Assembly: GCF_011193355.1 (NCBI RefSeq)
Contig: NZ_CP049780.1
Coordinates: 6,476,534-6,540,533 of the forward strand
Source of the DNA: Streptomyces sp. JB150
Lineage (GTDB): Bacteria; Actinomycetota; Actinomycetes; Streptomycetales; Streptomycetaceae
Direction: 5' to 3'
Length of the DNA: 64,000 nucleotides
The notes below the pieces were generated by a model. The model saw only the letters and a program-made list of their open reading frames with translations. It had not been told where the DNA came from and ran no database searches. Shown here in pieces: positions 1 to 64,000 of this stretch. Both the position numbers and the translations under genes were made by a program. Positions within the stretch are counted from its first letter, which is position 1. Each line of letters begins with the position of its first letter.

Positions 1-276
1 GGCCTTGTCGTGCTGCATGACCCGCAGCAGGACGAAGGTGTCCCCGGAGGCCGGGGCGAGGACCACACCGCGCCAGAACTGGTCGATGCGGATGGTCCGG
101 ATCTGCTTGTCCCGCGCGTTCGTCAGGCTCTCCAGCTTCAGTCCCGGGTCCTTGAAGAGCTGGTCCAGGGTGAGCCGGTGGAACTTCTCCCACGCGTCGA
201 GCACACCCTTCCTGACCGGCGGCTGGAGCTTGGGCAGTTCGGCGAAGAAGCCGATGTCGAAGGCGAGTTGGGGCAT
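1..276 (-). CDS. Probable UvrD-like helicase, N-terminal fragment
   Basis: This is the 5' part of a minus-strand gene that runs off the left edge. It opens at an ATG with the residues MPQLAFDIGFFAELPKL and continues without a stop for 92 codons. The segment DKQIRTIRIDQFWRGVVLAP followed by FVLLRVMQHD resembles, from memory, the short RelE/ParE-like N-terminal region of a family of actinobacterial UvrD/Rep-type helicases. No helicase motif lies inside the window, so the identification rests on recall of that N-terminus alone. A weak GGATCC sits just upstream of the start. It could instead be a stand-alone RelE-like protein. Confidence 0.5.
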   Translation of the reverse strand, partial: MPQLAFDIGFFAELPKLQPPVRKGVLDAWEKFHRLTLDQLFKDPGLKLESLTNARDKQIRTIRIDQFWRGVVLAPASGDTFVLLRVMQHDKA

Positions 277-326
277 GCGGGGGATCCTAGTGTCCGGGCG
301 GGCTGGTGTGCTGGGCGAAGGCCAGG

Positions 327-1937
327 TCAGGGGGAGGAGCCGGGGCTGCCGCCGTCGAGATCCAGACGGATGACGGCCAGGGTCTCGGCCACCTCGGCGG
401 TCAGTTCGTCGTCCGGGCCGAACACCACGCACAGGTCCGCGTGCAACGGCTCGAAGACGGCGAAGGCGTCGGCGGCCCGCTGCTGCGCGAGCAGCAGCAT
501 GCCGATGTCGCGGCGCAGTTCCACCGCGTTCTCGCTCACGTCGCCGTCGACGGCGCGGACGGCGGCGAGCACGCCGTGCAGCCCGGCCAGCGCCTCGGTC
601 ACCTGGCCGAGCTCTCCGCGGCAGCGCGCCGCCTGGGCCCGGCACTCCAGCGCCTCCTCGCTGTTCTGCCCGCTCACGCGTCCGTAGGCGTCGGCGAGCG
701 CCTCGAACTCCGGCAGCGCGGCCCGGTGGTCTCCCGCAAGCTGACGGCTCACCGCCCGCCACGTGCGCAGCCGCAGCACCGCCTTGCTCTCCGAGCCGAG
801 GGCACGCGCGGCCGGCTCGACCATCTCGCCCATCACCTCGGCGGCCTGCGCGTACCGTTCTTCCTCCATCAGGGCCAGGTAGTGCGCGTGCACCTCGCGG
901 ATCAGATCCCGCAGCGCCTCCCGCTCGGCCGCGGGGACGACGGGCGGCGCGTCCGGGCCGACGGCGGGCGCGGCGGGCCGCGCGCCGCCCGCGGTACCGG
1001 CGCGTGAGCGGGGCGCGTAGGGGTTGCGGAAGAGCCCGGTCGGGTCGGGCGCCCCGGCCGGCCCCGCCTCCTCGGGCGCGGACTCCTCGCCGGGCACCGG
1101 CAGGAAGGGCCGCAGCCGCTCGTACACCTCCTGCACGTCCGCCGGACGCGCCTCGGGCGCCTTGCGGAGCAGGTCCAGGACAAGCTCCTCCAGAGCCGCC
1201 GGCACGTCGGCGCGCAGCTGCCGCAGCGGCGTCGGGGCCGCGTTGACGTGCTGCGTCATCAGCTGCCACTCGCTGTCCCCGCTGAACAAGGGCCGACCGC
1301 ACAGCAGTTCGTGCAGCACGCAGCCCAGCGCATACAGGTCGGTGCGCGGCGTGACCCGCCCGCCGCGCACCTGTTCCGGCGCCATGTACTGGTGCGTTCC
1401 GAGCGGACTGCCGGTCGCCGTCAGCTTGGTGACGTCCGTGCGGAGCATGGCGGCGATGCCGAAGTCCAGCACCTTCACGGTGCCGTCCCGCGCGACCAGG
1501 ATGTTGCCCGGCTTGAGGTCGCGGTGCACCACGGGCACGTCGTGCGCGTACGACAGCACGGTAGCCACCTGCGCCGCCACGGCCACCGCCCACCTGACGG
1601 GGAGGGGGTGCTCCGGGTGCACGTACGCGGTCAGCGGCACCCCGTCGACCAGCTCCATCACCAGGAACAGCTGCTCGTACGAATCGTCGAGCACCGCGTC
1701 GTACACCTGCGGCACGCCCGGGTGCTGGATCCGCGCGGTGATCCGCGCCTCGCGCCGGAACCGCTTCTCCAGCTCCTCCGCCAGGTGCGGCGACGTCACG
1801 GCCTGCGGCCGGATCAGCTTCACCGCGACCGGCCGGTCCAGCACGGCGTCGTAGCCGCGCCAGACGTCCCCCATGCCGCCGTGGCGGAACTGCTCCAGCA
1901 GCTCGTAGCGTCCCGCGATCCGCCGTATGTCCGGCAC
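327..1937 (-). CDS. Serine/threonine protein kinase with C-terminal helical-repeat region
   Basis: A Hanks-type kinase of about 536 residues that phosphorylates Ser/Thr on unknown targets. From the GTG at 1937 it shows a glycine-rich loop (HGGMGDVW, residues 19-26), the ATP-anchoring Lys40, the catalytic loop HRDLKPGN (138-145), DFG (158-160) and APEQ (187-190). Residues from about 350 on are helical and repeat-like, as in TPR regions, suggesting protein contacts. No transmembrane segment is obvious, so it is probably cytosolic. The reading frame extends upstream through another gene, but the kinase homology begins at RIAGRYELL and a GGAG lies 4 nt before the GTG. The first Gly of the canonical loop is Arg here. 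It follows an RsbW-like ATPase, a common pairing in Streptomyces. Confidence 0.85.
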   Translation of the reverse strand: MPDIRRIAGRYELLEQFRHGGMGDVWRGYDAVLDRPVAVKLIRPQAVTSPHLAEELEKRFRREARITARIQHPGVPQVYDAVLDDSYEQLFLVMELVDGVPLTAYVHPEHPLPVRWAVAVAAQVATVLSYAHDVPVVHRDLKPGNILVARDGTVKVLDFGIAAMLRTDVTKLTATGSPLGTHQYMAPEQVRGGRVTPRTDLYALGCVLHELLCGRPLFSGDSEWQLMTQHVNAAPTPLRQLRADVPAALEELVLDLLRKAPEARPADVQEVYERLRPFLPVPGEESAPEEAGPAGAPDPTGLFRNPYAPRSRAGTAGGARPAAPAVGPDAPPVVPAAEREALRDLIREVHAHYLALMEEERYAQAAEVMGEMVEPAARALGSESKAVLRLRTWRAVSRQLAGDHRAALPEFEALADAYGRVSGQNSEEALECRAQAARCRGELGQVTEALAGLHGVLAAVRAVDGDVSENAVELRRDIGMLLLAQQRAADAFAVFEPLHADLCVVFGPDDELTAEVAETLAVIRLDLDGGSPGSSP

Positions 1938-2049
1938 CTGGCTCCGCCCCCGCCCCGTCGAGTGTCCGAAGTGGTCTTCGATGTGGTTGGGGATCAGTTT
2001 CGCGGGTGGGGTTTGGTCCGTCCAGCCAGGTCGCGGGAGGGTGGTCGGA

Positions 2050-2496
2050 TCAGGTAAGGAGGGGAGCGGCGCACTCCGCCCATACGGTCTTGCCGGGCCC
2101 GCCCCCGGCGCGGGGCGAGCAGCCCCAGCGGTCGGCCAGCGCCTCGACGAGCAGCAGCCCGCGCCCGCCGTCGCCGTCCTCCGGTGGGGTGGCGGGGAGG
2201 CGGGGAAGGCGTTCCCCGCGGGTGTCGCTGACCTCGATCCGTACGGTGCCGGTGGCCGGGTCGGCGGTGAGCAGGACGTGGAAGTCGCGGCCGGCGACGT
2301 GCCCGTGTCGTACGGCGTTGGCGTACAGCTCCGCCGCGACGAGCGTGACGACGTCGTGCGCGTCACTGCCGTACGGGACGCCCCAGGCGTCGAGCCGGTG
2401 CCCGCACAGCCGTCTGGCGAGGCGGACACCGCGCGGGGTGGAGCTGAAGCGCATCGCGAACTGGTGCAGCGTGAGGGGTGATCGTGCTGCGGTCAT
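2050..2496 (-). CDS. RsbW-like ATP-binding (anti-sigma-type) protein
   Basis: A 148-residue GHKL/HATPase-fold protein of the RsbW/SpoIIAB-like group abundant in Streptomyces. Visible motifs are the N-box AAELYANAVRHG (residues 53-64), the G1-type region VSDTRGE and the glycine-rich GDGGRGLLLVEALADRWG. Such proteins bind ATP and usually sequester sigma factors or anti-anti-sigma factors by phosphorylation. It is transcribed toward the kinase, 112 bp upstream of the kinase start, and is divergent from the HTH/DUF397 pair. The partner cannot be read from the sequence. Confidence 0.85.
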   Translation of the reverse strand: MTAARSPLTLHQFAMRFSSTPRGVRLARRLCGHRLDAWGVPYGSDAHDVVTLVAAELYANAVRHGHVAGRDFHVLLTADPATGTVRIEVSDTRGERLPRLPATPPEDGDGGRGLLLVEALADRWGCSPRAGGGPGKTVWAECAAPLLT

Positions 2497-2613
2497 GCAC
2501 TCACGGTGGCGCTCCGTGGCCTAGCGTGACCAGGGGTGACGCGCTGACGCGGGATCTTCGTCCGCTGGAGCGTCGGCCGTGTACGTGGTGGTACGTGGGG
2601 AGAGGCGCGAACG

Positions 2614-3468
2614 GTGACCGTACAGGACGAAGAGGCGGGGCAGCAGCGGCAACGGCGGCCGGAGGACGAGCCGGGGACGGGCGTGGTGACAGCGTTCGGG
2701 CGGCAGTTGAAGCTTCTGCGGACGCGGGCCGGACTGGAGCGGGCCGAGTTCGGCAAGCGGCTCGGCTACTCGGCGGACACGGTGGCGTCCATCGAGCAGG
2801 GGAGGCGGATCCCGCAGGCCCGGTTCATCGAGAAGGCGGACGAGGTGCTGGGGGCCGGCGGGGTGCTTGTGGCGTTGAAGGAGGAGGTGGGCAAGGCTCA
2901 GTATCCGGCCTACTTCCGGGACGCGGCTCGGCTTGAGGCCAGGGCGGCAGCGCTGAACCTCTACGCCGTGTATGCGGTGCCGGGCTTGTTGCAGACGGAG
3001 GACTACGCACGAGCCGTCTTTCAGATGCAGCGGCCGTTGCTGTCCGACGAGGTCATCGAGCAGCGCCTGGAGGCCCGTCTGGCTCGGCAGGAGGTATTCA
3101 GTCGGCAACCCGCGCCGCTGATGAGCTTCGTGATCGAAGAGGCGGTCTTGCGGAGACCGTTGGGGGGTCGGCAGGTCATGCGAGAGACGCTGGAACAAAT
3201 CTTGCTGACAGCCCAGTTGAGGCATGTTGAGGTGCAGGTCATGCCGACCGATCGCGAGGACAACGCCGCGTTAGGTGGTCCGTTCACGTTGATTGACACC
3301 GACAAGGGGCAGCGCATCGCGTACGCAGAAGTACAGGATGACAGTCGGCTGTACACCGAGGTAGCCAAGGTGCGTGAGTTGGAGGCTCGGTATGGCATCC
3401 TCCGGTCACAGGCCTTGACGCCGAGCGAGTCATCCGCCTTCATCGAAAAACTGATGGGAGAGTCATGA
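2614..3468 (+). CDS. XRE-family HTH regulator with DUF5753 domain
   Basis: A 284-residue DNA-binding protein. Residues about 27-82 form a lambda-repressor-like HTH (FGRQLKLLRTRAGLERAEFG then YSADTVASIEQGRR). The rest matches the DUF5753 domain, including YAVPGLLQTEDYARAV and the end region GGPFTLIDTDKG. In actinomycetes these proteins nearly always precede a DUF397 protein. The pair has been discussed as Scr1-type toxin-antitoxin-like or developmental control modules. The GTG start has GGGGAGAGG about 8 nt upstream. The stop overlaps the next start as ATGA. Codons near 3274 read GCG TTA GGT, a rare TTA leucine codon that in Streptomyces makes translation depend on the bldA tRNA. Confidence 0.88.
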   Translation: MTVQDEEAGQQRQRRPEDEPGTGVVTAFGRQLKLLRTRAGLERAEFGKRLGYSADTVASIEQGRRIPQARFIEKADEVLGAGGVLVALKEEVGKAQYPAYFRDAARLEARAAALNLYAVYAVPGLLQTEDYARAVFQMQRPLLSDEVIEQRLEARLARQEVFSRQPAPLMSFVIEEAVLRRPLGGRQVMRETLEQILLTAQLRHVEVQVMPTDREDNAALGGPFTLIDTDKGQRIAYAEVQDDSRLYTEVAKVRELEARYGILRSQALTPSESSAFIEKLMGES

Positions 3469-3668
3469 GCGTTCGCATAGCGCACGCCGTGCCAGAAGCC
3501 GCCTGGCGCAAGAGCAGCTATAGCACAGGTGGCGGCGGGGAGTGCTTGGAGATCGCTGCCGTTTCCGGAGCTGTCCTGGTCAGGGATTCGAAGCGGCCGG
3601 AAGGAGAGCGACTGGCCGTCGGGGCGGAGGCGTGGGCAGACTTCGTGCAGTTGGCCGCCGGGCGCTGA
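3465..3668 (+). CDS. DUF397 domain protein
   Basis: A 67-residue protein with the DUF397 signature: AWRKSSYSTGGGGECLEIA, then VLVRDSKRPEG and a final WADFVQLAAG. DUF397 proteins are small partners of the upstream DUF5753 HTH regulators. Their exact activity is not settled, and toxin-like and co-regulator roles have both been proposed. Its ATG lies inside the stop of the HTH gene (ATGA), so the two are translationally coupled. A terminator hairpin follows directly. Confidence 0.88.
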   Translation: MSVRIAHAVPEAAWRKSSYSTGGGGECLEIAAVSGAVLVRDSKRPEGERLAVGAEAWADFVQLAAGR

Positions 3669-3689
3669 GCTGGCGGACGTACGACGAAC

Positions 3690-3722
3690 AGGGCTCGGCG
3701 CGATTCACTCGCACCGAGCCCT
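3690..3722. terminator. Bidirectional terminator hairpin
   Basis: A perfect 9-bp stem (AGGGCTCGG at 3690-3698, CCGAGCCCT at 3714-3722) with a 15-nt loop lies between the convergent DUF397 gene and hsdR. There is no T-tract, as is usual in Streptomyces. Its position suggests it ends transcription from both sides. Confidence 0.7.
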
Positions 3723-3729
3723 CCCCGTG

Positions 3730-6700
3730 TCAGATGTCGTCCAGCCCTTCCTCCCGGCGGATCATCCGCCAGGCCGCGCGGCGGGCGCTGCGGTCGAGGT
3801 TGGACTTGAAGTTCCGGTCCGTGCCGAAGTACCGCTGGCCGAGGGTCTCGATCGTGGAGACATGATCCATCATGTTCTCCTCGAACTTCTTGTCGAAGAC
3901 GATGCCGAAGTTCTCCTCGTCATTGACGAGGGCGGCGGCCCGGACCTTCGGGTCCTCCTTGGTGGCGTTGAACGCCGGGAGGACGTCCTCCTCGGTGAAC
4001 TCCGTGCCGAACTTGGCGTTGAACTTCTCGATCAGCTCGGACAGCAGTGACTTTTCGGCGTCCTTCGCGCCGCCGACCCCGTCACCGAACCCCTTGAGCT
4101 CAGCGGCGCCCTCAGGGCTGAGGGACACGTCGTGCTCGCCGGTCTTCTCGACGCGCAGGTGGCTGAGGTCGACCTCGCCTATGTCGACTCCACCGTCCGC
4201 GAGGCGGGGGAGGCGGTTGAGCAGGTAGCGGCCGTACAGGTACAGGCGCTCCAGCTCGGCGTCGTGGTACGGCACGATCTGCGCCAGAAAGCCGTACTTG
4301 CGGACGTAGTCGTTGAGATTGGCCCGGAAGTCCTCGGCCGTCTCGACGTCGTCCTCCTCCTCGCTCTCCAGGAGGGCGGTGAAGCGGGTGACGGCGGGGG
4401 AGAGGAGCCGGTACAGCTCGGCGTGCAGCTTCTCCCACTTGGCCTGGGAGCCGCCGGCCTTCTCCTGCGCCGCGAAGTACGCGGAGACGAACTCGTCCAT
4501 GTCCTGCTCCGAGATGATCGGCGCGGACATGACGCGGCTCTGAGCTGTGTAGAGGAGGTTCGGGTCGGAGGGCAGGGTGTGCGCCTCCTCGAAGTACGGA
4601 CGGAAGGCGTCCTGGATGTCCTCGGCGTCGTTGACGAAGTCTAGGACGGCGAGGTCGGCCTGAGACTTGCGTTCGGCGGTGCGGTTGAGGCGGGAGAGGG
4701 TCTGCACGGCGGCGATGCCGGTCAGCGTCTTGTTGACGTACATCGTCGTCAGGAGCGGCTGGTCGAAGCCGGTCTGGTACTTCTCGGCGACGACCAGGAT
4801 CCGGTACTCCTGCTGCCCCTTGCCGCCGGCCTTTACGGTCTTGTCGTCGGCACGGGTGTAGCCGAACGCCTTCGGCAGTGCGCTCTCCGGTAGGCCGCCG
4901 TTCTCCTTGCTCTCGGTGGTCTCCTCGCCGTCGATGGTGAGGGACCCGGAGAAGGCGACCAGAACGCCGAGGTCCGGGTACCTGGTGTCGTAGTTGCGGT
5001 CGGCGATGTAACTGCGAATGGCGCGGGCCATCTCCACGGCGGACTGGCGGGAAGCCGTGACGACCATGGCCTTGGCGCGCCCGCCGAGCCGGCCACGGGT
5101 GTGGGCGACGAAGTGCTCGACGATCACCTGGGCGTGCTGGGAGACGGTGTGCTCGTGGGTGAGCGCGAACCGGGCGAGGAGGGAGTTCGCCTTGGAGGGG
5201 TCGACCTCCTTTTCGTCCGGGTTCTGGTTCACCAGTTTCCAGTAGGTGTTGTACGTAACGTAGTTGCGCAGCGGGTCGAGGATGAAGCCTTCCTCGATGG
5301 CCTGGCGCATGGAGTAGGTGTGGAAGGGCCGATAGACGGTCTTGCCGTTCTCCACGCCTTCCGTGCCGAAGAGTTCGAGGGTCTTGGCCTTGGGGGTGGC
5401 GGTGAAGGCGAAGTAGGAAAGGTTGGCGGCCCGGGAGCGCTCCACCGCCTTCGCCTTGAGCTTGTCGTCTACAGTGACCGCGGTCGCGCCCTCGTCGTCC
5501 GAGTCGGCGTCCAGGCCGAGGTCGCGCAGGGCGGACTTCACGGCGGTGGCGGCGTCGCCGGACTGGGAAGAGTGCGCCTCGTCCACGATGATCGCGAAAC
5601 GGGTGCCCTTGATCTCGGTGGGGTTGCGCTTGATGTAGTCCAGCAGAGCCGGGAACGAGTGCAGGGTGACCGTGACGATCTTCCCGGTGTCCCGGGAGAG
5701 GGCACGGGCGAGCTGCTCGCTTTTGGCCCCGTGCTTCTCGTCGATCTTCACGACCAAGCCGTCGGTCTGCGAGAAGCTGCCGACGGTCGCCGAGAGCTGA
5801 GCGTCTAGCGCGCGGCGGTCGGTGATGACGATGACCTTGTCGAACACGGGCTCACCCGGCTTGATACGACCGTCGGCGAGGGCGTCGGGTCGCAGGACCG
5901 CGGGATCGTTGCGGGCGTGCAGGTCGCTGAGGCGGTGAGCCAGCCAGCCGATGGTGTTCGACTTGCCGGAGCCGGCGGAGGCCATGACCAGGTAGTTCTG
6001 GCCGGCACCGTGAACGGACGCGTGCGCGGTGAGCTTCCGTACCACGTCCCACTGGTGGAAGCGGGGGAAGATCGTCGTCCTGGTGGTGCTGCCGCCGGGC
6101 GTCTTGTGCTTCTGCTGGTGCACGAAACGCTGGAGCAGGTCGAGCCAGTTGTCCCGCTGCCAGACCTCTTCCCAGAGGTAGGAGGTGGCGTACTTGCCAG
6201 GGGCCGTGGGCGCAGGGTTGCCGGCGCCGCCGGGCTGGCCGGGGCCGTTCGATCCGGTGTTGAAGGGCAGGAACTGGGTGCTCTTGCCGCGCAGCTGCGT
6301 GGTGACGAAGACCAGGTCCGGGTCGACGGCGAAGTTGGCGATCACGCGGCGCGTGAAGATCAGCTCGGTCGGGTCCCGGTCGGTCCGGTACTGCTCCTTG
6401 GCCTGCTCGACACCCTGTCCGGTGAGCGGGTTCTTCAGCTCGGCGGTGGCGACGGGGATGCCGTTGAGGAACAGGGTGAGGTCGAGGCGGTGGCCCCAGT
6501 CGGCCTGCTTGGTGGCGTAGGGGAGCTCCCGGACGACGGTGAGGCGGTTGGCGCGGTAGCCGTTGAGGACCGAGTCGGCGGAAATGAGGTTGGGCTTGAA
6601 GTAGGCAACGCGGAGACGGACCCCGCGGTCCTTCACGCCGTTGCGGAGGACGTGGAGGAGGCCGTCATCGGCGATGGCTCGGTCAAGACGCTGGGCGAAA

Positions 6701-6912
6701 CCGCGCTGGGCCTCGTTGGGGTCACCGCCGTAGACGGTGAGCAGTTCGCTCCACTCGTTGGGCTGGGTCGCACCGATGAAGGTGAAGAGCTCCTTGGTGT
6801 CGAGCCCGAGGTCGGCCTGGTAGTCCTCGGGGTTCGCCTCGCGCCAGCCGCGCTCACAGAGGGCGGCGACGATGGCGGCCCCGAAGGAGGACTCGTCGTG
6901 CACGGGGCTCAT
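3730..6912 (-). CDS. hsdR: Type I restriction enzyme, R subunit (HsdR)
   Basis: The motor and nuclease subunit (1060 residues) of a type I restriction-modification complex, which translocates and cuts unmethylated DNA. The N-terminal PD-(D/E)xK nuclease is visible as D144 with E158-L-K160 (GIPVATAELKNP). The SF2 translocase has Walker A ASAGSGKSN (311-319), DEAH (444-447) and motif III FTATPK (503-508). The C-terminal third is helical and presumably docks on HsdM/HsdS. The ATG overlaps the hsdS stop as ATGA, completing an M-S-R operon. Length and motifs look intact. A Gly/Pro-rich insertion near residues 218-240 is unusual but probably just a linker. Confidence 0.95.
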   Translation of the reverse strand: MSPVHDESSFGAAIVAALCERGWREANPEDYQADLGLDTKELFTFIGATQPNEWSELLTVYGGDPNEAQRGFAQRLDRAIADDGLLHVLRNGVKDRGVRLRVAYFKPNLISADSVLNGYRANRLTVVRELPYATKQADWGHRLDLTLFLNGIPVATAELKNPLTGQGVEQAKEQYRTDRDPTELIFTRRVIANFAVDPDLVFVTTQLRGKSTQFLPFNTGSNGPGQPGGAGNPAPTAPGKYATSYLWEEVWQRDNWLDLLQRFVHQQKHKTPGGSTTRTTIFPRFHQWDVVRKLTAHASVHGAGQNYLVMASAGSGKSNTIGWLAHRLSDLHARNDPAVLRPDALADGRIKPGEPVFDKVIVITDRRALDAQLSATVGSFSQTDGLVVKIDEKHGAKSEQLARALSRDTGKIVTVTLHSFPALLDYIKRNPTEIKGTRFAIIVDEAHSSQSGDAATAVKSALRDLGLDADSDDEGATAVTVDDKLKAKAVERSRAANLSYFAFTATPKAKTLELFGTEGVENGKTVYRPFHTYSMRQAIEEGFILDPLRNYVTYNTYWKLVNQNPDEKEVDPSKANSLLARFALTHEHTVSQHAQVIVEHFVAHTRGRLGGRAKAMVVTASRQSAVEMARAIRSYIADRNYDTRYPDLGVLVAFSGSLTIDGEETTESKENGGLPESALPKAFGYTRADDKTVKAGGKGQQEYRILVVAEKYQTGFDQPLLTTMYVNKTLTGIAAVQTLSRLNRTAERKSQADLAVLDFVNDAEDIQDAFRPYFEEAHTLPSDPNLLYTAQSRVMSAPIISEQDMDEFVSAYFAAQEKAGGSQAKWEKLHAELYRLLSPAVTRFTALLESEEEDDVETAEDFRANLNDYVRKYGFLAQIVPYHDAELERLYLYGRYLLNRLPRLADGGVDIGEVDLSHLRVEKTGEHDVSLSPEGAAELKGFGDGVGGAKDAEKSLLSELIEKFNAKFGTEFTEEDVLPAFNATKEDPKVRAAALVNDEENFGIVFDKKFEENMMDHVSTIETLGQRYFGTDRNFKSNLDRSARRAAWRMIRREEGLDDI

Positions 6913-8138
6913 GCGGAGACTCCTTCGGTGACGTTGCGGCCGCTGGCGGTGGATACGTCGAACTGGCCGGTTACGGCGGCGGTGATGAGGGCTTGGCGGC
7001 GCTCCTTCAAGAGATCGATTTGTTCGGACATGGCACGGCGAAGCATCTCTCGGCGCTCCAAGGCGTCTTCGATCCGCGCAGCGATTACTTCCTGTGCGGG
7101 CAATGACGGAACATCAAGATCAAGGTTAGCGATGTCGCCGAGCCCCAACCCAACCTTCGTTCCTCCATAACTGTTCATCCGTAGCGTCTGTTTTGACCGG
7201 GCGGACTTCAGTGCGTAGGCCAGCCACTTAGGGGAGCAGGTCGTCGGGTTGGGTCGGACGAGGGCGACGTGTTGGCTGACGTTTCCGTCAGCGCCACGTT
7301 CATCCACCAAGGCAACCGACCCAATATCTGCGGTGATGCTGACGAGGATGTCACCTACGTGAGTGCGAGACCTCTCGCGTTCCGGTCCGGGTTCGGCGTC
7401 GACGTAGAGCGAGTCCCGGAGGTCGAGCTGGATACCCCGCCTCGGAATGTTGGTGATCCGCAGGAACAAGCTGCCGCTGTCGGCAACGAGGTCACCCCAG
7501 CCGCGCGGGCCGCTTGTGATCTTCGTGGCCAGATGCTTGAGGCGAGCGGGCTGACCGCTGGCACGATCAAGCATCTCAGTGACGACGCTGTCGTCGGATT
7601 GCTCCAGCAGGGCTGTTTGTCGGGTGCGGTGTGCAAGCAGGGCATCCATTCGGGCAGTTTCGGCGTCGAGGAAATCGGCGATGCGGTGTTGCTCTGCCAG
7701 TGGAGGCAGATTGATTTCCACAGCGCCGAGTTCTTCAGCATTGAGGTGAGATTGAGCTGCCCGAGAGCTTGCCAGCTTCATTTGTTCAACAGCAGCGGAG
7801 CTCAGCAGGGACCAGGCAGCGTACCTAGAGTCGATGGTGAGAGGAGTGACGCGCAGATCATATCCCGGAGCGCTTCCAGCCCACTCCCTGGGTACCCTCG
7901 CTGAATCTCCGGTGTGTGCGCCGCTCCGAACGACAAGAATTTCTCCTTCGGTCAGCAGGGGAGCCCTATTGAGGGGAAGATTTTCGGGCTTAGCCCGAAG
8001 AAGATCCTTTTCGGTGATTTGGCCGCGGGAGATGTTGGTTGCCCGGATAATGGGGATACCGGACTCGGAAAGGGGTGGCGGTTGGCCAAGTCCGTATTGA
8101 ATGCGAGCTACGCGTTTCAGTGGCGTCACAGCAATCAC
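6909..8138 (-). CDS. hsdS: Type I restriction-modification specificity subunit (HsdS)
   Basis: The DNA-recognition subunit, about 409 residues, directing methylation and restriction to a bipartite site. Two target-recognition domains are separated by the conserved helical spacer LPPLAEQHRIADFLDAETAR. The second repeats the pattern with VPSLPAQEVIAARIEDALER and ends in DLLKERRQALITAAVTG, a typical HsdS ending. I place the start at GTG 8138 (VIAVTPLKRVARIQYG) because it overlaps the hsdM stop as GTGA and gives the normal N-terminus; the frame is open further upstream inside hsdM. Its base composition looks lower in GC than hsdR and hsdM, as often seen in exchangeable specificity genes. The recognition sequence cannot be deduced. 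Confidence 0.93.
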   Translation of the reverse strand: MIAVTPLKRVARIQYGLGQPPPLSESGIPIIRATNISRGQITEKDLLRAKPENLPLNRAPLLTEGEILVVRSGAHTGDSARVPREWAGSAPGYDLRVTPLTIDSRYAAWSLLSSAAVEQMKLASSRAAQSHLNAEELGAVEINLPPLAEQHRIADFLDAETARMDALLAHRTRQTALLEQSDDSVVTEMLDRASGQPARLKHLATKITSGPRGWGDLVADSGSLFLRITNIPRRGIQLDLRDSLYVDAEPGPERERSRTHVGDILVSITADIGSVALVDERGADGNVSQHVALVRPNPTTCSPKWLAYALKSARSKQTLRMNSYGGTKVGLGLGDIANLDLDVPSLPAQEVIAARIEDALERREMLRRAMSEQIDLLKERRQALITAAVTGQFDVSTASGRNVTEGVSA

Positions 8139-10126
8139 TCGGTCACCTCCGAGAGCAGGATCTGAATCTCTGCCTCCAGCGCCTTCAACTCCGCGTCGAT
8201 CTCCGCCAGCGGCCGAGGCGGCTCGTACACGTAGAAGTGCCGCGTGAACGGGATCTCGTACCCGATCTTCGTCTTGCTGTGGTCGATCCACGCGTCCGGC
8301 ACGTGCGGGTGGACCTCCCGTGCCAGGTACTCTTCGACGTCCTCGCCCAGCGGCACGTTCTCGTAGTCCCGAAGCTCCGCGTCCGGCTCGGGCTCACCCT
8401 TGACGCGCTGCACCTCGCCCTCCGGGTCCCGCACCCCGATGACATCCCGCAACGCCTTGTTGAACGGCGCCCCCGTCGGCCAGGTCCCGCCGGCCTGCAC
8501 CACCGCGTCCTTCAACGCGAGCCAGGCCTCCTGCTTGGTGGCCCAGCTCGTGTCCATCAGGGACTTAAACGCGTCCGTCAGCGCCGGAGCCTGCGGCAGC
8601 TTCTGGATCGGCTTGGACGCCTCCAGCGCGGCCAGCGTCTCCTCCGTGATCTCGAAGCGCAGCTTCAGCGGGCGTTCCACCGTGATCCGCTGGTAGCCGA
8701 AGTCCTCGTTGCGGAAGACCTTCACCTTGCCGTGCAGCGGGTGCTCCGGATCGTCCGCGACGGCCAGCGCCTCGCCGTACAGCTTGACCACCGTGGCGAT
8801 GTGCTCCTTGCCCAGCTCCTTGCGCTTGTCGCCCAGCGACTTCCGCATCTTCTGCCACTGGTCGCGGGCGTCCAGCAGGACGACCTTGCCCTTGTGGTCC
8901 GGGCTCTTGCGGTTGGTCAGGATCCAGAAGTACGTCGAGATGCCGGTGTTGTAGAACAGCTGGTCCGGCAGGGCGACGATGCCCTCGAGCCAGTCGTTCT
9001 CCAGAATCCAGCGGCGGATCTCCGACTCGCCCGAGCCGGCCGCACCCGTGAAGAGCGGGGAGCCGTTGAAGACGATCGCCAGGCGCGAGCCGCCCTTGCC
9101 GTTGACGTCCACCGGCTTCATCTTGTCGATCATGTGCTGGAGGAACAGCAGCGAGCCGTCGTTGATGCGCGGGAGCCCCGCGCCGAAGCGGCCGGCCTCG
9201 CCCAGCGCCTTGTGCTCGTGCTCGACCGCTTCCTTGACCTTCTTCCACTCCACACCGAACGGCGGGTTGGCCAGCATGTAGTCGAAGGTCTTGCGGGCGT
9301 GGCCGTCGTCGGAGAAGGAGTTGCCGAAGGCGATGTTCTCCGGGTCCTGGCCCTTGATCATCAGGTCGGACCGACAGATCGCCCATGATTCGGGGTTGAG
9401 CTCCTGCCCGTACACCTCGACCGTGGCGTCCGGGTTCAGGTCCTTGATGAGGTCGTCCATCGCGGAGAGCATGCCGCCCGTGCCGCAGGCCGGGTCGAGC
9501 ACCGTGCGCACCGCGCCCGGCAACTGGAGCGCGTCACCGTCCGGGGCGACCAGCAGCCGCACCATCAGCTGGATGACCTCACGCGGGGTGAAGTGCTCAC
9601 CGGCCGTCTCGTTGGACTGCTCGGAGAAGCGGCGGATCAGCTCCTCGAAGATGTAGCCCATGTTGTGGTTGGGCACGACCTCGGGACGCAGGTCCAGGTC
9701 GGTGAACCTGCCGATGACCTGGTAGAGCAGCCCCGCGCCGTCCAGCCGCTTGATCTGCTGGGCGAACTCGAAGCGGTCCAGGACGCCGCGGGCGTTGTCG
9801 GAGAACGCCCCGACGTACACCGTGAGGTTCTTCGCCGCGTTCTGCGGGTCCGCCGCGATCTTCTTCAGGGTCAGGTTGGACCGGTTGTAGAAGGCGTGGC
9901 CCGAGGCCCGGCGCAGGAAGCGGTCCGGGTCGATGTCGCCGTCCTTGTACTGCTCCGCGATCTCGGCGACCTTCTCGCGGGTCGGTTCCAGCACGCACTC
10001 CAGTCGCCGCAGCACCGTGAACGGCAGGATGACCTTGCCGTAGTCGGACTGCTTGTAGTCCCCCCGCAGGAGGTCGGCGACGGACCACGCGTGGTTCGCC
10101 AACTCCGTGTGCTTACTGCTGTTCAA
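8135..10126 (-). CDS. hsdM: Type I restriction-modification methyltransferase subunit (HsdM)
   Basis: The adenine-N6 methyltransferase subunit, about 663 residues. It carries the HsdM N-terminal helical domain, SAM-binding motif I DPACGTGG and catalytic motif IV NPPFG. It methylates host DNA at the HsdS-defined site and forms the core of the restriction complex. I chose TTG 10126 because it gives NSSKHTELANHAWSVADLLRG, which I recall as the usual N-terminus, and GGGGA lies 5 nt upstream. GTG 10165 would add 13 residues. It is the first gene of the operon, with its promoter presumably in the 106 bp after the neighbouring methyltransferase gene. Confidence 0.93.
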   Translation of the reverse strand: MNSSKHTELANHAWSVADLLRGDYKQSDYGKVILPFTVLRRLECVLEPTREKVAEIAEQYKDGDIDPDRFLRRASGHAFYNRSNLTLKKIAADPQNAAKNLTVYVGAFSDNARGVLDRFEFAQQIKRLDGAGLLYQVIGRFTDLDLRPEVVPNHNMGYIFEELIRRFSEQSNETAGEHFTPREVIQLMVRLLVAPDGDALQLPGAVRTVLDPACGTGGMLSAMDDLIKDLNPDATVEVYGQELNPESWAICRSDLMIKGQDPENIAFGNSFSDDGHARKTFDYMLANPPFGVEWKKVKEAVEHEHKALGEAGRFGAGLPRINDGSLLFLQHMIDKMKPVDVNGKGGSRLAIVFNGSPLFTGAAGSGESEIRRWILENDWLEGIVALPDQLFYNTGISTYFWILTNRKSPDHKGKVVLLDARDQWQKMRKSLGDKRKELGKEHIATVVKLYGEALAVADDPEHPLHGKVKVFRNEDFGYQRITVERPLKLRFEITEETLAALEASKPIQKLPQAPALTDAFKSLMDTSWATKQEAWLALKDAVVQAGGTWPTGAPFNKALRDVIGVRDPEGEVQRVKGEPEPDAELRDYENVPLGEDVEEYLAREVHPHVPDAWIDHSKTKIGYEIPFTRHFYVYEPPRPLAEIDAELKALEAEIQILLSEVTE

Positions 10127-10232
10127 CTGGATCCCCAGGTTCCTTCCGAAATGTCCCAACCCCACCGTCCGAGGAGATCGGTCTGCCTAGGACGGTCCGA
10201 CAAGTGTGGTCTATGTGTGAGAAGCGGTGTGC

Positions 10233-12440
10233 CTAATGGGGTGCATCGCCACCCCGGCCACCCGCCTCCGCCGCGTCCCGCGACGGCAGCAGCTGCCCGC
10301 CCGTGAGCCCGCCCGCCAGCAGCCGTGCCGTCTCCTCCGCCAGCAGGGTCGCCCGCCGTGCCTCCGCCCGGAGCTCGTGCACGTGCCGGAACGCTTCCCC
10401 GTACCGCCGCTGCTCCTCCAGCGGCAGCAGGGGCACGCGCAGCCGGCCCGGGCTGACCGTCAGCACCGTGCTGCCCGTCGACGCGCCCGCGATGTTCTCC
10501 TCCGCCCCCAGGAACCCGGCGAGGAACCAGGCGTCCAGGCGGGCCGGGTCCGGCCGGAACAGGTGGATGTGGGGGCCGAGCAGCGCCCCGGCGTCCTCGT
10601 CGCCCGCGACCCGGGCCATCGGGCCGTCCGCGCTCGCGACCGCCCGTACAAGGACGTCCCCGACGGCGATCACGGGTGCCGTGTCGTCGGACAGCCCCGT
10701 CCGGTCGCCGGTGGGCCCTGACCCGGTCGCGATGTCCGAGCTGGTGAGCACCGCCCGAGTCTCGGGTCTCCCGCCCCCGTCGAACCCACCGCCTGCGGCC
10801 TTTGTGCGGGGGCGCACGCTGTCCGGTTGTGTCCGCAGCAGGGTGAGCGCCCCGCCACGCGCGAGGTCGGACGCGGTCGCCGTCCGCCACTCGCGGGCCG
10901 AGGCACCCGCGGCGCTCCAGCCCTCATGGCCCGCCGCCCGCGCGAGGGACCGCGCGGCCTCGGCGAGGTTCCGGCGCGCGGCGTCGACTTCGGCCGACAG
11001 TTCCGCCGGGTCGACCTCGGCCCGTGACGCCCGGACGAGCCGTGCCGGGGTCAGGTCCACCACGTCGTCCAGCAGATCCACCACGCCGACCGCGTGCGCG
11101 ACACCGGGTTCGCCCTCGAAGGTGTCCGGGCTCTTCCTGAACGCCCGCCACGCGTCCAGGGCGCGCGCCGTGATTCCCTCCCAGTCGACGGAGGCGGAGC
11201 GGCTTTCGCCCCGCGTGCGCGCTGTCAGCGCCGTTCCCCCGCGTCCGGCCGCCGTCGCCGTGCCGGTCGCCGCGTCCGCCGCCGTGTCCACGAACAGCAC
11301 CGACTTGCGCTCGGGGCCGCCCGGCTCGGGCCGTTGCAGCACCCACACCTGAAGCGCCACGTGCAGCGGCACCGCCGCACCGACCGGCAGCGCGATCACC
11401 GCGCGCAGCGCGCCGCTGCGTACGAGTTCCGCCCGTACCCGGCGCCCCGACGCGCGCCCGGCTGTGGCCGGCGGCAGCAGCAGCACCGCGTAACCGCCGG
11501 GGACGAGGTGGGCGAGCGCGTGCTGCACCCAGGCCAGCTCCGACTCCGCGCGGGCCGGCACGCCGTACGCCCAGCGCGGGTCGTACGCGAGCTCGTCGTG
11601 GCCCCAGTCCCGCACGCCGTACGGCGGGTTGCACAGCACCGCGTCAGCGAGCAGACCAGGGAAGGCATCGGCGCGGAGACTGTCGGCGGCGCGTACGGTG
11701 ACCGCGGCCTCCGGGGCCGTCAAGCGCAGGCTCACGGCGCTGCGCCGGGCCTGTACGGGGAGCGTGTCCTGGCCGTACAGCTCACGAGCCCCCCGGCGGG
11801 CGGCGGTCGCCAGCAGGGTGCCGCTGCCGCAGGCCGGGTCCAGGACACGAGCCGGGGCGCCGGGGATCAGGCGGGCGAGCAGGTCCGCCAGCGGTGCGGG
11901 GGTGCGGTAGGCGCCAGACGCGGCGCTGTCCTCCAGCTCCCGCTCCGCGAGCACGCCCAGCGCGGCCTGGCCGCCCTCCTCGCGTACACACGCGTACAGC
12001 GCGCGGAGCACCGCCGCGTCGCCCGCCTCGAAACGAGCGGTCTCCGCGGTCGGCACGGCGTCGGCCGCGGACGTCGCGTCCTGTAGCGCGCGGGCGGCGA
12101 GTGCCGCGTCCGGCAGCCGTGTGATGTCGCTCAGCTCTTGCGCTGAGCGGCCCGCCGACGCCAGAACCAGGAGCGGCAGGCTCTCGGGCACGCCGCCCTC
12201 CTGCGCGTGCAGGCGGAGAACCGTGCGGAGCTCCTCCGAGGGACTCGCCGCCGACGGGTGCCCGCGTGAGGCCAGCCAGGCCCGCACGGCCTCCAGGTCG
12301 TACAGGGGACTGCTCTCCGTGCCTCCGGACGGCTCGGGAAAGTCTTCGTGCCGACGGCGCCAGTTGCTGACCGTGGCGCGCGTGACTCCCGCGATGCGGG
12401 AGATCTCGGCGGCAGTCACCTGGGCGGATGGTTGGGGCAT
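10233..12440 (-). CDS. N6-adenine DNA methyltransferase with N-terminal HTH and HsdS-like C-terminus
   Basis: A 735-residue multidomain protein. Residues about 7-60 form a MerR/XRE-like HTH (TAAEISRIAGVTRATVSNWRRR). A helical region follows, then a type I-like methyltransferase with SAM motif DPACGSGT (201-208) and catalytic NPPY (271-274). The last 150 or so residues resemble half an HsdS: DVLVRAVAS, then LFRPDPARLDAWFLAGFL, STGSTVLTV and RVPLLPLEEQRRYGEAFR. It may therefore recognise and methylate DNA without a separate S subunit. It has no nuclease or helicase motif. ATG 12440 is preferred; the Shine-Dalgarno signal is weak (GAGAGG, 14 nt away). The gene is divergent from a DndB-like gene. 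Its HTH could also make it an autoregulator. Confidence 0.85.
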   Translation of the reverse strand: MPQPSAQVTAAEISRIAGVTRATVSNWRRRHEDFPEPSGGTESSPLYDLEAVRAWLASRGHPSAASPSEELRTVLRLHAQEGGVPESLPLLVLASAGRSAQELSDITRLPDAALAARALQDATSAADAVPTAETARFEAGDAAVLRALYACVREEGGQAALGVLAERELEDSAASGAYRTPAPLADLLARLIPGAPARVLDPACGSGTLLATAARRGARELYGQDTLPVQARRSAVSLRLTAPEAAVTVRAADSLRADAFPGLLADAVLCNPPYGVRDWGHDELAYDPRWAYGVPARAESELAWVQHALAHLVPGGYAVLLLPPATAGRASGRRVRAELVRSGALRAVIALPVGAAVPLHVALQVWVLQRPEPGGPERKSVLFVDTAADAATGTATAAGRGGTALTARTRGESRSASVDWEGITARALDAWRAFRKSPDTFEGEPGVAHAVGVVDLLDDVVDLTPARLVRASRAEVDPAELSAEVDAARRNLAEAARSLARAAGHEGWSAAGASAREWRTATASDLARGGALTLLRTQPDSVRPRTKAAGGGFDGGGRPETRAVLTSSDIATGSGPTGDRTGLSDDTAPVIAVGDVLVRAVASADGPMARVAGDEDAGALLGPHIHLFRPDPARLDAWFLAGFLGAEENIAGASTGSTVLTVSPGRLRVPLLPLEEQRRYGEAFRHVHELRAEARRATLLAEETARLLAGGLTGGQLLPSRDAAEAGGRGGDAPH

Positions 12441-12477
12441 GGCGCGTGTCCGGGCCTCTCGTATGGGGACAGTCAAC

Positions 12478-12505
12478 AACTTACAACAGGCGTCAAGTCT
12501 GTCAA
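12478..12505 (-). promoter_or_regulatory. Promoter for the HTH-methyltransferase gene
   Basis: On the minus strand, TTGACA (12505-12500) is followed after 16 nt by TAAGTT (12483-12478), predicting a start about 30 nt before the ATG at 12440. The -35 lies within the palindrome at 12499-12517. Confidence 0.5.
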
Positions 12506-12517
12506 TGCGTTTGACAG
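12499..12517. promoter_or_regulatory. Palindromic operator shared by divergent promoters
   Basis: CTGTCAATGCGTTTGACAG is a perfect 7-bp inverted repeat with a 5-nt centre. Each arm contains a TTGACA -35 hexamer, one per strand. A protein bound here would cover both -35 boxes, coupling control of the methyltransferase and the DndB-like gene. The HTH domain of the methyltransferase is the obvious candidate ligand, but that is inference. Confidence 0.6.
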
Positions 12518-12540
12518 TGCTTTCAGTGCAGTGCTTACCT
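12511..12540 (+). promoter_or_regulatory. Promoter for the DndB-like gene
   Basis: A consensus TTGACA (12511-12516) precedes CTTACC/TTACCT (12534-12540) at 17-18 nt. The predicted leader to the ATG at 12609 is about 60 nt, ending in a good ribosome-binding site, GGGGGAAG. Confidence 0.5.
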
Positions 12541-12608
12541 GGAGACGCTTCCAGCTAGGGAGTGCGTGCCGTGCGGGCACGTCATCGAGACAGTTCGGGG
12601 GAAGTCCC

Positions 12609-13835
12609 ATGAGCCTGACCATGCCGACCGCCGTGATCGAGGGAACCCAGCTCACGGTCGCGCCGTTCCGTTCCGACGCCGTCGTGGGGACCATGTCCGT
12701 TCCGACGCTCGTCCAGCTCGTGCCCTCGCCCCGTGCCGAGGAGGACCCGCGCAAGCTCAAGGCGGCCTCGGGCCTGGTGCGACGTCACGCGGAGATGAGG
12801 GCCACTGTGCAGCGCACGCTGAAGTCCTCGCAGAAGGGCAAGAACGTCCGCCCCTACGCCGAGTACATCGCTGCCGGTCTCAAGGGCGAGCTCGGTGCTG
12901 CCTGGTCCACGCCGCCGGTCACCCTGTGGCACGCCGGACCGCTCGCCGCCATCAGTGACGAACTCGTCCCCGGCAGCGGCCTGCGGACCCTCACGATCGC
13001 GCCGGGAACGATGGTCATCGCCATCGACGGCGAGACCCAGACCACCGCCTGGCACGACCTCTACGACGACCCCGAGGCGTACGGTCTGACGTACCCGGAA
13101 CTCAGCCAGGTGCGCATCCCTTTCGAGCTGTACATCGACCTTGCTCCGGCGGACGCGCGGCAGATCTTCTACGACCGCAACGTGCAGGGTGTGGCTGTCG
13201 CGAAGAACCTCGCGATGTCCATGGACCAGCGCGACTTCGGCACCCGGCTCGCGCATCTGGTCGCCGACTCGGTCAGGGTGGACGTGGACGGGCAGCGGGT
13301 TCCGTTCGCGCGACTCGTCAATGTCAGCAAGCGACAGGTGTCCGCGAGCGACCGTGAGGTCGTCACCCTCTCCGCGCTGCGGGCCCTCGTCGTCACTGCG
13401 CTCTACGGACGGAACGGTCTGCAGAGGTCCGCCGAGTCCGTACACGAGGACGAGCTGCCGGCCGGGTACCGGACCGAGCAGGTCGAGGCCGCGGTCGTAC
13501 CGGTCCTCGGGGAGTTGATCACCCGCCACGCCCGGGACTTCATCGAGCGCACCGCCATCACCGCGCCGGCCGTCCTCGCCGGCATCGGCATCGCCGTCCA
13601 CCACGCCATGCCGTGGTCCGACCCGGCGTCCGCCTTCCGTACGGACGACCTGGTCCGCCTCCTCGACGGCATCCGCTGGGAGCGGGAGGCGAAGTACTGG
13701 GACGGGGTCGCGGCCAAGACCGGCACCTCCGGCCGCCTCAACTTCAGCGGCGGGGTGAAGGACTCCGGCGGCCGGGTCGCCGACGCGATCCTCTACCCCG
13801 CCACCGAGGCGGGCCGGAGGATCCGCGGCCTCTGA
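12609..13835 (+). CDS. DndB-like / DGQHR-domain protein
   Basis: A 408-residue protein resembling DndB, the regulator of DNA phosphorothioation, and other DGQHR-domain proteins. The fold is suggested by PGTMVIAIDGETQTTAWHDL, which occupies the place of the DGQHR motif (D140-G141-E142-T143-Q144), and by RQIFYDRNVQGVAVAKNLA with MDQRD (residues 184-209), matching the DndB segment with Asn-x-x-x-V and DHRD-like motifs. The family motif is degenerate: Gln-His-Arg is Glu-Thr-Gln. No dndA/C/D/E genes are present. The gene is divergent from the HTH-methyltransferase, and their promoters share a palindrome. The ATG has GGGGGAAG 5 nt upstream; the open frame continues upstream without support. A role in modification or regulation of modification is plausible but unproven. 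Confidence 0.7.
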   Translation: MSLTMPTAVIEGTQLTVAPFRSDAVVGTMSVPTLVQLVPSPRAEEDPRKLKAASGLVRRHAEMRATVQRTLKSSQKGKNVRPYAEYIAAGLKGELGAAWSTPPVTLWHAGPLAAISDELVPGSGLRTLTIAPGTMVIAIDGETQTTAWHDLYDDPEAYGLTYPELSQVRIPFELYIDLAPADARQIFYDRNVQGVAVAKNLAMSMDQRDFGTRLAHLVADSVRVDVDGQRVPFARLVNVSKRQVSASDREVVTLSALRALVVTALYGRNGLQRSAESVHEDELPAGYRTEQVEAAVVPVLGELITRHARDFIERTAITAPAVLAGIGIAVHHAMPWSDPASAFRTDDLVRLLDGIRWEREAKYWDGVAAKTGTSGRLNFSGGVKDSGGRVADAILYPATEAGRRIRGL

Positions 13836-13958
13836 GCCCCGGCACGGCCACGGCCCACCCGATCGCGGAAGGGGCCGAACCGAGGCGGCTGTCGCGCCGC
13901 GCATCCCGATCGCATCGCGCATACCCGAAGACAGGCACCTCCGGAACGGAGTACGGCC

Positions 13959-14528
13959 ATGAGCTTCCAGCAGCCCTCCCCGCCGCCCGAGTACGGACCG
14001 CAGGGCCCCCTCGGCCTCGACGCGCCCGTAAGCCCCGCAAAGCCCGATTGGGGTCCCAGACGGTGGCTGAAGTACGGGGCGGTCGCCCTTGTTTCTCTGT
14101 TCGTCGGAGTCGGTATCGGCAGCAGCAGTGGTTCGGCGGAGACCGAGAAGAAGAGCGCCGATGGCAACGCTGGGCCTCGCCCCACTGTCACCGTCACCGA
14201 GACTGCCGAGGCCGTAGCCCCCGAACCCGCGCCCACCGTCACTGAGACGGTCATCGCCAAGCCCAAGCAGACGAAGGCCCCCGGTCCGGCGACCCGATTC
14301 TCCGGCGAGGGCGAATACTCGGTCGGGGAGGACATCAAGGCCGGCACCTACAAGACGGTGGGTCCGGAGGACGAGTGGGGCTGCTACTGGGAGCGGGCCA
14401 AGGACGCCAGTGGCGAGTTCGGGGCGATCATCGCGAACAACAACCTCCAAGGGCCGGGCCGGGTGACCCTCAACGACGGCGAGTACTTCAAGACCAACCG
14501 GTGCCAGGAGTGGCAGCGGGTCGGCTGA
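13959..14528 (+). CDS. Single-pass membrane protein with extracytoplasmic domain
   Basis: A 189-residue protein of unknown function. A Pro-rich cytosolic N-terminus is followed by one hydrophobic segment (about residues 38-58, YGAVALVSLFVGVGIG), a Thr/Val/Pro-rich linker (PTVTVTETAEAV) and a C-terminal domain (about 112-189) with GEYSVGEDIKAGTYKT, GCYWERAKDASG, IIANNN and a final Cys. That last domain recurs in secreted and lipoprotein-like actinobacterial proteins. The two Cys residues could pair outside the cell. It stands alone between the DndB-like gene and the Hsp70 operon, on the same strand as both. Confidence 0.8.
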   Translation: MSFQQPSPPPEYGPQGPLGLDAPVSPAKPDWGPRRWLKYGAVALVSLFVGVGIGSSSGSAETEKKSADGNAGPRPTVTVTETAEAVAPEPAPTVTETVIAKPKQTKAPGPATRFSGEGEYSVGEDIKAGTYKTVGPEDEWGCYWERAKDASGEFGAIIANNNLQGPGRVTLNDGEYFKTNRCQEWQRVG

Positions 14529-14703
14529 CCCGCCCAGGGAGACGTCCAGGAAGCCGCGTATCCGGCTGAGCGCGGTATCCCCTGGCGGCGTGTGACATGC
14601 AATTACGAAGGCACCTGTTGTCTGCCTTACCATCAGGTCGATCACCGTGACCGCGTCGATCGGGGAGGGCCGGGCGGGCACGGGGGTGGGGAGGGATGAG
14701 CCG

Positions 14704-16476
14704 ATGACCAGCGAGTCGGCTGCCTCAGCGGATCTCGAAGAGCTGAGGCGCGCGGAGTTGGCACGACGGGAACAGCGTCGACGCGCCCGCGAGAGTGGGG
14801 CCGTCGCGCCCCTGCACGCACGGCGCCGTGCGCGTGCGGAAAACCTGTCGGTCGAGCCGGTTGATGCCCCGTCTGCGGTGAATCCAGCTCCTTCGCTGGT
14901 GCGGCTGCCGACGCGCGTCACTCATGTACTGGAACGAGTACTCGAGGAACTCGGTGAGGAACCAGCGTGGCTCGAAGGCATGCGCACTCGTGCCTCTGCG
15001 TCCGGCGACCCGCTGGGGACCATGGCGCTCGAGACGGTCGAACTGCTGCGCCGTGCGGAACCGCTGACCGCTCTCGGTCATCTTCTCGATCTGGCGAGCG
15101 GCGGCCTTTGCGTCCTCAGTGAGGAGGACCGTTCACGCGCTGAGGCACTGCGCTCCGGGCGTCTGCCCGCCCCCCGGACCGAACCGACCTCCCTCGACGC
15201 CTGGCAGCTCCATCTCGAGGCCACTGAAGCACAGAGGCATGGCCTGCTTGCCGCGGTGGCGTGGCAACGACTCGCCGAGCGCCTGCCGCTACCGGTCGTC
15301 GACGACCTGGTCGACCAGGGGGCCCTCCGCCGAGAGGTGCTCGCGCAGTTGGCGCCCGGGGTGGGGGAACGGACCGGCTATCTGACGGCACGCCTGGACC
15401 CGGGACGGCTCAGTGACGCCGACGTGGAAGCGTTGGAGTGGCACGACGAAAAACGTCGCCGTGCCTTGGCGGCGGGCGGCACGGTCGATCCGGTCGATGG
15501 CCGCCACGACGAGTGGAGTCTGCGTTCCGCTCTTCTCGCCGGAGACGCCTCCGTTGTGGACGTTGCGGCCTCGCACGCCGGAGACCTTCCCGTGGACCTC
15601 GCAGATCTCTTGCTGTCCCTCCGGCGCATCCGGCAGGGTGGACCTGTGGACGGCCGTCTCGGCCGGGACCGATCGCTGTTCGGTCTCCTGGAGGACTGCG
15701 TTCCTGACGGCCGCCTGATCTCCGGCAGTACGCCCTTCCACTACTGGGCCGGCACCCGTCGTCTCTACCGATTGCTGGACGACATCCATTGGGCCATGGC
15801 ATGTGAACCGGATCAAACGGAGACCGTGGTGCGGGCCGCCCTGCAACAGGCCGCTGTGCTCCGGAACCCGGAGTCCCGGGGCGCTGCCGGCAACGCGGAT
15901 CGAGAAGCGCGGGCTGTGCAGGCCTACTTGATGTTCCTCTACGCACGCCCCGGTGAGCGGGACCGACTCGACCAAGGCGTCGGCCTCCTGGAAGACGTGC
16001 TGAAGCGAGGGGGCAAGCAGCGCGGAGGAGTGGACGGAAGGCAACGGCACCGGCTGCGCTCCCTCAGCGAGCTGCTGCAGTCGCTGAGGCTCAAGTCAAA
16101 GCCCAGTGAGGTCCTCAACCCCTATCTGGCCCTGTGCGTCGAGCACGGTTCCACGGAGTGGGTGCAGGGATGGCGCGATCTGCGGCGACAGGTACCAGCG
16201 GAGCGACTCGAGTACATCAACGGCGCGAAGGATCGCATTCGACGCATCGAGACGGCGCGACGGCTCGGTGAGGCCGGGGAGACTCTGTACGACATTCCGT
16301 TGAACGAGCGGTTCCTCTGGGTGCCCGACGACCGCAGTCCCCTGTTGCAGCCGGACCCGCAGCCGATGGCACGCCGTACGAAGCCCAGTACCGAGCAGGA
16401 AAAGTCATGGACCGCCGCCGAGGCGGCCAAGGAGATCATCGGCCGCTGTGCCGGAAGACTGAGGAACGAGCACTGA
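14704..16476 (+). CDS. Unknown protein, first gene of the Hsp70-NYN operon
   Basis: A protein of about 590 residues that I do not recognise. The N-terminus is charged and probably coiled-coil (LEELRRAELARREQRRRARE), followed by a Pro/Ala linker and a long, mostly helical body with hydrophobic heptads, e.g. LTALGHLLDLASGGLCVL, the Trp-containing STPFHYWAGTRRLYRLLDDI, and AYLMFLYARPGERDRL. The pattern looks like an alpha-solenoid or helical scaffold. No enzymatic motif is visible. I chose ATG 14704, preceded by GGGAGGG at 9 nt, over GTG 14647, which has no ribosome-binding site. Its TGA overlaps the next ATG (TGATG), so it is coupled to the coiled-coil protein and the Hsp70-like ATPase and probably works with them. 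Confidence 0.8.
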   Translation: MTSESAASADLEELRRAELARREQRRRARESGAVAPLHARRRARAENLSVEPVDAPSAVNPAPSLVRLPTRVTHVLERVLEELGEEPAWLEGMRTRASASGDPLGTMALETVELLRRAEPLTALGHLLDLASGGLCVLSEEDRSRAEALRSGRLPAPRTEPTSLDAWQLHLEATEAQRHGLLAAVAWQRLAERLPLPVVDDLVDQGALRREVLAQLAPGVGERTGYLTARLDPGRLSDADVEALEWHDEKRRRALAAGGTVDPVDGRHDEWSLRSALLAGDASVVDVAASHAGDLPVDLADLLLSLRRIRQGGPVDGRLGRDRSLFGLLEDCVPDGRLISGSTPFHYWAGTRRLYRLLDDIHWAMACEPDQTETVVRAALQQAAVLRNPESRGAAGNADREARAVQAYLMFLYARPGERDRLDQGVGLLEDVLKRGGKQRGGVDGRQRHRLRSLSELLQSLRLKSKPSEVLNPYLALCVEHGSTEWVQGWRDLRRQVPAERLEYINGAKDRIRRIETARRLGEAGETLYDIPLNERFLWVPDDRSPLLQPDPQPMARRTKPSTEQEKSWTAAEAAKEIIGRCAGRLRNEH

Positions 16477-17288
16477 TGCCTTCGAACCAGAACCCCCGCA
16501 AAAAACCGGCGTCCGAGCCTCGTCGGATCCCGGAATTCGAAGGAGTGCGTGGCAAGCCTGGCAACAAGAGCAAGAGGCGTTCCCGGTCCCGGACGGACAG
16601 CAGTGCGACGACCCAGCGACGGCAACGCAACAACCCTGATGCATCACGGCTGGAACGGCCGAGTGACCAGCGAGTCGACGAGGCCGTGGCGGACTCGTCC
16701 GACCCGGCAGCCGAGGCGGGCCCGCTGGTCGATCCGCGCTCGGACCCCGAGGTGATGTTCCGCATCCTCAGCGACAAGATCGCGGCGAAGGTGGACCGCG
16801 CGGCGATGAAGGCCGGGGCCAGCGCGGCTCAAGAAGTCGGTCGACGGCTCACCGCTGAACTGGACGCAGCCATCGCGGGCGCGCAGTCGACCGCGGGAAA
16901 GATGGGCACGCTGGTGCAGCAGGCCGTCCAGGCAGCGGTGGACGAGGCACTGCGCACGGCGGTGCTCAACGCGACGAGGGTTCACGAGGAGCACCTGGCA
17001 CAGTTGGCCCTGATCGACCGCACGGCGCAGACGGCAGGAGACATCTCCTCGGTTCGGCTGCGGGTGGAACAAGAGATGCGTCGCTCCGGACTGACGCGTG
17101 TCACTGCCCCCGACCCAGGTGCCTTCAACCTCATCAACCCGGCTGAGCATGTGGGCAGCACCGCCTTCGAAGTGCTCGCCCCGGCCTATGTCGACAGCCG
17201 GACCGGCCGGGTCATCCAGCGTGGGGAGATGAGACGGCTACCGTCCGAACTTGCTTTGTCCGACCCGGAAGGGGGTGCCGACCGATGA
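16476..17288 (+). CDS. Basic/coiled-coil protein, second gene of the Hsp70-NYN operon
   Basis: A 270-residue protein of unknown function. The first 60 residues are strongly basic and disordered (PRKKPASEPRR, NKSKRRSRSR), suggesting nucleic-acid or ribosome contact. Residues about 105-215 form an Ala-rich amphipathic coiled coil (AAMKAGASAAQEVGRRLTAE, VQQAVQAAVDEALRTAVLNA). A short ordered tail contains FEVLAPAYVDSRTGRVI. Its start overlaps the previous stop by one base and its stop overlaps the Hsp70 start as ATGA. Tight coupling on both sides implies a complex of fixed stoichiometry. It could act as an adaptor or substrate for the Hsp70-like protein. Confidence 0.8.
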   Translation: MPSNQNPRKKPASEPRRIPEFEGVRGKPGNKSKRRSRSRTDSSATTQRRQRNNPDASRLERPSDQRVDEAVADSSDPAAEAGPLVDPRSDPEVMFRILSDKIAAKVDRAAMKAGASAAQEVGRRLTAELDAAIAGAQSTAGKMGTLVQQAVQAAVDEALRTAVLNATRVHEEHLAQLALIDRTAQTAGDISSVRLRVEQEMRRSGLTRVTAPDPGAFNLINPAEHVGSTAFEVLAPAYVDSRTGRVIQRGEMRRLPSELALSDPEGGADR

Positions 17289-19339
17289 CGTACGGCATCG
17301 ACTTCGGTACGAGCAACTCCGTCGTCGCCCGGTGGACGGGCAGCGCCACCGAGGTAGTCCGGGTGGACAGCGCCGCCCTGCCCGCCGAGTGGAACAGGCC
17401 CGGCTTCGACGAACTCTTCCCGTCCGTCGTTTCACTGCGGGACATCCAGCGAACGCTGGTCTTCGGCTGGTCGGCCAAGTGTGAGACGGCAGAGCCGCAG
17501 GACGCGGTCAAGCGCATGCTGGCCTCCCGGCCGCGCGCCATGGAGGAGGGCGGCCTCACCCCGGCGGGCACGGTGCCGGAGGAACACGAGGTCTGGCTCG
17601 GCGATGAGCCGTTCCGCAGCACCGCGGTGGCCGCCGCGCTCTTCGACCGGATGCGGGCCGGCGTGCGCCGGAACCTGCGGGACATGGAAGAGGCGGTCGT
17701 CACGGTGCCGGCGAACGCCACCGGAGCCGCGCGCTACCGTACCCGGGCCGCGGCACGGCTCGCCGGAATCAAGGTGAAGGCACTGATCAACGAGCCGACG
17801 GCAGCGGCGATCAGTTATGCCCACGACTTTCCCGGGGAGGGCCGGTTCCTCGTTTTCGACTGGGGCGGCGGCACAATTGACGTCACCGTCCTCGAGCACT
17901 ACGACGGCATCTTCGACGAGATGGCCTCGCGCGGGATCACCGCCCTCGGCGGGCTCGAGTTCGACGAGGAACTGGTGAAGTTGGTGCTCACCAAACTCGG
18001 CACCCACCCCGAGCGCCTGACGCGGCAGGAGGCTCGCCGCTGGCGGCGTCATGTCGAGCTGACCAAGATCGCATTGTCGCAGCCGGACACGGATCAGGTG
18101 CTCTTCGAGCCGCTCGGGGGCCATGCTCCTGTGGTCATCCACCGCGAGGAGTTCGAGGAGGCGGTGCAGCCGCTGGTGCGCCGCGCGCTCATCCCTTTGG
18201 AGGAGTGTCTGCAGGACGTGGGGCTCACCGCCGACGACCTCGACGCCGTCTTGATGATCGGTGGCACCTCGCAGATTCCGTTGGTACGCAGGGAGGTAGA
18301 GCGGGCGCTGGGGCGTGAGGTGGTGGACGCCCGCCTGTGCAAGCCGATGACCGCTGTCGCTCGTGGAGCGGCCATCACGGCCGCCGAGATCGACGGCCTG
18401 GTTCCGGACACCACCATTTCGGTTGCCACCAGCCATGACCTCGGTCTGTCCTTCGAGGCGGGCGGTCAGCGCGGGTTCGCCACGTTGATTCCGCGCTACT
18501 CGACGCTGCCGGCGCGCGGCACTCGCAGTGCCATGCCCGCGGTGCGCGGGGCTTCCAAGGTGGTCCTGGAGATCGTCGAGGGCGACGGGAAACGAGCCGC
18601 GGACGACGAGCGGACGTTTCCGCTCGCCCGGTTGGAACTTCCGGTGCCCCAGCCGAACGCTGACCCGTCGAGCAACGTGTTCGACGTCGACTACCACTAC
18701 GACCGCAGCGGCATCCTCAAGGTCCATGCCAAGGCCAGGCACAGCGGCACCGTCATCCTCGACGAGGAACTCGACTGCTTCGGTCCCGACGGTACGCCGA
18801 TCGCCCACGGACTCGACAGGGAGCTGGAACGGCTGCTCCGGCGCATCGACGAACCAGCCGTTCCCGTCGCTGTCCCCCAGCCGTCTTACGAGGAGGTGGT
18901 GTCATTCGAGACACAGGCCGCGGAGGAACCGGCGGGCGCCGACTCTCCCGCCTTGGTCGTCGACGGTCGCGGCATCATGACGGCAGGGCGCACCGCTGCC
19001 TCGCCGCGCGCCCCCAGCATGCGACTGCTGGGTTCGGCCCTGACTGCGATCCGACGTCGTTTCCCGGACCACCGTGTCGTCACCGTGATCGGTACCGACC
19101 TGGCTGACGCCGTCGAATACGACGAGCGGCACCTGGTGGACCGGGCGATCGACGAGGGACTTATCGTGACCGTTCCCTCCGCCTCGCCCCAGGCTGTCCT
19201 GAACGTGGCGCAGCAGCTCGACGCTGTGGTCGTGTCCATGGACAACATGACGCGGTTCCGTACGCCACATCCCTGGGTCGGGGAGAAAGGGCGGTTCGTG
19301 AAGCTGGCCCGAGTGGAGCGTGATTGGGTCTTCGTCTAA
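17285..19339 (+). CDS. Hsp70-family ATPase fused to a NYN/PIN-like ribonuclease domain
   Basis: A 684-residue fusion. Residues 1-375 form the Hsp70 actin-fold ATPase: phosphate-1 GIDFGTSNS (4-12), connect-1 NEPTAAAISYA (169-179), phosphate-2 FDWGGGTIDV (191-200), adenosine motif LMIGGTSQIPLVR (323-335). Residues about 376-500 resemble a beta-rich substrate-binding domain without the usual lid. Residues about 555-684 look like a Regnase/Zc3h12a-type NYN domain: VVDGRGI (D560), RHLVDRAIDEGLIVTVPSA, then LDAVVVSMDNMTRFR (D646, D653). The paired Asp found just before the last helix in active Regnase-type enzymes is Ser-Pro here (632-633), so catalysis is uncertain. It is the last gene of the overlapping operon. 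DnaJ and GrpE partners are absent. Confidence 0.85.
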   Translation: MTYGIDFGTSNSVVARWTGSATEVVRVDSAALPAEWNRPGFDELFPSVVSLRDIQRTLVFGWSAKCETAEPQDAVKRMLASRPRAMEEGGLTPAGTVPEEHEVWLGDEPFRSTAVAAALFDRMRAGVRRNLRDMEEAVVTVPANATGAARYRTRAAARLAGIKVKALINEPTAAAISYAHDFPGEGRFLVFDWGGGTIDVTVLEHYDGIFDEMASRGITALGGLEFDEELVKLVLTKLGTHPERLTRQEARRWRRHVELTKIALSQPDTDQVLFEPLGGHAPVVIHREEFEEAVQPLVRRALIPLEECLQDVGLTADDLDAVLMIGGTSQIPLVRREVERALGREVVDARLCKPMTAVARGAAITAAEIDGLVPDTTISVATSHDLGLSFEAGGQRGFATLIPRYSTLPARGTRSAMPAVRGASKVVLEIVEGDGKRAADDERTFPLARLELPVPQPNADPSSNVFDVDYHYDRSGILKVHAKARHSGTVILDEELDCFGPDGTPIAHGLDRELERLLRRIDEPAVPVAVPQPSYEEVVSFETQAAEEPAGADSPALVVDGRGIMTAGRTAASPRAPSMRLLGSALTAIRRRFPDHRVVTVIGTDLADAVEYDERHLVDRAIDEGLIVTVPSASPQAVLNVAQQLDAVVVSMDNMTRFRTPHPWVGEKGRFVKLARVERDWVFV

Positions 19340-19346
19340 GCGACGG

Positions 19347-19377
19347 TGCGGGGTCGGCGTACCCGGGCCGCCCCGCA
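19347..19377. terminator. Terminator hairpin after the Hsp70-NYN operon
   Basis: TGCGGGG (19347-19353) pairs with CCCCGCA (19371-19377), with further CGGC/GCCG pairing inside. It follows the operon stop by 7 nt. Confidence 0.6.
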
Positions 19378-19398
19378 TCGATCAGCACCTTTGTTGCA

Positions 19399-19404
19399 TA
19401 TGAT
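19399..19404 (+). promoter_or_regulatory. -10 element TATGAT implying a leaderless transcript
   Basis: TATGAT ends 7 nt before the GTG at 19411, so transcription would begin at or beside the start codon. No Shine-Dalgarno sequence precedes that GTG. It overlaps a small inverted repeat, GCAT-ATG-ATGC. No convincing -35 is seen. Confidence 0.45.
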
Positions 19405-19410
19405 GCGCAA

Positions 19411-19953
19411 GTGCAACCCCGCGACTACACCATCAGGCCGGCAACCCCAGCAGACCTGGACGCCGCCCGGGCGGTGATGCTCGACACCGTGTACCGCGAC
19501 TTCGGCACGGGGTACGTGCCCCGCTGGCACGGCGACATCATCGATCCGGCCGCCGCCTACCTGGCCCCTGAGCGCCACACCCTGCTGGTGGCGGTCGAAG
19601 AGGACAGCGGGGACGTCGTCGCCACCGCCGCGCTCGACGCCCGCGGCCCCGCGCATCCGCCGAACCCGAGGCAGGTCGCCGAGTGGTTCCCGTCGGGGAC
19701 GACCGCGCAGGTGCGGCGGGTGTACGTCCGGCCGGAGCACCGCAGGCGCGGGCTCGCGCGGCGACTGGTCGCGGAGTTGGTGGCGTTCGCGGAGGCGGAC
19801 GGCGGGTATCGGGCCGTCTATTTGCACACGGATCCGTCGGTGCCGGGTGCGGAGGGCTTCTGGCGGTCGCTCGCCAAGGTCGTGTGGGACGAGCGCGAGG
19901 ACGCCGGGGGCGGGCAGGGGATCGTCCACTTCGAGATACCGATGGGGCGGTAA
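19411..19953 (+). CDS. GNAT-family N-acetyltransferase
   Basis: A 180-residue GCN5-related acetyltransferase transferring acetyl from acetyl-CoA to an unknown amine. Motif A is clear: AQVRRVYVRPEHRRRGLARRLVAEL, with the pyrophosphate-binding RRRGLA. The N-terminus IRPATPADLDAARAVML is the usual beta1-alpha1. The start is placed at GTG 19411, giving VQPRDYTIRPATPAD; the frame is open upstream, but a TATGAT -10 just before it supports a leaderless mRNA. It sits alone after the Hsp70 operon terminator, and its substrate is not predictable. Confidence 0.85.
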   Translation: MQPRDYTIRPATPADLDAARAVMLDTVYRDFGTGYVPRWHGDIIDPAAAYLAPERHTLLVAVEEDSGDVVATAALDARGPAHPPNPRQVAEWFPSGTTAQVRRVYVRPEHRRRGLARRLVAELVAFAEADGGYRAVYLHTDPSVPGAEGFWRSLAKVVWDEREDAGGGQGIVHFEIPMGR

Positions 19954-20159
19954 GGCGCTGCGTTCCCAGGGCTTGGGCAGCTGTCCGTGGGGCCCAGACG
20001 GCTTCCTCGGCCTCCGGCCCGATCATGCCGGCGGCAGCCCGGCCACCAGCACCCTGCTGGACGCGGGGTGACCCGCGGCCGTGCCGTGGCTGGTGCCGGC
20101 GGCCGTACCGGCGGGGGCGGTGGCGCTGCTGCCGCGCCGGGCCGCGTAGCATCCGCCGG

Positions 20160-20822
20160 GTGAAGCGCAGCCTGCCCGACGGCCTGACCCGGCGAGCCCG
20201 GTCCTTCCTCGGCGCGCACGCGGTCCACGTGGACGCCGGGTCGAGCCGGGAGAAGCGGCAGCGGTACCTCGACCGGGGCGTCCCGGCGGCCGTGGTCGAC
20301 CGGATGACGGCCTTCCACGAGCGCTGGGGCGGCCTGGTGCTGCCGCCCGCGCCCCTGTACGACGGCGGCCCCCTGCCCCTGAGCGCCCACTCGCCCGAGG
20401 AACGGGCGCCCGGCGACTGGTGGTTCGAGGCCGGGTCACCGCGGACGGCGCTGCCGTACTCCTTCATGGTCGGCCCCGGCGGGGAGTTCGGCATCGACGG
20501 GGAGCGATGGACGCCGCTGCACGCCGGCGTGGAGGGCTGGGTGGAGTCGGTCGCCCTGCACCACCACGCGTCCCGGGAAGCCCGGCGTATCACCCGGGTC
20601 GTCGGCGAGGACGTGGAACGCGTCGACCTCGACGGGTACGAGCCCGTGCGCGAGGTCCGCGGGCTGGCCGACACCTGGTGGCGCGGCACGGACACCCTGG
20701 TGGCCGTCCACCGGGGAGAGGCCGACTGCCTCGGCTTCCCCCGCGGCCGCACCGCCTGGATCTACGCCGGCCTGGACTGGTGGGGGCTACGGGGCGGATT
20801 GGACGACGACGAGGTGGTCTGA
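20160..20822 (+). CDS. Uncharacterised protein
   Basis: A 220-residue protein (VKRSLPDGLTRRARSFLG to LRGGLDDDEVV) that I do not recognise with certainty. Segments such as VVDRMTAFHERWGGLVLPP and GEFGIDGERWTPLHAGVEGW, with many Trp and His, hint at a SUKH/SMI1-like fold, which is often an immunity or binding domain; this is weak. The GTG start has no Shine-Dalgarno but follows TAGCAT by 7 nt, so it may be leaderless. Its 3' end overlaps the convergent CDP-alcohol phosphotransferase gene by 36 bp. The 206 bp upstream, after the GNAT gene, shows no gene. Confidence 0.65.
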   Translation: MKRSLPDGLTRRARSFLGAHAVHVDAGSSREKRQRYLDRGVPAAVVDRMTAFHERWGGLVLPPAPLYDGGPLPLSAHSPEERAPGDWWFEAGSPRTALPYSFMVGPGGEFGIDGERWTPLHAGVEGWVESVALHHHASREARRITRVVGEDVERVDLDGYEPVREVRGLADTWWRGTDTLVAVHRGEADCLGFPRGRTAWIYAGLDWWGLRGGLDDDEVV

Positions 20823-21773
20823 GACCGCTACCGCCGCCCTCGCCGCCGCGACCGGTTCCCTCGGCTCCACCGGCGCGACCCGCGCCGTCGCAGCCGCAGC
20901 CGCAGCCGCAGCCGCCGCCGCAGGCGCCGTCGGCCGGGCCGGGCGGGCCGGGCGGGCCGGGCGGGCCGGCAGGGCCGGCCGCACCCGCGCCGAAGCCGAC
21001 ACCCCCGTCACTCCCTTCACGCCCGTCACCGTCACCGCGGTCGCTCCCGTCGGCCGCGTCGCCCGCGACCTCCGCCACAGCCACCGCACATCGCGCCCGA
21101 ACGACCACACCAGCAGCGCCAGCGCCACCGCCACGACCCCCGCGGCGGCCGCGCCGGGCAGCAGCCCCGAGGCGGCGAGCAGCAGGAGCACGCCCTGTGC
21201 CGCGGCGACCGCCTTGCGGGCCGTGCTCGGCGGCAGGGAAGCGTTCAGCCACGGGCAGAAACGGGCCGCGGCGACGAACGCGTAGCGCATGCCGCCGATC
21301 AGCAGCACCCACACCCCCAGCTCCAGGGACACGTACACGCTCAGCACGAGGATGAGGAACGCGTCGACCTCCATGTCGAAGCGCGCCCCGAGCGCCGACG
21401 ACGTCCCGGTCCGCCGCGCCACCTTGCCGTCCACACCGTCCAGGACGAGGGCCACGGCCGTCAGACCGACGAGCAGTGCGACGGGCGGCGCGCCGCGGAA
21501 CGCGTCGGCGACCAGGGCCGTGACCGCGCCGACCAGGACGGCACGGCCGAGGGTGACGCGGTTCGCGGGGCCGAAGGAGGCGAGTGCGGAGCGGTGCACG
21601 GCGCGGGCGAGGACCGCCCAGCCGGCGACGGCGAAGACCAGTCCGGTCAGCCAGCCCGCCGGGCCCAGCCCGGTCGCCGCGCCGAGCAGGGCCAGCAGCA
21701 GGATCTGTATCCCCGCGCCCACCGCGGCCTCCTGCTGGACCGGCCTCGCACCGTATGTGTTGTTCAGGGCCAC
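20787..21773 (-). CDS. CDP-alcohol phosphatidyltransferase family membrane protein
   Basis: A 328-residue polytopic enzyme that transfers a phospho-alcohol or phosphatidyl group from a CDP carrier. The family signature D-G-x2-A-R-x8-G-x3-D-x3-D is present as LDGVDGKVARRTGTSS, then GARFDMEVDAF, between transmembrane helices. GTG 21773 follows GGAGGATG at a good distance. The C-terminal 80 residues are odd: a [13 protein letters not shown] run and an Ala tract of about 10, encoded by repeated CCG/GCC triplets around 20880-20980, i.e. a low-complexity tail past the membrane domain. It heads away from the oxidoreductase gene at 21881. The alcohol acceptor is unknown. Confidence 0.85.
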   Translation of the reverse strand: MALNNTYGARPVQQEAAVGAGIQILLLALLGAATGLGPAGWLTGLVFAVAGWAVLARAVHRSALASFGPANRVTLGRAVLVGAVTALVADAFRGAPPVALLVGLTAVALVLDGVDGKVARRTGTSSALGARFDMEVDAFLILVLSVYVSLELGVWVLLIGGMRYAFVAAARFCPWLNASLPPSTARKAVAAAQGVLLLLAASGLLPGAAAAGVVAVALALLVWSFGRDVRWLWRRSRATRPTGATAVTVTGVKGVTGVSASARVRPALPARPARPARPARPTAPAAAAAAAAAAATARVAPVEPREPVAAARAAVAVSDHLVVVQSAP

Positions 21774-21880
21774 CGCACATCCTCCGGCCGTGTGACAGAG
21801 TCGATCAACGCCGCGTACCGTGCGCGGCCTGTGCCATCTCGGTACGTGCACCACTGGCCGACCGTTCAGGAGGACCGCCG

Positions 21881-22858
21881 ATGACGCGCACCGCACGTGC
21901 GTTCTGGCTCACCGCTCCGGGCCACGGAGAGATACGCGACGCCCCGCTCGCGGACCCGGCCGAGGGGGAGGTGGTGGTGCGCGCGCTGTGGTCGGGAGTG
22001 AGCCGGGGCACGGAGACGCTGGTCTTCCGCGGCGGTGTGCCGCGCAGCCAGTACGCGGCGATGCGGGCGCCGTTCCAGGAAGGCGACTTCCCGGGGCCGG
22101 TGAAGTACGGCTACCTCTCCGTCGGCGTCGTCGAGGAAGGGCCGGCCGAACTGACCGGCCGTACCGTCTTCTGCCTGCACCCGCACCAGACCCGCTACGT
22201 CGTCCCCGCCTCCGCCGTCACCCCCGTCCCCGACCACGTGCCCGCCGAACGGGCCGTGCTCGCGGGCACCGTGGAGACCGCGGTCAACGCGCTGTGGGAC
22301 GCCGCACCCCTGGTCGGCGACCGGATCGCGGTGGTCGGCGGCGGCATGGTCGGCTGCTCGGTGGCCGCGCTGCTGGCCCGCTTCCCTGGGGTCCGCGTCC
22401 AGCTGGTCGACACCGACCCGGCCCGCGAACAGACCGCCGAGGCCCTCGGCGTCGGCTTCGCCGCCCCCGCCGACGCGCTCGGCGACTGCGACCTCGTCGT
22501 CCACGCCAGCGCCACCGACCAGGGCCTCGCCCGCTGCCTCGAACTCGTCGCCACCGAGGGCACGGTCCTCGAACTCAGCTGGTACGGCGACCGGCGGGTG
22601 AGCGTGCCGCTCGGCGAGGACTTCCACGCCCGCCGGATCACCCTGCGCAGCAGCCAGGTCGGCACCGTCTCCCCGGCCCGCCGCGCCCGCCGCTCGTACG
22701 GCGACCGGCTCGCCCTCGCCCTCGACCTGCTCGCCGACCCGGCGCTCGACGCGCTCGTCACCGGTGAGTGCGCCTTCGAGGAGCTGCCGGACGTGCTGCC
22801 GCGGCTGGCGGACGGCCGGATCCCCGCGCTGTGCCACCGGGTGCGCTACCCGGCCTGA
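21881..22858 (+). CDS. Medium-chain (zinc-type) dehydrogenase
   Basis: A 325-residue MDR oxidoreductase. The nucleotide-binding fold shows RIAVVGGGMVGCSVAALLA and an acidic residue at VQLVDTD, fitting NAD preference. The catalytic-zinc region is atypical: SGVSRGTETLVFRGG replaces the usual Cys, and the four structural-zinc Cys are missing, as in BchC-like members. AGGAGGACC precedes the ATG. It is the first gene of a same-strand run (pterin-synthase-like, glycosyltransferase, methyltransferase, membrane protein), from which it is separated by 73 bp. It may reduce or oxidise an intermediate of that pathway. The substrate is unknown. Confidence 0.85.
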   Translation: MTRTARAFWLTAPGHGEIRDAPLADPAEGEVVVRALWSGVSRGTETLVFRGGVPRSQYAAMRAPFQEGDFPGPVKYGYLSVGVVEEGPAELTGRTVFCLHPHQTRYVVPASAVTPVPDHVPAERAVLAGTVETAVNALWDAAPLVGDRIAVVGGGMVGCSVAALLARFPGVRVQLVDTDPAREQTAEALGVGFAAPADALGDCDLVVHASATDQGLARCLELVATEGTVLELSWYGDRRVSVPLGEDFHARRITLRSSQVGTVSPARRARRSYGDRLALALDLLADPALDALVTGECAFEELPDVLPRLADGRIPALCHRVRYPA

Positions 22859-22895
22859 CCTCCGCTGAACACGGGAAGGTCATCAGCCGTACTAG

Positions 22896-24504
<1,609 letters not shown>

Positions 24505-24508
<4 letters not shown>

Positions 24509-25668
24509 CCGACACCACCACCACGACGGCACACGAACCCCGGTCCCGGCTCGCACCGGCCGAGGCGACGGCGCCCCTGCCGCCGCCGGACGGCCGAGCC
24601 GGGGACGACCCGGACCCGGCCGCGCCGCCGGCCGCCGGACCGGACGGCGCCGGGGCGGCGCACATGCCACCTGGCGCGACGCGGGAGCCGGCGGTCCCCG
24701 CGGCGATCGCCAGTGCGGGTCCGGCCGAGCCGGGGGCGTCCGCGGTGATCCCCGGTGCGGGACCGGCCGAGCCGGCGGCAGGGCGGCCCGGGGAGCGGCC
24801 CACCGTGCGGCTGCGCGAGGACAGCGGCTCCAAAGAGGCGCCGCGGTACGCGCCCGAGTGGCTGCGGCTGCGGGAGGGCGCCGACGCGGCGGCGCGGTCG
24901 GGTGAGCTGCTGGACCCGCTGCGGATCCGGCTGGCCAACCTGCCGGGGCGCTCCCGCGGGCTCGTCGTGCACGACCTCGGCTGCGGCACCGGCTCGATGG
25001 GCCGGTGGCTGGCGCCCCGGCTCGACGGCGCGCAGCACTGGGTGCTGCACGACCGCGACCCCTACCTGCTGCACTTCGCGGCCGTGGCCGCCCCGCGCTC
25101 CGCCGCCGACGGCAGCCGCGTCACGGTGGAGACCCGGCGCGGCGACCTCGCCATCCTCACCCCCGACGCCCTCGCGGGCGCCTCCCTGGTCACGGCGTCC
25201 GCGCTGCTCGACGTCCTCACCCGCGACGAGGTCGACACCCTCGCCGCCGCCTGCGCGGGCGCCGGCTGCCCGGCGCTGCTGACGCTGTCGGTGGCCGGCC
25301 GGGTCGAACTGACCCCGCGCGACCCGCTGGACGGGGAGATCACCGAGGCGTTCAACACGCACCAGCGGCGCTCCGGACTGCTCGGCCCGGACGCGGTCGA
25401 CGCGGCCTGCGAGGCCTTCACCGACCTCGGCGCGACCCTGCGGGTGCGGCCGAGCCTCTGGCGGCTCGGCCCCGGCGACGCCGCGCTGATCGTGCCGTGG
25501 CTGCGCGGCTGGGTGGGCGCCGCCGTCGAGCAGCGCCCCGAACTCGCCGCGCCCGCCCAGAAGTACCTGGCGGCCCGCCTCGCGGCCTGCGCGGCGGGCG
25601 AGTTGCGGGTCACGGTCCACCACAGCGACCTGCTGGCGCTGCCCCGCCCGGCGAACGGGGCGTCGTGA
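24505..25668 (+). CDS. SAM-dependent methyltransferase with disordered N-terminus
   Basis: A class I methyltransferase of about 387 residues. SAM motif I is LVVHDLGCGTGSMGRWLAPR, followed by an acidic residue at VLHDRDP. About 100 residues before the domain are Ala/Pro/Gly-rich and repetitive (SAGPAEPGAS, GAGPAEPAAG), likely disordered. The C-terminal part (LWRLGPGDAALIVPWLRGW) may bind substrate. The ATG overlaps the glycosyltransferase stop and the TGA overlaps the membrane-protein start (GTGA). It could methylate the glycosylated product. Confidence 0.88.
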
Positions 25669-26702
25669 CACCGTCCCGCGCGCTGCGCGCCCACCTCGGC
25701 ACCGCCGCCGGCGCCGTCCTCCTCGCCGTACTCCTCTGGCGGCTGGGCACCGGCCCGTTCCTGGACGGTCTGCGGCGGATCGACGGCACCGCCCTGCCGG
25801 TGGCGGCCGGCATCGGCGTGGTCACCACCGCGTGCAGCGCGTGGCGCTGGCAGCTGGTGGCCCGCGGGCTCGGCATCGCGCTGCCGTACGGGCCGGCGGT
25901 GGCGGACTACTACCGGGCGCTGTTCCTGAACGCCGCCCTGCCCGGCGGCGTCCTCGGCGATGTGCACCGGGCGGTACGGCACGGGCGCGACGCGGGCGAC
26001 CTCGGCCGGGGCGTGCGGGCGGTGGTGCTCGAACGGGCCGCCGGGCAGGCGGTGCTGGCGGTGGCCGGCGCGGGCATCCTGCTGGCCCTGCCGTCCCCGG
26101 TGTGCGCGGAGGCCCGGCAGCTCGCCCTGCCGGTGGCCGTCGCCGCGCTGGGCGCGGTCGCGGTCGGGGTGGCCGTACGGCTGAACCGGGGGCCCAGGGG
26201 GCGTACACGTGGACGGCTCGGGGCGGAGGTCCGGGCGGCGCTGTGCTCGCGGCGCGACGGGCCGAAGGTCGCCGTCGCGTCCGTGGTCGTCCTGGCCGGG
26301 CACCTCGCGATGTTCCTGGTGGCCGCCCGGATCGCCGGCAGCGACGCCCCCGCCCTGGTGCTGCTGCCGCTAGGGGTGCTCGCGCTGCTCGCCATGAGCG
26401 TGCCGCTGAACGTGGCCGGCTGGGGGCCCCGCGAGGGCGTCACCGCCTGGTCGTTCGGCGCCGCCGGGCTGGGCGCGGGCGAGGGCCTCGCGGTCGCCGT
26501 GGTCTACGGCGTGCTGAGCCTCGCCGCGAGCCTGCCCGGCGCCCTGGTCCTCGTCGCCGCTCGCCGCCCCGCGGGCCGCTACACCCGGTCCGCAACCCCG
26601 GCGGCGGCCGTCCTGGCGGCAGCGTCCTCACCGGAAGCGGCTGGCCCGGAAGCGGCTGGCCCGGAAGCGGCCGGCCCGGTGGTGGTGAGCAGCTCGAAAT
26701 AG
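25665..26702 (+). CDS. Flippase-like / lysylphosphatidylglycerol synthase-type membrane protein (UPF0104)
   Basis: A 345-residue integral membrane protein with about eight hydrophobic segments and the family pattern RWQLVARGLGIALPY, ALFLNAALPGGVLGDVHRAVR and VPLNVAGWGPREGVTAW. Members are thought to move or use lipid-linked substrates. The last 20 or so residues contain PEAAG three times, encoded by a 15-bp tandem repeat. The gene ends inside the convergent creatininase gene (124-bp overlap). Being the last gene of the coupled run, it suggests that the pathway product reaches the membrane. Confidence 0.85.
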   Translation: MTPSRALRAHLGTAAGAVLLAVLLWRLGTGPFLDGLRRIDGTALPVAAGIGVVTTACSAWRWQLVARGLGIALPYGPAVADYYRALFLNAALPGGVLGDVHRAVRHGRDAGDLGRGVRAVVLERAAGQAVLAVAGAGILLALPSPVCAEARQLALPVAVAALGAVAVGVAVRLNRGPRGRTRGRLGAEVRAALCSRRDGPKVAVASVVVLAGHLAMFLVAARIAGSDAPALVLLPLGVLALLAMSVPLNVAGWGPREGVTAWSFGAAGLGAGEGLAVAVVYGVLSLAASLPGALVLVAARRPAGRYTRSATPAAAVLAAASSPEAAGPEAAGPEAAGPVVVSSSK

Positions 26703-27406
26703 GGGGCGAAGGAATCCACCAGGCTCGCCAGCAGTTCCTTCCCCTTTTCCGCGGTGCCCAGGGAAGGCCGCCCGATGACCCCGGAATCGGTATAGGCGGA
26801 CATACCGGTGGTGAGCAGATGACGCCGGTCGTCGGCGACGAAATCGGCCGACTCATATCCGGGGCGGACGGATTCCGGATGCGCGTGCAACAGGATGGAG
26901 GTCTCTATTTCGCCCGCGTGCATGTCGGTGAGCAGCGAGGTCACCACCTTCGCCCGCTCCCGCGCCGTCTCCCAGTCCTCCGGGGCCGGGAAGAGGGCCA
27001 TGCGCTCGCCGCGCGCGGTGGACTCCTGGACCACGTTGCCCAGGACGTAGTTCCCGCCGTGCCCGTTGACCAGCACCAGCGCCTCGACGCCGGACCGGCG
27101 CAGCGAGGCCGCCATGTCCCGTATCACCGCGTGAAGGGTCACCGAGGAGATGCTGACGGTTCCCGGCCAGGCCGCGTGCTCGTGCGAGCAGGAGACGGTC
27201 ACCGGAGGAAGGAGGTGCACCGGGTACGCGGCGGCGATGTCCCGGGCTATCGCGCAGGCGACGAGCGTGTCGGTGGCCAGCGGAAGGTACGGGCCGTGCT
27301 GCTCGAAACTCCCCACCGGAAGAACGGCGACCTGCCGTGGCACACCGGCCCCCCGGGCGCGTACGTCCTCCGTGGTGTCCGCCGGCAACAGACCCGAATC
27401 ATTCAT
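26579..27406 (-). CDS. Creatininase-family amidohydrolase (ArfB/MftE-like)
   Basis: A 275-residue metal-dependent hydrolase of the creatininase family. Metal ligands are visible: E35 and H37 in GSFEQHG, D46 in LATDT, H116 in NGHGGN and E166 in HAGEIETS. Family members include creatininase, the mycofactocin peptidase MftE and archaeal ArfB, which deformylates FAPy-type GTP products. Beside a GTP cyclohydrolase with a FAPy-type signature, the ArfB role is the best guess; this is inference. ATG 27406 lies 40 bp from the divergent cyclohydrolase start. The C-terminal tail reads GPAAS three times from the same 15-bp repeats that give PEAAG on the other strand. Confidence 0.85.
   Translation of the reverse strand: MNDSGLLPADTTEDVRARGAGVPRQVAVLPVGSFEQHGPYLPLATDTLVACAIARDIAAAYPVHLLPPVTVSCSHEHAAWPGTVSISSVTLHAVIRDMAASLRRSGVEALVLVNGHGGNYVLGNVVQESTARGERMALFPAPEDWETARERAKVVTSLLTDMHAGEIETSILLHAHPESVRPGYESADFVADDRRHLLTTGMSAYTDSGVIGRPSLGTAEKGKELLASLVDSFAPYFELLTTTGPAASGPAASGPAASGEDAAARTAAAGVADRV
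26631..26674. repeat. 15-bp tandem repeat shared by two convergent genes
   Basis: Three near-perfect copies of a 15-bp unit (CCCGGAAGCGGCTGG) encode PEAAG repeats in the membrane protein on the plus strand and GPAAS repeats in the creatininase homologue on the minus strand. Repeat-number change would alter both C-termini in frame. Confidence 0.85.
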
Positions 27407-27446
27407 TTCTTCACGGCCTTTCGTCTCTGTTTGAGGAACTCAGATC

Positions 27447-28106
27447 ATGACAGAAAACATCGGCGTCATCGGCGGAAAGCCGGCGCACCGCACCGGCGTG
27501 GAACGCGTGGTGAATGCCCCGCTGCCGACCGTGTACGGACGATTCCAGGCGATCGGATATCTCGACCACGACCGCGGTGAGGAGCAAGTGGCGCTCGTCC
27601 ACGGCGAACTCGGCGCCGAGGGTGTCCTGACCCGGCTGCACTCGGAGTGCCTGACCGGCGACGCGTTCGGCTCACGGCACTGCGAGTGCGGCGACCAGCT
27701 GGCGTCGGCGCTGCGCGCGGTGGTGGCCGAAGGGGCCGGTGTCGTCGTCTACTTGAGGGGGCACGAGGGCCGCGGCATCGGGCTGCTCGGCAAGTTGCGG
27801 GCGATGGCGCTGCAGGCGGAGGGCCTGGACACGGTCGAGGCGAACCTGGCGCTGGGCCTGCCGGTGGACGCCCGCGACTACGGGTCCGCCGCCAGGATCC
27901 TGGAGGACCTGGGCGTACGGTCGGTGCGGCTGATGTCCAACAACCCCGGCAAGCGGGAGGCGTTGCTGCGGCACGGCATACAGGTCGCCGAGCAGGTCCC
28001 GCTGCTCATCCCGCCGTGCGAGAACAACATCACCTACCTGCGCACCAAGCGGGAGCGGATGGACCACCATCTGCCCCATCTGGACGCGGTGGCCCACTGG
28101 TCCTGA
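27447..28106 (+). CDS. GTP cyclohydrolase II homologue, Met120 type (probable FAPy-forming)
   Basis: A 219-residue RibA-type enzyme opening the imidazole ring of GTP. Zinc ligands C68, C79 and C81 are present (HSECLTGD, then HCECG), as are the phosphate/catalytic segments RGHEGRGIGLLGKLRA and SNNPGKREALLRHGI. Position 120 (KLRAMALQAEG) is Met; E. coli RibA has Tyr105 there. From memory, an S. coelicolor paralogue with this Tyr-to-Met change stops at the formylated product FAPy, as GTP cyclohydrolase III does. The neighbouring creatininase homologue would fit as the missing deformylase. ATG 27447 has GAGGAA upstream. No other riboflavin genes are near, arguing against a role in flavin supply. 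Confidence 0.88.
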   Translation: MTENIGVIGGKPAHRTGVERVVNAPLPTVYGRFQAIGYLDHDRGEEQVALVHGELGAEGVLTRLHSECLTGDAFGSRHCECGDQLASALRAVVAEGAGVVVYLRGHEGRGIGLLGKLRAMALQAEGLDTVEANLALGLPVDARDYGSAARILEDLGVRSVRLMSNNPGKREALLRHGIQVAEQVPLLIPPCENNITYLRTKRERMDHHLPHLDAVAHWS

Positions 28107-28132
28107 ACGGGCCCGGGGACGGGTCACGGCAA

Positions 28133-28162
28133 GGGCGGCCCCGGCGCGAGGCGGGGCCGCCC
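28133..28162. terminator. Bidirectional terminator hairpin
   Basis: GGGCGGCCCCG (28133-28143) and CGGGGCCGCCC (28152-28162) form a perfect 11-bp stem with an 8-nt loop between the convergent GTP cyclohydrolase and serine hydrolase genes. Confidence 0.8.
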
Positions 28163-28190
28163 CCGCGCCCGCGACGGCGGAGGCACCGGC

Positions 28191-29447
28191 TCAGCGGGCC
28201 GACGACGGGGACGACAGCGGTGCGACCACCTCGTGGACCAGCCGCTTCAGATCCGGGTACACGGTGTGCGAGCCCCGCGGCCGCAGCTGGGTGAGGAACT
28301 GCACGGTCAGGTCGCGGCTCGGGTCGACCCAGAACGTCGTCGTCGCCACCCCGCTCCAGCCGAAGGTGCCGAGACCGGAGGGCGCCTGGGTGCGGGACGG
28401 GTCGATCACCACGGACACGCCGAGCCCGAAGCCGACGCCCGCGTTGCCGGGGGCGTCGTGCGCCGGGTGGCTGCCGAAGGAGCGCAGGTCGGCGCCGCCG
28501 GGCAGCTGGTTCGCGGTCATCAGGTCGACGGTTTGCGGGGCGAGCAGGCGCACGCCGTCCAGTTCGCCGCGGCGGCGCAGGAACTCCATGAACCGGTGGA
28601 TGTCGTACGCGCTCGCCACCATGCCGCCGCTGCCCGACAGGAACCGCGGCCGGCCGTGCAGCGGCAGCCCCCGGATCGGCTCGATCCCGCTGCCGTCCTC
28701 CTTCTCGCCGTACAACTCGGCGAGCCGGCCCGCCTGTTCCCCGTCGACCTCGAACCCGGCGTCCGGCATGGCCAGCGGGCGGAAGATCCGCTCGGCGAAG
28801 AACACGTCCAGCGGCTGCCCGGACACCACCTCGATGATCCGGCCGAGGACGTTGCTGGCCACCGAGTAGTTCCACTGCGTCCCCGGCTCGAACTGCAGCG
28901 GCATCCGCGCGTACACCTCGACCGTGCCCGCCAGGTCGGTGCCCGGCGCCACCGACGAGTCCAGACCGGCCTCGCGGTAGAGCGCGTCGACCGGGTGGGT
29001 GTGGTAGAAGGCGAAGGTCAGGCCCGCGGTGTGCGTCATCAGGTGCCGGACGCGTATGGGCCCGGCCGCGGGCCGCGTACGCATATCGGCGCCGGAGCCC
29101 TCCACGTACACACGGGCGTCGGCGAACTCCGGCAGGTACCGGTCCACCGGATCGTCCAGCGCGAGCCGCCCCTCCTCCACCAGCAGCAGCGCGGCCACCG
29201 CGGTGAACGGCTTCGTCATGGAGTAGATCCGCCACAGCGTGTCCGGCCGCACCGGCGCCCCGGCGGCGATGTCCCGGTGGCCGTACGTGGTGAGGTGGGC
29301 GACCCGGCCGCCGCGCGCGACGGCCACCAGGAAGCCGGGCAGCCGCCCGTCGTCCACCTGCCGGGCGAAGTGCCGGTCCAGCCGCCCCAGCGCCCGCGCG
29401 TCCAGTCCCACGGCCTCCGGTTCGACCTCTGTGCGCAGCTGTGCCAT
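28191..29447 (-). CDS. Serine hydrolase, beta-lactamase/esterase class C family
   Basis: A 418-residue protein of the class C beta-lactamase/DD-peptidase/esterase fold. The catalytic S76-x-x-K79 motif (YSMTK) and Y194 of YSV (QWNYSVASN) are present, and a GWSG segment stands near the C-terminus in place of KTG. No signal peptide is seen, so it is probably a cytosolic esterase rather than a true beta-lactamase. ATG 29447 follows GGAGGAGAG. It is a single gene between a terminator and the MFS gene. Confidence 0.88.
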   Translation of the reverse strand: MAQLRTEVEPEAVGLDARALGRLDRHFARQVDDGRLPGFLVAVARGGRVAHLTTYGHRDIAAGAPVRPDTLWRIYSMTKPFTAVAALLLVEEGRLALDDPVDRYLPEFADARVYVEGSGADMRTRPAAGPIRVRHLMTHTAGLTFAFYHTHPVDALYREAGLDSSVAPGTDLAGTVEVYARMPLQFEPGTQWNYSVASNVLGRIIEVVSGQPLDVFFAERIFRPLAMPDAGFEVDGEQAGRLAELYGEKEDGSGIEPIRGLPLHGRPRFLSGSGGMVASAYDIHRFMEFLRRRGELDGVRLLAPQTVDLMTANQLPGGADLRSFGSHPAHDAPGNAGVGFGLGVSVVIDPSRTQAPSGLGTFGWSGVATTTFWVDPSRDLTVQFLTQLRPRGSHTVYPDLKRLVHEVVAPLSSPSSAR

Positions 29448-29630
29448 CGCTCTCCTCCGATCGCGTCGTTCGAGGTGCGATCGGGCATACCCCGTGCGGA
29501 CGCCCTCAGACCTCATCGTCCCTCTCACCCGCGGCACGCCGCGCCCTGGGCCTGCGACCAGGAGGGCGTCCGCCCGCCCCCGTCGCGCCCAGGTGCGTGA
29601 CCACCCGCCCACCGGGCATCGCCGCCGGCC

Positions 29631-31013
29631 TCACCCGCTCTCGCGTCCGGCCACCGCCGCCGCGCCGTCCCGCCCGTCCCGCCCGGCCGGCTCGGCGTCC
29701 TCCCGCGCCGCCCGCCCCGGCAGTGCGCACGCGAGCACCGCGCCCGCCCCGCACAGCGCGGCGAAGGCGAGCAGCGGGGTGCGCAGGGAGCCGAGATGGG
29801 TCAGCAGGGTCGCCGCGGCCACGCCCAGGGCCGGCCCGATGTTCAGCGCGGTCTGCTGGAGGCCGCCGGTCACCCCGGAGGACTCGGCGGGGGCGTGCCG
29901 CAGGGCGACGTGGGTGGCCGCGACCATCACCGTGCCGAAGCCGGCGCCGGCCAGCGCGAAGCCGGCGGAGAGGGGGAGGAGGGCGGACGCGGCGGAGAGG
30001 GCCGCGACACCCGCGGCGAGGACGAGCAGGGCCGTGACGATCGTCCGCCGCGCGCCCGCCCGGCGCAGCAGGACCGCGCTCAGCGGAGCGGCGGCGATCA
30101 TGCACAGGGCCAGGGGGAGGCTGCGCAGGGTGGTGTCGAACGCGGTGAGCCCGAGGGTGTCCTGGAGGAGGTAGACGCACACGAACAGCGCCCCGTGCAG
30201 CGCGGCGGACGCGATGACCAGCACGCCGAGCGCGGACCGGACGGCCGGGGAGCGCACCACGCCCGCGGGCAGCAGGGGGTCCGCGGTCCGCCGCTCGTGC
30301 CGGACGAGGACCAGGGCGGCGACGGCGGCGACCTCCAGCGCCGGTGCCGCCGAGGCGAGCCCGCCGGAGTCCGCGACGCCGGCCAGGCCGTGCACCAGGG
30401 CGGCCAGGGTCAGGGCGAGCAGCAGCGCGCCGGGAAGGTCCAGCCGTACGGCGGGGCGCGGCGGCTGCGGGGTGCGGGCGGTCAGGGCCAGCAGCCCGAA
30501 GAGCGCGGCCGGTGCGACGTGCGCGAAGAACACCGCCCGCCAGCCCAGCTCCGTCACCAGCGCCCCGCCGAGCAGCGGACCCGCGGCGGCCGCCACCCCG
30601 ATCGCGGCGGTGCGCGCGGCGAGGGGGCCGCGCAGCCGGTCCGGCGGGCAGGCGGCACGCAGCATGCCGAGCGTGGCGGGCTGGAGCAGCGCCCCGCACA
30701 CGCCCTGGGCCACCCGCAGCGCGATCACCCAGCCGATGTGGGGTGCCAGCCCTATCCCGGCCGACGCGGCGGCGAAGCCGAGCATGCCGAGGCCGAACAG
30801 CCGCCGGTGCCCGTACCGGTCGCCGAGCCGCCCGGCGAACACCAGCAGCGCGGCCACCGCCACGAGATACCCGGTCGTGGTCCACTGCGCCTGCGCGAAG
30901 GAGGCGCCGAGGTCCCGTTGCAGGGTGGGCTGGGCGATCGTCAGGAGGGTGCCGTCCAGGGCGACCACCACGGCCCCCGCGACGCTGCTCGCCAGCGCCA
31001 GACGGCGGTTCAC
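29631..31013 (-). CDS. MFS drug-exporter-like transporter (DHA2-type)
   Basis: A proton-driven exporter of 460 residues with about 12-14 transmembrane helices. It has the DHA2 start VVALDGTLLTIAQPTLQRDL, the loop 2-3 signature GRLGDRYGHRR, and motif C-like PLLGGALVTELGWRAVFF. The GTG at 31013 overlaps the stop of the tetR gene (GTGA), so regulator and pump are one unit, a common arrangement for inducible efflux. The substrate is unknown. The C-terminal 25 residues are polar and disordered. Confidence 0.9.
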   Translation of the reverse strand: MNRRLALASSVAGAVVVALDGTLLTIAQPTLQRDLGASFAQAQWTTTGYLVAVAALLVFAGRLGDRYGHRRLFGLGMLGFAAASAGIGLAPHIGWVIALRVAQGVCGALLQPATLGMLRAACPPDRLRGPLAARTAAIGVAAAAGPLLGGALVTELGWRAVFFAHVAPAALFGLLALTARTPQPPRPAVRLDLPGALLLALTLAALVHGLAGVADSGGLASAAPALEVAAVAALVLVRHERRTADPLLPAGVVRSPAVRSALGVLVIASAALHGALFVCVYLLQDTLGLTAFDTTLRSLPLALCMIAAAPLSAVLLRRAGARRTIVTALLVLAAGVAALSAASALLPLSAGFALAGAGFGTVMVAATHVALRHAPAESSGVTGGLQQTALNIGPALGVAAATLLTHLGSLRTPLLAFAALCGAGAVLACALPGRAAREDAEPAGRDGRDGAAAVAGRESG

Positions 31014-31603
31014 CGGCCCGGCCCGGGGCCGAGATGGGCGTCGACGGCCATGTGCAGCAGCGGTCCGAAGTCCTCGCTGCCGGTGGCGAGTTGCAGACTT
31101 CCCCAGCTCCACAGCTGGGCCATGCCGTGCAGGTTCGCCCACAGCGCGCCCGCCACCGCCCGGGCGTCGGCGTCGGGACGGGCCCGGCCGGCCAGCTGCA
31201 CCAGGACGCCGAACAGCGGCAGACTGGTGTCCCGCAGCCGCAAGTGCCCGCTCGCGAGCAGGTCGTGACGAAACATCAGCTCGAACATGCCGGGGTGGTC
31301 CAGCGCGAACCGCAGGTAGGCCCGGCCGAGCGCGGTGATCTGCTCGCGCGGGCTCGCCGTACCGTCCCCGACCGCCTCGCTCACCCGCTCGCCCAGCGTC
31401 TCGAAGCCCCGCCGGGCGATCGCCGACAGCAGGTCCCGATGGGTGGGGAAGTGGCGGCGCGGCGCCCCGTGGGAGACCCCGGCCCTGCGGGCGATCTCCC
31501 GCAGGGTCAGCGCCCCGGCGCCCTCCCGGTTCACCAGGTCGACGCCGACCTCCACCAGCCGGGCGCGCAGGCCCCCGGGTTCCCGATCTTCCGCCACCGT
31601 CAT
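31010..31603 (-). CDS. TetR-family regulator of the MFS exporter
   Basis: A 197-residue repressor. The HTH is TLREIARRAGVSHGAPRRHF (about residues 33-52), and the C-terminal domain has FALDHPGMFELMFRHD and a WANLHGMAQLWSWG helix typical of the TetR_C_13 type. It probably senses an exported compound and controls itself, the pump and perhaps the divergent PPOX gene through the palindromes at 31607-31640. The ATG has no Shine-Dalgarno; TAGACA ends about 7 nt before it, so the mRNA may be leaderless. Confidence 0.9.
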   Translation of the reverse strand: MTVAEDREPGGLRARLVEVGVDLVNREGAGALTLREIARRAGVSHGAPRRHFPTHRDLLSAIARRGFETLGERVSEAVGDGTASPREQITALGRAYLRFALDHPGMFELMFRHDLLASGHLRLRDTSLPLFGVLVQLAGRARPDADARAVAGALWANLHGMAQLWSWGSLQLATGSEDFGPLLHMAVDAHLGPGPGR

Positions 31604-31625
31604 GGACGGTGTCTACCAGGTCGCC

Positions 31626-31640
31626 GTAGACACTGTCTAC
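31626..31640. promoter_or_regulatory. Probable TetR operator
   Basis: GTAGACACTGTCTAC is a perfect 7-bp inverted repeat around one base, between the tetR and PPOX genes. A second half-match, GGTGTCTACC, lies at about 31609-31618, so two dimers could bind. Confidence 0.6.
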
Positions 31641-31688
31641 TCGTACTGCCGCGGGAATGCGGACCGCCGCGGACGGGTTGACCGACGC

Positions 31689-32117
31689 ATGACCCAGGAC
31701 GACGCCCTGCTGCACCTGCTCTCCGCGAGCCACGACGGAGTGCTCGTCACCCTCAAACGCGACGGCCGCCCCCAGCTGTCCAACGTCAGCCACGCCTACG
31801 ACCCGGACGAGCGGATCTTGCGCGTCTCCGTCACCGACGACCGCGCCAAGACCCGCAACCTGCGCCGCGATCCCCGCGCCTCGTACCACGTCACCACCGC
31901 CGACCGCTGGGCCTACGCGGTAGCCGAGGGCACCGCCGACCTCTCGCCCGTCGCCCGCGACCCGCACGACGAGACGGTCGAGGAACTGATCCGCCTCTAC
32001 CGCGCCGTCCGCGGCGAGCACCCCGACTGGGACGACTACCGGGCAGCCATGGTCCGCGACCGGCGCCTGGTGCTGCGCCTGCGCGTCGAGCGGGTGTACG
32101 GCGTCCCGCCGCGCTAG
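31689..32117 (+). CDS. PPOX-class F420-dependent oxidoreductase-like protein
   Basis: A 142-residue split-barrel flavin/F420-binding protein. The pattern LLSASHDGVLVTLKRDGRPQ, LSNVSHAYDP, VSVTDDRAKTRNLRRDP and a C-terminal RLVLRLRVERVYG is typical of the actinobacterial PPOX family, which uses F420 or FMN to reduce small molecules. It is divergent from the tetR-MFS unit across an operator, so it may belong to the same detoxification response. The ribosome-binding site before the ATG is poor. Confidence 0.85.
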   Translation: MTQDDALLHLLSASHDGVLVTLKRDGRPQLSNVSHAYDPDERILRVSVTDDRAKTRNLRRDPRASYHVTTADRWAYAVAEGTADLSPVARDPHDETVEELIRLYRAVRGEHPDWDDYRAAMVRDRRLVLRLRVERVYGVPPR

Positions 32118-32200
32118 GGGGTGTTGTCTCGTCGATCAGGCCGGATCAGCGAGCGGTGCCAGGCGCCGGGAGCCCAGGCATGATCGGCGAGCCCCCAGGG
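32118..32200. mobile_element. Possible insertion-sequence end relic
   Basis: The 80 bp after the PPOX gene begin GGGGGTGTTGTCTCGTCGAT and run to GCGAGCC. From memory this resembles the terminal repeat and flank of Streptomyces IS elements ending in GAGACAACACCC. No second end or transposase frame is present nearby. Confidence 0.25.
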
Positions 32201-32204
32201 GCGG

Positions 32205-33677
32205 TCAGAGCCGGTTGAAGGTCCGCGACACACCGGCGACCACGGCCGTCGCCAGGATCCAGCCGGTGAGGACCAGGACGTACGACAGCGCCTGGTGCCG
32301 ACCCTCGGGCGCGAACGCGGCCTCCTGCCCGAAGGAGATCACCGGCAGCAGCAGGTCGAGGGTGTAGAACACCGGGTTGAAGTCCGGCGCCTCGCCCGGC
32401 TTCAGCGGCGGCGGAGGCTCCAGCGCGTAGGCGACCGAGCCGACGGCGAGCAGGGACAGCAGCCAGCCGAAGGCCCGCATCGGCCGGAAGCCGTAGCCGA
32501 CGGCGGCGTCCTGGACATGGCCCCACAGCCGGCCGTACCAGGGGAGGGTGGAGCGGTGCCGGCGCTGTTTGGCGAGCTGGACCAGCCGGGCCGCGTGATC
32601 GTCGCCGATCCGCCGGTAGGCGGCGGTCAACTGCTCGTAGGCGTGCGGGACATAGCCGTCGCCGTCCCGCTCCAGCATCGGCAGCCGCCGCTCGGCGGGC
32701 TCGTGCGGGGTGAGGGAGGTGTAGCCGAGGCCGCTGATCAGCACCCGCCGCGGCAGCATCTCCGGCTCCACGAACAGCACCTCGACCTGGGCGCGGCGCA
32801 GGTTCAGCGTGCCCTCCATCGCCGGTCCCCGGCGCAGCCACAGCTCCCCGATGGTGGCGCTGGTCGCCCGCAGCGCCGCGTCGGCGGGGTTGGACAGCCG
32901 GGCGTACGACAGGTCCAGGCGGCCCGCGATCCGCGCGCCGCGCAGTCCGACCCAGCCGCGCACCTGGGCCTCCCGCAGCAGGAAGTCCCCCTCCACGGTG
33001 AGGGTCTGGGCGTCGATGACGATGTCCCGGTCCGGGTCCCGGTCGAGCCGGGCCTCCCTGAAGTCGACCGAGCCGGTGACCGAGGCGCCGTTCAGCCGTA
33101 TCTCGCCGCGGGCGCGCAGCCGGGGCGCCCACAGATCGTCACTGATCACCGCCTGGTTGAGCTTGAGCGCCGGCCCCGCCCCGTCCGGCGCGCTCAGCTC
33201 GGCGTCCTCCAGGAAGAGCGCGCCGGATATCTGGGTGCCCGCGAGCTGCACCGGCCCGAAGATCCGGCAGCCGCTCAGCCGCAGGGTGCCGTCGACGCGG
33301 GCGCTGCCGAGGCCGAGGCCGGGGAGGACGGAGCCGTGCAGGCTGAGCCGGCGCAGCTGGATGCCGTACAGCTCGGGCCGGTCGGTGAAGTGGCAGTGGC
33401 TGAGGCGGACCGGGTGGGAGTCGAGGAGGGCGTGGGTGAGGTCGAGCGGGCCGGTGATCCGGGCGCCGCTGACCTTCATGGCCGCGATCTCGCCGTCCTC
33501 CTGCGGCGCGCGCAGCAGCAGGGCCTTCAGCACCGAGGCGCGCAGGGTGCGTTCGGGACCCCAGGAGGCGCCGTCCGCGGCGTCCTCGCCGTCGCGGGTG
33601 CGGAAGTCGACCCGCTCACCGCGGGCGAAGGCCCGCCAGACGCGCAGTTCGGCCGGTGTCAGATCGTCGATCTCCAT
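32205..33677 (-). CDS. Membrane-anchored beta-helix (pentapeptide-like) protein
   Basis: A 490-residue protein often labelled membrane-associated oxidoreductase in Streptomyces, without a visible redox motif. Residues about 60-300 show spaced hydrophobic residues typical of a right-handed beta-helix (ITGPLDLTHALL, VDGTLRLSGCRI, IAGRLDLSYARL). The C-terminal part has a helical segment (YEQLTAAYRRIGDDHAARLV) and two transmembrane helices (about 403-420 and 465-485). It probably sits on the inner face of the membrane. Function unknown. It lies 3' of gnd on the same strand, but a strong terminator separates them. Confidence 0.8.
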   Translation of the reverse strand: MEIDDLTPAELRVWRAFARGERVDFRTRDGEDAADGASWGPERTLRASVLKALLLRAPQEDGEIAAMKVSGARITGPLDLTHALLDSHPVRLSHCHFTDRPELYGIQLRRLSLHGSVLPGLGLGSARVDGTLRLSGCRIFGPVQLAGTQISGALFLEDAELSAPDGAGPALKLNQAVISDDLWAPRLRARGEIRLNGASVTGSVDFREARLDRDPDRDIVIDAQTLTVEGDFLLREAQVRGWVGLRGARIAGRLDLSYARLSNPADAALRATSATIGELWLRRGPAMEGTLNLRRAQVEVLFVEPEMLPRRVLISGLGYTSLTPHEPAERRLPMLERDGDGYVPHAYEQLTAAYRRIGDDHAARLVQLAKQRRHRSTLPWYGRLWGHVQDAAVGYGFRPMRAFGWLLSLLAVGSVAYALEPPPPLKPGEAPDFNPVFYTLDLLLPVISFGQEAAFAPEGRHQALSYVLVLTGWILATAVVAGVSRTFNRL

Positions 33678-33733
33678 CAGCCGCGACTCTGGCGGGCCCG
33701 TTGGGCAGTGTCAACTCACCCCGAGGGGGGAGG

Positions 33734-33764
33734 CGTTCCGCTCGGCGACGAGGCGAGCGGAACG
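33734..33764. terminator. Terminator of the pentose-phosphate operon
   Basis: CGTTCCGCTCG (33734-33744) and CGAGCGGAACG (33754-33764) form a perfect 11-bp stem with a 9-nt loop. Outer GAGGGG and CCCCTC arms can extend it. It follows the gnd stop by 19 nt on the minus strand. Confidence 0.8.
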
Positions 33765-33783
33765 GCGGATCCCCTCAGGGCGT

Positions 33784-34665
33784 CTACTTCTTCGCCGACT
33801 CGACGGCGTGCCCGCCGAACTGGTTGCGCAGCGCGGCGATCATCTTCATCTGCGGCGAGTCGTCCTGACGCGAGGCGAACCGCGCGAACAGCGAGGCGGT
33901 GATCGCGGGCAGCGGCACCGCGTTGTCGATGGCGGCCTCCACCGTCCAGCGGCCCTCGCCGGAGTCCTCCGCGTAGCCGCGCAGCTTCTCCAGGTGCTCG
34001 TCCTCGTCGAGGGCGTTGACCGCGAGGTCCAGCAGCCAGGACCGGATCACCGTGCCCTCCTGCCAGGAGCGGAACACCTCGCGGACGTCGGTCACCGAGT
34101 CGACCTTCTCCAGCAGCTCCCAGCCCTCGGCGTAGGCCTGCATCATGGCGTACTCGATGCCGTTGTGGACCATCTTCGCGAAGTGGCCCGCGCCGACCTT
34201 GCCCGCGTGGACATAGCCGTACGGCCCCTCCGGCTTCAGCGCGTCGAAGATCGGCTGGATCCGGTCCACGTGCTCCTTGTCGCCGCCGACCATCAGCGCG
34301 TAGCCGTTCTCCAGGCCCCACACGCCGCCGGAGACACCGGCGTCGACGAAGCCGATGCCCTTCGCGCCCAGCTCGGCGGCGTGCTTCTCGTCGTCGCTCC
34401 AGCGGGAGTTGCCGCCGTCGACGACCGTGTCGCCGGGCTCCAGCAGGTCCGCCAGCTCGTCGATGACGGACTGGGTGGGCGCGCCGGCCGGGACCATCAC
34501 CCACACCGTGCGGGGCGCGTCCAGGCGCTCGACGAGTTCGGCGAGGCCGTTCACGTCGGACAGCTCGGGGTTGCGGTCGTAGCCGATGACGGTGTGGCCG
34601 GCGCGGCGGATCCGCTCGCGCATGTTGCCGCCCATCTTGCCCAGGCCGATGAGTCCGAGTTGCAT
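33784..34665 (-). CDS. gnd: 6-phosphogluconate dehydrogenase, decarboxylating (short type)
   Basis: A 293-residue enzyme converting 6-phosphogluconate to ribulose 5-phosphate with CO2 release. N-terminal MQLGLIGLGKMGGNM binds the cofactor, VSGGVWGLENGYALMVGG is the substrate loop, and KMVHNGIEYAMMQAYAEG carries catalytic Lys and Asn. At about 290 residues it is the short YqeC-like form, which usually prefers NAD. The acidic/neutral residue after the fold (GYDRNPE) is compatible with that. ATG 34665 is 5 nt after the pgi stop, with AGAGAAG as ribosome-binding site inside pgi. Last gene of the operon. Confidence 0.93.
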   Translation of the reverse strand: MQLGLIGLGKMGGNMRERIRRAGHTVIGYDRNPELSDVNGLAELVERLDAPRTVWVMVPAGAPTQSVIDELADLLEPGDTVVDGGNSRWSDDEKHAAELGAKGIGFVDAGVSGGVWGLENGYALMVGGDKEHVDRIQPIFDALKPEGPYGYVHAGKVGAGHFAKMVHNGIEYAMMQAYAEGWELLEKVDSVTDVREVFRSWQEGTVIRSWLLDLAVNALDEDEHLEKLRGYAEDSGEGRWTVEAAIDNAVPLPAITASLFARFASRQDDSPQMKMIAALRNQFGGHAVESAKK

Positions 34666-34670
34666 GATGA

Positions 34671-36323
34671 TTACTTCTCTTCCTTGAGGTCGCGGTACGC
34701 CGCAACGAGGGCGGCGGTGGACGGGTCGAGGCCGGGGACGTCGGCGCCCTCGGTGAGCGCCGGTTCGACGCGCTTGGCGAGGACCTTGCCCAGCTCGACG
34801 CCCCACTGGTCGAAGGAGTCGATGTTCCACACGGCGCCCTGCACGAACACCTTGTGCTCGTACAGCGCGATCAGCTGGCCCAGCACCGACGGGGTCAGCG
34901 CGGGCGCGAGGATCGTGGTCGTCGGGTGGTTGCCGTGGAAGGTGCGGTGCGCGACCTGCTCTTCGGTGACGCCCTCCGCGCGGACCTCGTCCGCGGTCTT
35001 GCCGAACGCCAGCGCCTGCCCCTGCGCGAACAGGTTGGCCATCAGCAGGTCGTGCTGCGCCTTGAGGTCGTCGCTCAGTTCGGCGGCGGGCCGGGCGAAG
35101 CCGATCAGGTCGGCCGGGATGAGCTTGGTGCCCTGGTGGATGAGCTGGTAGTAGGCGTGCTGGCCGTTGGTGCCGGGCGTGCCCCAGACCACCGGGCCGG
35201 TCTGCCAGTCGACCTCCCGCCCGTCGCGGTCGACGTACTTGCCGTTGGACTCCATGTCCAGCTGCTGGAGATAGGCCGTGAACTTCGACAGGTAGTGGCT
35301 GTACGGCAGGACGGCGTGCGACTGGGCGTCGTGGAAGTTGTTGTACCAGATGCCCAGCAGGCCCAGGATCAGCGGGGCGTTGGCCTCCGGGGGCGCGGTG
35401 CGGAAGTGCTCGTCGACCGTGCGGAAGCCGTCCAGCATCTCCCGGAACCGGTCCGGGCCGATGGCGATCATCAGCGACAGGCCGATCGCCGAGTCGAAGG
35501 AGTAGCGGCCCCCGACCCAGTCCCAGAACTCGAACATGTTGTCCGGGTCGATGCCGAACCCGGTGACCTTGTCCGCGTTCGTCGACAGGGCGACGAAGTG
35601 CCGGGCCACCGCCTTCTCGTCGCCGAGCCCGGCCGGTCCGTTCAGCAGCCAGTCGCGGGCCGAGGTGGCGTTGGTGATCGTCTCGATCGTGGTGAAGGTC
35701 TTCGAGGCGACGATGAAGAGCGTCTCGGCCGGGTCCAGGTCGCGGGTGGCCTCGTGCAGGTCGGCGCCGTCCACGTTGGAGACGAAACGGACCGTCAGGT
35801 CACGGGCGGTGTACGGCCGCAGCGCGTCGTAGGCCATCGCGGGCCCGAGGTCGGAGCCGCCGATGCCGATGTTGACGACGTTGCGGATCCGCTTGCCCGT
35901 GTGACCCGTCCACTCGCCCGAGCGGACCCGCTCGGCGAACGCGGCCATCCTGTCGAGCACGGCGTGCACACCGGGCACGACGTTCTCGCCGTCGACCTCG
36001 ACCACCGCGTCGGCCGGGGCGCGCAGCGCGGTGTGCAGCACCGCCCGCCGCTCCGTCGTGTTGATCTTCTCGCCGCGGAACATCGCGTCCCGCAGCCCGA
36101 ACACATCGGTGGCGGCGGCCAGTTCGCGCAGCAGCGCCAGCGTCTCGTCGGTGATCAGGTGCTTGGAGTAGTCGATGCGCAGGTCACCGACGCGCACCAC
36201 GTACCGCTCGGCGCGGTCCGGGTCGTCGGCGAACAGCTCGCGCAGATGCGCCTGCCAGGCGGCGCGGTGGTCCTCCAGGGCCGTCCACTCGGGACGCCGG
36301 GTGAGCCGGGTGGATTCGGACAT
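34671..36323 (-). CDS. pgi: Glucose-6-phosphate isomerase
   Basis: A full-length (550-residue) cytosolic isomerase interconverting glucose 6-phosphate and fructose 6-phosphate. Signatures include [51 protein letters not shown] and [13 protein letters not shown]. The catalytic Glu and His lie in the last two. It follows opcA by one base and precedes gnd by 5 nt, so the oxidative branch and its entry point are co-transcribed. It is probably the second pgi of the genome, as Streptomyces usually have two pentose-phosphate clusters. Confidence 0.96.
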
Positions 36324-36324
36324 C

Positions 36325-37251
36325 TCAGGCGTTCTCCTCGGTGTCCTCGCCGCGCAGGGCGACGGCGTACATCTCGTCCGCGTCGAGGCGCCGCAGCTCC
36401 TCGGCGATGAGTTCGGAAGTGGGGCGCACCTTCAGGGCGAGGGTGCGCGGCGGCTGGCCCGGCAGGGTCAGGGTGGCGAGCGGGCCCTCGGGCCGGTCGA
36501 TGACGATCTCGCCCTTCTCGGTGCCGAGCCGGACCCCGGTGACGACCGGACCGGCGGTCTCCACCCGCTCGACCGTCACGTGCAGCCGGGCCTCCAGCCA
36601 GCGGGCCAGCAGCTCGGCGCTGGGGTTGTCGGCCTCGCTCTCCACGGCCGCCGAGGTGACGGGCAGCCGGGCCTGGTCGAGGGCGGCGGCCAGCATCGAC
36701 CGCCACGGGGTGAGCCGGGTCCAGGCGAGGTCGGTGTCGCCGGGCGCGTACGAGCGGGCACGGGCCTCCAGGGCCTTCAGGGGCCGCTCGACGGCGTACA
36801 TGTCGGTGATCCTGCGCTGGGCCAGCGCGCCCAGCGGGTCCTTGGCGGGCACCTCCGGCGCGTCCACCGGCCACCACACGACCACCGGCGCGTCGGGCAG
36901 CAGCAGCGGCAGCACCACCGAGTCGGCGTGGTCGGACACCTCGCCGTAGGTGCGCAGCACGACGGTCTCTCCGGTGCCGGCCTCCGAGCCGACCCGGACC
37001 TCGGCGTCCAGCCGGGACCGGGTGCGCTCGCGCGGGGTGCGGGCGTGCCGCTTGATCACGACCAGGGTGCGCGAGGGATGCTCGTGGGAGGCCTGCTCGG
37101 CCGCCTTGATGGAGTCGTAGGCGTTCTCCTCGTCCGTGACGATCACCATCGTGAGGACCATGCCGACGGCCGGGGTGCCGATGGCGCGGCGGCCCTGCAC
37201 GAGCGCCTTGTTGATCTTGCTTGCCGTGGTGTCGGTCAGGTCGATCTTCAT
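36325..37251 (-). CDS. opcA: Glucose-6-phosphate dehydrogenase assembly protein OpcA
   Basis: A 308-residue OpcA protein required for assembly or allosteric activation of glucose-6-phosphate dehydrogenase. The N-terminus [17 protein letters not shown] and the central [31 protein letters not shown] and [18 protein letters not shown] match actinobacterial OpcA. The ATG overlaps the zwf stop (ATGA), coupling it to its client. The TGA leaves a one-base gap to pgi. Confidence 0.95.
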
Positions 37252-38810
37252 GGCCTGCGCCAGCTCCGTCCGTCTCGTGCGAGCATCTCGTCGGCTTCCT
37301 TCGGTCCCCAGCTGCCCGACGCGTACTGGGCGGGCCTGCCGTGCGTGGCCCAGTACTCCTCGATCGGGTCGAGGATCCTCCAGGACTCTTCCACTTCCTG
37401 GTGACGGGGGAACAGGTTGGCGTCGCCGAGCAGCACGTCCAGGATCAGCCGCTCGTAGGCCTCCGGGCTGGACTCGGTGAAGGACTCGCCGTAGGCGAAG
37501 TCCATCGTCACGTCCCGGATCTCCATCGAGGTGCCCGGCACCTTGGAGCCGAACCGGACCGTGACGCCCTCGTCGGGCTGGACGCGGATGACGATGGCGT
37601 TCTGGCCCAGCTCCTCGGTGGCCGTCGCGTCGAAGGGGGAGTGCGGGGCCCGCTGGAAGACGACCGCGATCTCCGTCACCCGCCGGCCGAGCCGCTTGCC
37701 GGTGCGCAGGTAGAACGGGACGCCCGCCCAGCGGCGGTTGTCGACGCCGAGCTTGACCGCCGCGTAGGTGTCGGTGGTGGAGTCCGGGTCGATGCCGTCC
37801 TCCTCCAGATAGCCCCGCACCTTCGCGCCGCCCTGCCACGCCGGCGCGTACTGCCCGCGCACGGTGTGCCGGCCCAGGTCCTCCGGGAGGCGGACGGCCT
37901 TCAGCACCTTCAGCTTCTCGGTGAGCAGCGACTCGGCGTCGAACGCGGCCGGCTCCTCCATGGCGGTGAGCGCCATCAGCTGCAGCAGGTGGTTCTGGAT
38001 GACGTCACGCGCCGAGCCGATGCCGTCGTAGTAGCCGGCCCGGCCGCCGATGCCGATGTCCTCGGCCATCGTGATCTGCACGTGGTCGACGTACGACCGG
38101 TTCCAGATCGGCTCGAACATCTGGTTGGCGAAGCGCAGCGCCAGGATGTTCTGGACGGTCTCCTTGCCCAGGTAGTGGTCGATCCGGAAGACCTGGTCCG
38201 GCTCGAACACGTCGTGCACGATCGCGTTCAGCTCGCAGGCGCTCTTCAGGTCGTGACCGAACGGCTTCTCGATGACCGCGCGCCGCCACGAGCCCTCCGG
38301 GGCGTCCGCCAGACCGTGCTTCTTCAGCTGCTGCACGACCTTCGGGAAGAACTTCGGCGGTACGGAGAGATAGAAGGCGTAGTTGCCGCTGGTGCCGCGG
38401 GAGGCGTCCAGCTCCTCCACCGACTTGCGCAGCTGCTCGAACGCCTCGTCGTCGTCGAAGTCGCCGGGGATGAACCGCATGCCCTCGGCGAGCTGCTGCC
38501 AGACCTCCTCGCGGAACGGGGTGCGGGAGTGCTCGCGCACCGCGTCGTGCACCACCTCGGCGAAGTCCTGGTTCTCCCAGTCCCGGCGGGCGAACCCGAC
38601 GAGGGAGAAGCCCGGCGGCAGCAGGCCGCGGTTGGCCAGGTCGTAGACGGCCGGCATCAGTTTCTTGCGGGACAGGTCGCCGGTGACACCGAAGATGACG
38701 AGCCCGGACGGGCCCGCGATCCGCGGCAGCCGGCGGTCGCGCACATCGCGCAGCGGGTTGGTCCAGCCGGCCGCCGGTGCGGCCGGCGCTTCGAGCGGCT
38801 TCTGGCTCAT
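37248..38810 (-). CDS. zwf: Glucose-6-phosphate 1-dehydrogenase
   Basis: A 520-residue enzyme making 6-phosphogluconolactone and NAD(P)H. It has the dinucleotide fold GLVIFGVTGDLSRKKL, the active-site RIDHYLGKETVQNILALRF with the catalytic His, and EKPFGHD. Its ATG directly abuts the tal stop (TAA at 38813-38811, no gap) and its own TGA overlaps opcA. Length and motifs are complete. Confidence 0.97.
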   Translation of the reverse strand: MSQKPLEAPAAPAAGWTNPLRDVRDRRLPRIAGPSGLVIFGVTGDLSRKKLMPAVYDLANRGLLPPGFSLVGFARRDWENQDFAEVVHDAVREHSRTPFREEVWQQLAEGMRFIPGDFDDDEAFEQLRKSVEELDASRGTSGNYAFYLSVPPKFFPKVVQQLKKHGLADAPEGSWRRAVIEKPFGHDLKSACELNAIVHDVFEPDQVFRIDHYLGKETVQNILALRFANQMFEPIWNRSYVDHVQITMAEDIGIGGRAGYYDGIGSARDVIQNHLLQLMALTAMEEPAAFDAESLLTEKLKVLKAVRLPEDLGRHTVRGQYAPAWQGGAKVRGYLEEDGIDPDSTTDTYAAVKLGVDNRRWAGVPFYLRTGKRLGRRVTEIAVVFQRAPHSPFDATATEELGQNAIVIRVQPDEGVTVRFGSKVPGTSMEIRDVTMDFAYGESFTESSPEAYERLILDVLLGDANLFPRHQEVEESWRILDPIEEYWATHGRPAQYASGSWGPKEADEMLARDGRSWRRP

Positions 38811-39953
38811 TTACGCGTCAGCTCCCTTGCTCAGCAGGGACTTCGTCACCGCGTCCAGCAGGTCCTGCCACGCGGTCTCGAACTTGGCGACTCCCTCGTC
38901 CTCCAGCTGCTGGACGACCTCGTCGTAGGAGATGCCCAGCCGCTCCACGGCTGCGAGGTCGGCGCGGGCCTGGGCGTAGCCACCGGTGACCGTGTCGCCG
39001 GTGATCTCGCCGTGGTCGCGGACCGCGTCCAGGGTGGCCTCGGGCATGGTGTTGACCGTGCCGGGGGCGACCAGTTCGTCGACGTACAGCGTGTCCTTGT
39101 ACGCCGGGTCCTTCACCCCGGTCGACGCCCACAGCGGGCGCTGCTTGTTGGCCTTCGCGCCGGCCAGGGCCAGCCAGCGGCCGCCGCCGAAGACCTCCTC
39201 GTACGCCGCGTAGGCCAGCCGCGCGTTGGCGAGCGCCGCCCGGCCCTTCAGGGCGAGCGCCTCCTCGGTGCCGAGGACGGTCAGCCGCTTGTCGATCTCG
39301 CTGTCGACGCGGGAGACGAAGAAGGAGGCCACGGAGTGGATGGTGCTCAGGTCGCGGCCCGCCCGCTGCGCCTTCTCCAGGCCCGCGAGGTAGGCGTCCA
39401 TGACCTCCCGGTAGCGCTCCAGCGAGAAGATCAGCGTGACGTTGACGCTGATGCCCTGGGCGACGACCTCGGTGATCGCGGGCAGACCGGCCCTCGTCGC
39501 CGGGATCTTGATCATCACGTTGGGGCGGTCCACCAGCCAGGCCAGCTGCTTGGCCTCGGCGACGGTCGCCTCGGTGTGGTGGGCCAGGCGCGGGTCGACC
39601 TCGATGGAGACCCGCCCGTCCCGGCCGCCGGTGGCCCGGTACACGGGCTCCAGGACGTCGGCGGCGGCCCGTACGTCGGCGGTCGTCATCATCCGCACGG
39701 CCTCGTCGACCGTCACCCCCCGCACGGCCAGCTCGGCCAGCTGCTCCTCGTACCCGGCGCCGGAGCCGATGGCGGCCTGGAAGATGGACGGGTTGGTGGT
39801 CACGCCCACCACATGGCTGGTCTCGACGAGTTCGGCGAGGTTGCCGGACGCGATCCGGCCGCGGGACAGGTCGTCCAGCCAGATCGACACGCCCTGCTCG
39901 GACAGGCGCTTGAGGGCTCCCGCACTCGCGGTTGCTTCGGTCACTGTGATCAT
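38811..39953 (-). CDS. tal: Transaldolase
   Basis: A 380-residue transaldolase of the non-oxidative pentose-phosphate branch. [14 protein letters not shown] is the N-terminal signature. The Schiff-base Lys is in [12 protein letters not shown], followed by [16 protein letters not shown]-terminal [14 protein letters not shown] is typical of the actinobacterial long form. It starts 18 nt after the tkt stop. The ATG has AAAGAAGATG just upstream. Confidence 0.96.
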
Positions 39954-39971
39954 CTTCTTTCTGCGGTCGGA

Positions 39972-42047
39972 TCAACCGCGTGCGGCGGCCAGGGATTCCC
40001 GGGCGGCGGCGACGACGTGGTCGGCGGTGAAGCCGTAGCCGGCGAACAGGGTCTCGGCGTCGGCGGAGGCACCGAAGTGTTCGAGGGAGACGATGCGTCC
40101 TGCGTCACCTGTGAACCGGTACCACGTCAGGCCCACCCCGGCTTCCACCGCGACACGAGCCCGCACGGACGGCGGAAGGACGCTGTCGCGGTAGGCCCGG
40201 TCCTGCTCCTCGAACCACTCCACGCACGGCATCGACACCACCCGCGCCGGCACACCGGAGGCCTGCAGCCGCTCGCGCGCCTCGACGGCGAGCCGCACCT
40301 CGGAGCCGGTGGCGATGAGGATCACCCGCGGTTCGCCGCCGTCGGCCTCGCGCAGCACGTAGCCGCCGCGGGCCGCCTCCTCGTGGGGCTCGTACGTCGG
40401 TACGCCCTGACGGGTGAGGGCGAGACCGTGCGGGGCGGGATCGGTGGCGTGCCGGCGCAGGATCTCGCGCCAGGCGATGGCGGTCTCGTTGGCGTCGGCC
40501 GGGCGGACCACGTTCAGACCGGGGATGGCGCGCAGCGCGGCCAGGTGCTCGACCGGCTGGTGGGTCGGGCCGTCCTCGCCGAGGCCGATGGAGTCGTGCG
40601 TCCACACGTACGTCACCGGCAGCTGCATCAGCGCGGACATCCGTACCGCGTTGCGCATGTAGTCGGAGAACACCAGGAAGGTGCCGCCGTAGACGCGGGT
40701 GTTGCCGTGCAGCGCGATGCCGTTCATCTCCGCGGCCATCGAGAACTCGCGGATGCCGAAGTGGATCGTGCGGCCGTACGGGTCCGCCTCCGGCAGCGGG
40801 TTGCCCTTCGGGAGGAAGGAGCTGGTCTTGTCGATGGTGGTGTTGTTGGAGCCCGCGAGGTCGGCGGAGCCGCCCCACAGCTCCGGGATGACCTCGCCCA
40901 GCGCCTGGAGCACCTTCCCGGAGGCGGCACGGGTGGCGACGGACTTGCCCGGCTCGAAGACCGGCAGCCTCTCCTCCCAGCCCGCGGGCAGCTCGCCCTT
41001 GCTGATCCGGTCGAACTCGGCGGCGCGCTCGGGGTGGGCGTCGCGCCAGGCGGCGATCCGCTTGTCCCAGGCGGCGTGCGTCTCGGCGCCGCGGTCCAGC
41101 GCCCGGCGGGTGTGGGCCAGCACCTCGTCGGCCACCTCGAAGGTCTTCTCCGGGTCGAAGCCGAGGAGCCGCTTGGTGGCGGCGACCTCCGCCTCGCCGA
41201 GCGCGGAGCCGTGCGCGGCCTCGGTGTTCCGCGCGTTCGGCGCGGGCCAGGCGATGATCGTGCGCATCGCGATGAGGGACGGCCGTCCGGTCTCGGCCCG
41301 CGCGGCCGTCAGCGCCGCGTACAGGGCGCGCACGTCGATGTCGCCGTCCTCGGCGGGCTCGATCCGCTGGGTGTGCCAGCCGTAGGCCTCGTACCGCTTC
41401 AGCACGTCCTCGGAGAACGCGGTCGCGGTGTCGCCCTCGATCGAGATGTGGTTGTCGTCGTAGAGGAGGACCAGGTTGCCCAGCTTCTGGTGCCCGGCGA
41501 GCGAGGACGCCTCGGCGGACACGCCCTCCTGCAGGTCGCCGTCGGAGACGATCGCCCAGATGGTGTGGTCGAACGGCGACTCGCCGGCCGGGGCGTCCGG
41601 GTCGAACAGGCCGCGCTCGTAGCGGGCGGCCATCGCCATGCCCACGGCGTTGGCCACGCCCTGGCCGAGCGGGCCGGTCGTGGTCTCCACCCCGGCGGTG
41701 TGCCCGTACTCGGGGTGGCCGGGTGTCTTCGAGCCGTGGGTGCGGAAGGCCTTCAGGTCGTCCAGGGTCACCTCGTACCCGGCCAGGTACAGCTGGGTGT
41801 AGAGCGTCAGCGAGGTGTGGCCGGGGGAGAGGACGAAGCGGTCACGGCCCGTCCACTCGGGGTCGGCGGGGTCGTGCCGCATCAGCTTCTGAAAGATCGT
41901 GTACGCGGCGGGGGCGAGGCTCATGGCGGTGCCCGGGTGGCCGTTCCCGACCCGCTGCACGGCGTCGGCCGCCAGCAGGCGCGCGGTGTCGACGGCACGC
42001 CGGTCCAGGTCGGTCCACTCGAGGCCGTCGGTTGTCTGCGTGCTCAT
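39972..42047 (-). CDS. tkt: Transketolase
   Basis: A 691-residue thiamine-diphosphate enzyme and the first gene of the six-gene operon. Signatures are the N-terminal NGHPGTAMSLAPAAYTIFQ, GPLGQGVANAVGMAMAA, the ThDP motif beginning GDGDLQEG-like (VSDGDLQEGVSAE) with NHIS, and THDSIGLGEDGPTHQPVEHL in the Pyr domain. It shuttles two-carbon units between sugar phosphates. The upstream region holds a palindrome and the divergent AraC-type regulator, a likely controller of the operon. Confidence 0.97.
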   Translation of the reverse strand: MSTQTTDGLEWTDLDRRAVDTARLLAADAVQRVGNGHPGTAMSLAPAAYTIFQKLMRHDPADPEWTGRDRFVLSPGHTSLTLYTQLYLAGYEVTLDDLKAFRTHGSKTPGHPEYGHTAGVETTTGPLGQGVANAVGMAMAARYERGLFDPDAPAGESPFDHTIWAIVSDGDLQEGVSAEASSLAGHQKLGNLVLLYDDNHISIEGDTATAFSEDVLKRYEAYGWHTQRIEPAEDGDIDVRALYAALTAARAETGRPSLIAMRTIIAWPAPNARNTEAAHGSALGEAEVAATKRLLGFDPEKTFEVADEVLAHTRRALDRGAETHAAWDKRIAAWRDAHPERAAEFDRISKGELPAGWEERLPVFEPGKSVATRAASGKVLQALGEVIPELWGGSADLAGSNNTTIDKTSSFLPKGNPLPEADPYGRTIHFGIREFSMAAEMNGIALHGNTRVYGGTFLVFSDYMRNAVRMSALMQLPVTYVWTHDSIGLGEDGPTHQPVEHLAALRAIPGLNVVRPADANETAIAWREILRRHATDPAPHGLALTRQGVPTYEPHEEAARGGYVLREADGGEPRVILIATGSEVRLAVEARERLQASGVPARVVSMPCVEWFEEQDRAYRDSVLPPSVRARVAVEAGVGLTWYRFTGDAGRIVSLEHFGASADAETLFAGYGFTADHVVAAARESLAAARG

Positions 42048-42114
42048 CTAATCGCAGTCCCCTTCAAAAAGTCATGGAATTCGGTGTCTTCCCTGGTCAG
42101 CCGCGTTCGACTCT

Positions 42115-42129
42115 AAAAGTCTGACTTTT
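42115..42129. promoter_or_regulatory. Palindrome upstream of the tkt operon
   Basis: AAAAGTCTGACTTTT is a perfect 7-bp inverted repeat around one base, A/T-rich in a GC-rich setting, 68 bp from the tkt start. The 169-bp region also serves the divergent araC gene. A related AAAAAGTCA occurs at 42066-42074. I infer an operator or promoter-overlapping site. Confidence 0.5.
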
Positions 42130-42216
42130 TCGCTGGAAGGTCCGGGTGTGTCAGCCTGTGGTGAAAGTGGGACACCCAGACGGCACGGCGCGCGACCGAG
42201 GCGGCACAAGAACGAC

Positions 42217-43110
42217 ATGGCGGACAGAACCCGGCACGACGGCGACGACGACGGCATCAGGACCTTCGCCTTCCCCGCCGACCGCAGCATCAGCGGCGTC
42301 GGCATGCAGGTCGGCCCGATGGGCACCGGCCACACCTGGCACTCCGAGGCGCCGCGCGGCCGCGTCCACCGCATCGACTTCCACGTCGTGATGGTCTTCG
42401 CCGCCGGCCCCGTACGCCACATGATCGACTTCACCGAGTACGAGGCGACGGCCGGCGACGTGCTGTGGATCCGCCCGGGACAGGTGCACCGTTTCACGAC
42501 CACGAGCGAGTACCGCGGAACCGTCCTCACCATGCAGCCCGGTTTCCTGCCCCGCGCCACCGTCGAGGCCACCGGCCTGTACCGCTACGACCTGCCGCCC
42601 CTGCTCCACCCCGACCCGCCGCGACTCGCCGCCCTGGAAGCCTCCCTCGCCCAGCTGCGCCGCGAGTACGAGGACACCGCCACCCTCCCCCTCGGCCTGC
42701 ACACCGCCGTACTGCGCCACTCGCTCACCGCGTTCCTGCTGCGCCTCGCCCATCTCGCGGCCGGCTCCGTGGAGCCGCCCCCGCAGCACACCGACACCAC
42801 GTTCACCCTCTTCCGGGACGCCGTCGAGGCGGGCTTCGCCACCAACCACAGCGTCAGCGCCTACGCCGACGCGCTCGGCTACTCCCGCCGCACCCTCGTC
42901 CGCGCGGTGCGCGCCGCGACCGGCGAGACGCCGAAGGCCTTCATCGACAAGCGCGTGGTGCTGGAGGCCAAGCGCCTGCTCGCCCACACCGACCTGCCCA
43001 TCGGCCGGGTGGGCGCCGCGGTCGGCTTCCCCGACGCGGCCAACTTCTCCAAGTTCTTCCACCAGCACACGGACATGACGCCGGCGGCGTTCCGCGCGGA
43101 GCTGAGATGA
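42217..43110 (+). CDS. AraC-family regulator
   Basis: A 297-residue regulator. The N-terminal cupin-like sensing domain shows HRIDFHVVMVFAAGPVRHMID and GDVLWIRPGQVHRF. The C-terminal double HTH has SVSAYADALGYSRRTLVRAV, then PIGRVGAAVGFPDAANFSKFFHQHTDMTPAAFR. It is divergent from tkt and probably responds to a sugar or related small molecule. ATG 42217 is chosen because homology begins soon after; the ribosome-binding site is weak. Confidence 0.9.
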   Translation: MADRTRHDGDDDGIRTFAFPADRSISGVGMQVGPMGTGHTWHSEAPRGRVHRIDFHVVMVFAAGPVRHMIDFTEYEATAGDVLWIRPGQVHRFTTTSEYRGTVLTMQPGFLPRATVEATGLYRYDLPPLLHPDPPRLAALEASLAQLRREYEDTATLPLGLHTAVLRHSLTAFLLRLAHLAAGSVEPPPQHTDTTFTLFRDAVEAGFATNHSVSAYADALGYSRRTLVRAVRAATGETPKAFIDKRVVLEAKRLLAHTDLPIGRVGAAVGFPDAANFSKFFHQHTDMTPAAFRAELR

Positions 43111-43138
43111 CCAAGGGGCTCGCGCCGGGACGCGAAAA

Positions 43139-43164
43139 GGGGCCCCACGCGCGCGTGGAGCCCC
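43139..43164. terminator. Bidirectional terminator hairpin
   Basis: GGGGC..CCACGCG pairs with CGCGTGG.GCCCC across 43139-43164 with one mismatch, preceded by AAAA and followed by TCTT. It lies between the convergent araC and GH16 genes. Confidence 0.75.
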
Positions 43165-43187
43165 TCTTGCGGGGAGGCCGGCCGCCG

Positions 43188-44585
43188 TCAGCGGCCGAAG
43201 TGGAACCAGTTCACGTTCACGAAGTCCGCGGGCTGTCCGCTGGTGAACGTCAGGTACACGTCGTGCGTGCCGGTGACCGAGGAGATGTTCGCCGGGATGG
43301 TGCGCCACGACTGCCAGCCGCCCGTGTTGCCGACCGCGAAGCTGCCGATCGGCGGGTTGCTCCGGCTGTCCAGCCGCACCTCGACCAGGCCGCTCACCCC
43401 GGAGGCCGCCCCGCTCGCGACCCGGGCGACGAACTGACGGGCGGGCGTGGAACCGAAGTTGACGCCCCGGTAGACCGTCCAGTCCCCGTTGGCGACGGCA
43501 CCGATGTTCTGGCCGCCGCCGGTGTCGGAGGTGGACTCGGTGATCACACCGGACTGGCCGTCGAACGACTCGGCCTGGATGGCGCTGTAGGCGTCACGGT
43601 TGCCGGTCGGCGGGGGAGTGGTACCGCCCCCGCCGGACGACAGCACCTGCACGTAGTCGACGACCATCGAGTGCCCGGGGACCGTGCCCGCGTCCGGACC
43701 GCCGCCGAAGGCGTCGGGGAAGCCGCCGCCCATCGCCACGTTGAGGATGATGAAGAACCCGTGGTCGGTGGCGTTGGCCCAGGTCGTCGCGTCCACCTGG
43801 TTCTCGCGCACGGTGTGGTAGTTGACGCCGTCGACGTAGAAGCGGATCTCCTCCACGCTGGTCGAGCGGTCCCACTCCATGCGGTACGTGTGGAAGCCGG
43901 CCTGGCAGGTGGTGCCGGGACACGTGGCGGAGCCGCCGATGCCGCTGGTCTCGTTGCACGGGCCGCCCGGCGAGGTGCCGCAGTGCATCGTGGCCCACAC
44001 GGTGTTCAGGCCCTGGGTGTTCTCCATGATGTCCAGCTCGCCGACCGCGGGCCAGTTCCAGTAGTTGCCCCGGTACGGCGCGCCCAGCATCCAGAACGCG
44101 GGCCAGTAGCCCTTGGCGGCGGCGCCGGTGACGTTCGGCACCTGGATGCGCGCCTCGACGCGCAGCGTGCCGTTCGCCGGGGGCTGGAAGTCGGCGCGGT
44201 TGGTCTCGATCCGGCCGGAGGTCCAGCGGCCGGAGGCGTCCCGGCGCGGTGTGATGCGCAGGTTGCCGTTGCCGTCGAGGGAGACGTTGTCCCGGCTGGA
44301 CGTCATCGTCTCGATCTCGCCGGTGCCCCAGTTGGCGGGGCCGCCCGGGTAGCCGGTGCCGGTCGCGTACTGCCAGTTCGCGGTGTTCACGCCGCTGCCC
44401 GCGGGACCGTCGAAGTCGTCGGCGAAGACCTGCGTCCAGCCGGACGGGGGCGGTGGGGCCGCCGCCGTCGCGGAGGGCGCGGTGACCGTCGCCGCGGCCG
44501 CCGCCAGGCTCAGGACGCCGGCGACGGCGGTCAGCGCCCGCCGCAGCGGGAACCGTCTGTGCGGGGTGCCGGAGGTTGCACTCAT
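43188..44585 (-). CDS. Secreted GH16 beta-glucanase with CBM6
   Basis: A 465-residue secreted glycoside hydrolase, probably an endo-beta-1,3-glucanase (laminarinase). A signal peptide covers about residues 1-42 (RRALTAVAGVLSLAAAAATV, cut near ATAAA). The GH16 domain (about 48-320) has the catalytic GELDIMEN, with E183 as nucleophile and E188 as acid/base, and Trp-rich subsites. A GGGGTTPPPTG linker leads to a CBM6 carbohydrate-binding module (about 332-465: IQAESFDGQSGV, VNFGSTPARQFVARVASG, DVYLTFTSGQ). A LacI-type palindrome lies 66 bp upstream of the start. Confidence 0.93.
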   Translation of the reverse strand: MSATSGTPHRRFPLRRALTAVAGVLSLAAAAATVTAPSATAAAPPPPSGWTQVFADDFDGPAGSGVNTANWQYATGTGYPGGPANWGTGEIETMTSSRDNVSLDGNGNLRITPRRDASGRWTSGRIETNRADFQPPANGTLRVEARIQVPNVTGAAAKGYWPAFWMLGAPYRGNYWNWPAVGELDIMENTQGLNTVWATMHCGTSPGGPCNETSGIGGSATCPGTTCQAGFHTYRMEWDRSTSVEEIRFYVDGVNYHTVRENQVDATTWANATDHGFFIILNVAMGGGFPDAFGGGPDAGTVPGHSMVVDYVQVLSSGGGGTTPPPTGNRDAYSAIQAESFDGQSGVITESTSDTGGGQNIGAVANGDWTVYRGVNFGSTPARQFVARVASGAASGVSGLVEVRLDSRSNPPIGSFAVGNTGGWQSWRTIPANISSVTGTHDVYLTFTSGQPADFVNVNWFHFGR

Positions 44586-44650
44586 GTGGGGGTGCCTCTC
44601 GGGTACGGAAGTGGATGCGCGGGTGTGCGCCGAGAGCGCCCCAGGGGGGC

Positions 44651-44664
44651 TGAGAGCGCTCTCA
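44651..44664. promoter_or_regulatory. LacI-family-type operator upstream of the GH16 gene
   Basis: TGAGAGCGCTCTCA is a perfect 14-bp palindrome with a central CG step, typical of operators for Streptomyces LacI-family sugar regulators such as CebR (TGGGAGCGCTCCCA). A related AGAGCGC half-site is at 44633-44639. It probably makes the glucanase inducible by oligosaccharides. Confidence 0.7.
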
Positions 44665-44754
44665 GAGTGCGCCCAATGTGCTCGCCGCCACCGTCGGCGT
44701 CAAGAGGTGAAACCGAGAAAGTCCTCGCCGTTCAGGGGAGTTCACTCTCTGAAG

Positions 44755-44772
44755 GGGGGAGCGCACTCCCCC
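44755..44772. terminator. Terminator-like hairpin downstream of the secreted-protein gene
   Basis: GGGGGAG (44755-44761) and CTCCCCC (44766-44772) form a 7-bp stem with a 4-nt loop, 22 nt past the stop of the minus-strand gene at 44795. Confidence 0.55.
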
Positions 44773-44794
44773 GAAGGGGGCAAAGGGGGACGGG

Positions 44795-45646
44795 TCAGCC
44801 GCCGGTCTGCCGGTACGCGTACACGGTCGTCGCCACCGCGCACACCCCGGGCTGGATCATCTGCACCCGGAGCGTGCCGCTGCCGGTGTCGTAGTCGACG
44901 CCTTCCGTCTCGTAGGCGTCACCCGCGCACGCGCTGCGCTGCGGCACGGCGAACAGGCTGGTGACCGTCCCGGTGACGGGCGCGCCGTCCAGCGCGCGTT
45001 CCAGATCGACCTGGAGCAGCGGACGCGCCTCGGGGAAGTGGGTGCGGGTGGCGTCGTTGGAGGCGCACACCAGACGGGTGGCGGTCACGAAGTCGCAGCC
45101 CTGGATGTCCCGCACCGGCCGGTCCAGCGTGATCTGCCCGGCCTCCGGCAGCGTGCCGCCGGTCGCCGGGGTGCTCGGGTTGAGCAGCGGGGCGGGGAAC
45201 ACCTGGAGCCGGCGCTGCTCGCCCCACTCCCCGGAGACCAGCCACCGCGCGTCGGGCGAGACGGCGGCGAAGGAGTTGTTCACCTTCTCGCCCTGGCTCA
45301 GCGGATGGACGTACTCGTAGCGCTTCCCGGCCGGGGTGGTCACCGCGAACATCTTCGACGTGGCCGTGTCGGCGCCCTGGTAGGCGTCCACGACATGGCC
45401 GCGCGCGATGTCCGGGTCCCCGACGTGGTTCCAGCCCTTCAGCCGCAGGCCCAGCGGGATGTCGGCGAGCCCCCGGTACAGCAGGGAGCCGTCCGCGTGG
45501 CTGGCGAGCCCCTGGCCGCCGCCGAGGGTGTCGGTGTACGCCGTCGCGGTCTCCGTCCAGGCCGGCGTGCCCGCGGCGGAGGCGGTGCCCGCGCCCAGGG
45601 CGAGCGCGGCGGTGACGGCGGCCAGGGTGCACAGTTGACGTCTCAT
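44795..45646 (-). CDS. Secreted protein of unknown function
   Basis: A 283-residue exported protein. The signal peptide is MRRQLCTLAAVTAALALGAG, cut near ASAAG. The mature part shows repeated beta-strand patterns reminiscent of a beta-propeller or lipoprotein-like sensor (GGQGLASHADGSLLYRGL, KMFAVTTPAGKRYEYVHPL, AAVSPDARWLVSGEWG, VTATRLVCASND) and three Cys in its second half. ATG 45646 follows AGGAG. It is divergent from the GH4 gene and next to the glucanase, so a role in polysaccharide use is possible but not shown. Confidence 0.8.
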   Translation of the reverse strand: MRRQLCTLAAVTAALALGAGTASAAGTPAWTETATAYTDTLGGGQGLASHADGSLLYRGLADIPLGLRLKGWNHVGDPDIARGHVVDAYQGADTATSKMFAVTTPAGKRYEYVHPLSQGEKVNNSFAAVSPDARWLVSGEWGEQRRLQVFPAPLLNPSTPATGGTLPEAGQITLDRPVRDIQGCDFVTATRLVCASNDATRTHFPEARPLLQVDLERALDGAPVTGTVTSLFAVPQRSACAGDAYETEGVDYDTGSGTLRVQMIQPGVCAVATTVYAYRQTGG

Positions 45647-45807
45647 CAGACTCCTGTCCGAGCGTGGGAGATGGCGTCTCGCATCGAACCACGGACCGGC
45701 CCGCCGGTCACCGTGGCGGGCGCGGCGGGACCCGGCGAGTACTGTGCACACCGTGCCGGGCGCGGCAGGTGGGCCCGGCGGGCAGGTGCGAAGAAGGCGG
45801 GAGCGGC

Positions 45808-47154
45808 GTGAGGCTGACGATTCTGGGCGGCGGCGGATTCCGGGTGCCGCTGGTGTACGGGGCGCTTCTCGGGGACCGGGGCGAGGGACGGGTGACCGAG
45901 GTCGTCCTCCAGGACACCGACGCCGGCCGGCTGCGCGCGGTCTCGCGGGTGCTGGCGGAACAGGCCGCCGACGTCCCGGACGCCCCCGCGGTCACCGCCA
46001 CCACCGACCTCGACGACGCCCTGCGCGGCGCCGACTTCGTCTTCTCCGCGATCCGCGTCGGCGGCCTGGAGGGGCGCGCGCACGACGAGCGGGTCGCCCT
46101 CGCGGAAGGGGTGCTCGGCCAGGAGACGGTCGGCGCCGGAGGCATCGCCTACGGTCTGCGGACGGTCCCCGTCGCGGTGGACATCGCCCACCGCGTCGCC
46201 CGCCTCGCCCCGGACGCGTGGGTCATCAACTTCACCAACCCGGCCGGCCTGGTCACCGAGGCCATGTCCCGGGCGCTCGGCGACCGCGTCATCGGCATCT
46301 GCGACTCACCGGTCGGCCTCGGCCGCCGTATCGCCCGCGTCCTCGGCGTCACCGACCCGGCCGAGGCGTGGATCGACTACGTCGGCCTCAACCACCTCGG
46401 CTGGGTGCGCGGTCTGCGCGTGCGCGGCCGCGACGAACTGCCTCGGCTGCTCGCCGACCCGGCGCTGCTCGGCTCCTTCGAGGAGGGCAAGCTGTTCGGC
46501 CCCGACTGGCTGCGGGCGCTGGGCGCGATCCCCAACGAGTACCTGCACTACTACTACTTCAACCGCGAGGCCGTGCGCGCCTACCAGGAGGCCGAGCGCA
46601 CCCGCGGCGCCTTCCTGCGCGACCAGCAGGCCCGCTTCTACGCCGAGGCCGGCGACCCGGCCGTCTCCGCGCTGGCCGCCTGGGACCGCACCCGCGCCGA
46701 ACGCGAGGCCACCTACATGGCGGAGAACCGGGAGGCCGCCGGGGCCGGCGAGCGCGACGCGGACGACCTGTCCGGCGGTTACGAGAAGGTCGCCCTCGCC
46801 CTGATGCGGGCCATCGCCCGCGACGAGCGCACCACGCTCATCCTCAACGTCCGCAACCGCTCCACCCTCTCCGTGCTCGACGCCGACGCGGTGATCGAGG
46901 TGCCCTGCCTGGTCGACGCGAACGGCGCCCACCCGGTCGCCGTCGACCCGCTGCCCGGCCACGCCACCGGACTGGTCTGCTCGGTCAAGGCGGTCGAACG
47001 GGAGGTCCTGTCCGCCGCCGAGACCGGCTCCCGCGCCTCCGCCGTCAAGGCGTTCGCCCTGCACCCGCTCGTCGACTCGGTGACCGTGGCCCGCCGTCTC
47101 GTCGACGCCTACACAGCCGTCCACCCCGGCCTCGCCTACCTCGCCCGGAGCTGA
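45808..47154 (+). CDS. GH4-family 6-phospho-beta-glucosidase-like enzyme
   Basis: A 448-residue GH4 enzyme, the unusual NAD+- and Mn2+-dependent glycosidases. The N-terminal Rossmann fold is RLTILGGGGFRVPLVYGAL. NFTNPAGLVTEAM supplies substrate contacts, and the metal ligands are a Cys and a His in GICDSPVG and YVGLNHLGWV. It likely cleaves a beta-glucoside or phospho-glucoside in the cytosol, fitting the neighbouring beta-glucanase. Start at GTG 45808 with GGGAG 5 nt upstream. Confidence 0.9.
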   Translation: MRLTILGGGGFRVPLVYGALLGDRGEGRVTEVVLQDTDAGRLRAVSRVLAEQAADVPDAPAVTATTDLDDALRGADFVFSAIRVGGLEGRAHDERVALAEGVLGQETVGAGGIAYGLRTVPVAVDIAHRVARLAPDAWVINFTNPAGLVTEAMSRALGDRVIGICDSPVGLGRRIARVLGVTDPAEAWIDYVGLNHLGWVRGLRVRGRDELPRLLADPALLGSFEEGKLFGPDWLRALGAIPNEYLHYYYFNREAVRAYQEAERTRGAFLRDQQARFYAEAGDPAVSALAAWDRTRAEREATYMAENREAAGAGERDADDLSGGYEKVALALMRAIARDERTTLILNVRNRSTLSVLDADAVIEVPCLVDANGAHPVAVDPLPGHATGLVCSVKAVEREVLSAAETGSRASAVKAFALHPLVDSVTVARRLVDAYTAVHPGLAYLARS

Positions 47155-47293
47155 CGCCCCGCGCCGATGCCCGCCCCCGAAGGTGTGGTGCACGTCACAT
47201 CGCCGTGTGGAACTCCGCGACGGGCACCGGCGAACAGCAGGAGACCATCCCACGGCTCCTCAGAAGGCAGGACATGCAGCACAGAGGCAGGAC

Positions 47294-47995
47294 GTGACGC
47301 TCTTGCCGGACACCCGTACCGCTCAGGCCAGGGCAGCGGACCGGACCGGCAGCTCCGACGACTCGATCATCGAAAGGTCCCTGGAGACACCCGAGGCGTT
47401 CGCCGCGATCTTCGACCGCCACGCCGACGACATCCACCGCTACATCGCACGACGCCTGGGCTCCGACACCGCGGACGACCTCACGGCGGAGACGTTCGTC
47501 ATCGCCTTCCAGCGCCGCCGGCGCTACGACCCGGCCCACGGACACGCCCGGCCCTGGCTGTACGGCATCGCCACCAACCTGGTCGGCCGGCACCGCAGGG
47601 ACGAGGCACGCCGGCTCAAGGCCCTGTCCCGCCTGGCGTCCCTGGCACCCGGCGAGGAACACGGCCGCCCGGAGGACGGAATCACCGGCCGGCTCGGCGG
47701 CGCCGTGGCGGACGGCGCCCTGGCCGCCGCCCTCGCCGCGCTTCCCGCCCGCTACCGGGACGTGCTGCTGGTGATCGCCTGGGGTCAACTCGACTACGCG
47801 GAGGCGGCGCGGGCCCTGGGCCTGCCCGTCGGCACGGTCCGCTCCCGGCTGCACCGGGCCCGCACCCGGCTGCGGAGGTCGCTCGGCGGCCCGGACCACA
47901 CCCCCGGCCCGGATTACACCCCCGGCCCCGACCACACTCCCGGCCCGGACCTCACGCCCTCGACCGCTTCCCGCAAGGAGACCGACCATGGATGA
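47294..47995 (+). CDS. ECF RNA polymerase sigma factor
   Basis: A 233-residue sigma-70 factor of the ECF type. Region 2 is FAAIFDRHADDIHRYIARRL with ADDLTAETFVIAFQRR and PWLYGIATNLVGRHRR. Region 4 is ALPARYRDVLLVIAWGQLDY and AARALGLPVGTVRSRLHRAR. GTG 47294 is preceded by AGAGGCAGGA. The C-terminus is unusual: four copies of GPDxTP from an 18-bp tandem repeat. It overlaps the next gene, a CU044_5270 protein, by 8 bp. This pairing is common and suggests that the partner controls the sigma factor. Confidence 0.92.
   Translation: MTLLPDTRTAQARAADRTGSSDDSIIERSLETPEAFAAIFDRHADDIHRYIARRLGSDTADDLTAETFVIAFQRRRRYDPAHGHARPWLYGIATNLVGRHRRDEARRLKALSRLASLAPGEEHGRPEDGITGRLGGAVADGALAAALAALPARYRDVLLVIAWGQLDYAEAARALGLPVGTVRSRLHRARTRLRRSLGGPDHTPGPDYTPGPDHTPGPDLTPSTASRKETDHG
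47888..47959 (+). repeat. 18-bp tandem repeat at the sigma factor 3' end
   Basis: Four units of 18 bp (first unit GGCCCGGACCACACCCCC) encode GPDHTP, GPDYTP, GPDHTP and GPDLTP. Changes in copy number keep the frame. Confidence 0.85.
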
Positions 47996-48929
47996 ACTGA
48001 CCAGGGTGCGCGCGTGGGACGCCGACGGCGGCGGACTGTCCGACGAGGCCCGCGCCGCCGCCCGGACCCGACTCCTCGCCGCGGTGGCCGCGGAGGACCG
48101 GGCCGCCGCGCCGGCCCGTCCGCTGAGCCGGCGCCTGGTGTTCCGGGCCGCGCTGGGGGGCGCGGCCGCCACCGCGGTGGGCGCCGGCGTCGTCATGACG
48201 CGGGATGCCGGCTCCGCGCGCACACCCGCCCTGGAACCGGTCAGCGCCCAGGACGTGCTGCGGCGGGCCGCCGCGCGGACCCGCGCCCTGGGCAGCGACC
48301 TCCCCGTGCCGCGCGACGACCAGTACTTCTACACGCGGACCCACATCAGGCGGACGCCGCTGAAGACCGGCCGGACCAGGACGTGGACCGACGAGAGCTG
48401 GCTGTCGGTGGACGGGTCCAAGCCGTCCCTGCGCGAGGAGCACGGGAGGGTCCACCGCGATCCCCCGCTCGGCGAGCACGAGGTGCTCTGGCCCCCCACC
48501 GTCTACAGCGGGCTGCGGAAGATGCCGACCGACCCGGACAAGCTCCTGGACGTGCTCCGGCTCGGCGACAAGGCGAGCCCCGAGTCGGACATGCACGTGT
48601 TCTTCGAGGGCTGCATGCTCCTGAAGGGCCCGCGCGTGGTGCCCCCCGGCCTCCAGGCCGCCACCTTCGAAGCGCTGTCCAGGCTGCCGCGCATCCGCCT
48701 CGACCACGACGCCGTGGACGGGGCCGGCCGCGAGGCCGTCGGAGTCTCCTACCCCGGCACGGAGTTCACGTTCCTCTTCGACCGGACCACGTACGACTAC
48801 CTGGGGCTGCGCACCAAGGGCAGCGTGCCGGAGAAGGCCGACGGCAAGTGGATCCAGACCGGCTGGTACTACGAGACCCGGTCGCTGGAGGAGCTCCAGG
48901 TGGTCGACCGCATCGGGCAGCGCCGCTGA
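47988..48929 (+). CDS. CU044_5270 family protein (sigma-factor partner)
   Basis: A 313-residue protein with a short cytosolic N-terminus (MDELTRVRAWDADGGGLSDE), one membrane segment (about 48-70, LVFRAALGGAAATAVGAGVV) and an extracytoplasmic domain with YFYTRTHIRR, ESWLSVDGS and a C-terminal WYYETRSLEELQVVDRIG. The family is regularly encoded right after ECF sigma factors in actinomycetes and is thought to act as sensor or anti-sigma. Its ATG lies 8 bp before the end of the sigma gene. The N-terminus is too short for a classical zinc anti-sigma domain. Confidence 0.85.
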   Translation: MDELTRVRAWDADGGGLSDEARAAARTRLLAAVAAEDRAAAPARPLSRRLVFRAALGGAAATAVGAGVVMTRDAGSARTPALEPVSAQDVLRRAAARTRALGSDLPVPRDDQYFYTRTHIRRTPLKTGRTRTWTDESWLSVDGSKPSLREEHGRVHRDPPLGEHEVLWPPTVYSGLRKMPTDPDKLLDVLRLGDKASPESDMHVFFEGCMLLKGPRVVPPGLQAATFEALSRLPRIRLDHDAVDGAGREAVGVSYPGTEFTFLFDRTTYDYLGLRTKGSVPEKADGKWIQTGWYYETRSLEELQVVDRIGQRR

Positions 48930-48957
48930 GCAGTCCGCCCCCCGGCGGGCGCCCCGG

Positions 48958-50073
48958 TCACAGCGGCAGCGCCTCGGCCGACGCCGCCCCGGCGGGAGCG
49001 GGCACCGCCGGCAGCGGCACCGTCTCGTCCGCCCGCTGCTGCGGCAGCGAGAGCGGCCGCAGCGGCCGGGGTCCCGCCACCACCGTGTAGTCCTGCCCGA
49101 GGAACGGCGGGGTGATCTCGCCGGGGTCGTCCCCGAGCGCCATCCGCACCGCGGCCCACGGCGCGTTCACCCCGCACAGCGACAGCTGGTGCAGCCCGCC
49201 CGCGGGCCGCGTGTTCACATCCATCAGCACCGGACGGTCGCCGAACATCCGGAACTGGATGTTGGACAGATAGTGCAGCCCGAACCCCTCGGCGATCAGC
49301 CGGGCCGGCTCCAGCCACTGCTCGTGCAGGGTGAACCCGCGCCGGCGGCCGTTCTTCGTGCGGCCCACCGCCAGCCGCGCCCGGTTGTCCGGACCGGTCA
49401 GGCAGTCCACCGACACCTCCGGCTGCTCCAGACGGGGCATCACCAGCCAGTCGACCGGCTCCTCCGCCTGCCGCATCGCCTCCACCACCAGGTCGAGCGG
49501 GACGTAAGGGCTCGGGAACCCGCTGAGGTGAACGAGAGAGAAGGGGGCGCGCGTGACGACGCGGAAGCCCACCCCGCCCGCACCGGACACCGGCTTGAAG
49601 CACGCCTTGTGCCCGGCCGCCTCCAACTCGTCTACGGCGGCGACGAGTTCGTCGACGTCGCGGACCCGCCACCACGGTGGCACCGGCACTCCGACGGCCT
49701 GCACGGCCTCGTAGGCGACCACCTTGTCCTCGAAGACGGCCACCGCCTGGGGAGGCGGCGCCAGCAGCGCCGTGCCGACCGCCTCGAACTCGGCGCGGTG
49801 CGCCACGATCGCCGCCTGGTGCAGCCGCGGCACGAACACGTCGATCCCGCGCCGCGCGCACAGATCGAGGGCGAACTCCACGTACGCCGCCGGGGACAGG
49901 CCCTCCGGCTCCAGCTCCGCGGTGTCGGCGGCGGCCAGCACCGGCGAGTCCGGATCCCCGTGGGTCGCGTGGATCTCCACCGCCCGGTCGCTGGGATTTC
50001 GGCGCAGCTGATCCATGAAGAACACGTTCTCCGCGTACGTGCGGTTCAGCCAGACGCGTACGCGAGAGACCAT
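48958..50073 (-). CDS. ATP-grasp domain protein
   Basis: A 371-residue ATP-grasp ligase-like enzyme that would activate a carboxylate by phosphorylation and join it to an amine or thiol. Visible parts are the N-terminal fold (RVRVWLNRTYAENVFFMDQL), the ATP-binding KVVAYEAVQAVGVPVPPWW and HKACFKPVSGAGGVGFRVV, and the metal-binding VLMDVNTRPAGGLHQ with Asp/Asn ligands. The substrate is unknown. The C-terminal 40 residues are Pro/Ala-rich. It stands alone on its strand, convergent with the sigma-factor pair. Between it and the next gene (50074-50409) I see only a CCCCC/GGGGG hairpin near 50154-50168 and a palindrome. Confidence 0.85.
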   Translation of the reverse strand: MVSRVRVWLNRTYAENVFFMDQLRRNPSDRAVEIHATHGDPDSPVLAAADTAELEPEGLSPAAYVEFALDLCARRGIDVFVPRLHQAAIVAHRAEFEAVGTALLAPPPQAVAVFEDKVVAYEAVQAVGVPVPPWWRVRDVDELVAAVDELEAAGHKACFKPVSGAGGVGFRVVTRAPFSLVHLSGFPSPYVPLDLVVEAMRQAEEPVDWLVMPRLEQPEVSVDCLTGPDNRARLAVGRTKNGRRRGFTLHEQWLEPARLIAEGFGLHYLSNIQFRMFGDRPVLMDVNTRPAGGLHQLSLCGVNAPWAAVRMALGDDPGEITPPFLGQDYTVVAGPRPLRPLSLPQQRADETVPLPAVPAPAGAASAEALPL

Positions 50074-50384
50074 GCAGGCCGCCTTTCACGGTTCGCGGGC
50101 ACGGCGGAGCACGGCCGGCCCGGCCAGAGGGATGAAGGGAGGGACACCAAACCGCCCCCGGAAAGGGGGTTGAGACGGTGGTGTTGGGGCAGATCATACG
50201 GCTTCCCGGAGCCGTCGCGTGCAACGCGCGCGTTAAGTCTCGTCCGATCACGCACACCGGGATCACGGGCCCCGACGGACCCGCCCGCCCCCCCCTTTCC
50301 CCGCCCCGCCGGCGGGGCGCGCCGAGCGAGCGGGTCACCCTTGCCCGACGCGGCGCGCGTGTGTTCTCGTGGTGCCGTCCGCGT

Positions 50385-50396
50385 GATCACGTGATC
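50385..50396. promoter_or_regulatory. Palindrome upstream of the metallophosphoesterase gene
   Basis: GATCACGTGATC is a perfect 12-bp palindrome ending 13 nt before the GTG at 50410. It may be an operator or simply lie in the leader. The rest of 50074-50409 holds no gene. Confidence 0.4.
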
Positions 50397-50409
50397 GAAG
50401 GGGGCCACA

Positions 50410-51261
50410 GTGACATCGACGGCCGGTGGTGCCGGGCAGCTGCTGGCCATCAGCGACCTGCACATCGGATACGAGGACAACCGGGCGCTGGTCGAGAAGC
50501 TGCGCCCCGGCACCGACGACGACTGGCTCCTGGTGGCCGGAGACGTCGCCGAGAAGGTCTCCTCCATCGAGTGGGCCCTGAAGACCCTCGCCGGACGCTT
50601 CCGCAAGGTCGTCTGGGTCCCCGGCAACCACGAGCTGTGGACCCACCCCTCGGACCCGGTCACCCTGCGCGGCGCCGCCCGCTACGAGCACCTGGTCGAG
50701 ATGTGCCGCGGCCTCGGCGTCGTCACCCCCGAGGACCCCTACCCCGTCTGGGAGGGCCCCGGCGGCCCCGTCGCCGTCGCCCCGCTGTTCCTCCTCTACG
50801 ACTACTCCTTCCTCCCCGAGGGCTGCGCGACCAAGGAGGAAGGACTGGCGTACGCGCACAGGACTGGCGTCGTGTGCAACGACGAGTACCTGCTCCACCC
50901 CGACCCCTACCCGACCCGCGACGACTGGTGCCGGGCCCGGGTCGCCGCGACCGAGGCCCGCCTCGCCGCGCTCCCCGGGGACCTGCCGGTCGTCCTGGTC
51001 AACCACTGGCCGCTGGAGCGCCATCCGACCGAGGTGTTGTGGTACCCCGAGTTCGCCATGTGGTGCGGCACCCGGCTGACCGCCGACTGGCACCGCCGCT
51101 TCCCGGTCGCGGCCGTGGTCTACGGCCATCTGCACATCCCGCGGACCACCGTGCACGAAGGGGTCCGCTTCGAGGAGGTGTCGGTGGGATACCCCCGCGA
51201 ATGGCGCAAGCGCCCGCAACCGCCGGGCCGGCCGCGCCGCATTCTCCCGACGGAGGCCTGA
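50410..51261 (+). CDS. Calcineurin-like metallophosphoesterase
   Basis: A 283-residue phosphoesterase with all five metal motifs: ISDLHIG, GDVAEK, GNHELW, NHWPL and GHLHIP. It hydrolyses a phosphomonoester or diester in the cytosol. It overlaps no gene but is followed after 4 nt by a phosphopantetheinyl transferase, so they probably form an operon. A possible link is 4'-phosphopantetheine turnover on carrier proteins, which is inference. GTG 50410 has GAAGGGGG upstream. Confidence 0.92.
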   Translation: MTSTAGGAGQLLAISDLHIGYEDNRALVEKLRPGTDDDWLLVAGDVAEKVSSIEWALKTLAGRFRKVVWVPGNHELWTHPSDPVTLRGAARYEHLVEMCRGLGVVTPEDPYPVWEGPGGPVAVAPLFLLYDYSFLPEGCATKEEGLAYAHRTGVVCNDEYLLHPDPYPTRDDWCRARVAATEARLAALPGDLPVVLVNHWPLERHPTEVLWYPEFAMWCGTRLTADWHRRFPVAAVVYGHLHIPRTTVHEGVRFEEVSVGYPREWRKRPQPPGRPRRILPTEA

Positions 51262-51265
51262 GCCG

Positions 51266-51940
51266 GTGATCGAGGAACTGCTGCCCGGCACGGTCGTCGC
51301 GGTCGAAGCCCACGGAACGGGTGAGACCGCCCCGCTCTTCCCCGAGGAAGAGGTGTTCGTGGCGCGGGCCGTGGCCAAGCGGCGGCGCGAGTTCACCACC
51401 GTGCGCGCCTGCGCCCGCCGCGCCATGGAGAAGCTGGGCGTGCCCCCGCAGGCCATCCTGCCCGGCGAACGGGGCGCGCCGCGGTGGCCCGACGGGCTGC
51501 TCGGCAGCATGACCCACTGCGACGGCTACTGCGCCGCCGCGCTGGTGCGCGCCACCGACCTGGCCTCCCTCGGCATAGACGCCGAACAGCACGCACCGCT
51601 CCCGGACGGCGTGCTCGACGCCGTGGCCCTGCCCGCCGAGCGGGAGCGGCTGCGCCGGCTGGCCACCGCGCTGCCCGGACTGCGCGGCGACCGGCTGCTG
51701 TTCAGCGCCAAGGAGTCCGTCTACAAGGCGTGGTACCCCCTCACCGGGCGGTGGCTGGACTTCTCCGAGGCCGACATCGACATCACCGCCGAGCCCGGGG
51801 ATCCCGCCCGCGGCGCCTTCCGCGCCGAACTCCTCGTCCCCGGACCCCTGCTCGGCGACCGCCGCGTGGGCCACTTCGAGGGCCGCTGGACCGTGCGCCG
51901 GGGGCTGGTGGCGACGGCGGTGACGGTGCCCCACCCCTGA
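51266..51940 (+). CDS. 4'-phosphopantetheinyl transferase (Sfp/EntD type)
   Basis: A 224-residue enzyme moving the phosphopantetheine arm of coenzyme A to carrier proteins of polyketide, peptide or fatty-acid synthases. Signatures are GSMTHCDGYCAAAL, LGIDAEQHAPL with the metal Asp, and LLFSAKESVYKAWYPL. GTG 51266 follows the metallophosphoesterase by 4 nt. No synthase gene is in the window, so it probably serves distant clusters. Confidence 0.93.
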   Translation: MIEELLPGTVVAVEAHGTGETAPLFPEEEVFVARAVAKRRREFTTVRACARRAMEKLGVPPQAILPGERGAPRWPDGLLGSMTHCDGYCAAALVRATDLASLGIDAEQHAPLPDGVLDAVALPAERERLRRLATALPGLRGDRLLFSAKESVYKAWYPLTGRWLDFSEADIDITAEPGDPARGAFRAELLVPGPLLGDRRVGHFEGRWTVRRGLVATAVTVPHP

Positions 51941-52016
51941 GCCGCACCGGTCCGCCTCGAACCCACGCCCCCTTGGCGTTCCGCCCCCCCCGCGCCGGTG
52001 CTTTCCGCCCGGCGGG

Positions 52017-52319
52017 TCAGGAGCCGGGGCCGGGCGTCGCGGCGGGACCGTGCCCGGCCGGGCCGTACGCCTCGCGCACCAGAGCGATCGGCGGGCACCA
52101 GCTGTGCAGCAGCCGGAAGAACGTCTCCTCGTTGCCGCTCAGGCCCGCCTCCGCGAGTGCCTGTTCCGCCTCGGCGAGCACGGCGGGCGGCACGACGGGC
52201 GGCCGGGGCGTCCCGTGCGGGTTGGGCGCGCTGTCGAAGACCGCGCGCACGGTGTGCAGCAGGCGCAGATAGGCCTGGACGGCGGCGCGCTCGCGGTCGG
52301 TCGGTACGGCAGTGGACAT
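52017..52319 (-). CDS. Small uncharacterised protein
   Basis: A 100-residue cytosolic protein, MSTAVPTDRERAAVQAYLRL to GPAATPGPGS. The core is helical (ERAAVQAYLRLLHTVRAVFD, LAEAEQALAEAGLSGNEETFFRLLHSW). I do not recognise it. ATG 52319 follows GGGGAG. A GCCCCGC/GCGGGGC hairpin lies 29 nt upstream in its leader (52348-52366). Confidence 0.7.
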   Translation of the reverse strand: MSTAVPTDRERAAVQAYLRLLHTVRAVFDSAPNPHGTPRPPVVPPAVLAEAEQALAEAGLSGNEETFFRLLHSWCPPIALVREAYGPAGHGPAATPGPGS

Positions 52320-52347
52320 CGGTCGGCTCTCCCCGTCTCGACAGCGT

Positions 52348-52366
52348 GCCCCGCACAGCGCGGGGC
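52348..52366. other. Hairpin in the leader of the small gene
   Basis: GCCCCGC (52348-52354), 5-nt loop, GCGGGGC (52360-52366). It could be a leader structure or a terminator for transcripts entering from the right. The remainder of 52367-52592 holds no gene, only short GACCGCGACC repeats near 52553-52585. Confidence 0.4.
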
Positions 52367-52592
52367 CTGTCTCCAGCTTGCCGCCCACCACTGACAATCG
52401 GGCCTCGCGCCCGCGCGGTTCGCCCGCTCAGCGGAGCCGAGACCACGGCGGTACGAGCCGGGAAAGCCTCCCTACGCTGGGCCGAACGGTCGACATCGCG
52501 CCCGCTTCGGGTTTGAACGCCGCATGTGACGTGAAGTCAGCCACCGCCATGACGACCGCGACCGCCACGACGACCGCGACCGGTGCCGGGGA

Positions 52593-53249
52593 TCAGCTGT
52601 CCGGTCGCTTGACGCTCTCCAGGAGCATGTCCAGCCACTCGGCGACCTTGTCGCGGTGCTGGTCGGTGGGGAGTTGGGCCGCGCGCCAGGCGATGCCGCG
52701 CACCCCGTGGTCCTGCAGCAGCCGCTCCAGCGGGTCGTCGGCCGCGGCGGCCGCCTCGCGCTCACGGTCGGCCAGCTTCTGCAGCAGTTCCTGCTCGGTG
52801 CGCTGGAGGGCGCCCGCCAGGGCCTCGGGGTCCTCGGCCGTCAGGAAGCCCGCGTGCACCCGGAAGAAGCGCTGGATGGCGTCGCAGTGCTCCATGGTGG
52901 GGCGGCGGTCGCCGTTGATCAGCGCCCCGGCCTGCTGGCGGGACATGCCGGCCCCGTCGGCGATCTCCTGCTGGGTGTACCGGCGGCCGTTCGGCTTCAG
53001 CCGGGTGCGCCGCAGCAGGTCCAGCCGCTGGAGGAAGCGCGCCTGCACATCGGGCTCGCCGGCGGGCCGGCCGCGCAGCAGGTCCCTGACCACCGGCTCG
53101 GGGACACCGCAGGCGACGGACAGCCGGGCGGTGTCGAAGACCTCGGCGTGCGGCACGCCGAGCCGGTCGGCGAGCGCGGTGACGCGGGCGACCACGGCCG
53201 GCAGCACAGCCGTCGCCGTGGCGCCCGGAACCTCGTAGCCATCCGTCAC
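52593..53249 (-). CDS. HTH (XRE-type) transcriptional regulator
   Basis: A 218-residue DNA-binding protein. A helical N-terminus (VVARVTALADRLGVPHAEV) is followed by an HTH: RRYTQQEIADGAGMSRQQAG, then ALINGDRRPTMEHCDAIQRF. The C-terminus is helical (RTEQELLQKLADREREA). GTG 53249 has AGGAGA about 8 nt upstream. It is divergent from a stand-alone MmyB-like sensor domain across 223 bp containing two palindromes, suggesting that the two proteins act on the same promoter region. Confidence 0.85.
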   Translation of the reverse strand: MTDGYEVPGATATAVLPAVVARVTALADRLGVPHAEVFDTARLSVACGVPEPVVRDLLRGRPAGEPDVQARFLQRLDLLRRTRLKPNGRRYTQQEIADGAGMSRQQAGALINGDRRPTMEHCDAIQRFFRVHAGFLTAEDPEALAGALQRTEQELLQKLADREREAAAAADDPLERLLQDHGVRGIAWRAAQLPTDQHRDKVAEWLDMLLESVKRPDS

Positions 53250-53344
53250 CGGCAGGTCTCCTACGTCTCTCACAGGCTTCTCACAACTGGTTGCCGTGAA
53301 CTTCCCGGAGATTAGCCGGTGCTTCGAACTCACATCCAGGTCTC

Positions 53345-53389
53345 GCCACAACTGTGGCCAATTTCAGCCGTCAACAGGCATGAAATGCC
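53345..53389. promoter_or_regulatory. Two palindromes between divergent regulators
   Basis: GCCACAACTGTGGC (53345-53358) and GGCATGAAATGCC (53377-53389) are inverted repeats in the gap between the HTH gene and the MmyB-like gene. A TTGACA at 53397-53402 points toward the MmyB-like gene. A minus-strand TTGACG near 53374-53369 points toward the HTH gene. Confidence 0.5.
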
Positions 53390-53472
53390 ACGATAGTTGA
53401 CACGCCTCGCGTCGGGGCCTCAGGATCAAGGCGCCGCGTGAAGGCCGCAGAGGCAAGAGGGGTGACCTCCCG

Positions 53473-54144
53473 ATGGCATATCAGGCAGGAGGGCAGCGGT
53501 CCGAGCTGCGGCCCGTACCCGAGTGTCCCGAGGCCCAGGCGTACCTGGAGGATTACGCCGCACTGCTCCAGACCGTTCCCTTCCCGTCGGTCGTCGTCGA
53601 CCGGGGATGGGACGTCGTCCTGGCCAACAACGCCTTCGAGTCACTTTTCCGGGGCGTGGGACCGCATCCGACGGCCATGCCGTGGGACAACTTCCTCAGA
53701 TTCGTCCTGTTCCACCCCGACGCCGGCACGGTCCTCGGGGAGCACGAGGCGCGCTGGTGCCTGCCGATGCTGGCGCACTTCGCCGACGCCGTGGAGCGGC
53801 ACGCGCAGGACTCCCGGCTCCAGGCGATCCGCCGGGAGATCGCCCAGGACCCCATCATGGAGGCCGCCTTCCGGCAAGGGCTGCCGCACTGGATCCGCGC
53901 GGTGGGCGACGCGGCCGTCGAACACGACGGCGCGATCCGTCCGCTGCTGCACCCGGACCCCCGCTGGGGCGCCACCGACTGCCGTATCGTCGGCGAAACC
54001 CCGAGGACGCTGCAGAGGCTGGGCTACACCCGGCTGACGCTGGTGCTGCGCCAGCCGCGCCGCGCGGCGTCCGCCCCGCGCCGGCGCGCCGGCGCCCGCC
54101 GCGCGGCGGGCCACCTCAGCGTGGTCCCCGCCCCCGAGGCCTGA
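53473..54144 (+). CDS. Stand-alone MmyB-like ligand-binding domain protein
   Basis: A 223-residue protein matching the PAS-like sensor half of MmyB regulators: LQTVPFPSVVVDRGWDVVLANNAFESLF, PWDNFLRFVLFHPDAG and a C-terminal PRTLQRLGYTRLTLVLRQP. The HTH that normally precedes this domain is absent. It may bind a small molecule, perhaps a fatty acid as proposed for the family, and modulate the divergent HTH protein. Residues from about 194 are basic and Ala/Arg-rich. Confidence 0.8.
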   Translation: MAYQAGGQRSELRPVPECPEAQAYLEDYAALLQTVPFPSVVVDRGWDVVLANNAFESLFRGVGPHPTAMPWDNFLRFVLFHPDAGTVLGEHEARWCLPMLAHFADAVERHAQDSRLQAIRREIAQDPIMEAAFRQGLPHWIRAVGDAAVEHDGAIRPLLHPDPRWGATDCRIVGETPRTLQRLGYTRLTLVLRQPRRAASAPRRRAGARRAAGHLSVVPAPEA

Positions 54145-54197
54145 CCGGGCACCGCCGGCGTTCAGGTCGCCGACGGCGCCACGGTCGGGCCGGGGCC

Positions 54198-54221
54198 GCC
54201 GCCCGCCGCCCCGCGGGCGGC
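54198..54221. terminator. Terminator hairpin after the MmyB-like gene
   Basis: GCCGCCCGC (54198-54206) and GCGGGCGGC (54213-54221) form a perfect 9-bp stem with a 6-nt loop. Confidence 0.6.
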
Positions 54222-54225
54222 CGAC

Positions 54226-54344
54226 GTGCCGCCGCCCGTCGCAGCGCGGGAACGGCTGCGCGTGCCGCCGCCCGTCGCACGGTCGACGGGGTGCGTTCGC
54301 GGCGCCGCCCGCCGCACCGCCGACGGGTGCGCGTGCCGCCGCCC
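54226..54344. repeat. GC-rich direct repeats upstream of the phospholipase gene
   Basis: GTGCCGCCGCCCGTCGCA occurs at 54226-54243 and 54262-54279 (36-nt spacing). The first 12 nt recur at 54333-54344. They fill most of the 365-bp gap 54145-54509, which has no gene I can support. Confidence 0.7.
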
Positions 54345-54509
54345 CTCCTGCGGCCCGGCCGGAAACACACCCCACGTACCCACGACTTTCACACGGGCGC
54401 CACCACAGCCTTCCCTGACGTTCGGCGCTCTTGGAACACTCCTTCCGCGCGCATTCCGTCATGTCCATCCGGCCGGTCGCACCACGCCAGGACGAGAGGT
54501 CCCCCATCC

Positions 54510-56561
54510 ATGCCCGAAGTCAACCGGCGCAGATTCCTTCGGATAACGGGCGCCACCACCGCGTTCAGCGCGCTCGCCGGCAGTATCGAGCGGGCCGCCG
54601 CGCTGCCGGCCGACCGCCGCTCGGGGACGATCGAGGACGTCGAGCACATCGTCGTGCTGATGCAGGAGAATCGTTCCTTCGACCACTACTTCGGGAAACT
54701 GCGCGGCGTCCGCGGCTTCGGCGACCCCCGCCCGGTCACCCTGCCCAGCGGCAAGCCGGTCTGGCACCAGCAGGACGGTACCAGGGAGATCCTGCCGTTC
54801 CGCCCGGACGCCGACGACCTCGGCATGCAGTTCCTGGAAGGCCTGCCGCACGGCTGGACCGACGGCCAGCAGGCCTACAACGGCGGCAGGTACGACCGGT
54901 GGATCCCCGCCAAGGGCACCACCACCATGGCGTACCTGACCCGCGAGGACATCCCGTTCCACTACGCGCTCGCCGACGCCTTCACCGTCTGCGACGCCTA
55001 CCACTGCTCCTTCATCGGCTCCACCGATCCCAACCGCTACTACATGTGGAGCGGACACACGGGCAACGACGGCACCGGCGGCGGCCCCGTCCTCGGCAAC
55101 GACGAGCTGGGCTACGGCTGGACGACCTACCCCGAGCGCCTGGAGAAGGCCGGCATCTCCTGGAAGGTCTACCAGGACGTCGGCGACGGCCTGGACGCGG
55201 CCGGCCACTGGGGCTGGATCGAGGACGCCTACCGCGGCAACTACGGCGACAACTCCCTGCTCTACTTCAACCGTTACCGCGACGCCCGGCCCGGCGACCC
55301 GCTGTACGACAAGGCACGCACCGGCACCGACGTGAAGAACGGCGACGGTTACTTCGACCGGCTGCGCGCCGACGTCCAGGCCGGCACCCTGCCGCAGGTC
55401 TCCTGGATCACCGCCCCGGAGGCCTTCTCCGAGCACTCCAACTGGCCCTCCAACTACGGCGCCTGGTACATCGCCCAGGTGCTGGACGCGCTGACCTCCA
55501 ACCCGGCGGTCTGGGCGAAGACGGCCCTGTTCATCACGTACGACGAGAACGACGGCTTCTTCGACCACGTGGTGCCGCCGCTGCCGCCGAAATCCGCCGC
55601 GCAGGGCAAGTCGACGGCCGACGTCTTTCTCGACCTCTACCCGGGCGACAGCAGGCGCCCGGCCGGTCCCTACGGGCTTGGGCCGCGCGTGCCCATGCTG
55701 GTGGTCTCGCCGTGGAGCAAGGGCGGCTGGGTGTGCTCCGAGACCCTCGACCACACCTCGATCATCCGGTTCATGGAGCGCCGCTTCGGCGTCCACGAGC
55801 CGAACATCTCGCCCTGGCGCCGGGCCGTCTGCGGTGACCTCACCGCCGCGTTCGACTTCTCCCGCAAGGACAGCGCGCCCGCCGCGCTGCCCGGCACCGA
55901 CGGCTACGAGCCGCCGGACCGCGAGCGCCACCCCGACTACCGGCCGACGCCGCCCGCGCACCCCGGCATGCCCCGCCAGGAGCGCGGTCTGCGCCCGGCC
56001 CGCCCGCTGAAGTACGCGCCGCTGGTGGACGGCTCGGCGGACGCGGCGGCCGGCAAGTTCACCCTCACCTTCGCCTCGGGGGCGAAGGCGGGGGCCGCCT
56101 TCCTCGTCACCTCCGGCAACCGCACCGACGGGCCGTGGTTCTACACCACCGAGGCCGGCAAGACCCTCTCGGACACCTGGAACTCGGCCTACTCCCAGGG
56201 CGCGTACGACCTGACCGTGCACGGCCCCAACGGCTTCCTGCGCGCCTTCAAGGGGCGGAACAGGGCGGCCGGTCCCGAGGTGACCGCCCGGCACACCGGC
56301 GACGACGTCGAGCTGACCTTCACCAACAAGGGGTCCGGCACGGTCCGGCTGAAGCTGGCCGACGGCTACGCGGGCACCGCGCGCAGCGTGCGGGTGCGGC
56401 CCGGCGAGGTCGTCCGGCACACCGTCGACCTGACCGCGAGCCGCCGCTGGTACGACCTCACGGTCACCTCCGACGCCGACCCGGCGTACCTGCGGCGCTT
56501 CGCCGGGCACGTCGAGAACGGGCGGCCCGGCGTGAGCGACCCGGCGATCGTCACGGAGTAG
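54510..56561 (+). CDS. Tat-exported phospholipase C (phosphocholine-specific type)
   Basis: A 683-residue phosphoesterase of the bacterial phospholipase C/acid phosphatase family. The Tat signal is RRRFLRITGATTAFSALAG. The phosphoesterase domain (about 45-450) has VVLMQENRSFDHYFGKLRGV, HCSFIGSTDPNR, TYDENDGFFDHVVPP and a final EPNISPWRRAVCGDL. Two DUF756-like beta domains form the C-terminus, the family's usual layout. It hydrolyses phosphatidylcholine or sphingomyelin outside the cell. ATG 54510 is chosen for the twin Arg start; the frame is open far upstream. Such enzymes are often phosphate-regulated in Streptomyces, but I see no clear PHO box. Confidence 0.93.
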   Translation: MPEVNRRRFLRITGATTAFSALAGSIERAAALPADRRSGTIEDVEHIVVLMQENRSFDHYFGKLRGVRGFGDPRPVTLPSGKPVWHQQDGTREILPFRPDADDLGMQFLEGLPHGWTDGQQAYNGGRYDRWIPAKGTTTMAYLTREDIPFHYALADAFTVCDAYHCSFIGSTDPNRYYMWSGHTGNDGTGGGPVLGNDELGYGWTTYPERLEKAGISWKVYQDVGDGLDAAGHWGWIEDAYRGNYGDNSLLYFNRYRDARPGDPLYDKARTGTDVKNGDGYFDRLRADVQAGTLPQVSWITAPEAFSEHSNWPSNYGAWYIAQVLDALTSNPAVWAKTALFITYDENDGFFDHVVPPLPPKSAAQGKSTADVFLDLYPGDSRRPAGPYGLGPRVPMLVVSPWSKGGWVCSETLDHTSIIRFMERRFGVHEPNISPWRRAVCGDLTAAFDFSRKDSAPAALPGTDGYEPPDRERHPDYRPTPPAHPGMPRQERGLRPARPLKYAPLVDGSADAAAGKFTLTFASGAKAGAAFLVTSGNRTDGPWFYTTEAGKTLSDTWNSAYSQGAYDLTVHGPNGFLRAFKGRNRAAGPEVTARHTGDDVELTFTNKGSGTVRLKLADGYAGTARSVRVRPGEVVRHTVDLTASRRWYDLTVTSDADPAYLRRFAGHVENGRPGVSDPAIVTE

Positions 56562-56587
56562 CCGTAGCCGTAGCCGCAGCCGTAGCC
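56558..56587. repeat. Hexanucleotide repeat between convergent genes
   Basis: Five units of GTAGCC (one is GCAGCC) run from the phospholipase stop to just before the EamA gene's stop, filling the 28-bp gap. Confidence 0.8.
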
Positions 56588-56589
56588 GC

Positions 56590-57561
56590 TCACAACGGGG
56601 TCAGGTGCCCCGGACCCGGCTGCGGCTGGGGCTGGCGGGGTACCAGCGGCTCGGTCCGCGGCACGGCGGGCACGGCGGGCGCGGTCGCGACGGTCGGTGC
56701 CACGGCCCGCGCGGCCGGGCCGGGCGCGGCCGCGGCCGCCGGCTGGGGGGTCGTCCGGGCGAGCAGCACCACGCCCCACGACGCCAGCGCCGCTCCCGCC
56801 AGCGCCAGCAGCACTCCGGCGGGCCCGCCCTGGAGGCGTTCACCGAGGAGGGAGAGGCCGATCACCGCGGCGGCCACCGGGTTGGCCAGGGTGACCATCG
56901 CCAGCGGCGCGCCCAGGCCGCCCCGGTAGCCGGTCTGCGCGAGCAGCAGCCCGCCGGTCGCGAACGCCGCGACCAGCAGCGCCACGGAGACCACCCGCAC
57001 GTCGAGCACGGGTCCCGTGTGGTCGGTGGCGGCGACCGTCACGGTCTGGGTGAGCGCGGAGGCGACACCCGAGGCGATCCCGGAGGCGGTGGCGTGCCGC
57101 AGTCCGGGCCGCGCGCCGGGCCAGGCCAGCGAGCCGATCAGTACGGTGGTGACTCCCGCGACGACCAGTGCCTCGGGCACGCTGAGCACGTCGTCGGGCG
57201 CGGGCCCGGACGCCGTGACGAGGAGCGCGGCCAGCCCCGCCAGGGTGAGCGCGGTGCCCCGCCACTCGGCCGCGCTGACCCGCCGCCCGGCGATGCGCGC
57301 GCCCAGCGGCACCGCCGCGACCAGGGTGAGCGCTCCCAGCGGCTGCACCACGGTCAGCGGCCCGTACTTCAGGGCGACGACGTGCAGCAGCGCGCCGGTG
57401 GCGTTGAGCGCCACCGCCACCCACCACGCGGCGCTGCCGAGCAGCCGCAGCGTCCCGGCGCCGGAGGTGCGCGCGGCCAGCCGCTCCTGGGCGACCGCGG
57501 CGGCCGCGTAGGCGACGGCGGAGAACAGGGAGAGGACGAGCGCGAGGGCGGTGGCGCTCAC
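56590..57561 (-). CDS. EamA/DMT-type transporter
   Basis: A 323-residue membrane protein with about ten helices in two EamA halves: VVALKYGPLTVVQPLGALTLVAAVPLGA in the first and LAMVTLANPVAAAVIGLSLLGERLQ in the second. It probably exports a small metabolite. The C-terminal 45 residues are Pro/Ala-rich and soluble. GTG 57561 overlaps the PAP2 stop as GTGA, so the two are coupled. Confidence 0.87.
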   Translation of the reverse strand: MSATALALVLSLFSAVAYAAAAVAQERLAARTSGAGTLRLLGSAAWWVAVALNATGALLHVVALKYGPLTVVQPLGALTLVAAVPLGARIAGRRVSAAEWRGTALTLAGLAALLVTASGPAPDDVLSVPEALVVAGVTTVLIGSLAWPGARPGLRHATASGIASGVASALTQTVTVAATDHTGPVLDVRVVSVALLVAAFATGGLLLAQTGYRGGLGAPLAMVTLANPVAAAVIGLSLLGERLQGGPAGVLLALAGAALASWGVVLLARTTPQPAAAAAPGPAARAVAPTVATAPAVPAVPRTEPLVPRQPQPQPGPGHLTPL

Positions 57562-58487
57562 CGGGCCGACTCCACGAGGGCGGGCTGTGCGGCGGGTGAG
57601 GGTACGGGCGCCGGTGCGGGTGCGGGCAGCCTCTGACCGGGGAGCGGGGGAGGGGCCGCCGTACCGCCGCCGCTCAGGCTGGTCACGTCGGCGCTCAGGC
57701 CGCTCACGTCGGTGCGGTCCGGTACGGCGTCCACGGTGGTCACGTCGGCCGTGTCCGGTGCGGTCCGGCGCCGTGGCGGTCGCAGGACGGCCAGGGCGAG
57801 GCCGAGCAGGGCGGCGGCCACGAGGGCGTCGAGCCAGTAGTGGTTCGCGGTGCCCACGATCACCAGCAGGGTGAGCAGCGGGTGCAGCAGCCACAGCCAC
57901 CGCCGGCGGGTCCGGGTCGCGGCGACCAGCCCGATCGCCACCATCAGCGCCCAGCCGAAGTGCAGTGACGGCATCGCCGCGAACTGGTTGGAGAGGGTGT
58001 CGGTGGCGGGCGGACCGTACACCGACGGGCCGTACACCCGCCCGGTGTCCACCAGCCCCGCCGCCGCGAGCATCCGGGGCGGGGCGAGCGGGAACGTGAG
58101 GTGCAGCATCAGGGCGGCGGCGGTCACCGCGGCCAGCACCCGGCGGGCCCAGAGGTAGTGCCCGGGACGGCGCAGGTACAGCCAGACGAGGAAGGCGGCC
58201 GTGGCCGGGAAGTGCACGGTCGCGTAGTAGGCGTTCGCGACCCGCACGAGGGTGTCGCCGTGCAGCAGCAGCGACTGCACCAGGTCCTCGCCGGGCAGGT
58301 GGGCCGCTCGCTCCCAGTCCCACACCCGGTCCGCGTTGCGGCGGGCCTCGCCGGTGTGGCCGGTCGCCAGCCGGCGGCCCAGCTTGTAGACGAGGAAGAG
58401 CCCCGCGACGAGCAGGAACTCACGGACGAGCGGGGGCCGGGCTATCGCTGCGGACTCCGCCTCTTCAGGCTCGGTGCGGGCATTCAT
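57558..58487 (-). CDS. PAP2-superfamily membrane phosphatase/phosphotransferase
   Basis: A 309-residue polytopic protein of the PAP2/inositolphosphotransferase-like group. The catalytic motifs are AMPSLHFGWALMVAIG and GTANHYWLDALVA, the second with the His nucleophile and its Asp. It dephosphorylates or transfers a phospholipid headgroup at the outer face of the membrane. The last 75 residues are disordered. It is first in a two-gene unit with the EamA transporter, and divergent from tetR across the iteron array. Confidence 0.88.
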   Translation of the reverse strand: MNARTEPEEAESAAIARPPLVREFLLVAGLFLVYKLGRRLATGHTGEARRNADRVWDWERAAHLPGEDLVQSLLLHGDTLVRVANAYYATVHFPATAAFLVWLYLRRPGHYLWARRVLAAVTAAALMLHLTFPLAPPRMLAAAGLVDTGRVYGPSVYGPPATDTLSNQFAAMPSLHFGWALMVAIGLVAATRTRRRWLWLLHPLLTLLVIVGTANHYWLDALVAAALLGLALAVLRPPRRRTAPDTADVTTVDAVPDRTDVSGLSADVTSLSGGGTAAPPPLPGQRLPAPAPAPVPSPAAQPALVESAR

Positions 58488-58564
58488 CCCCCGGCCCTTT
58501 CGCTGACGGTGGTGCGTGGGTGGTATGTCCGGAACCTGGTGTTCCGGTCACGCGGTCGCTCATC

Positions 58565-58628
58565 TTATCGATACGTCCGCGTACCGATACGCAAGTGTAC
58601 CGATACGGTCCGGTACCGGTACACTGGT
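58565..58628. promoter_or_regulatory. Four-copy 16-nt iteron array (probable TetR operator)
   Basis: Four 11-bp elements start exactly 16 nt apart at 58565, 58581, 58597 and 58613: TTATCGATACG, GTACCGATACG, GTACCGATACG and GTACCGGTACA. The last overlaps a CCGGTACCGG palindrome (58610-58619). The array lies between the PAP2 and tetR genes. TACACT at 58620-58625 could be a -10 toward tetR. Confidence 0.75.
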
Positions 58629-58712
58629 CTCGACAGGGCCGGACTTCGCGGGATCGCACCTCAATCCCACGGGAGCGTCCTGGAATCTCGCTCGAATCAG
58701 GGAGAACCGCCG

Positions 58713-59327
58713 ATGACGTCGCAGGCCGCGGACCGACCGGAGACGGTCGTCGCCTCGCGCCGCTCCAAACTCACCCCCGAGCGTGAGCAGGAGTTCTTCG
58801 ACGCCGTCCTGGAGCAGATCCGCGAGTGCGGCTACGACGCCGTGACCATGGAGGGCGTCGCCGCCCGCACCCGGTGCAGCAAGTCCACGCTGTACCGGCA
58901 GTGGAAGACCAAACCGCAGTTCGTGGCCGCCGCCCTGCGCTCCAGCCGGCGGGTGCGGTTCGCCGGCATCGACACCGGCTCGCTCGCCGGGGACCTGCGC
59001 GAGGTCGCCCGCTGCGCCGCCGCGTGGTCGGCGAAGGACACCAAGCTGCACCAGGCGCTCGGGCACGCCGTGACCCAGGACAAGGAACTGGCGTGCGCGC
59101 TGCGCGAGGCGCTGGTGGAGCCGGAGCTGGCCGCGCTGGAGGAGATCCTGCGCCGGGGCGTCGAGCGCGGTGAGGTGCCCGCCGGGCATCCGGCGCTGCC
59201 GTTCGTGCCCGCGCAGCTCTTCGGCGTCCTGCGGGTCAGGCCCGTCCTGGACGGCGAGTACGCCGATCCGGACTACCTGGTCCGGTTCGTGGAGGCCGCC
59301 GTGCTCCCGGCACTGGGCCTCACCTGA
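58713..59327 (+). CDS. TetR-family regulator
   Basis: A 204-residue regulator. The HTH is TMEGVAARTRCSKSTLYRQW (about residues 45-64), preceded by the standard LTPEREQEFFDAVLEQI helix. The C-terminal part (LREVARCAAAWSAKDTKLHQALGHA, ELAALEEILRRGVERGEVP) is of the TetR_C_16/AefR-like kind. ATG 58713 follows GGGAGAA. It probably binds the iteron array 90 bp upstream and controls itself and the PAP2-EamA unit. Confidence 0.9.
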   Translation: MTSQAADRPETVVASRRSKLTPEREQEFFDAVLEQIRECGYDAVTMEGVAARTRCSKSTLYRQWKTKPQFVAAALRSSRRVRFAGIDTGSLAGDLREVARCAAAWSAKDTKLHQALGHAVTQDKELACALREALVEPELAALEEILRRGVERGEVPAGHPALPFVPAQLFGVLRVRPVLDGEYADPDYLVRFVEAAVLPALGLT

Positions 59328-59411
59328 AGACCCAGGCCGCGCCGTCCGCGGGATGACTGGACGGCCGGTCTGACCGCGCCGCACCGTGGGGACGGGGGCG
59401 GCGCGCACCCC

Positions 59412-59460
59412 CCGGCCGGGTGGGGTTCCTCTGGAGCGGAGAGGCGCCCCACCCGGCCGG
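59412..59460. terminator. Strong bidirectional terminator
   Basis: CCGGCCGGGTGGGG (59412-59425) pairs perfectly with CCCCACCCGGCCGG (59447-59460). The loop can also pair CCTCT with AGAGG. It lies between the convergent tetR and DUF2510 genes. Confidence 0.85.
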
Positions 59461-59478
59461 CTCGTCGGTGCCGGGCGG

Positions 59479-61203
59479 TCAGACGTCCTGCCCGTAGCCG
59501 CCGCCGGGGGCGGCCTTGATGCTCTTCGTGATCTCGTCGATGAGGGACACCGTCTGGTCGGCGTCCACCCCCACGCGCACCACGACGATCCGGCCGGTGT
59601 CCGCCGGGGAGGGGAAGGCGACCGACTGGACGAGACCGTCGGCGCCCTTGCTGGTGACCGCCTTCCAGCGGACCAGGTAGCCCTTCTGCCCCGCCACGGT
59701 CACCGCCTGGGAGGCGAGCACCTGGTGGGAGCTGATCTCGCCGTAGGAGGCGCCGCCGTAGGACTCCTCGGCGTTCTCGGCGATGTCCGCCTTCGCGACC
59801 GCCTCCGGGGTGCCGCCCTTCGTCTCCAGCAGCTCGGCGGGCGCCGAGTACGCACCGCCCTTCGTGCAGGTCTGGGACGTCTCGCCGGGGCAGGGGTAGG
59901 TGTCCTCCGACGACAGCTGGGCGCCCACGGCCATCGTCCGCCCGCTCCAGCCGTCGGGCACCTTGAAGCTGATGCCGTTGACCGGGTCGGACACCGTGCC
60001 GCCGCCCTCGACCTCGGGCGCCCGCGACTGCCCCGGGCCCGGCTCGTCGCCGTCCTGCCCGCCGGAGCCGCTGTCGCCGCCGTCGCCGTCGCCGAACGGG
60101 CCGTCCTGCCCGCCCGAGCCCGGCCCCTGCTGGGAGTCGGCCCGGCTCGCGCCGCCGTCGTCGTCCTTGGTCAGCGCGTACACGCCGACACCGATGCTCG
60201 CCAGCACCGCGGCGGCCACGGCGACCGCGATACCGGTCCGCAGCCACCGCCGCGACCGGGGCGGCGGCTGCGCGGGGTACCCCGGATAGCCGGGGTGTGC
60301 CGGGTAACCGGGGTGCACCGGATAGCCGGGTTGCGTGGGGTAGCCGGACTGGGCCAGGTGGCCCGGCTGGGCCGGATAGGCGGGAGCCGCCGGGTAGGCC
60401 TGGCTCGCCGGGTAGCCGGACTGGGCCGGATGGCCGGGCTGGGCCGGGTAGGCGGGGTACGCCGGTTGGCCGGGCCGGCCCGCGTGGCCGGGGTACGCCG
60501 GGTGGGCCTCATCGGGTCGGCCGGGCTGGGCCGGGTAGGCGGGGTGGGCCGGGTGACCGGGCTGCGCGGCACCGGGCTGTGCGGCACCGCCGGGCTGTGC
60601 GGCACCGCCGGGCTGCGCCGCGTCAGCGGGCTGTCCGCCGTCCTCGGGCCGTCCGGCGTCCTCGGGGTGTCCGGCGTCCTGGGACCGGCCGGCATCCGCG
60701 GGCTGTCCGGCGTCGCCGGTCCGTCCCGCCTCGGCGGCCTGCCCGGCGGCGACGATGTGCTCGGTGCCTTGCGCCCGTCCCGCCTCGGCGGTCCGCCCCG
60801 CGCCCCCGGCGTCCGGCGCGGAGCCGGGCTGCACGGCGCCCTCGCCCTGTCCCGCGCCCTCGGCATCCGCCGCCCCGGCGGTCTGCTCCCCGCCACCGGA
60901 CCGCACCGCGTCAGCGGGCTCCCCGGCGTCAGCGAGCTGCGCCGCGCCAGTGGACTGCGCCGCGTCGGCAGGCTGCCCCGCGTCGGCCCCGCGCGCGTCA
61001 GCCGCCTGACCCGTGTCGTCGGTCCGGGGCGCCTGCTCCGGCTGGGTCTGTCGGTCCGCCGCCGGTGGACCCCAGGCGGCGGCCGACCCCGCGGGACGTA
61101 TCCGGTCCGTCCACGCCTTGCCGTCCCACCAGCGCTCGGTGGCGGGACCGTCACTTGTCTGCCCGGGGTCGGGATACCACCCGGGAGGAGTCACCTGCGT
61201 CAT
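59479..61203 (-). CDS. DUF2510 membrane protein with long Pro/Gly/Tyr repeat region
   Basis: A 574-residue protein. DUF2510 is at the N-terminus (TPPGWYPDPGQTSDGPATERWWDGKAWTDRI broken into PPGWYPDPG and RWWDGKAWT). About 270 residues of low complexity follow: Ala/Asp/Gln-rich (AGQPADAAQ), then tandem YPAQPGHP-like repeats. One transmembrane helix (about 315-340, TGIAVAVAAAVLASIGVGVYAL) leads to an acidic linker and an extracytoplasmic domain (VNGISFKVPDGWSGRTM, VAFPSPADTGRIVVVRVGVDAD). Function unknown. ATG 61203 follows GGGAGGAG at about 9 nt. Confidence 0.85.
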   Translation of the reverse strand: MTQVTPPGWYPDPGQTSDGPATERWWDGKAWTDRIRPAGSAAAWGPPAADRQTQPEQAPRTDDTGQAADARGADAGQPADAAQSTGAAQLADAGEPADAVRSGGGEQTAGAADAEGAGQGEGAVQPGSAPDAGGAGRTAEAGRAQGTEHIVAAGQAAEAGRTGDAGQPADAGRSQDAGHPEDAGRPEDGGQPADAAQPGGAAQPGGAAQPGAAQPGHPAHPAYPAQPGRPDEAHPAYPGHAGRPGQPAYPAYPAQPGHPAQSGYPASQAYPAAPAYPAQPGHLAQSGYPTQPGYPVHPGYPAHPGYPGYPAQPPPRSRRWLRTGIAVAVAAAVLASIGVGVYALTKDDDGGASRADSQQGPGSGGQDGPFGDGDGGDSGSGGQDGDEPGPGQSRAPEVEGGGTVSDPVNGISFKVPDGWSGRTMAVGAQLSSEDTYPCPGETSQTCTKGGAYSAPAELLETKGGTPEAVAKADIAENAEESYGGASYGEISSHQVLASQAVTVAGQKGYLVRWKAVTSKGADGLVQSVAFPSPADTGRIVVVRVGVDADQTVSLIDEITKSIKAAPGGGYGQDV

Positions 61204-61291
61204 GACCCCACCGTATGAGGCGACGGTGAAAGCCGGATGAGAGGGATCAGGTCCTTCGGCCGCCGATAACGGACACACCCTCACGTACCGC

Positions 61292-62458
61292 TCACTCCGC
61301 CCCTGACGCCTCCACCACCAGCCGCTCCGGCGCGCGCCGCGCCGCCGGTGGCAGCCGCAGTCCGGACCGGCCCGGCGTGACCGACCCCAGGACGCTCGGA
61401 TGCCGGGCGCCGGTGCTCGCCGGGACGGTGCCCGGCAGGCCGTGCGCGGTCAGGAAGCCGAGGACGGCGAAGGCGTACGCCTCCTTCGCGTCCGCGGGCA
61501 GGCCCAGTTCGTCCGAGGTGCGCACCGCGACCCCGGCCAGCCGCTCGCGCAGCATCCGCATCAGCACCGGGTTGCGGGTGCCGCCGCCGGAGGCGATCAC
61601 CTCCGTGCCGCCGACCCGCCGCACCGCGTCGGCGACCGTCTCGGCGGTCAGCCGGGTCAGCGTGGCGAGGACGTCCGCGGCGGGCATTGCGCCGAGACCG
61701 GACAGCGCCCGGCGCAGTTGGCCGGCGTGGAACAGCTCCTTGCCCGTCGTCTTCGGCGGCGGCAGCGCGTAGTACGGCTCCGCCAGCAGCCGTTCCAGCA
61801 GCTCCGGCCGGACGGTGCCGCGCGCCGCGAGGGCGCCTTCCGCGTCGTAGGACAGCCCGCCGCCGGACTCCCGGGCCGCCGCGTCGAGCAGCGCACACCC
61901 CGGCCCGGTGTCGAAGGCCGTGCCGTCGGGCGCGGTGAGGTTCGCGATGCCGCCGATGTTCAGGGCGACCGGGGTGCCCGGCCGGCCGCGCAGCCACAGC
62001 AGGTCGACCAGGCTGACCAGCGGCGCGCCCTGCCCGCCCGCGGCGACGTCACGGGGCCGGAAGTCGGAGACCACCGGCAGCCCGGTGGCCTCCGCGATCC
62101 AGGCGGGCTGCCCCAGCTGGAGCGTGCCGTACACCCGCCCCGCCTCGGCCCAGTGGTACACGGTCTGCCCGTGCGAGGCCACCAACTCGGCGCGTCCGTC
62201 GCACAGTTCGCGGTCGGCGCGGTGGGCTGCCGCGGCGAAGGCCTGCCCGATCCGGGTGTCCAGCCGGCACACCTGCGCCAGCGAGCAGGTCCCCGGCGGC
62301 AGCGCCGCCGCGAGCGCAGCCCGCAGCGCGGCGTCGTACCGCTCGCTCACCATGCCGAGCGGCCTCAGCACCAGGCAGTCCCCGACGAGGCGCACGTCGG
62401 CCGCCGCCGCGTCGATCGCGTCGTACGACGTGCCCGACATCAGCCCGATCACCCGCAT
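61292..62458 (-). CDS. anmK: Anhydro-N-acetylmuramic acid kinase
   Basis: A 388-residue sugar kinase of peptidoglycan recycling, converting 1,6-anhydro-MurNAc and ATP to MurNAc 6-phosphate. Signatures: N-terminal RVIGLMSGTSYDAIDAA, LVASHGQTVYHW, LNIGGIANLTAPDG, DTGPGCALLDA and VIASGGGTRNPVLMRML. It ends 4 nt upstream of nothing recognisable and starts 4 nt after the transporter stop, so it is co-transcribed with that gene, which might import a cell-wall sugar. MurQ is not in the window. Confidence 0.95.
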   Translation of the reverse strand: MRVIGLMSGTSYDAIDAAAADVRLVGDCLVLRPLGMVSERYDAALRAALAAALPPGTCSLAQVCRLDTRIGQAFAAAAHRADRELCDGRAELVASHGQTVYHWAEAGRVYGTLQLGQPAWIAEATGLPVVSDFRPRDVAAGGQGAPLVSLVDLLWLRGRPGTPVALNIGGIANLTAPDGTAFDTGPGCALLDAAARESGGGLSYDAEGALAARGTVRPELLERLLAEPYYALPPPKTTGKELFHAGQLRRALSGLGAMPAADVLATLTRLTAETVADAVRRVGGTEVIASGGGTRNPVLMRMLRERLAGVAVRTSDELGLPADAKEAYAFAVLGFLTAHGLPGTVPASTGARHPSVLGSVTPGRSGLRLPPAARRAPERLVVEASGAE

Positions 62459-62462
62459 CCGG

Positions 62463-63746
62463 TCACCGCGCCTCCTCCGTCGCCAAAGTCCGCGCCGGTG
62501 CCGTCGCCGTCGCCAGGGCGAGTGCGCTGACCGCGCAGGCCGCCGCCGCGTAGTAAGCGGGCACGTCCACGTTCCCGGTGCGCTCCACGGTCTCCGTGAT
62601 GACGAGCCCGGCGCAACCGGAGAAGACCGCGTTGGACAGGGCGTAGGCGAGCCCGAGGCCGGTGTAGCGCACGGTCGTCGGGAACATCTCCGCGAGCAGC
62701 GCCGGACCCGGACCCGCCATCAGCCCCACCACCGCGCCCGCCGCGCACACCGCCAGACCCTGCGCCACCCGCGACGCGCCCGGATCTTGGAGCAGGTTCA
62801 GCAGCGGCACCGCGAGCACGACCACGAGCAGCGCGCCGGTCAGCATCACCGCCCGCCGGCCGACCCGGTCGCTGAGCGCGCCCGCCGGGAGGATCGCCGC
62901 CGCGAAGCCCAGGTTGGCCAGGACCGTGGCGACGAGCGCCTGCTGGAAACTCGCGTCGAGAGTGCTCTGGAGGTAGGAGGGCAGGACGACGAGGAAGGTG
63001 TATCCGGCCGCCGCCCAGCCCATGATCCGTCCCGCGCCGAGCGCGACGGCCCGCACCACCTCCCGGCCGGGCGGCCGGACCACCGCGCCCGCGCCCGCCG
63101 CGCGGAAGGCCGGCGTCTCGTCCAGCCGCAGTCGCAGCCACAGCGCGCCCAGTCCCATCGGCAGCGCCAGCAGGAACGGCAGCCGCCACCCCCAGGCGCT
63201 CACCTGCCCCTCGCTCAGCACGGTGGCGAGCAGGGCGGCCACGCCCGCCCCGGCGAGCAGGCCGAGCGCCACCGTGAACGACTGCCACGCCCCGTACAGT
63301 CCCCGCCGGCCCGGCGGCGCGGACTCCGTCAGCACCGACACCGCCCCGCCGAACTCGCCGCCCGCGCTCAGTCCCTGCACGACCCTCAGGAACGTCAGCA
63401 GCCAGGGCGCGAGCGCCCCGGCCGTGTCGTAGGTCGGCAGCGCGCCGATCAGTGTCGTCGCGGCCGTCATCAGCGTGACGACCAGGACCAGCACCGGACG
63501 CCGGCCGATCCGGTCGCCCAGCCGCCCGAACAGGGCCGCGCCCACCGGGCGGAAGAAGAACGCCAGCGCGAACGAGGCGTACGTCCGCACCAGGGCCTCG
63601 ATCTCGCCGCCGCCCTCGGGCGTGAAGAAGCGCGCCGCGATGACCGTGGCGAAGTAGCCGTAGACACCGAACTCGTACCACTCGATGAAGTTGCCCACCG
63701 AGCCCGCGACCAGTGCCCGGCGGGACCGCGTCGGTGCCTCAGCCAT
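62463..63746 (-). CDS. MFS transporter of the metabolite:H+ symporter (MHS) type
   Basis: A 427-residue, 12-helix transporter. The MHS signature is clear at the start (VGNFIEWYEFGVYGYFATVIA), and the loop 2-3 motif is FGRLGDRIGRRPVLV. GLSAGGEFGGAVSVLTESAP follows. Related proteins import carboxylates, proline/betaine or shikimate. Its stop is 4 nt from the anmK start, forming an operon. ATG 63746 is chosen over GTG or ATG further upstream because it gives MAEAPTRSRRALVAGSVGNF. A CCAAC/GTTGG inverted repeat (63748-63761) lies directly upstream, over the ribosome-binding region. Confidence 0.9.
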   Translation of the reverse strand: MAEAPTRSRRALVAGSVGNFIEWYEFGVYGYFATVIAARFFTPEGGGEIEALVRTYASFALAFFFRPVGAALFGRLGDRIGRRPVLVLVVTLMTAATTLIGALPTYDTAGALAPWLLTFLRVVQGLSAGGEFGGAVSVLTESAPPGRRGLYGAWQSFTVALGLLAGAGVAALLATVLSEGQVSAWGWRLPFLLALPMGLGALWLRLRLDETPAFRAAGAGAVVRPPGREVVRAVALGAGRIMGWAAAGYTFLVVLPSYLQSTLDASFQQALVATVLANLGFAAAILPAGALSDRVGRRAVMLTGALLVVVLAVPLLNLLQDPGASRVAQGLAVCAAGAVVGLMAGPGPALLAEMFPTTVRYTGLGLAYALSNAVFSGCAGLVITETVERTGNVDVPAYYAAAACAVSALALATATAPARTLATEEAR

Positions 63747-63943
63747 GCCAACCAGCGTTGGTGGCAACATATCTGACTGTCAATCACTTTCACCGGACCG
63801 GCCGACACCGTCCGCCGCGTCGCCCTCAATACATGCTGTGACCCGGGACGGCAAGAGGTCGGACGACCCTCCACCACGAACCGGCCGGTAGGGCTACGCT
63901 CACCCTGTACGTCGTTCGGGCGACTAGGTTCTGTCGTCAAATG

Positions 63944-64000
63944 TCACGCCCACATCAGGAGTGAGGCGAGGGTGACGGCTGCTTCATAGGACTCGGCGGT
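63944..64000 (-). mobile_element. 3' end of an IS5-like transposase gene
   Basis: The last 57 bp of the window read on the minus strand as TAESYEAAVTLASLLMWA and a stop. This matches the C-terminus I recall for IS5-family transposases of Streptomyces. The non-coding edge GGTTCTGTCGTCAAATG (63928-63944) is probably part of the terminal inverted repeat. The body of the element lies outside the window. The gap 63771-63927 holds no gene. Confidence 0.65.

Follow-up and report, generated by a model that had tools for sequence, protein, structure and literature searches.

Gene content of the locus

The window, a stretch of 64,000 nucleotides from Streptomyces sp. JB150, contains three consecutive forward-strand genes, here termed c2, c1 and c0, the last of which encodes an Hsp70 protein ending in a degenerate NYN domain (Table 1). 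Both junctions within this triad overlap (TGATG and ATGA), which suggests translational coupling. Between positions 3730 and 13835, type I restriction-modification (RM) genes adjoin an N6 methyltransferase gene and a DndB/DGQHR-like gene. The open reading frame that follows the triad appears, as judged by eye, to encode an N-acetyltransferase.

Table 1. Features of the c2-c1-c0 locus, in coordinates of the window
Feature	Position	Strand	Basis or remark
HsdR type I restriction subunit	3730..6912	-	Pfam, PADLOC, NCBIfam
HsdS specificity subunit	6909..8291	-	Pfam, PADLOC
HsdM type I methyltransferase	8135..10165	-	Pfam, PADLOC
N6-adenine DNA methyltransferase	10233..12479	-	PADLOC PDLC03037, 2.8e-270
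DndB/DGQHR-like protein	12348..13835	+	Pfam DndB, 1.7e-9
189-aa protein	13959..14528	+	No Pfam match at E<=0.01; neighbour common to several triad loci
c2, all-helical protein of 609 aa (590 aa if the start is 14704)	14647..16476	+	AlphaFold, profile comparison
c1, GrpE-like	16476..17288	+	Frame annotated from 16407; start probably at 16476, within the TGATG overlap with c2
c0, Hsp70 with degenerate Zc3h12a-type NYN domain	17285..19339	+	Third triad gene; ATGA overlap with c1
c0, Hsp70 nucleotide-binding domain (NBD), residues ~4-373	17294..18403	+	Border approximate
c0, Hsp70 substrate-binding beta domain (SBD-beta), residues ~374-500	18404..18784	+	Borders approximate
c0, variable linker, residues ~501-554	18785..18946	+	Conservation, pLDDT
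c0, pseudo-NYN domain, residues 555-684	18947..19336	+	Pfam, AlphaFold, PDB matches
ORF downstream of c0	19324..19953	+	Adjoins the triad in several genomes; listed start overlaps c0

An Hsp70 fused to a Zc3h12a-type NYN domain

The N-terminal part of c0 belongs to the Hsp70 family, with the NBD motifs and SBD-beta both present and a Pfam HSP70 match (2.3e-63) spanning residues 4-488. Seven ATP-site residues are conserved in all 47 aligned rows, and Lys70 is present by motif in 45 of them. The genome also encodes two proteins of the DnaK type, to which c0 is about 28% identical. No helical lid follows SBD-beta in c0: the Pfam match stops at residue 488, and residues 555-684 fold as a NYN domain. 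Conservation in the intervening linker is low from residue 520 on, and pLDDT is low at residues 1-14 of the model.

A Pfam scan of the whole 684-aa protein returned HSP70, MreB-like and Zc3h12a models only, the last of these matching the C-terminal 130 residues above its cut-off. The AlphaFold model of this region reached a pLDDT of 90, and all 23 of its PDB matches at E<=0.001 were Regnase, ZC3H12, KHNYN or PRORP nucleases. The fusion proposed in the original prediction, including a NYN/PIN fold for residues 555-684, was thus confirmed by profile comparison and, at the level of a predicted structure, as a Zc3h12a/Regnase-type fold. PADLOC gave no significant match for c0, c1 or c2 of the window, and one sister Hsp70 yielded a single weak match (1.2e-5).

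Active-site acids and selection on the NYN domain

The metal-binding acids of this fold are D141, D225, D226 and D244 in Regnase numbering, by which the first Asp (D1), the GD Asp and the SND Asp would match catalytic acids. Four acid columns, defined on sister proteins and not on Regnase itself, were compared across 204 aligned rows. The window NYN keeps D1 within VVDG and has an Asp at the fourth (SND) site, its beta-3 Asp is lost, and a deletion has removed the whole GD segment together with the GD Asp. The window-type clade was assessed in a set of 54 rows (45 database proteins; loci and database proteins overlap in part), from which rows P0136 and P0138 were left out because of broken C-termini. 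D1 occurs in 54/54 rows, the beta-3 Asp in 0/54 and the GD Asp, replaced by a gap, in 0/54, and the fourth site carries D in 18 rows, E in 30, G in 4, Q in 1 and N in 1.

All four acids are retained in the 148 other rows (148/148), a few of which are not whole Hsp70s (e.g., P0120 and P0159); the GD and SND positions had been used to sort the rows, so the independent observations here come down to D1 and the beta-3 Asp. A more distant group, with ~36-49% identity over the Hsp70 protein, carries the motifs DGSN, VVVDAT, GDALV and SND. For relatives with complete acid sites, an RNase function is plausible from their residues. In P0159, a close relative of this NYN domain is joined to a protein kinase, so sensor proteins may exchange the domain among themselves.

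Despite the lost acids, the NYN part evolves under purifying selection, with dN/dS of 0.04-0.24 in seven pairs, ratios that are only approximate given a dS greater than 1 in six of the seven; in five of the seven pairs, NYN dN/dS lies above that of the NBD. The combination of lost acids and continued selection makes the window NYN look like a conserved pseudo-nuclease, which is its simplest reading. The original prediction had called the window protein an RNase-like effector, and this part was not supported. A reading in which the Hsp70 gates an active RNase would fit the Pfam and fold matches, the invariant D1, the Asp at the fourth site of the window protein and the relatives with a complete site. 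Nevertheless, it is made very unlikely by the absence of the beta-3 and GD acids in 54/54 rows, by a fourth site that varies among D, E, G, N and Q, and by a sister clade in the tree (see below) that has no NYN domain at all.

Some residual or altered catalysis is conceivable, given the retained D1 and the acid (D or E) that 48/54 rows have at the fourth site. A rebuilt site could be formed by Asp residues near the lost beta-3 Asp (in TD and D.VE), D1 and the fourth-site D/E, binding metal in a shifted position and yielding a changed nuclease. D51 and D54 of A1 are nearly invariant and D6 is invariant (14 rows), and the frequency of acids at the fourth site and the purifying selection on the domain are compatible with this idea; however, the deletion takes out the entire GD segment, and such a site is improbable.

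GrpE-like and J-like partner proteins

Profile comparison suggests a resemblance of c1 to GrpE over the beta domain, with a probability of 59.6% over 54 columns that none of 284 usable column shuffles reached. The Pfam GrpE model PF01025 does not match c1, and the two PF01025 matches of the genome are located elsewhere. The second partner, c2, is helical almost throughout in its AlphaFold model (pLDDT 87) and combines a TPR-like middle region with a C-terminal J-domain-like segment, whose helices occupy residues 473-476, 486-496 and 499-520 of the 590-aa form. The J-like profile matched DnaJ with 54% probability over 28 columns, and 0/300 column shuffles scored as high; a first, small set of J-like profiles had scored 1.9% and whole c2 0.3%. 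Normal J-domains need an HPD motif, and this motif occurs in 0/47 rows of c2. No match to c2 was found in Pfam, PADLOC or NCBIfam.

Both resemblances could have arisen by chance between unrelated helical proteins. In keeping with this, neither c1 nor c2 matches a Pfam family at a useful score, the profile probabilities are only 41-62% and lower in the smallest sets, and the 50 structural matches listed for the c2 model include helical-repeat proteins and no J-domain entry. Against it stand the shuffles, which never reached the GrpE or J scores, the reversed templates, which scored only 0.1-1.3%, and the position of both genes beside the Hsp70 gene at every full-length locus (see below), so that chance is a minority possibility, though an appreciable one. 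A GrpE function for c1 and a J function for c2 are proposed with moderate confidence.

Conservation and distribution of the triad

The order and strand of c2, c1 and c0 are identical at every examined locus where the Hsp70-NYN gene is full-length (41/41). Of these loci, 18 (L155-L157, L159-L173) lie outside the profile-building set. Some loci are near copies (e.g., L059, L166 and L173), and the number of independent cases is accordingly below 41. The expected recurrence of the two upstream genes with the fusion was thereby borne out. At L055, L061 and L169, c2 is split over two frames. Truncated or frame-broken Hsp70 genes, for which assembly error is possible, were found at L005 and L174 (one genome), L006, L009, L010 and L158, and no match to c1 or c2 was detected at any of these loci.

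The distribution of the proteins is patchy. Matches to the C-terminal profile were obtained in 29/392 genomes of the genus and 27/293 of the order, counts that cover the genome of the window itself as well as broken copies and some proteins other than Hsp70s. A reciprocal search with one sister c2 matched 14/199 genus genomes, among them the window's own; a match to the C-terminal profile is present in 12 of these as well, G179 has a triad without NYN, and G015 matched at E = 9.7e-4. Beyond Streptomyces, NYN-bearing triads were seen at L062, which belongs to a different family of the order, and at L155 and L156, from two genomes of the class. A phylum-wide search gave matches in 27/396 genomes, the window's own excluded, and among 26 loci parsed from the wider searches, the Hsp70 part was matched by that of L151 alone, which is a Streptomyces copy. 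Phage and plasmid records gave no match to the queries tried.

Many of the other parsed loci encode NYN proteins of a different build. In other actinobacterial lineages (L121-L147), these relatives of the Hsp70-borne NYN have tails rich in Lys and Ala and a stretch that looks S1-like by eye. In two genomes (L069 and L070), a conserved six-gene cluster contains a NYN protein (~400-aa frame) and a paralog.

Association with restriction-type genes

Restriction, methyltransferase or defence-type helicase genes lie near the triad at 25/41 loci, compared with 1/20 control stretches, a difference that is an upper estimate because the query genes were taken from triad and Druantia loci and the loci are related. 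The neighbours counted were genes of the types found in the window, a DruE-like helicase (with an additional kinase domain in L055), a DrmMI/IIG-like methyltransferase and an SF1 helicase. Other triad loci also have neighbours of the HsdM-, methyltransferase- and DndB-like kinds, among them L057 and L168, where the NYN site is complete. At L059, L060, L166, L170 and L173, a methyltransferase of ~1344-1747 aa (DrmMI/IIG-like in L059) lies directly upstream of c2 and is possibly a fourth operon gene there.

The frequent position of the triad beside DNA-restriction genes suggests an undescribed, chaperone-run defence module. Alternatively, it may serve stress responses or RNA quality control in Streptomyces and have come to lie in such islands by chance. 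The 16/41 loci without any tested restriction gene would fit this alternative, as would NYN relatives elsewhere in the phylum, which are separate proteins resembling ordinary RNA enzymes, some of them S1-like by eye. It is nonetheless unlikely given the patchy presence (any match in 29/392 genus genomes), the broken or truncated copies noted above (assembly error being possible), the four kinds of restriction-type neighbours and the placement of a sister triad in Druantia-like operons. The genomic setting thus agrees with a defence role of the triad, which we infer, and proves none.

A sister triad without NYN and the history of the domain

In G179, the gene order is druF4, druL4, druE4, c2, c1 and an Hsp70 gene (560 aa, without NYN), followed by a DruM2-like methyltransferase gene on the opposite strand. 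A search with DruL4 yielded matches in 10/323 genus genomes. At six of these ten loci (L185, L195-L199), which resemble Druantia type IV operons, the NYN-less triad directly follows druE, and the other four have no triad within the 18 kb read.

Two proteins of the DnaK type from the window's genome served to root an NBD tree, in which the NYN-less Hsp70s linked to Druantia form the sister group of the window clade (99/97). The next branch is L062, whose NYN is complete (98/99), and the remaining proteins with a complete NYN fall outside; exact placements are unsure owing to the long branches of L156, L062 and L155. Judged from this topology, a complete NYN was most simply the ancestral state, with catalysis lost or the domain discarded towards the window lineage.

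Proposed function and significance

Taken together, the preferred interpretation, to which we assign a probability of about 0.6, is that the triad forms a dedicated Hsp70 machine tied to systems of DNA restriction, with an ancestral RNase output and, in the window, a NYN domain that serves for binding only. In this proposal, c0 would be the ATPase of a three-gene chaperone machine and carry its NYN in place of the lid, c2 would recognise a putative client and pass it to c0, and c1 would reset the nucleotide of c0. The machine would act in concert with the DNA-restriction or methyltransferase system next to it. Most relatives seen keep what is presumably the ancestral form, whose complete NYN site could allow client binding or release to gate RNA cleavage. 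In the window lineage, the NYN has lost acids and its fold would persist, most likely for binding RNA or protein; the output would then come from the chaperone directly or from the restriction proteins nearby. Protein sensing by the Hsp70 that gates an effector, also part of the original prediction, is retained in this scheme as something we infer.

A broader formulation, which we rate at slightly below an even chance, is that the Hsp70/GrpE-like/J-like triad constitutes an undescribed defence module that plugs into several DNA-restriction systems, namely type I RM with a DndB-like gene, DruE-like helicases, DrmMI/IIG-like methyltransferases and SF1 helicases. Its Hsp70 would ancestrally have carried its own RNase, which was disarmed in the window lineage and discarded in the sister lineage as the triad joined a Druantia variant, so that the chaperone would couple sensing to attack on both RNA and DNA and could also run with a pseudo-nuclease.

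To our knowledge, Hsp70s have rarely been seen as immune components with an effector of their own. If the proposal is correct, the triad would make it possible to test how the ATP-driven cycle of a chaperone controls the moment at which a nuclease or restriction system fires, and would add new components to Druantia-like systems. The natural series of complete, degenerate and absent NYN domains would then allow the outputs of chaperone and RNase to be told apart. Of more interest than the RNase reading of the window protein is the triad, with its links to restriction systems.

Comparison with known systems

In the literature searched, mostly titles and abstract openings, no description of an Hsp70-NYN fusion or of the c2-c1-c0 triad was recognised. 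At least two sister proteins carry the UniRef label "RNase NYN domain-containing", and the domain is thus annotated without being explained. With Zc3h12a/Regnase-type NYN (PIN-like) RNases, KHNYN and PRORP, c0 shares the fold; it differs in the acids lost throughout the window clade and in its fusion to an Hsp70. The triad resembles DnaK-DnaJ-GrpE in combining an Hsp70 that keeps its ATP-site residues with neighbours that have J-like and GrpE-like profiles, whereas the missing helical lid, the J-like segment without HPD and the additional NYN domain set it apart.

Among conflict systems, the actinobacterial, GAP1-N2 GTPase-centred systems are described as including HSP70, GrpE and a DnaJ- or TPR-bearing partner (eLife 2020, PMC7159879; consulted in part), and the window triad is likewise actinobacterial, with an HSP70 and GrpE-like and J/TPR-like partners. 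Unlike those systems, it showed no GTPase, tubulin or FNIII domain in the nine window ORFs scanned with Pfam, a scan that ended before the right flank and in which GAP1 may lack a model. The terms "NYN" and "Zc3h12a" have 0 occurrences in the main text of PMC7159879. Elsewhere in the window's own genome (L201, G000:C1:840000-858000), a second Hsp70 has GrpE and DnaJ-domain matches nearby and is perhaps a chaperone set of the GAP1-N2 type. The part of PMC8195603 consulted holds nothing closer than GAP1-N2 systems and CoCoNuTs. As an analogy only, bNACHT25 needs DnaJ for phage sensing, according to the part of PMC12169576 consulted.

CoCoNuT type IV restriction systems, in the part of their description consulted (eLife 2024, PMC11090510), comprise Hsp70-like NBD/SBD proteins, target RNA with RNases and occur near type I RM, BREX or Druantia; inactivated nuclease folds kept for binding have also been proposed for them, and the string "NYN" has 0 occurrences there. 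Their Hsp70 part, either fused to McrB/McrC or encoded separately, is thought to be a poor ATP hydrolyser at best, while the c0 Hsp70 is fused to a NYN, keeps the tested ATP-site residues and, by Pfam, has no McrB/McrC-type fusion, an absence with which CoCoNuT types that have a separate Hsp70 gene remain compatible. Finally, Druantia type IV (PADLOC DruE4, DruF4 and DruL4) differs from the window locus, where the triad adjoins type I RM and DndB-like genes in a genome (G000) without a DruL4 match, but the NYN-less sister triad follows druE at 6/10 Streptomyces DruL4 loci.
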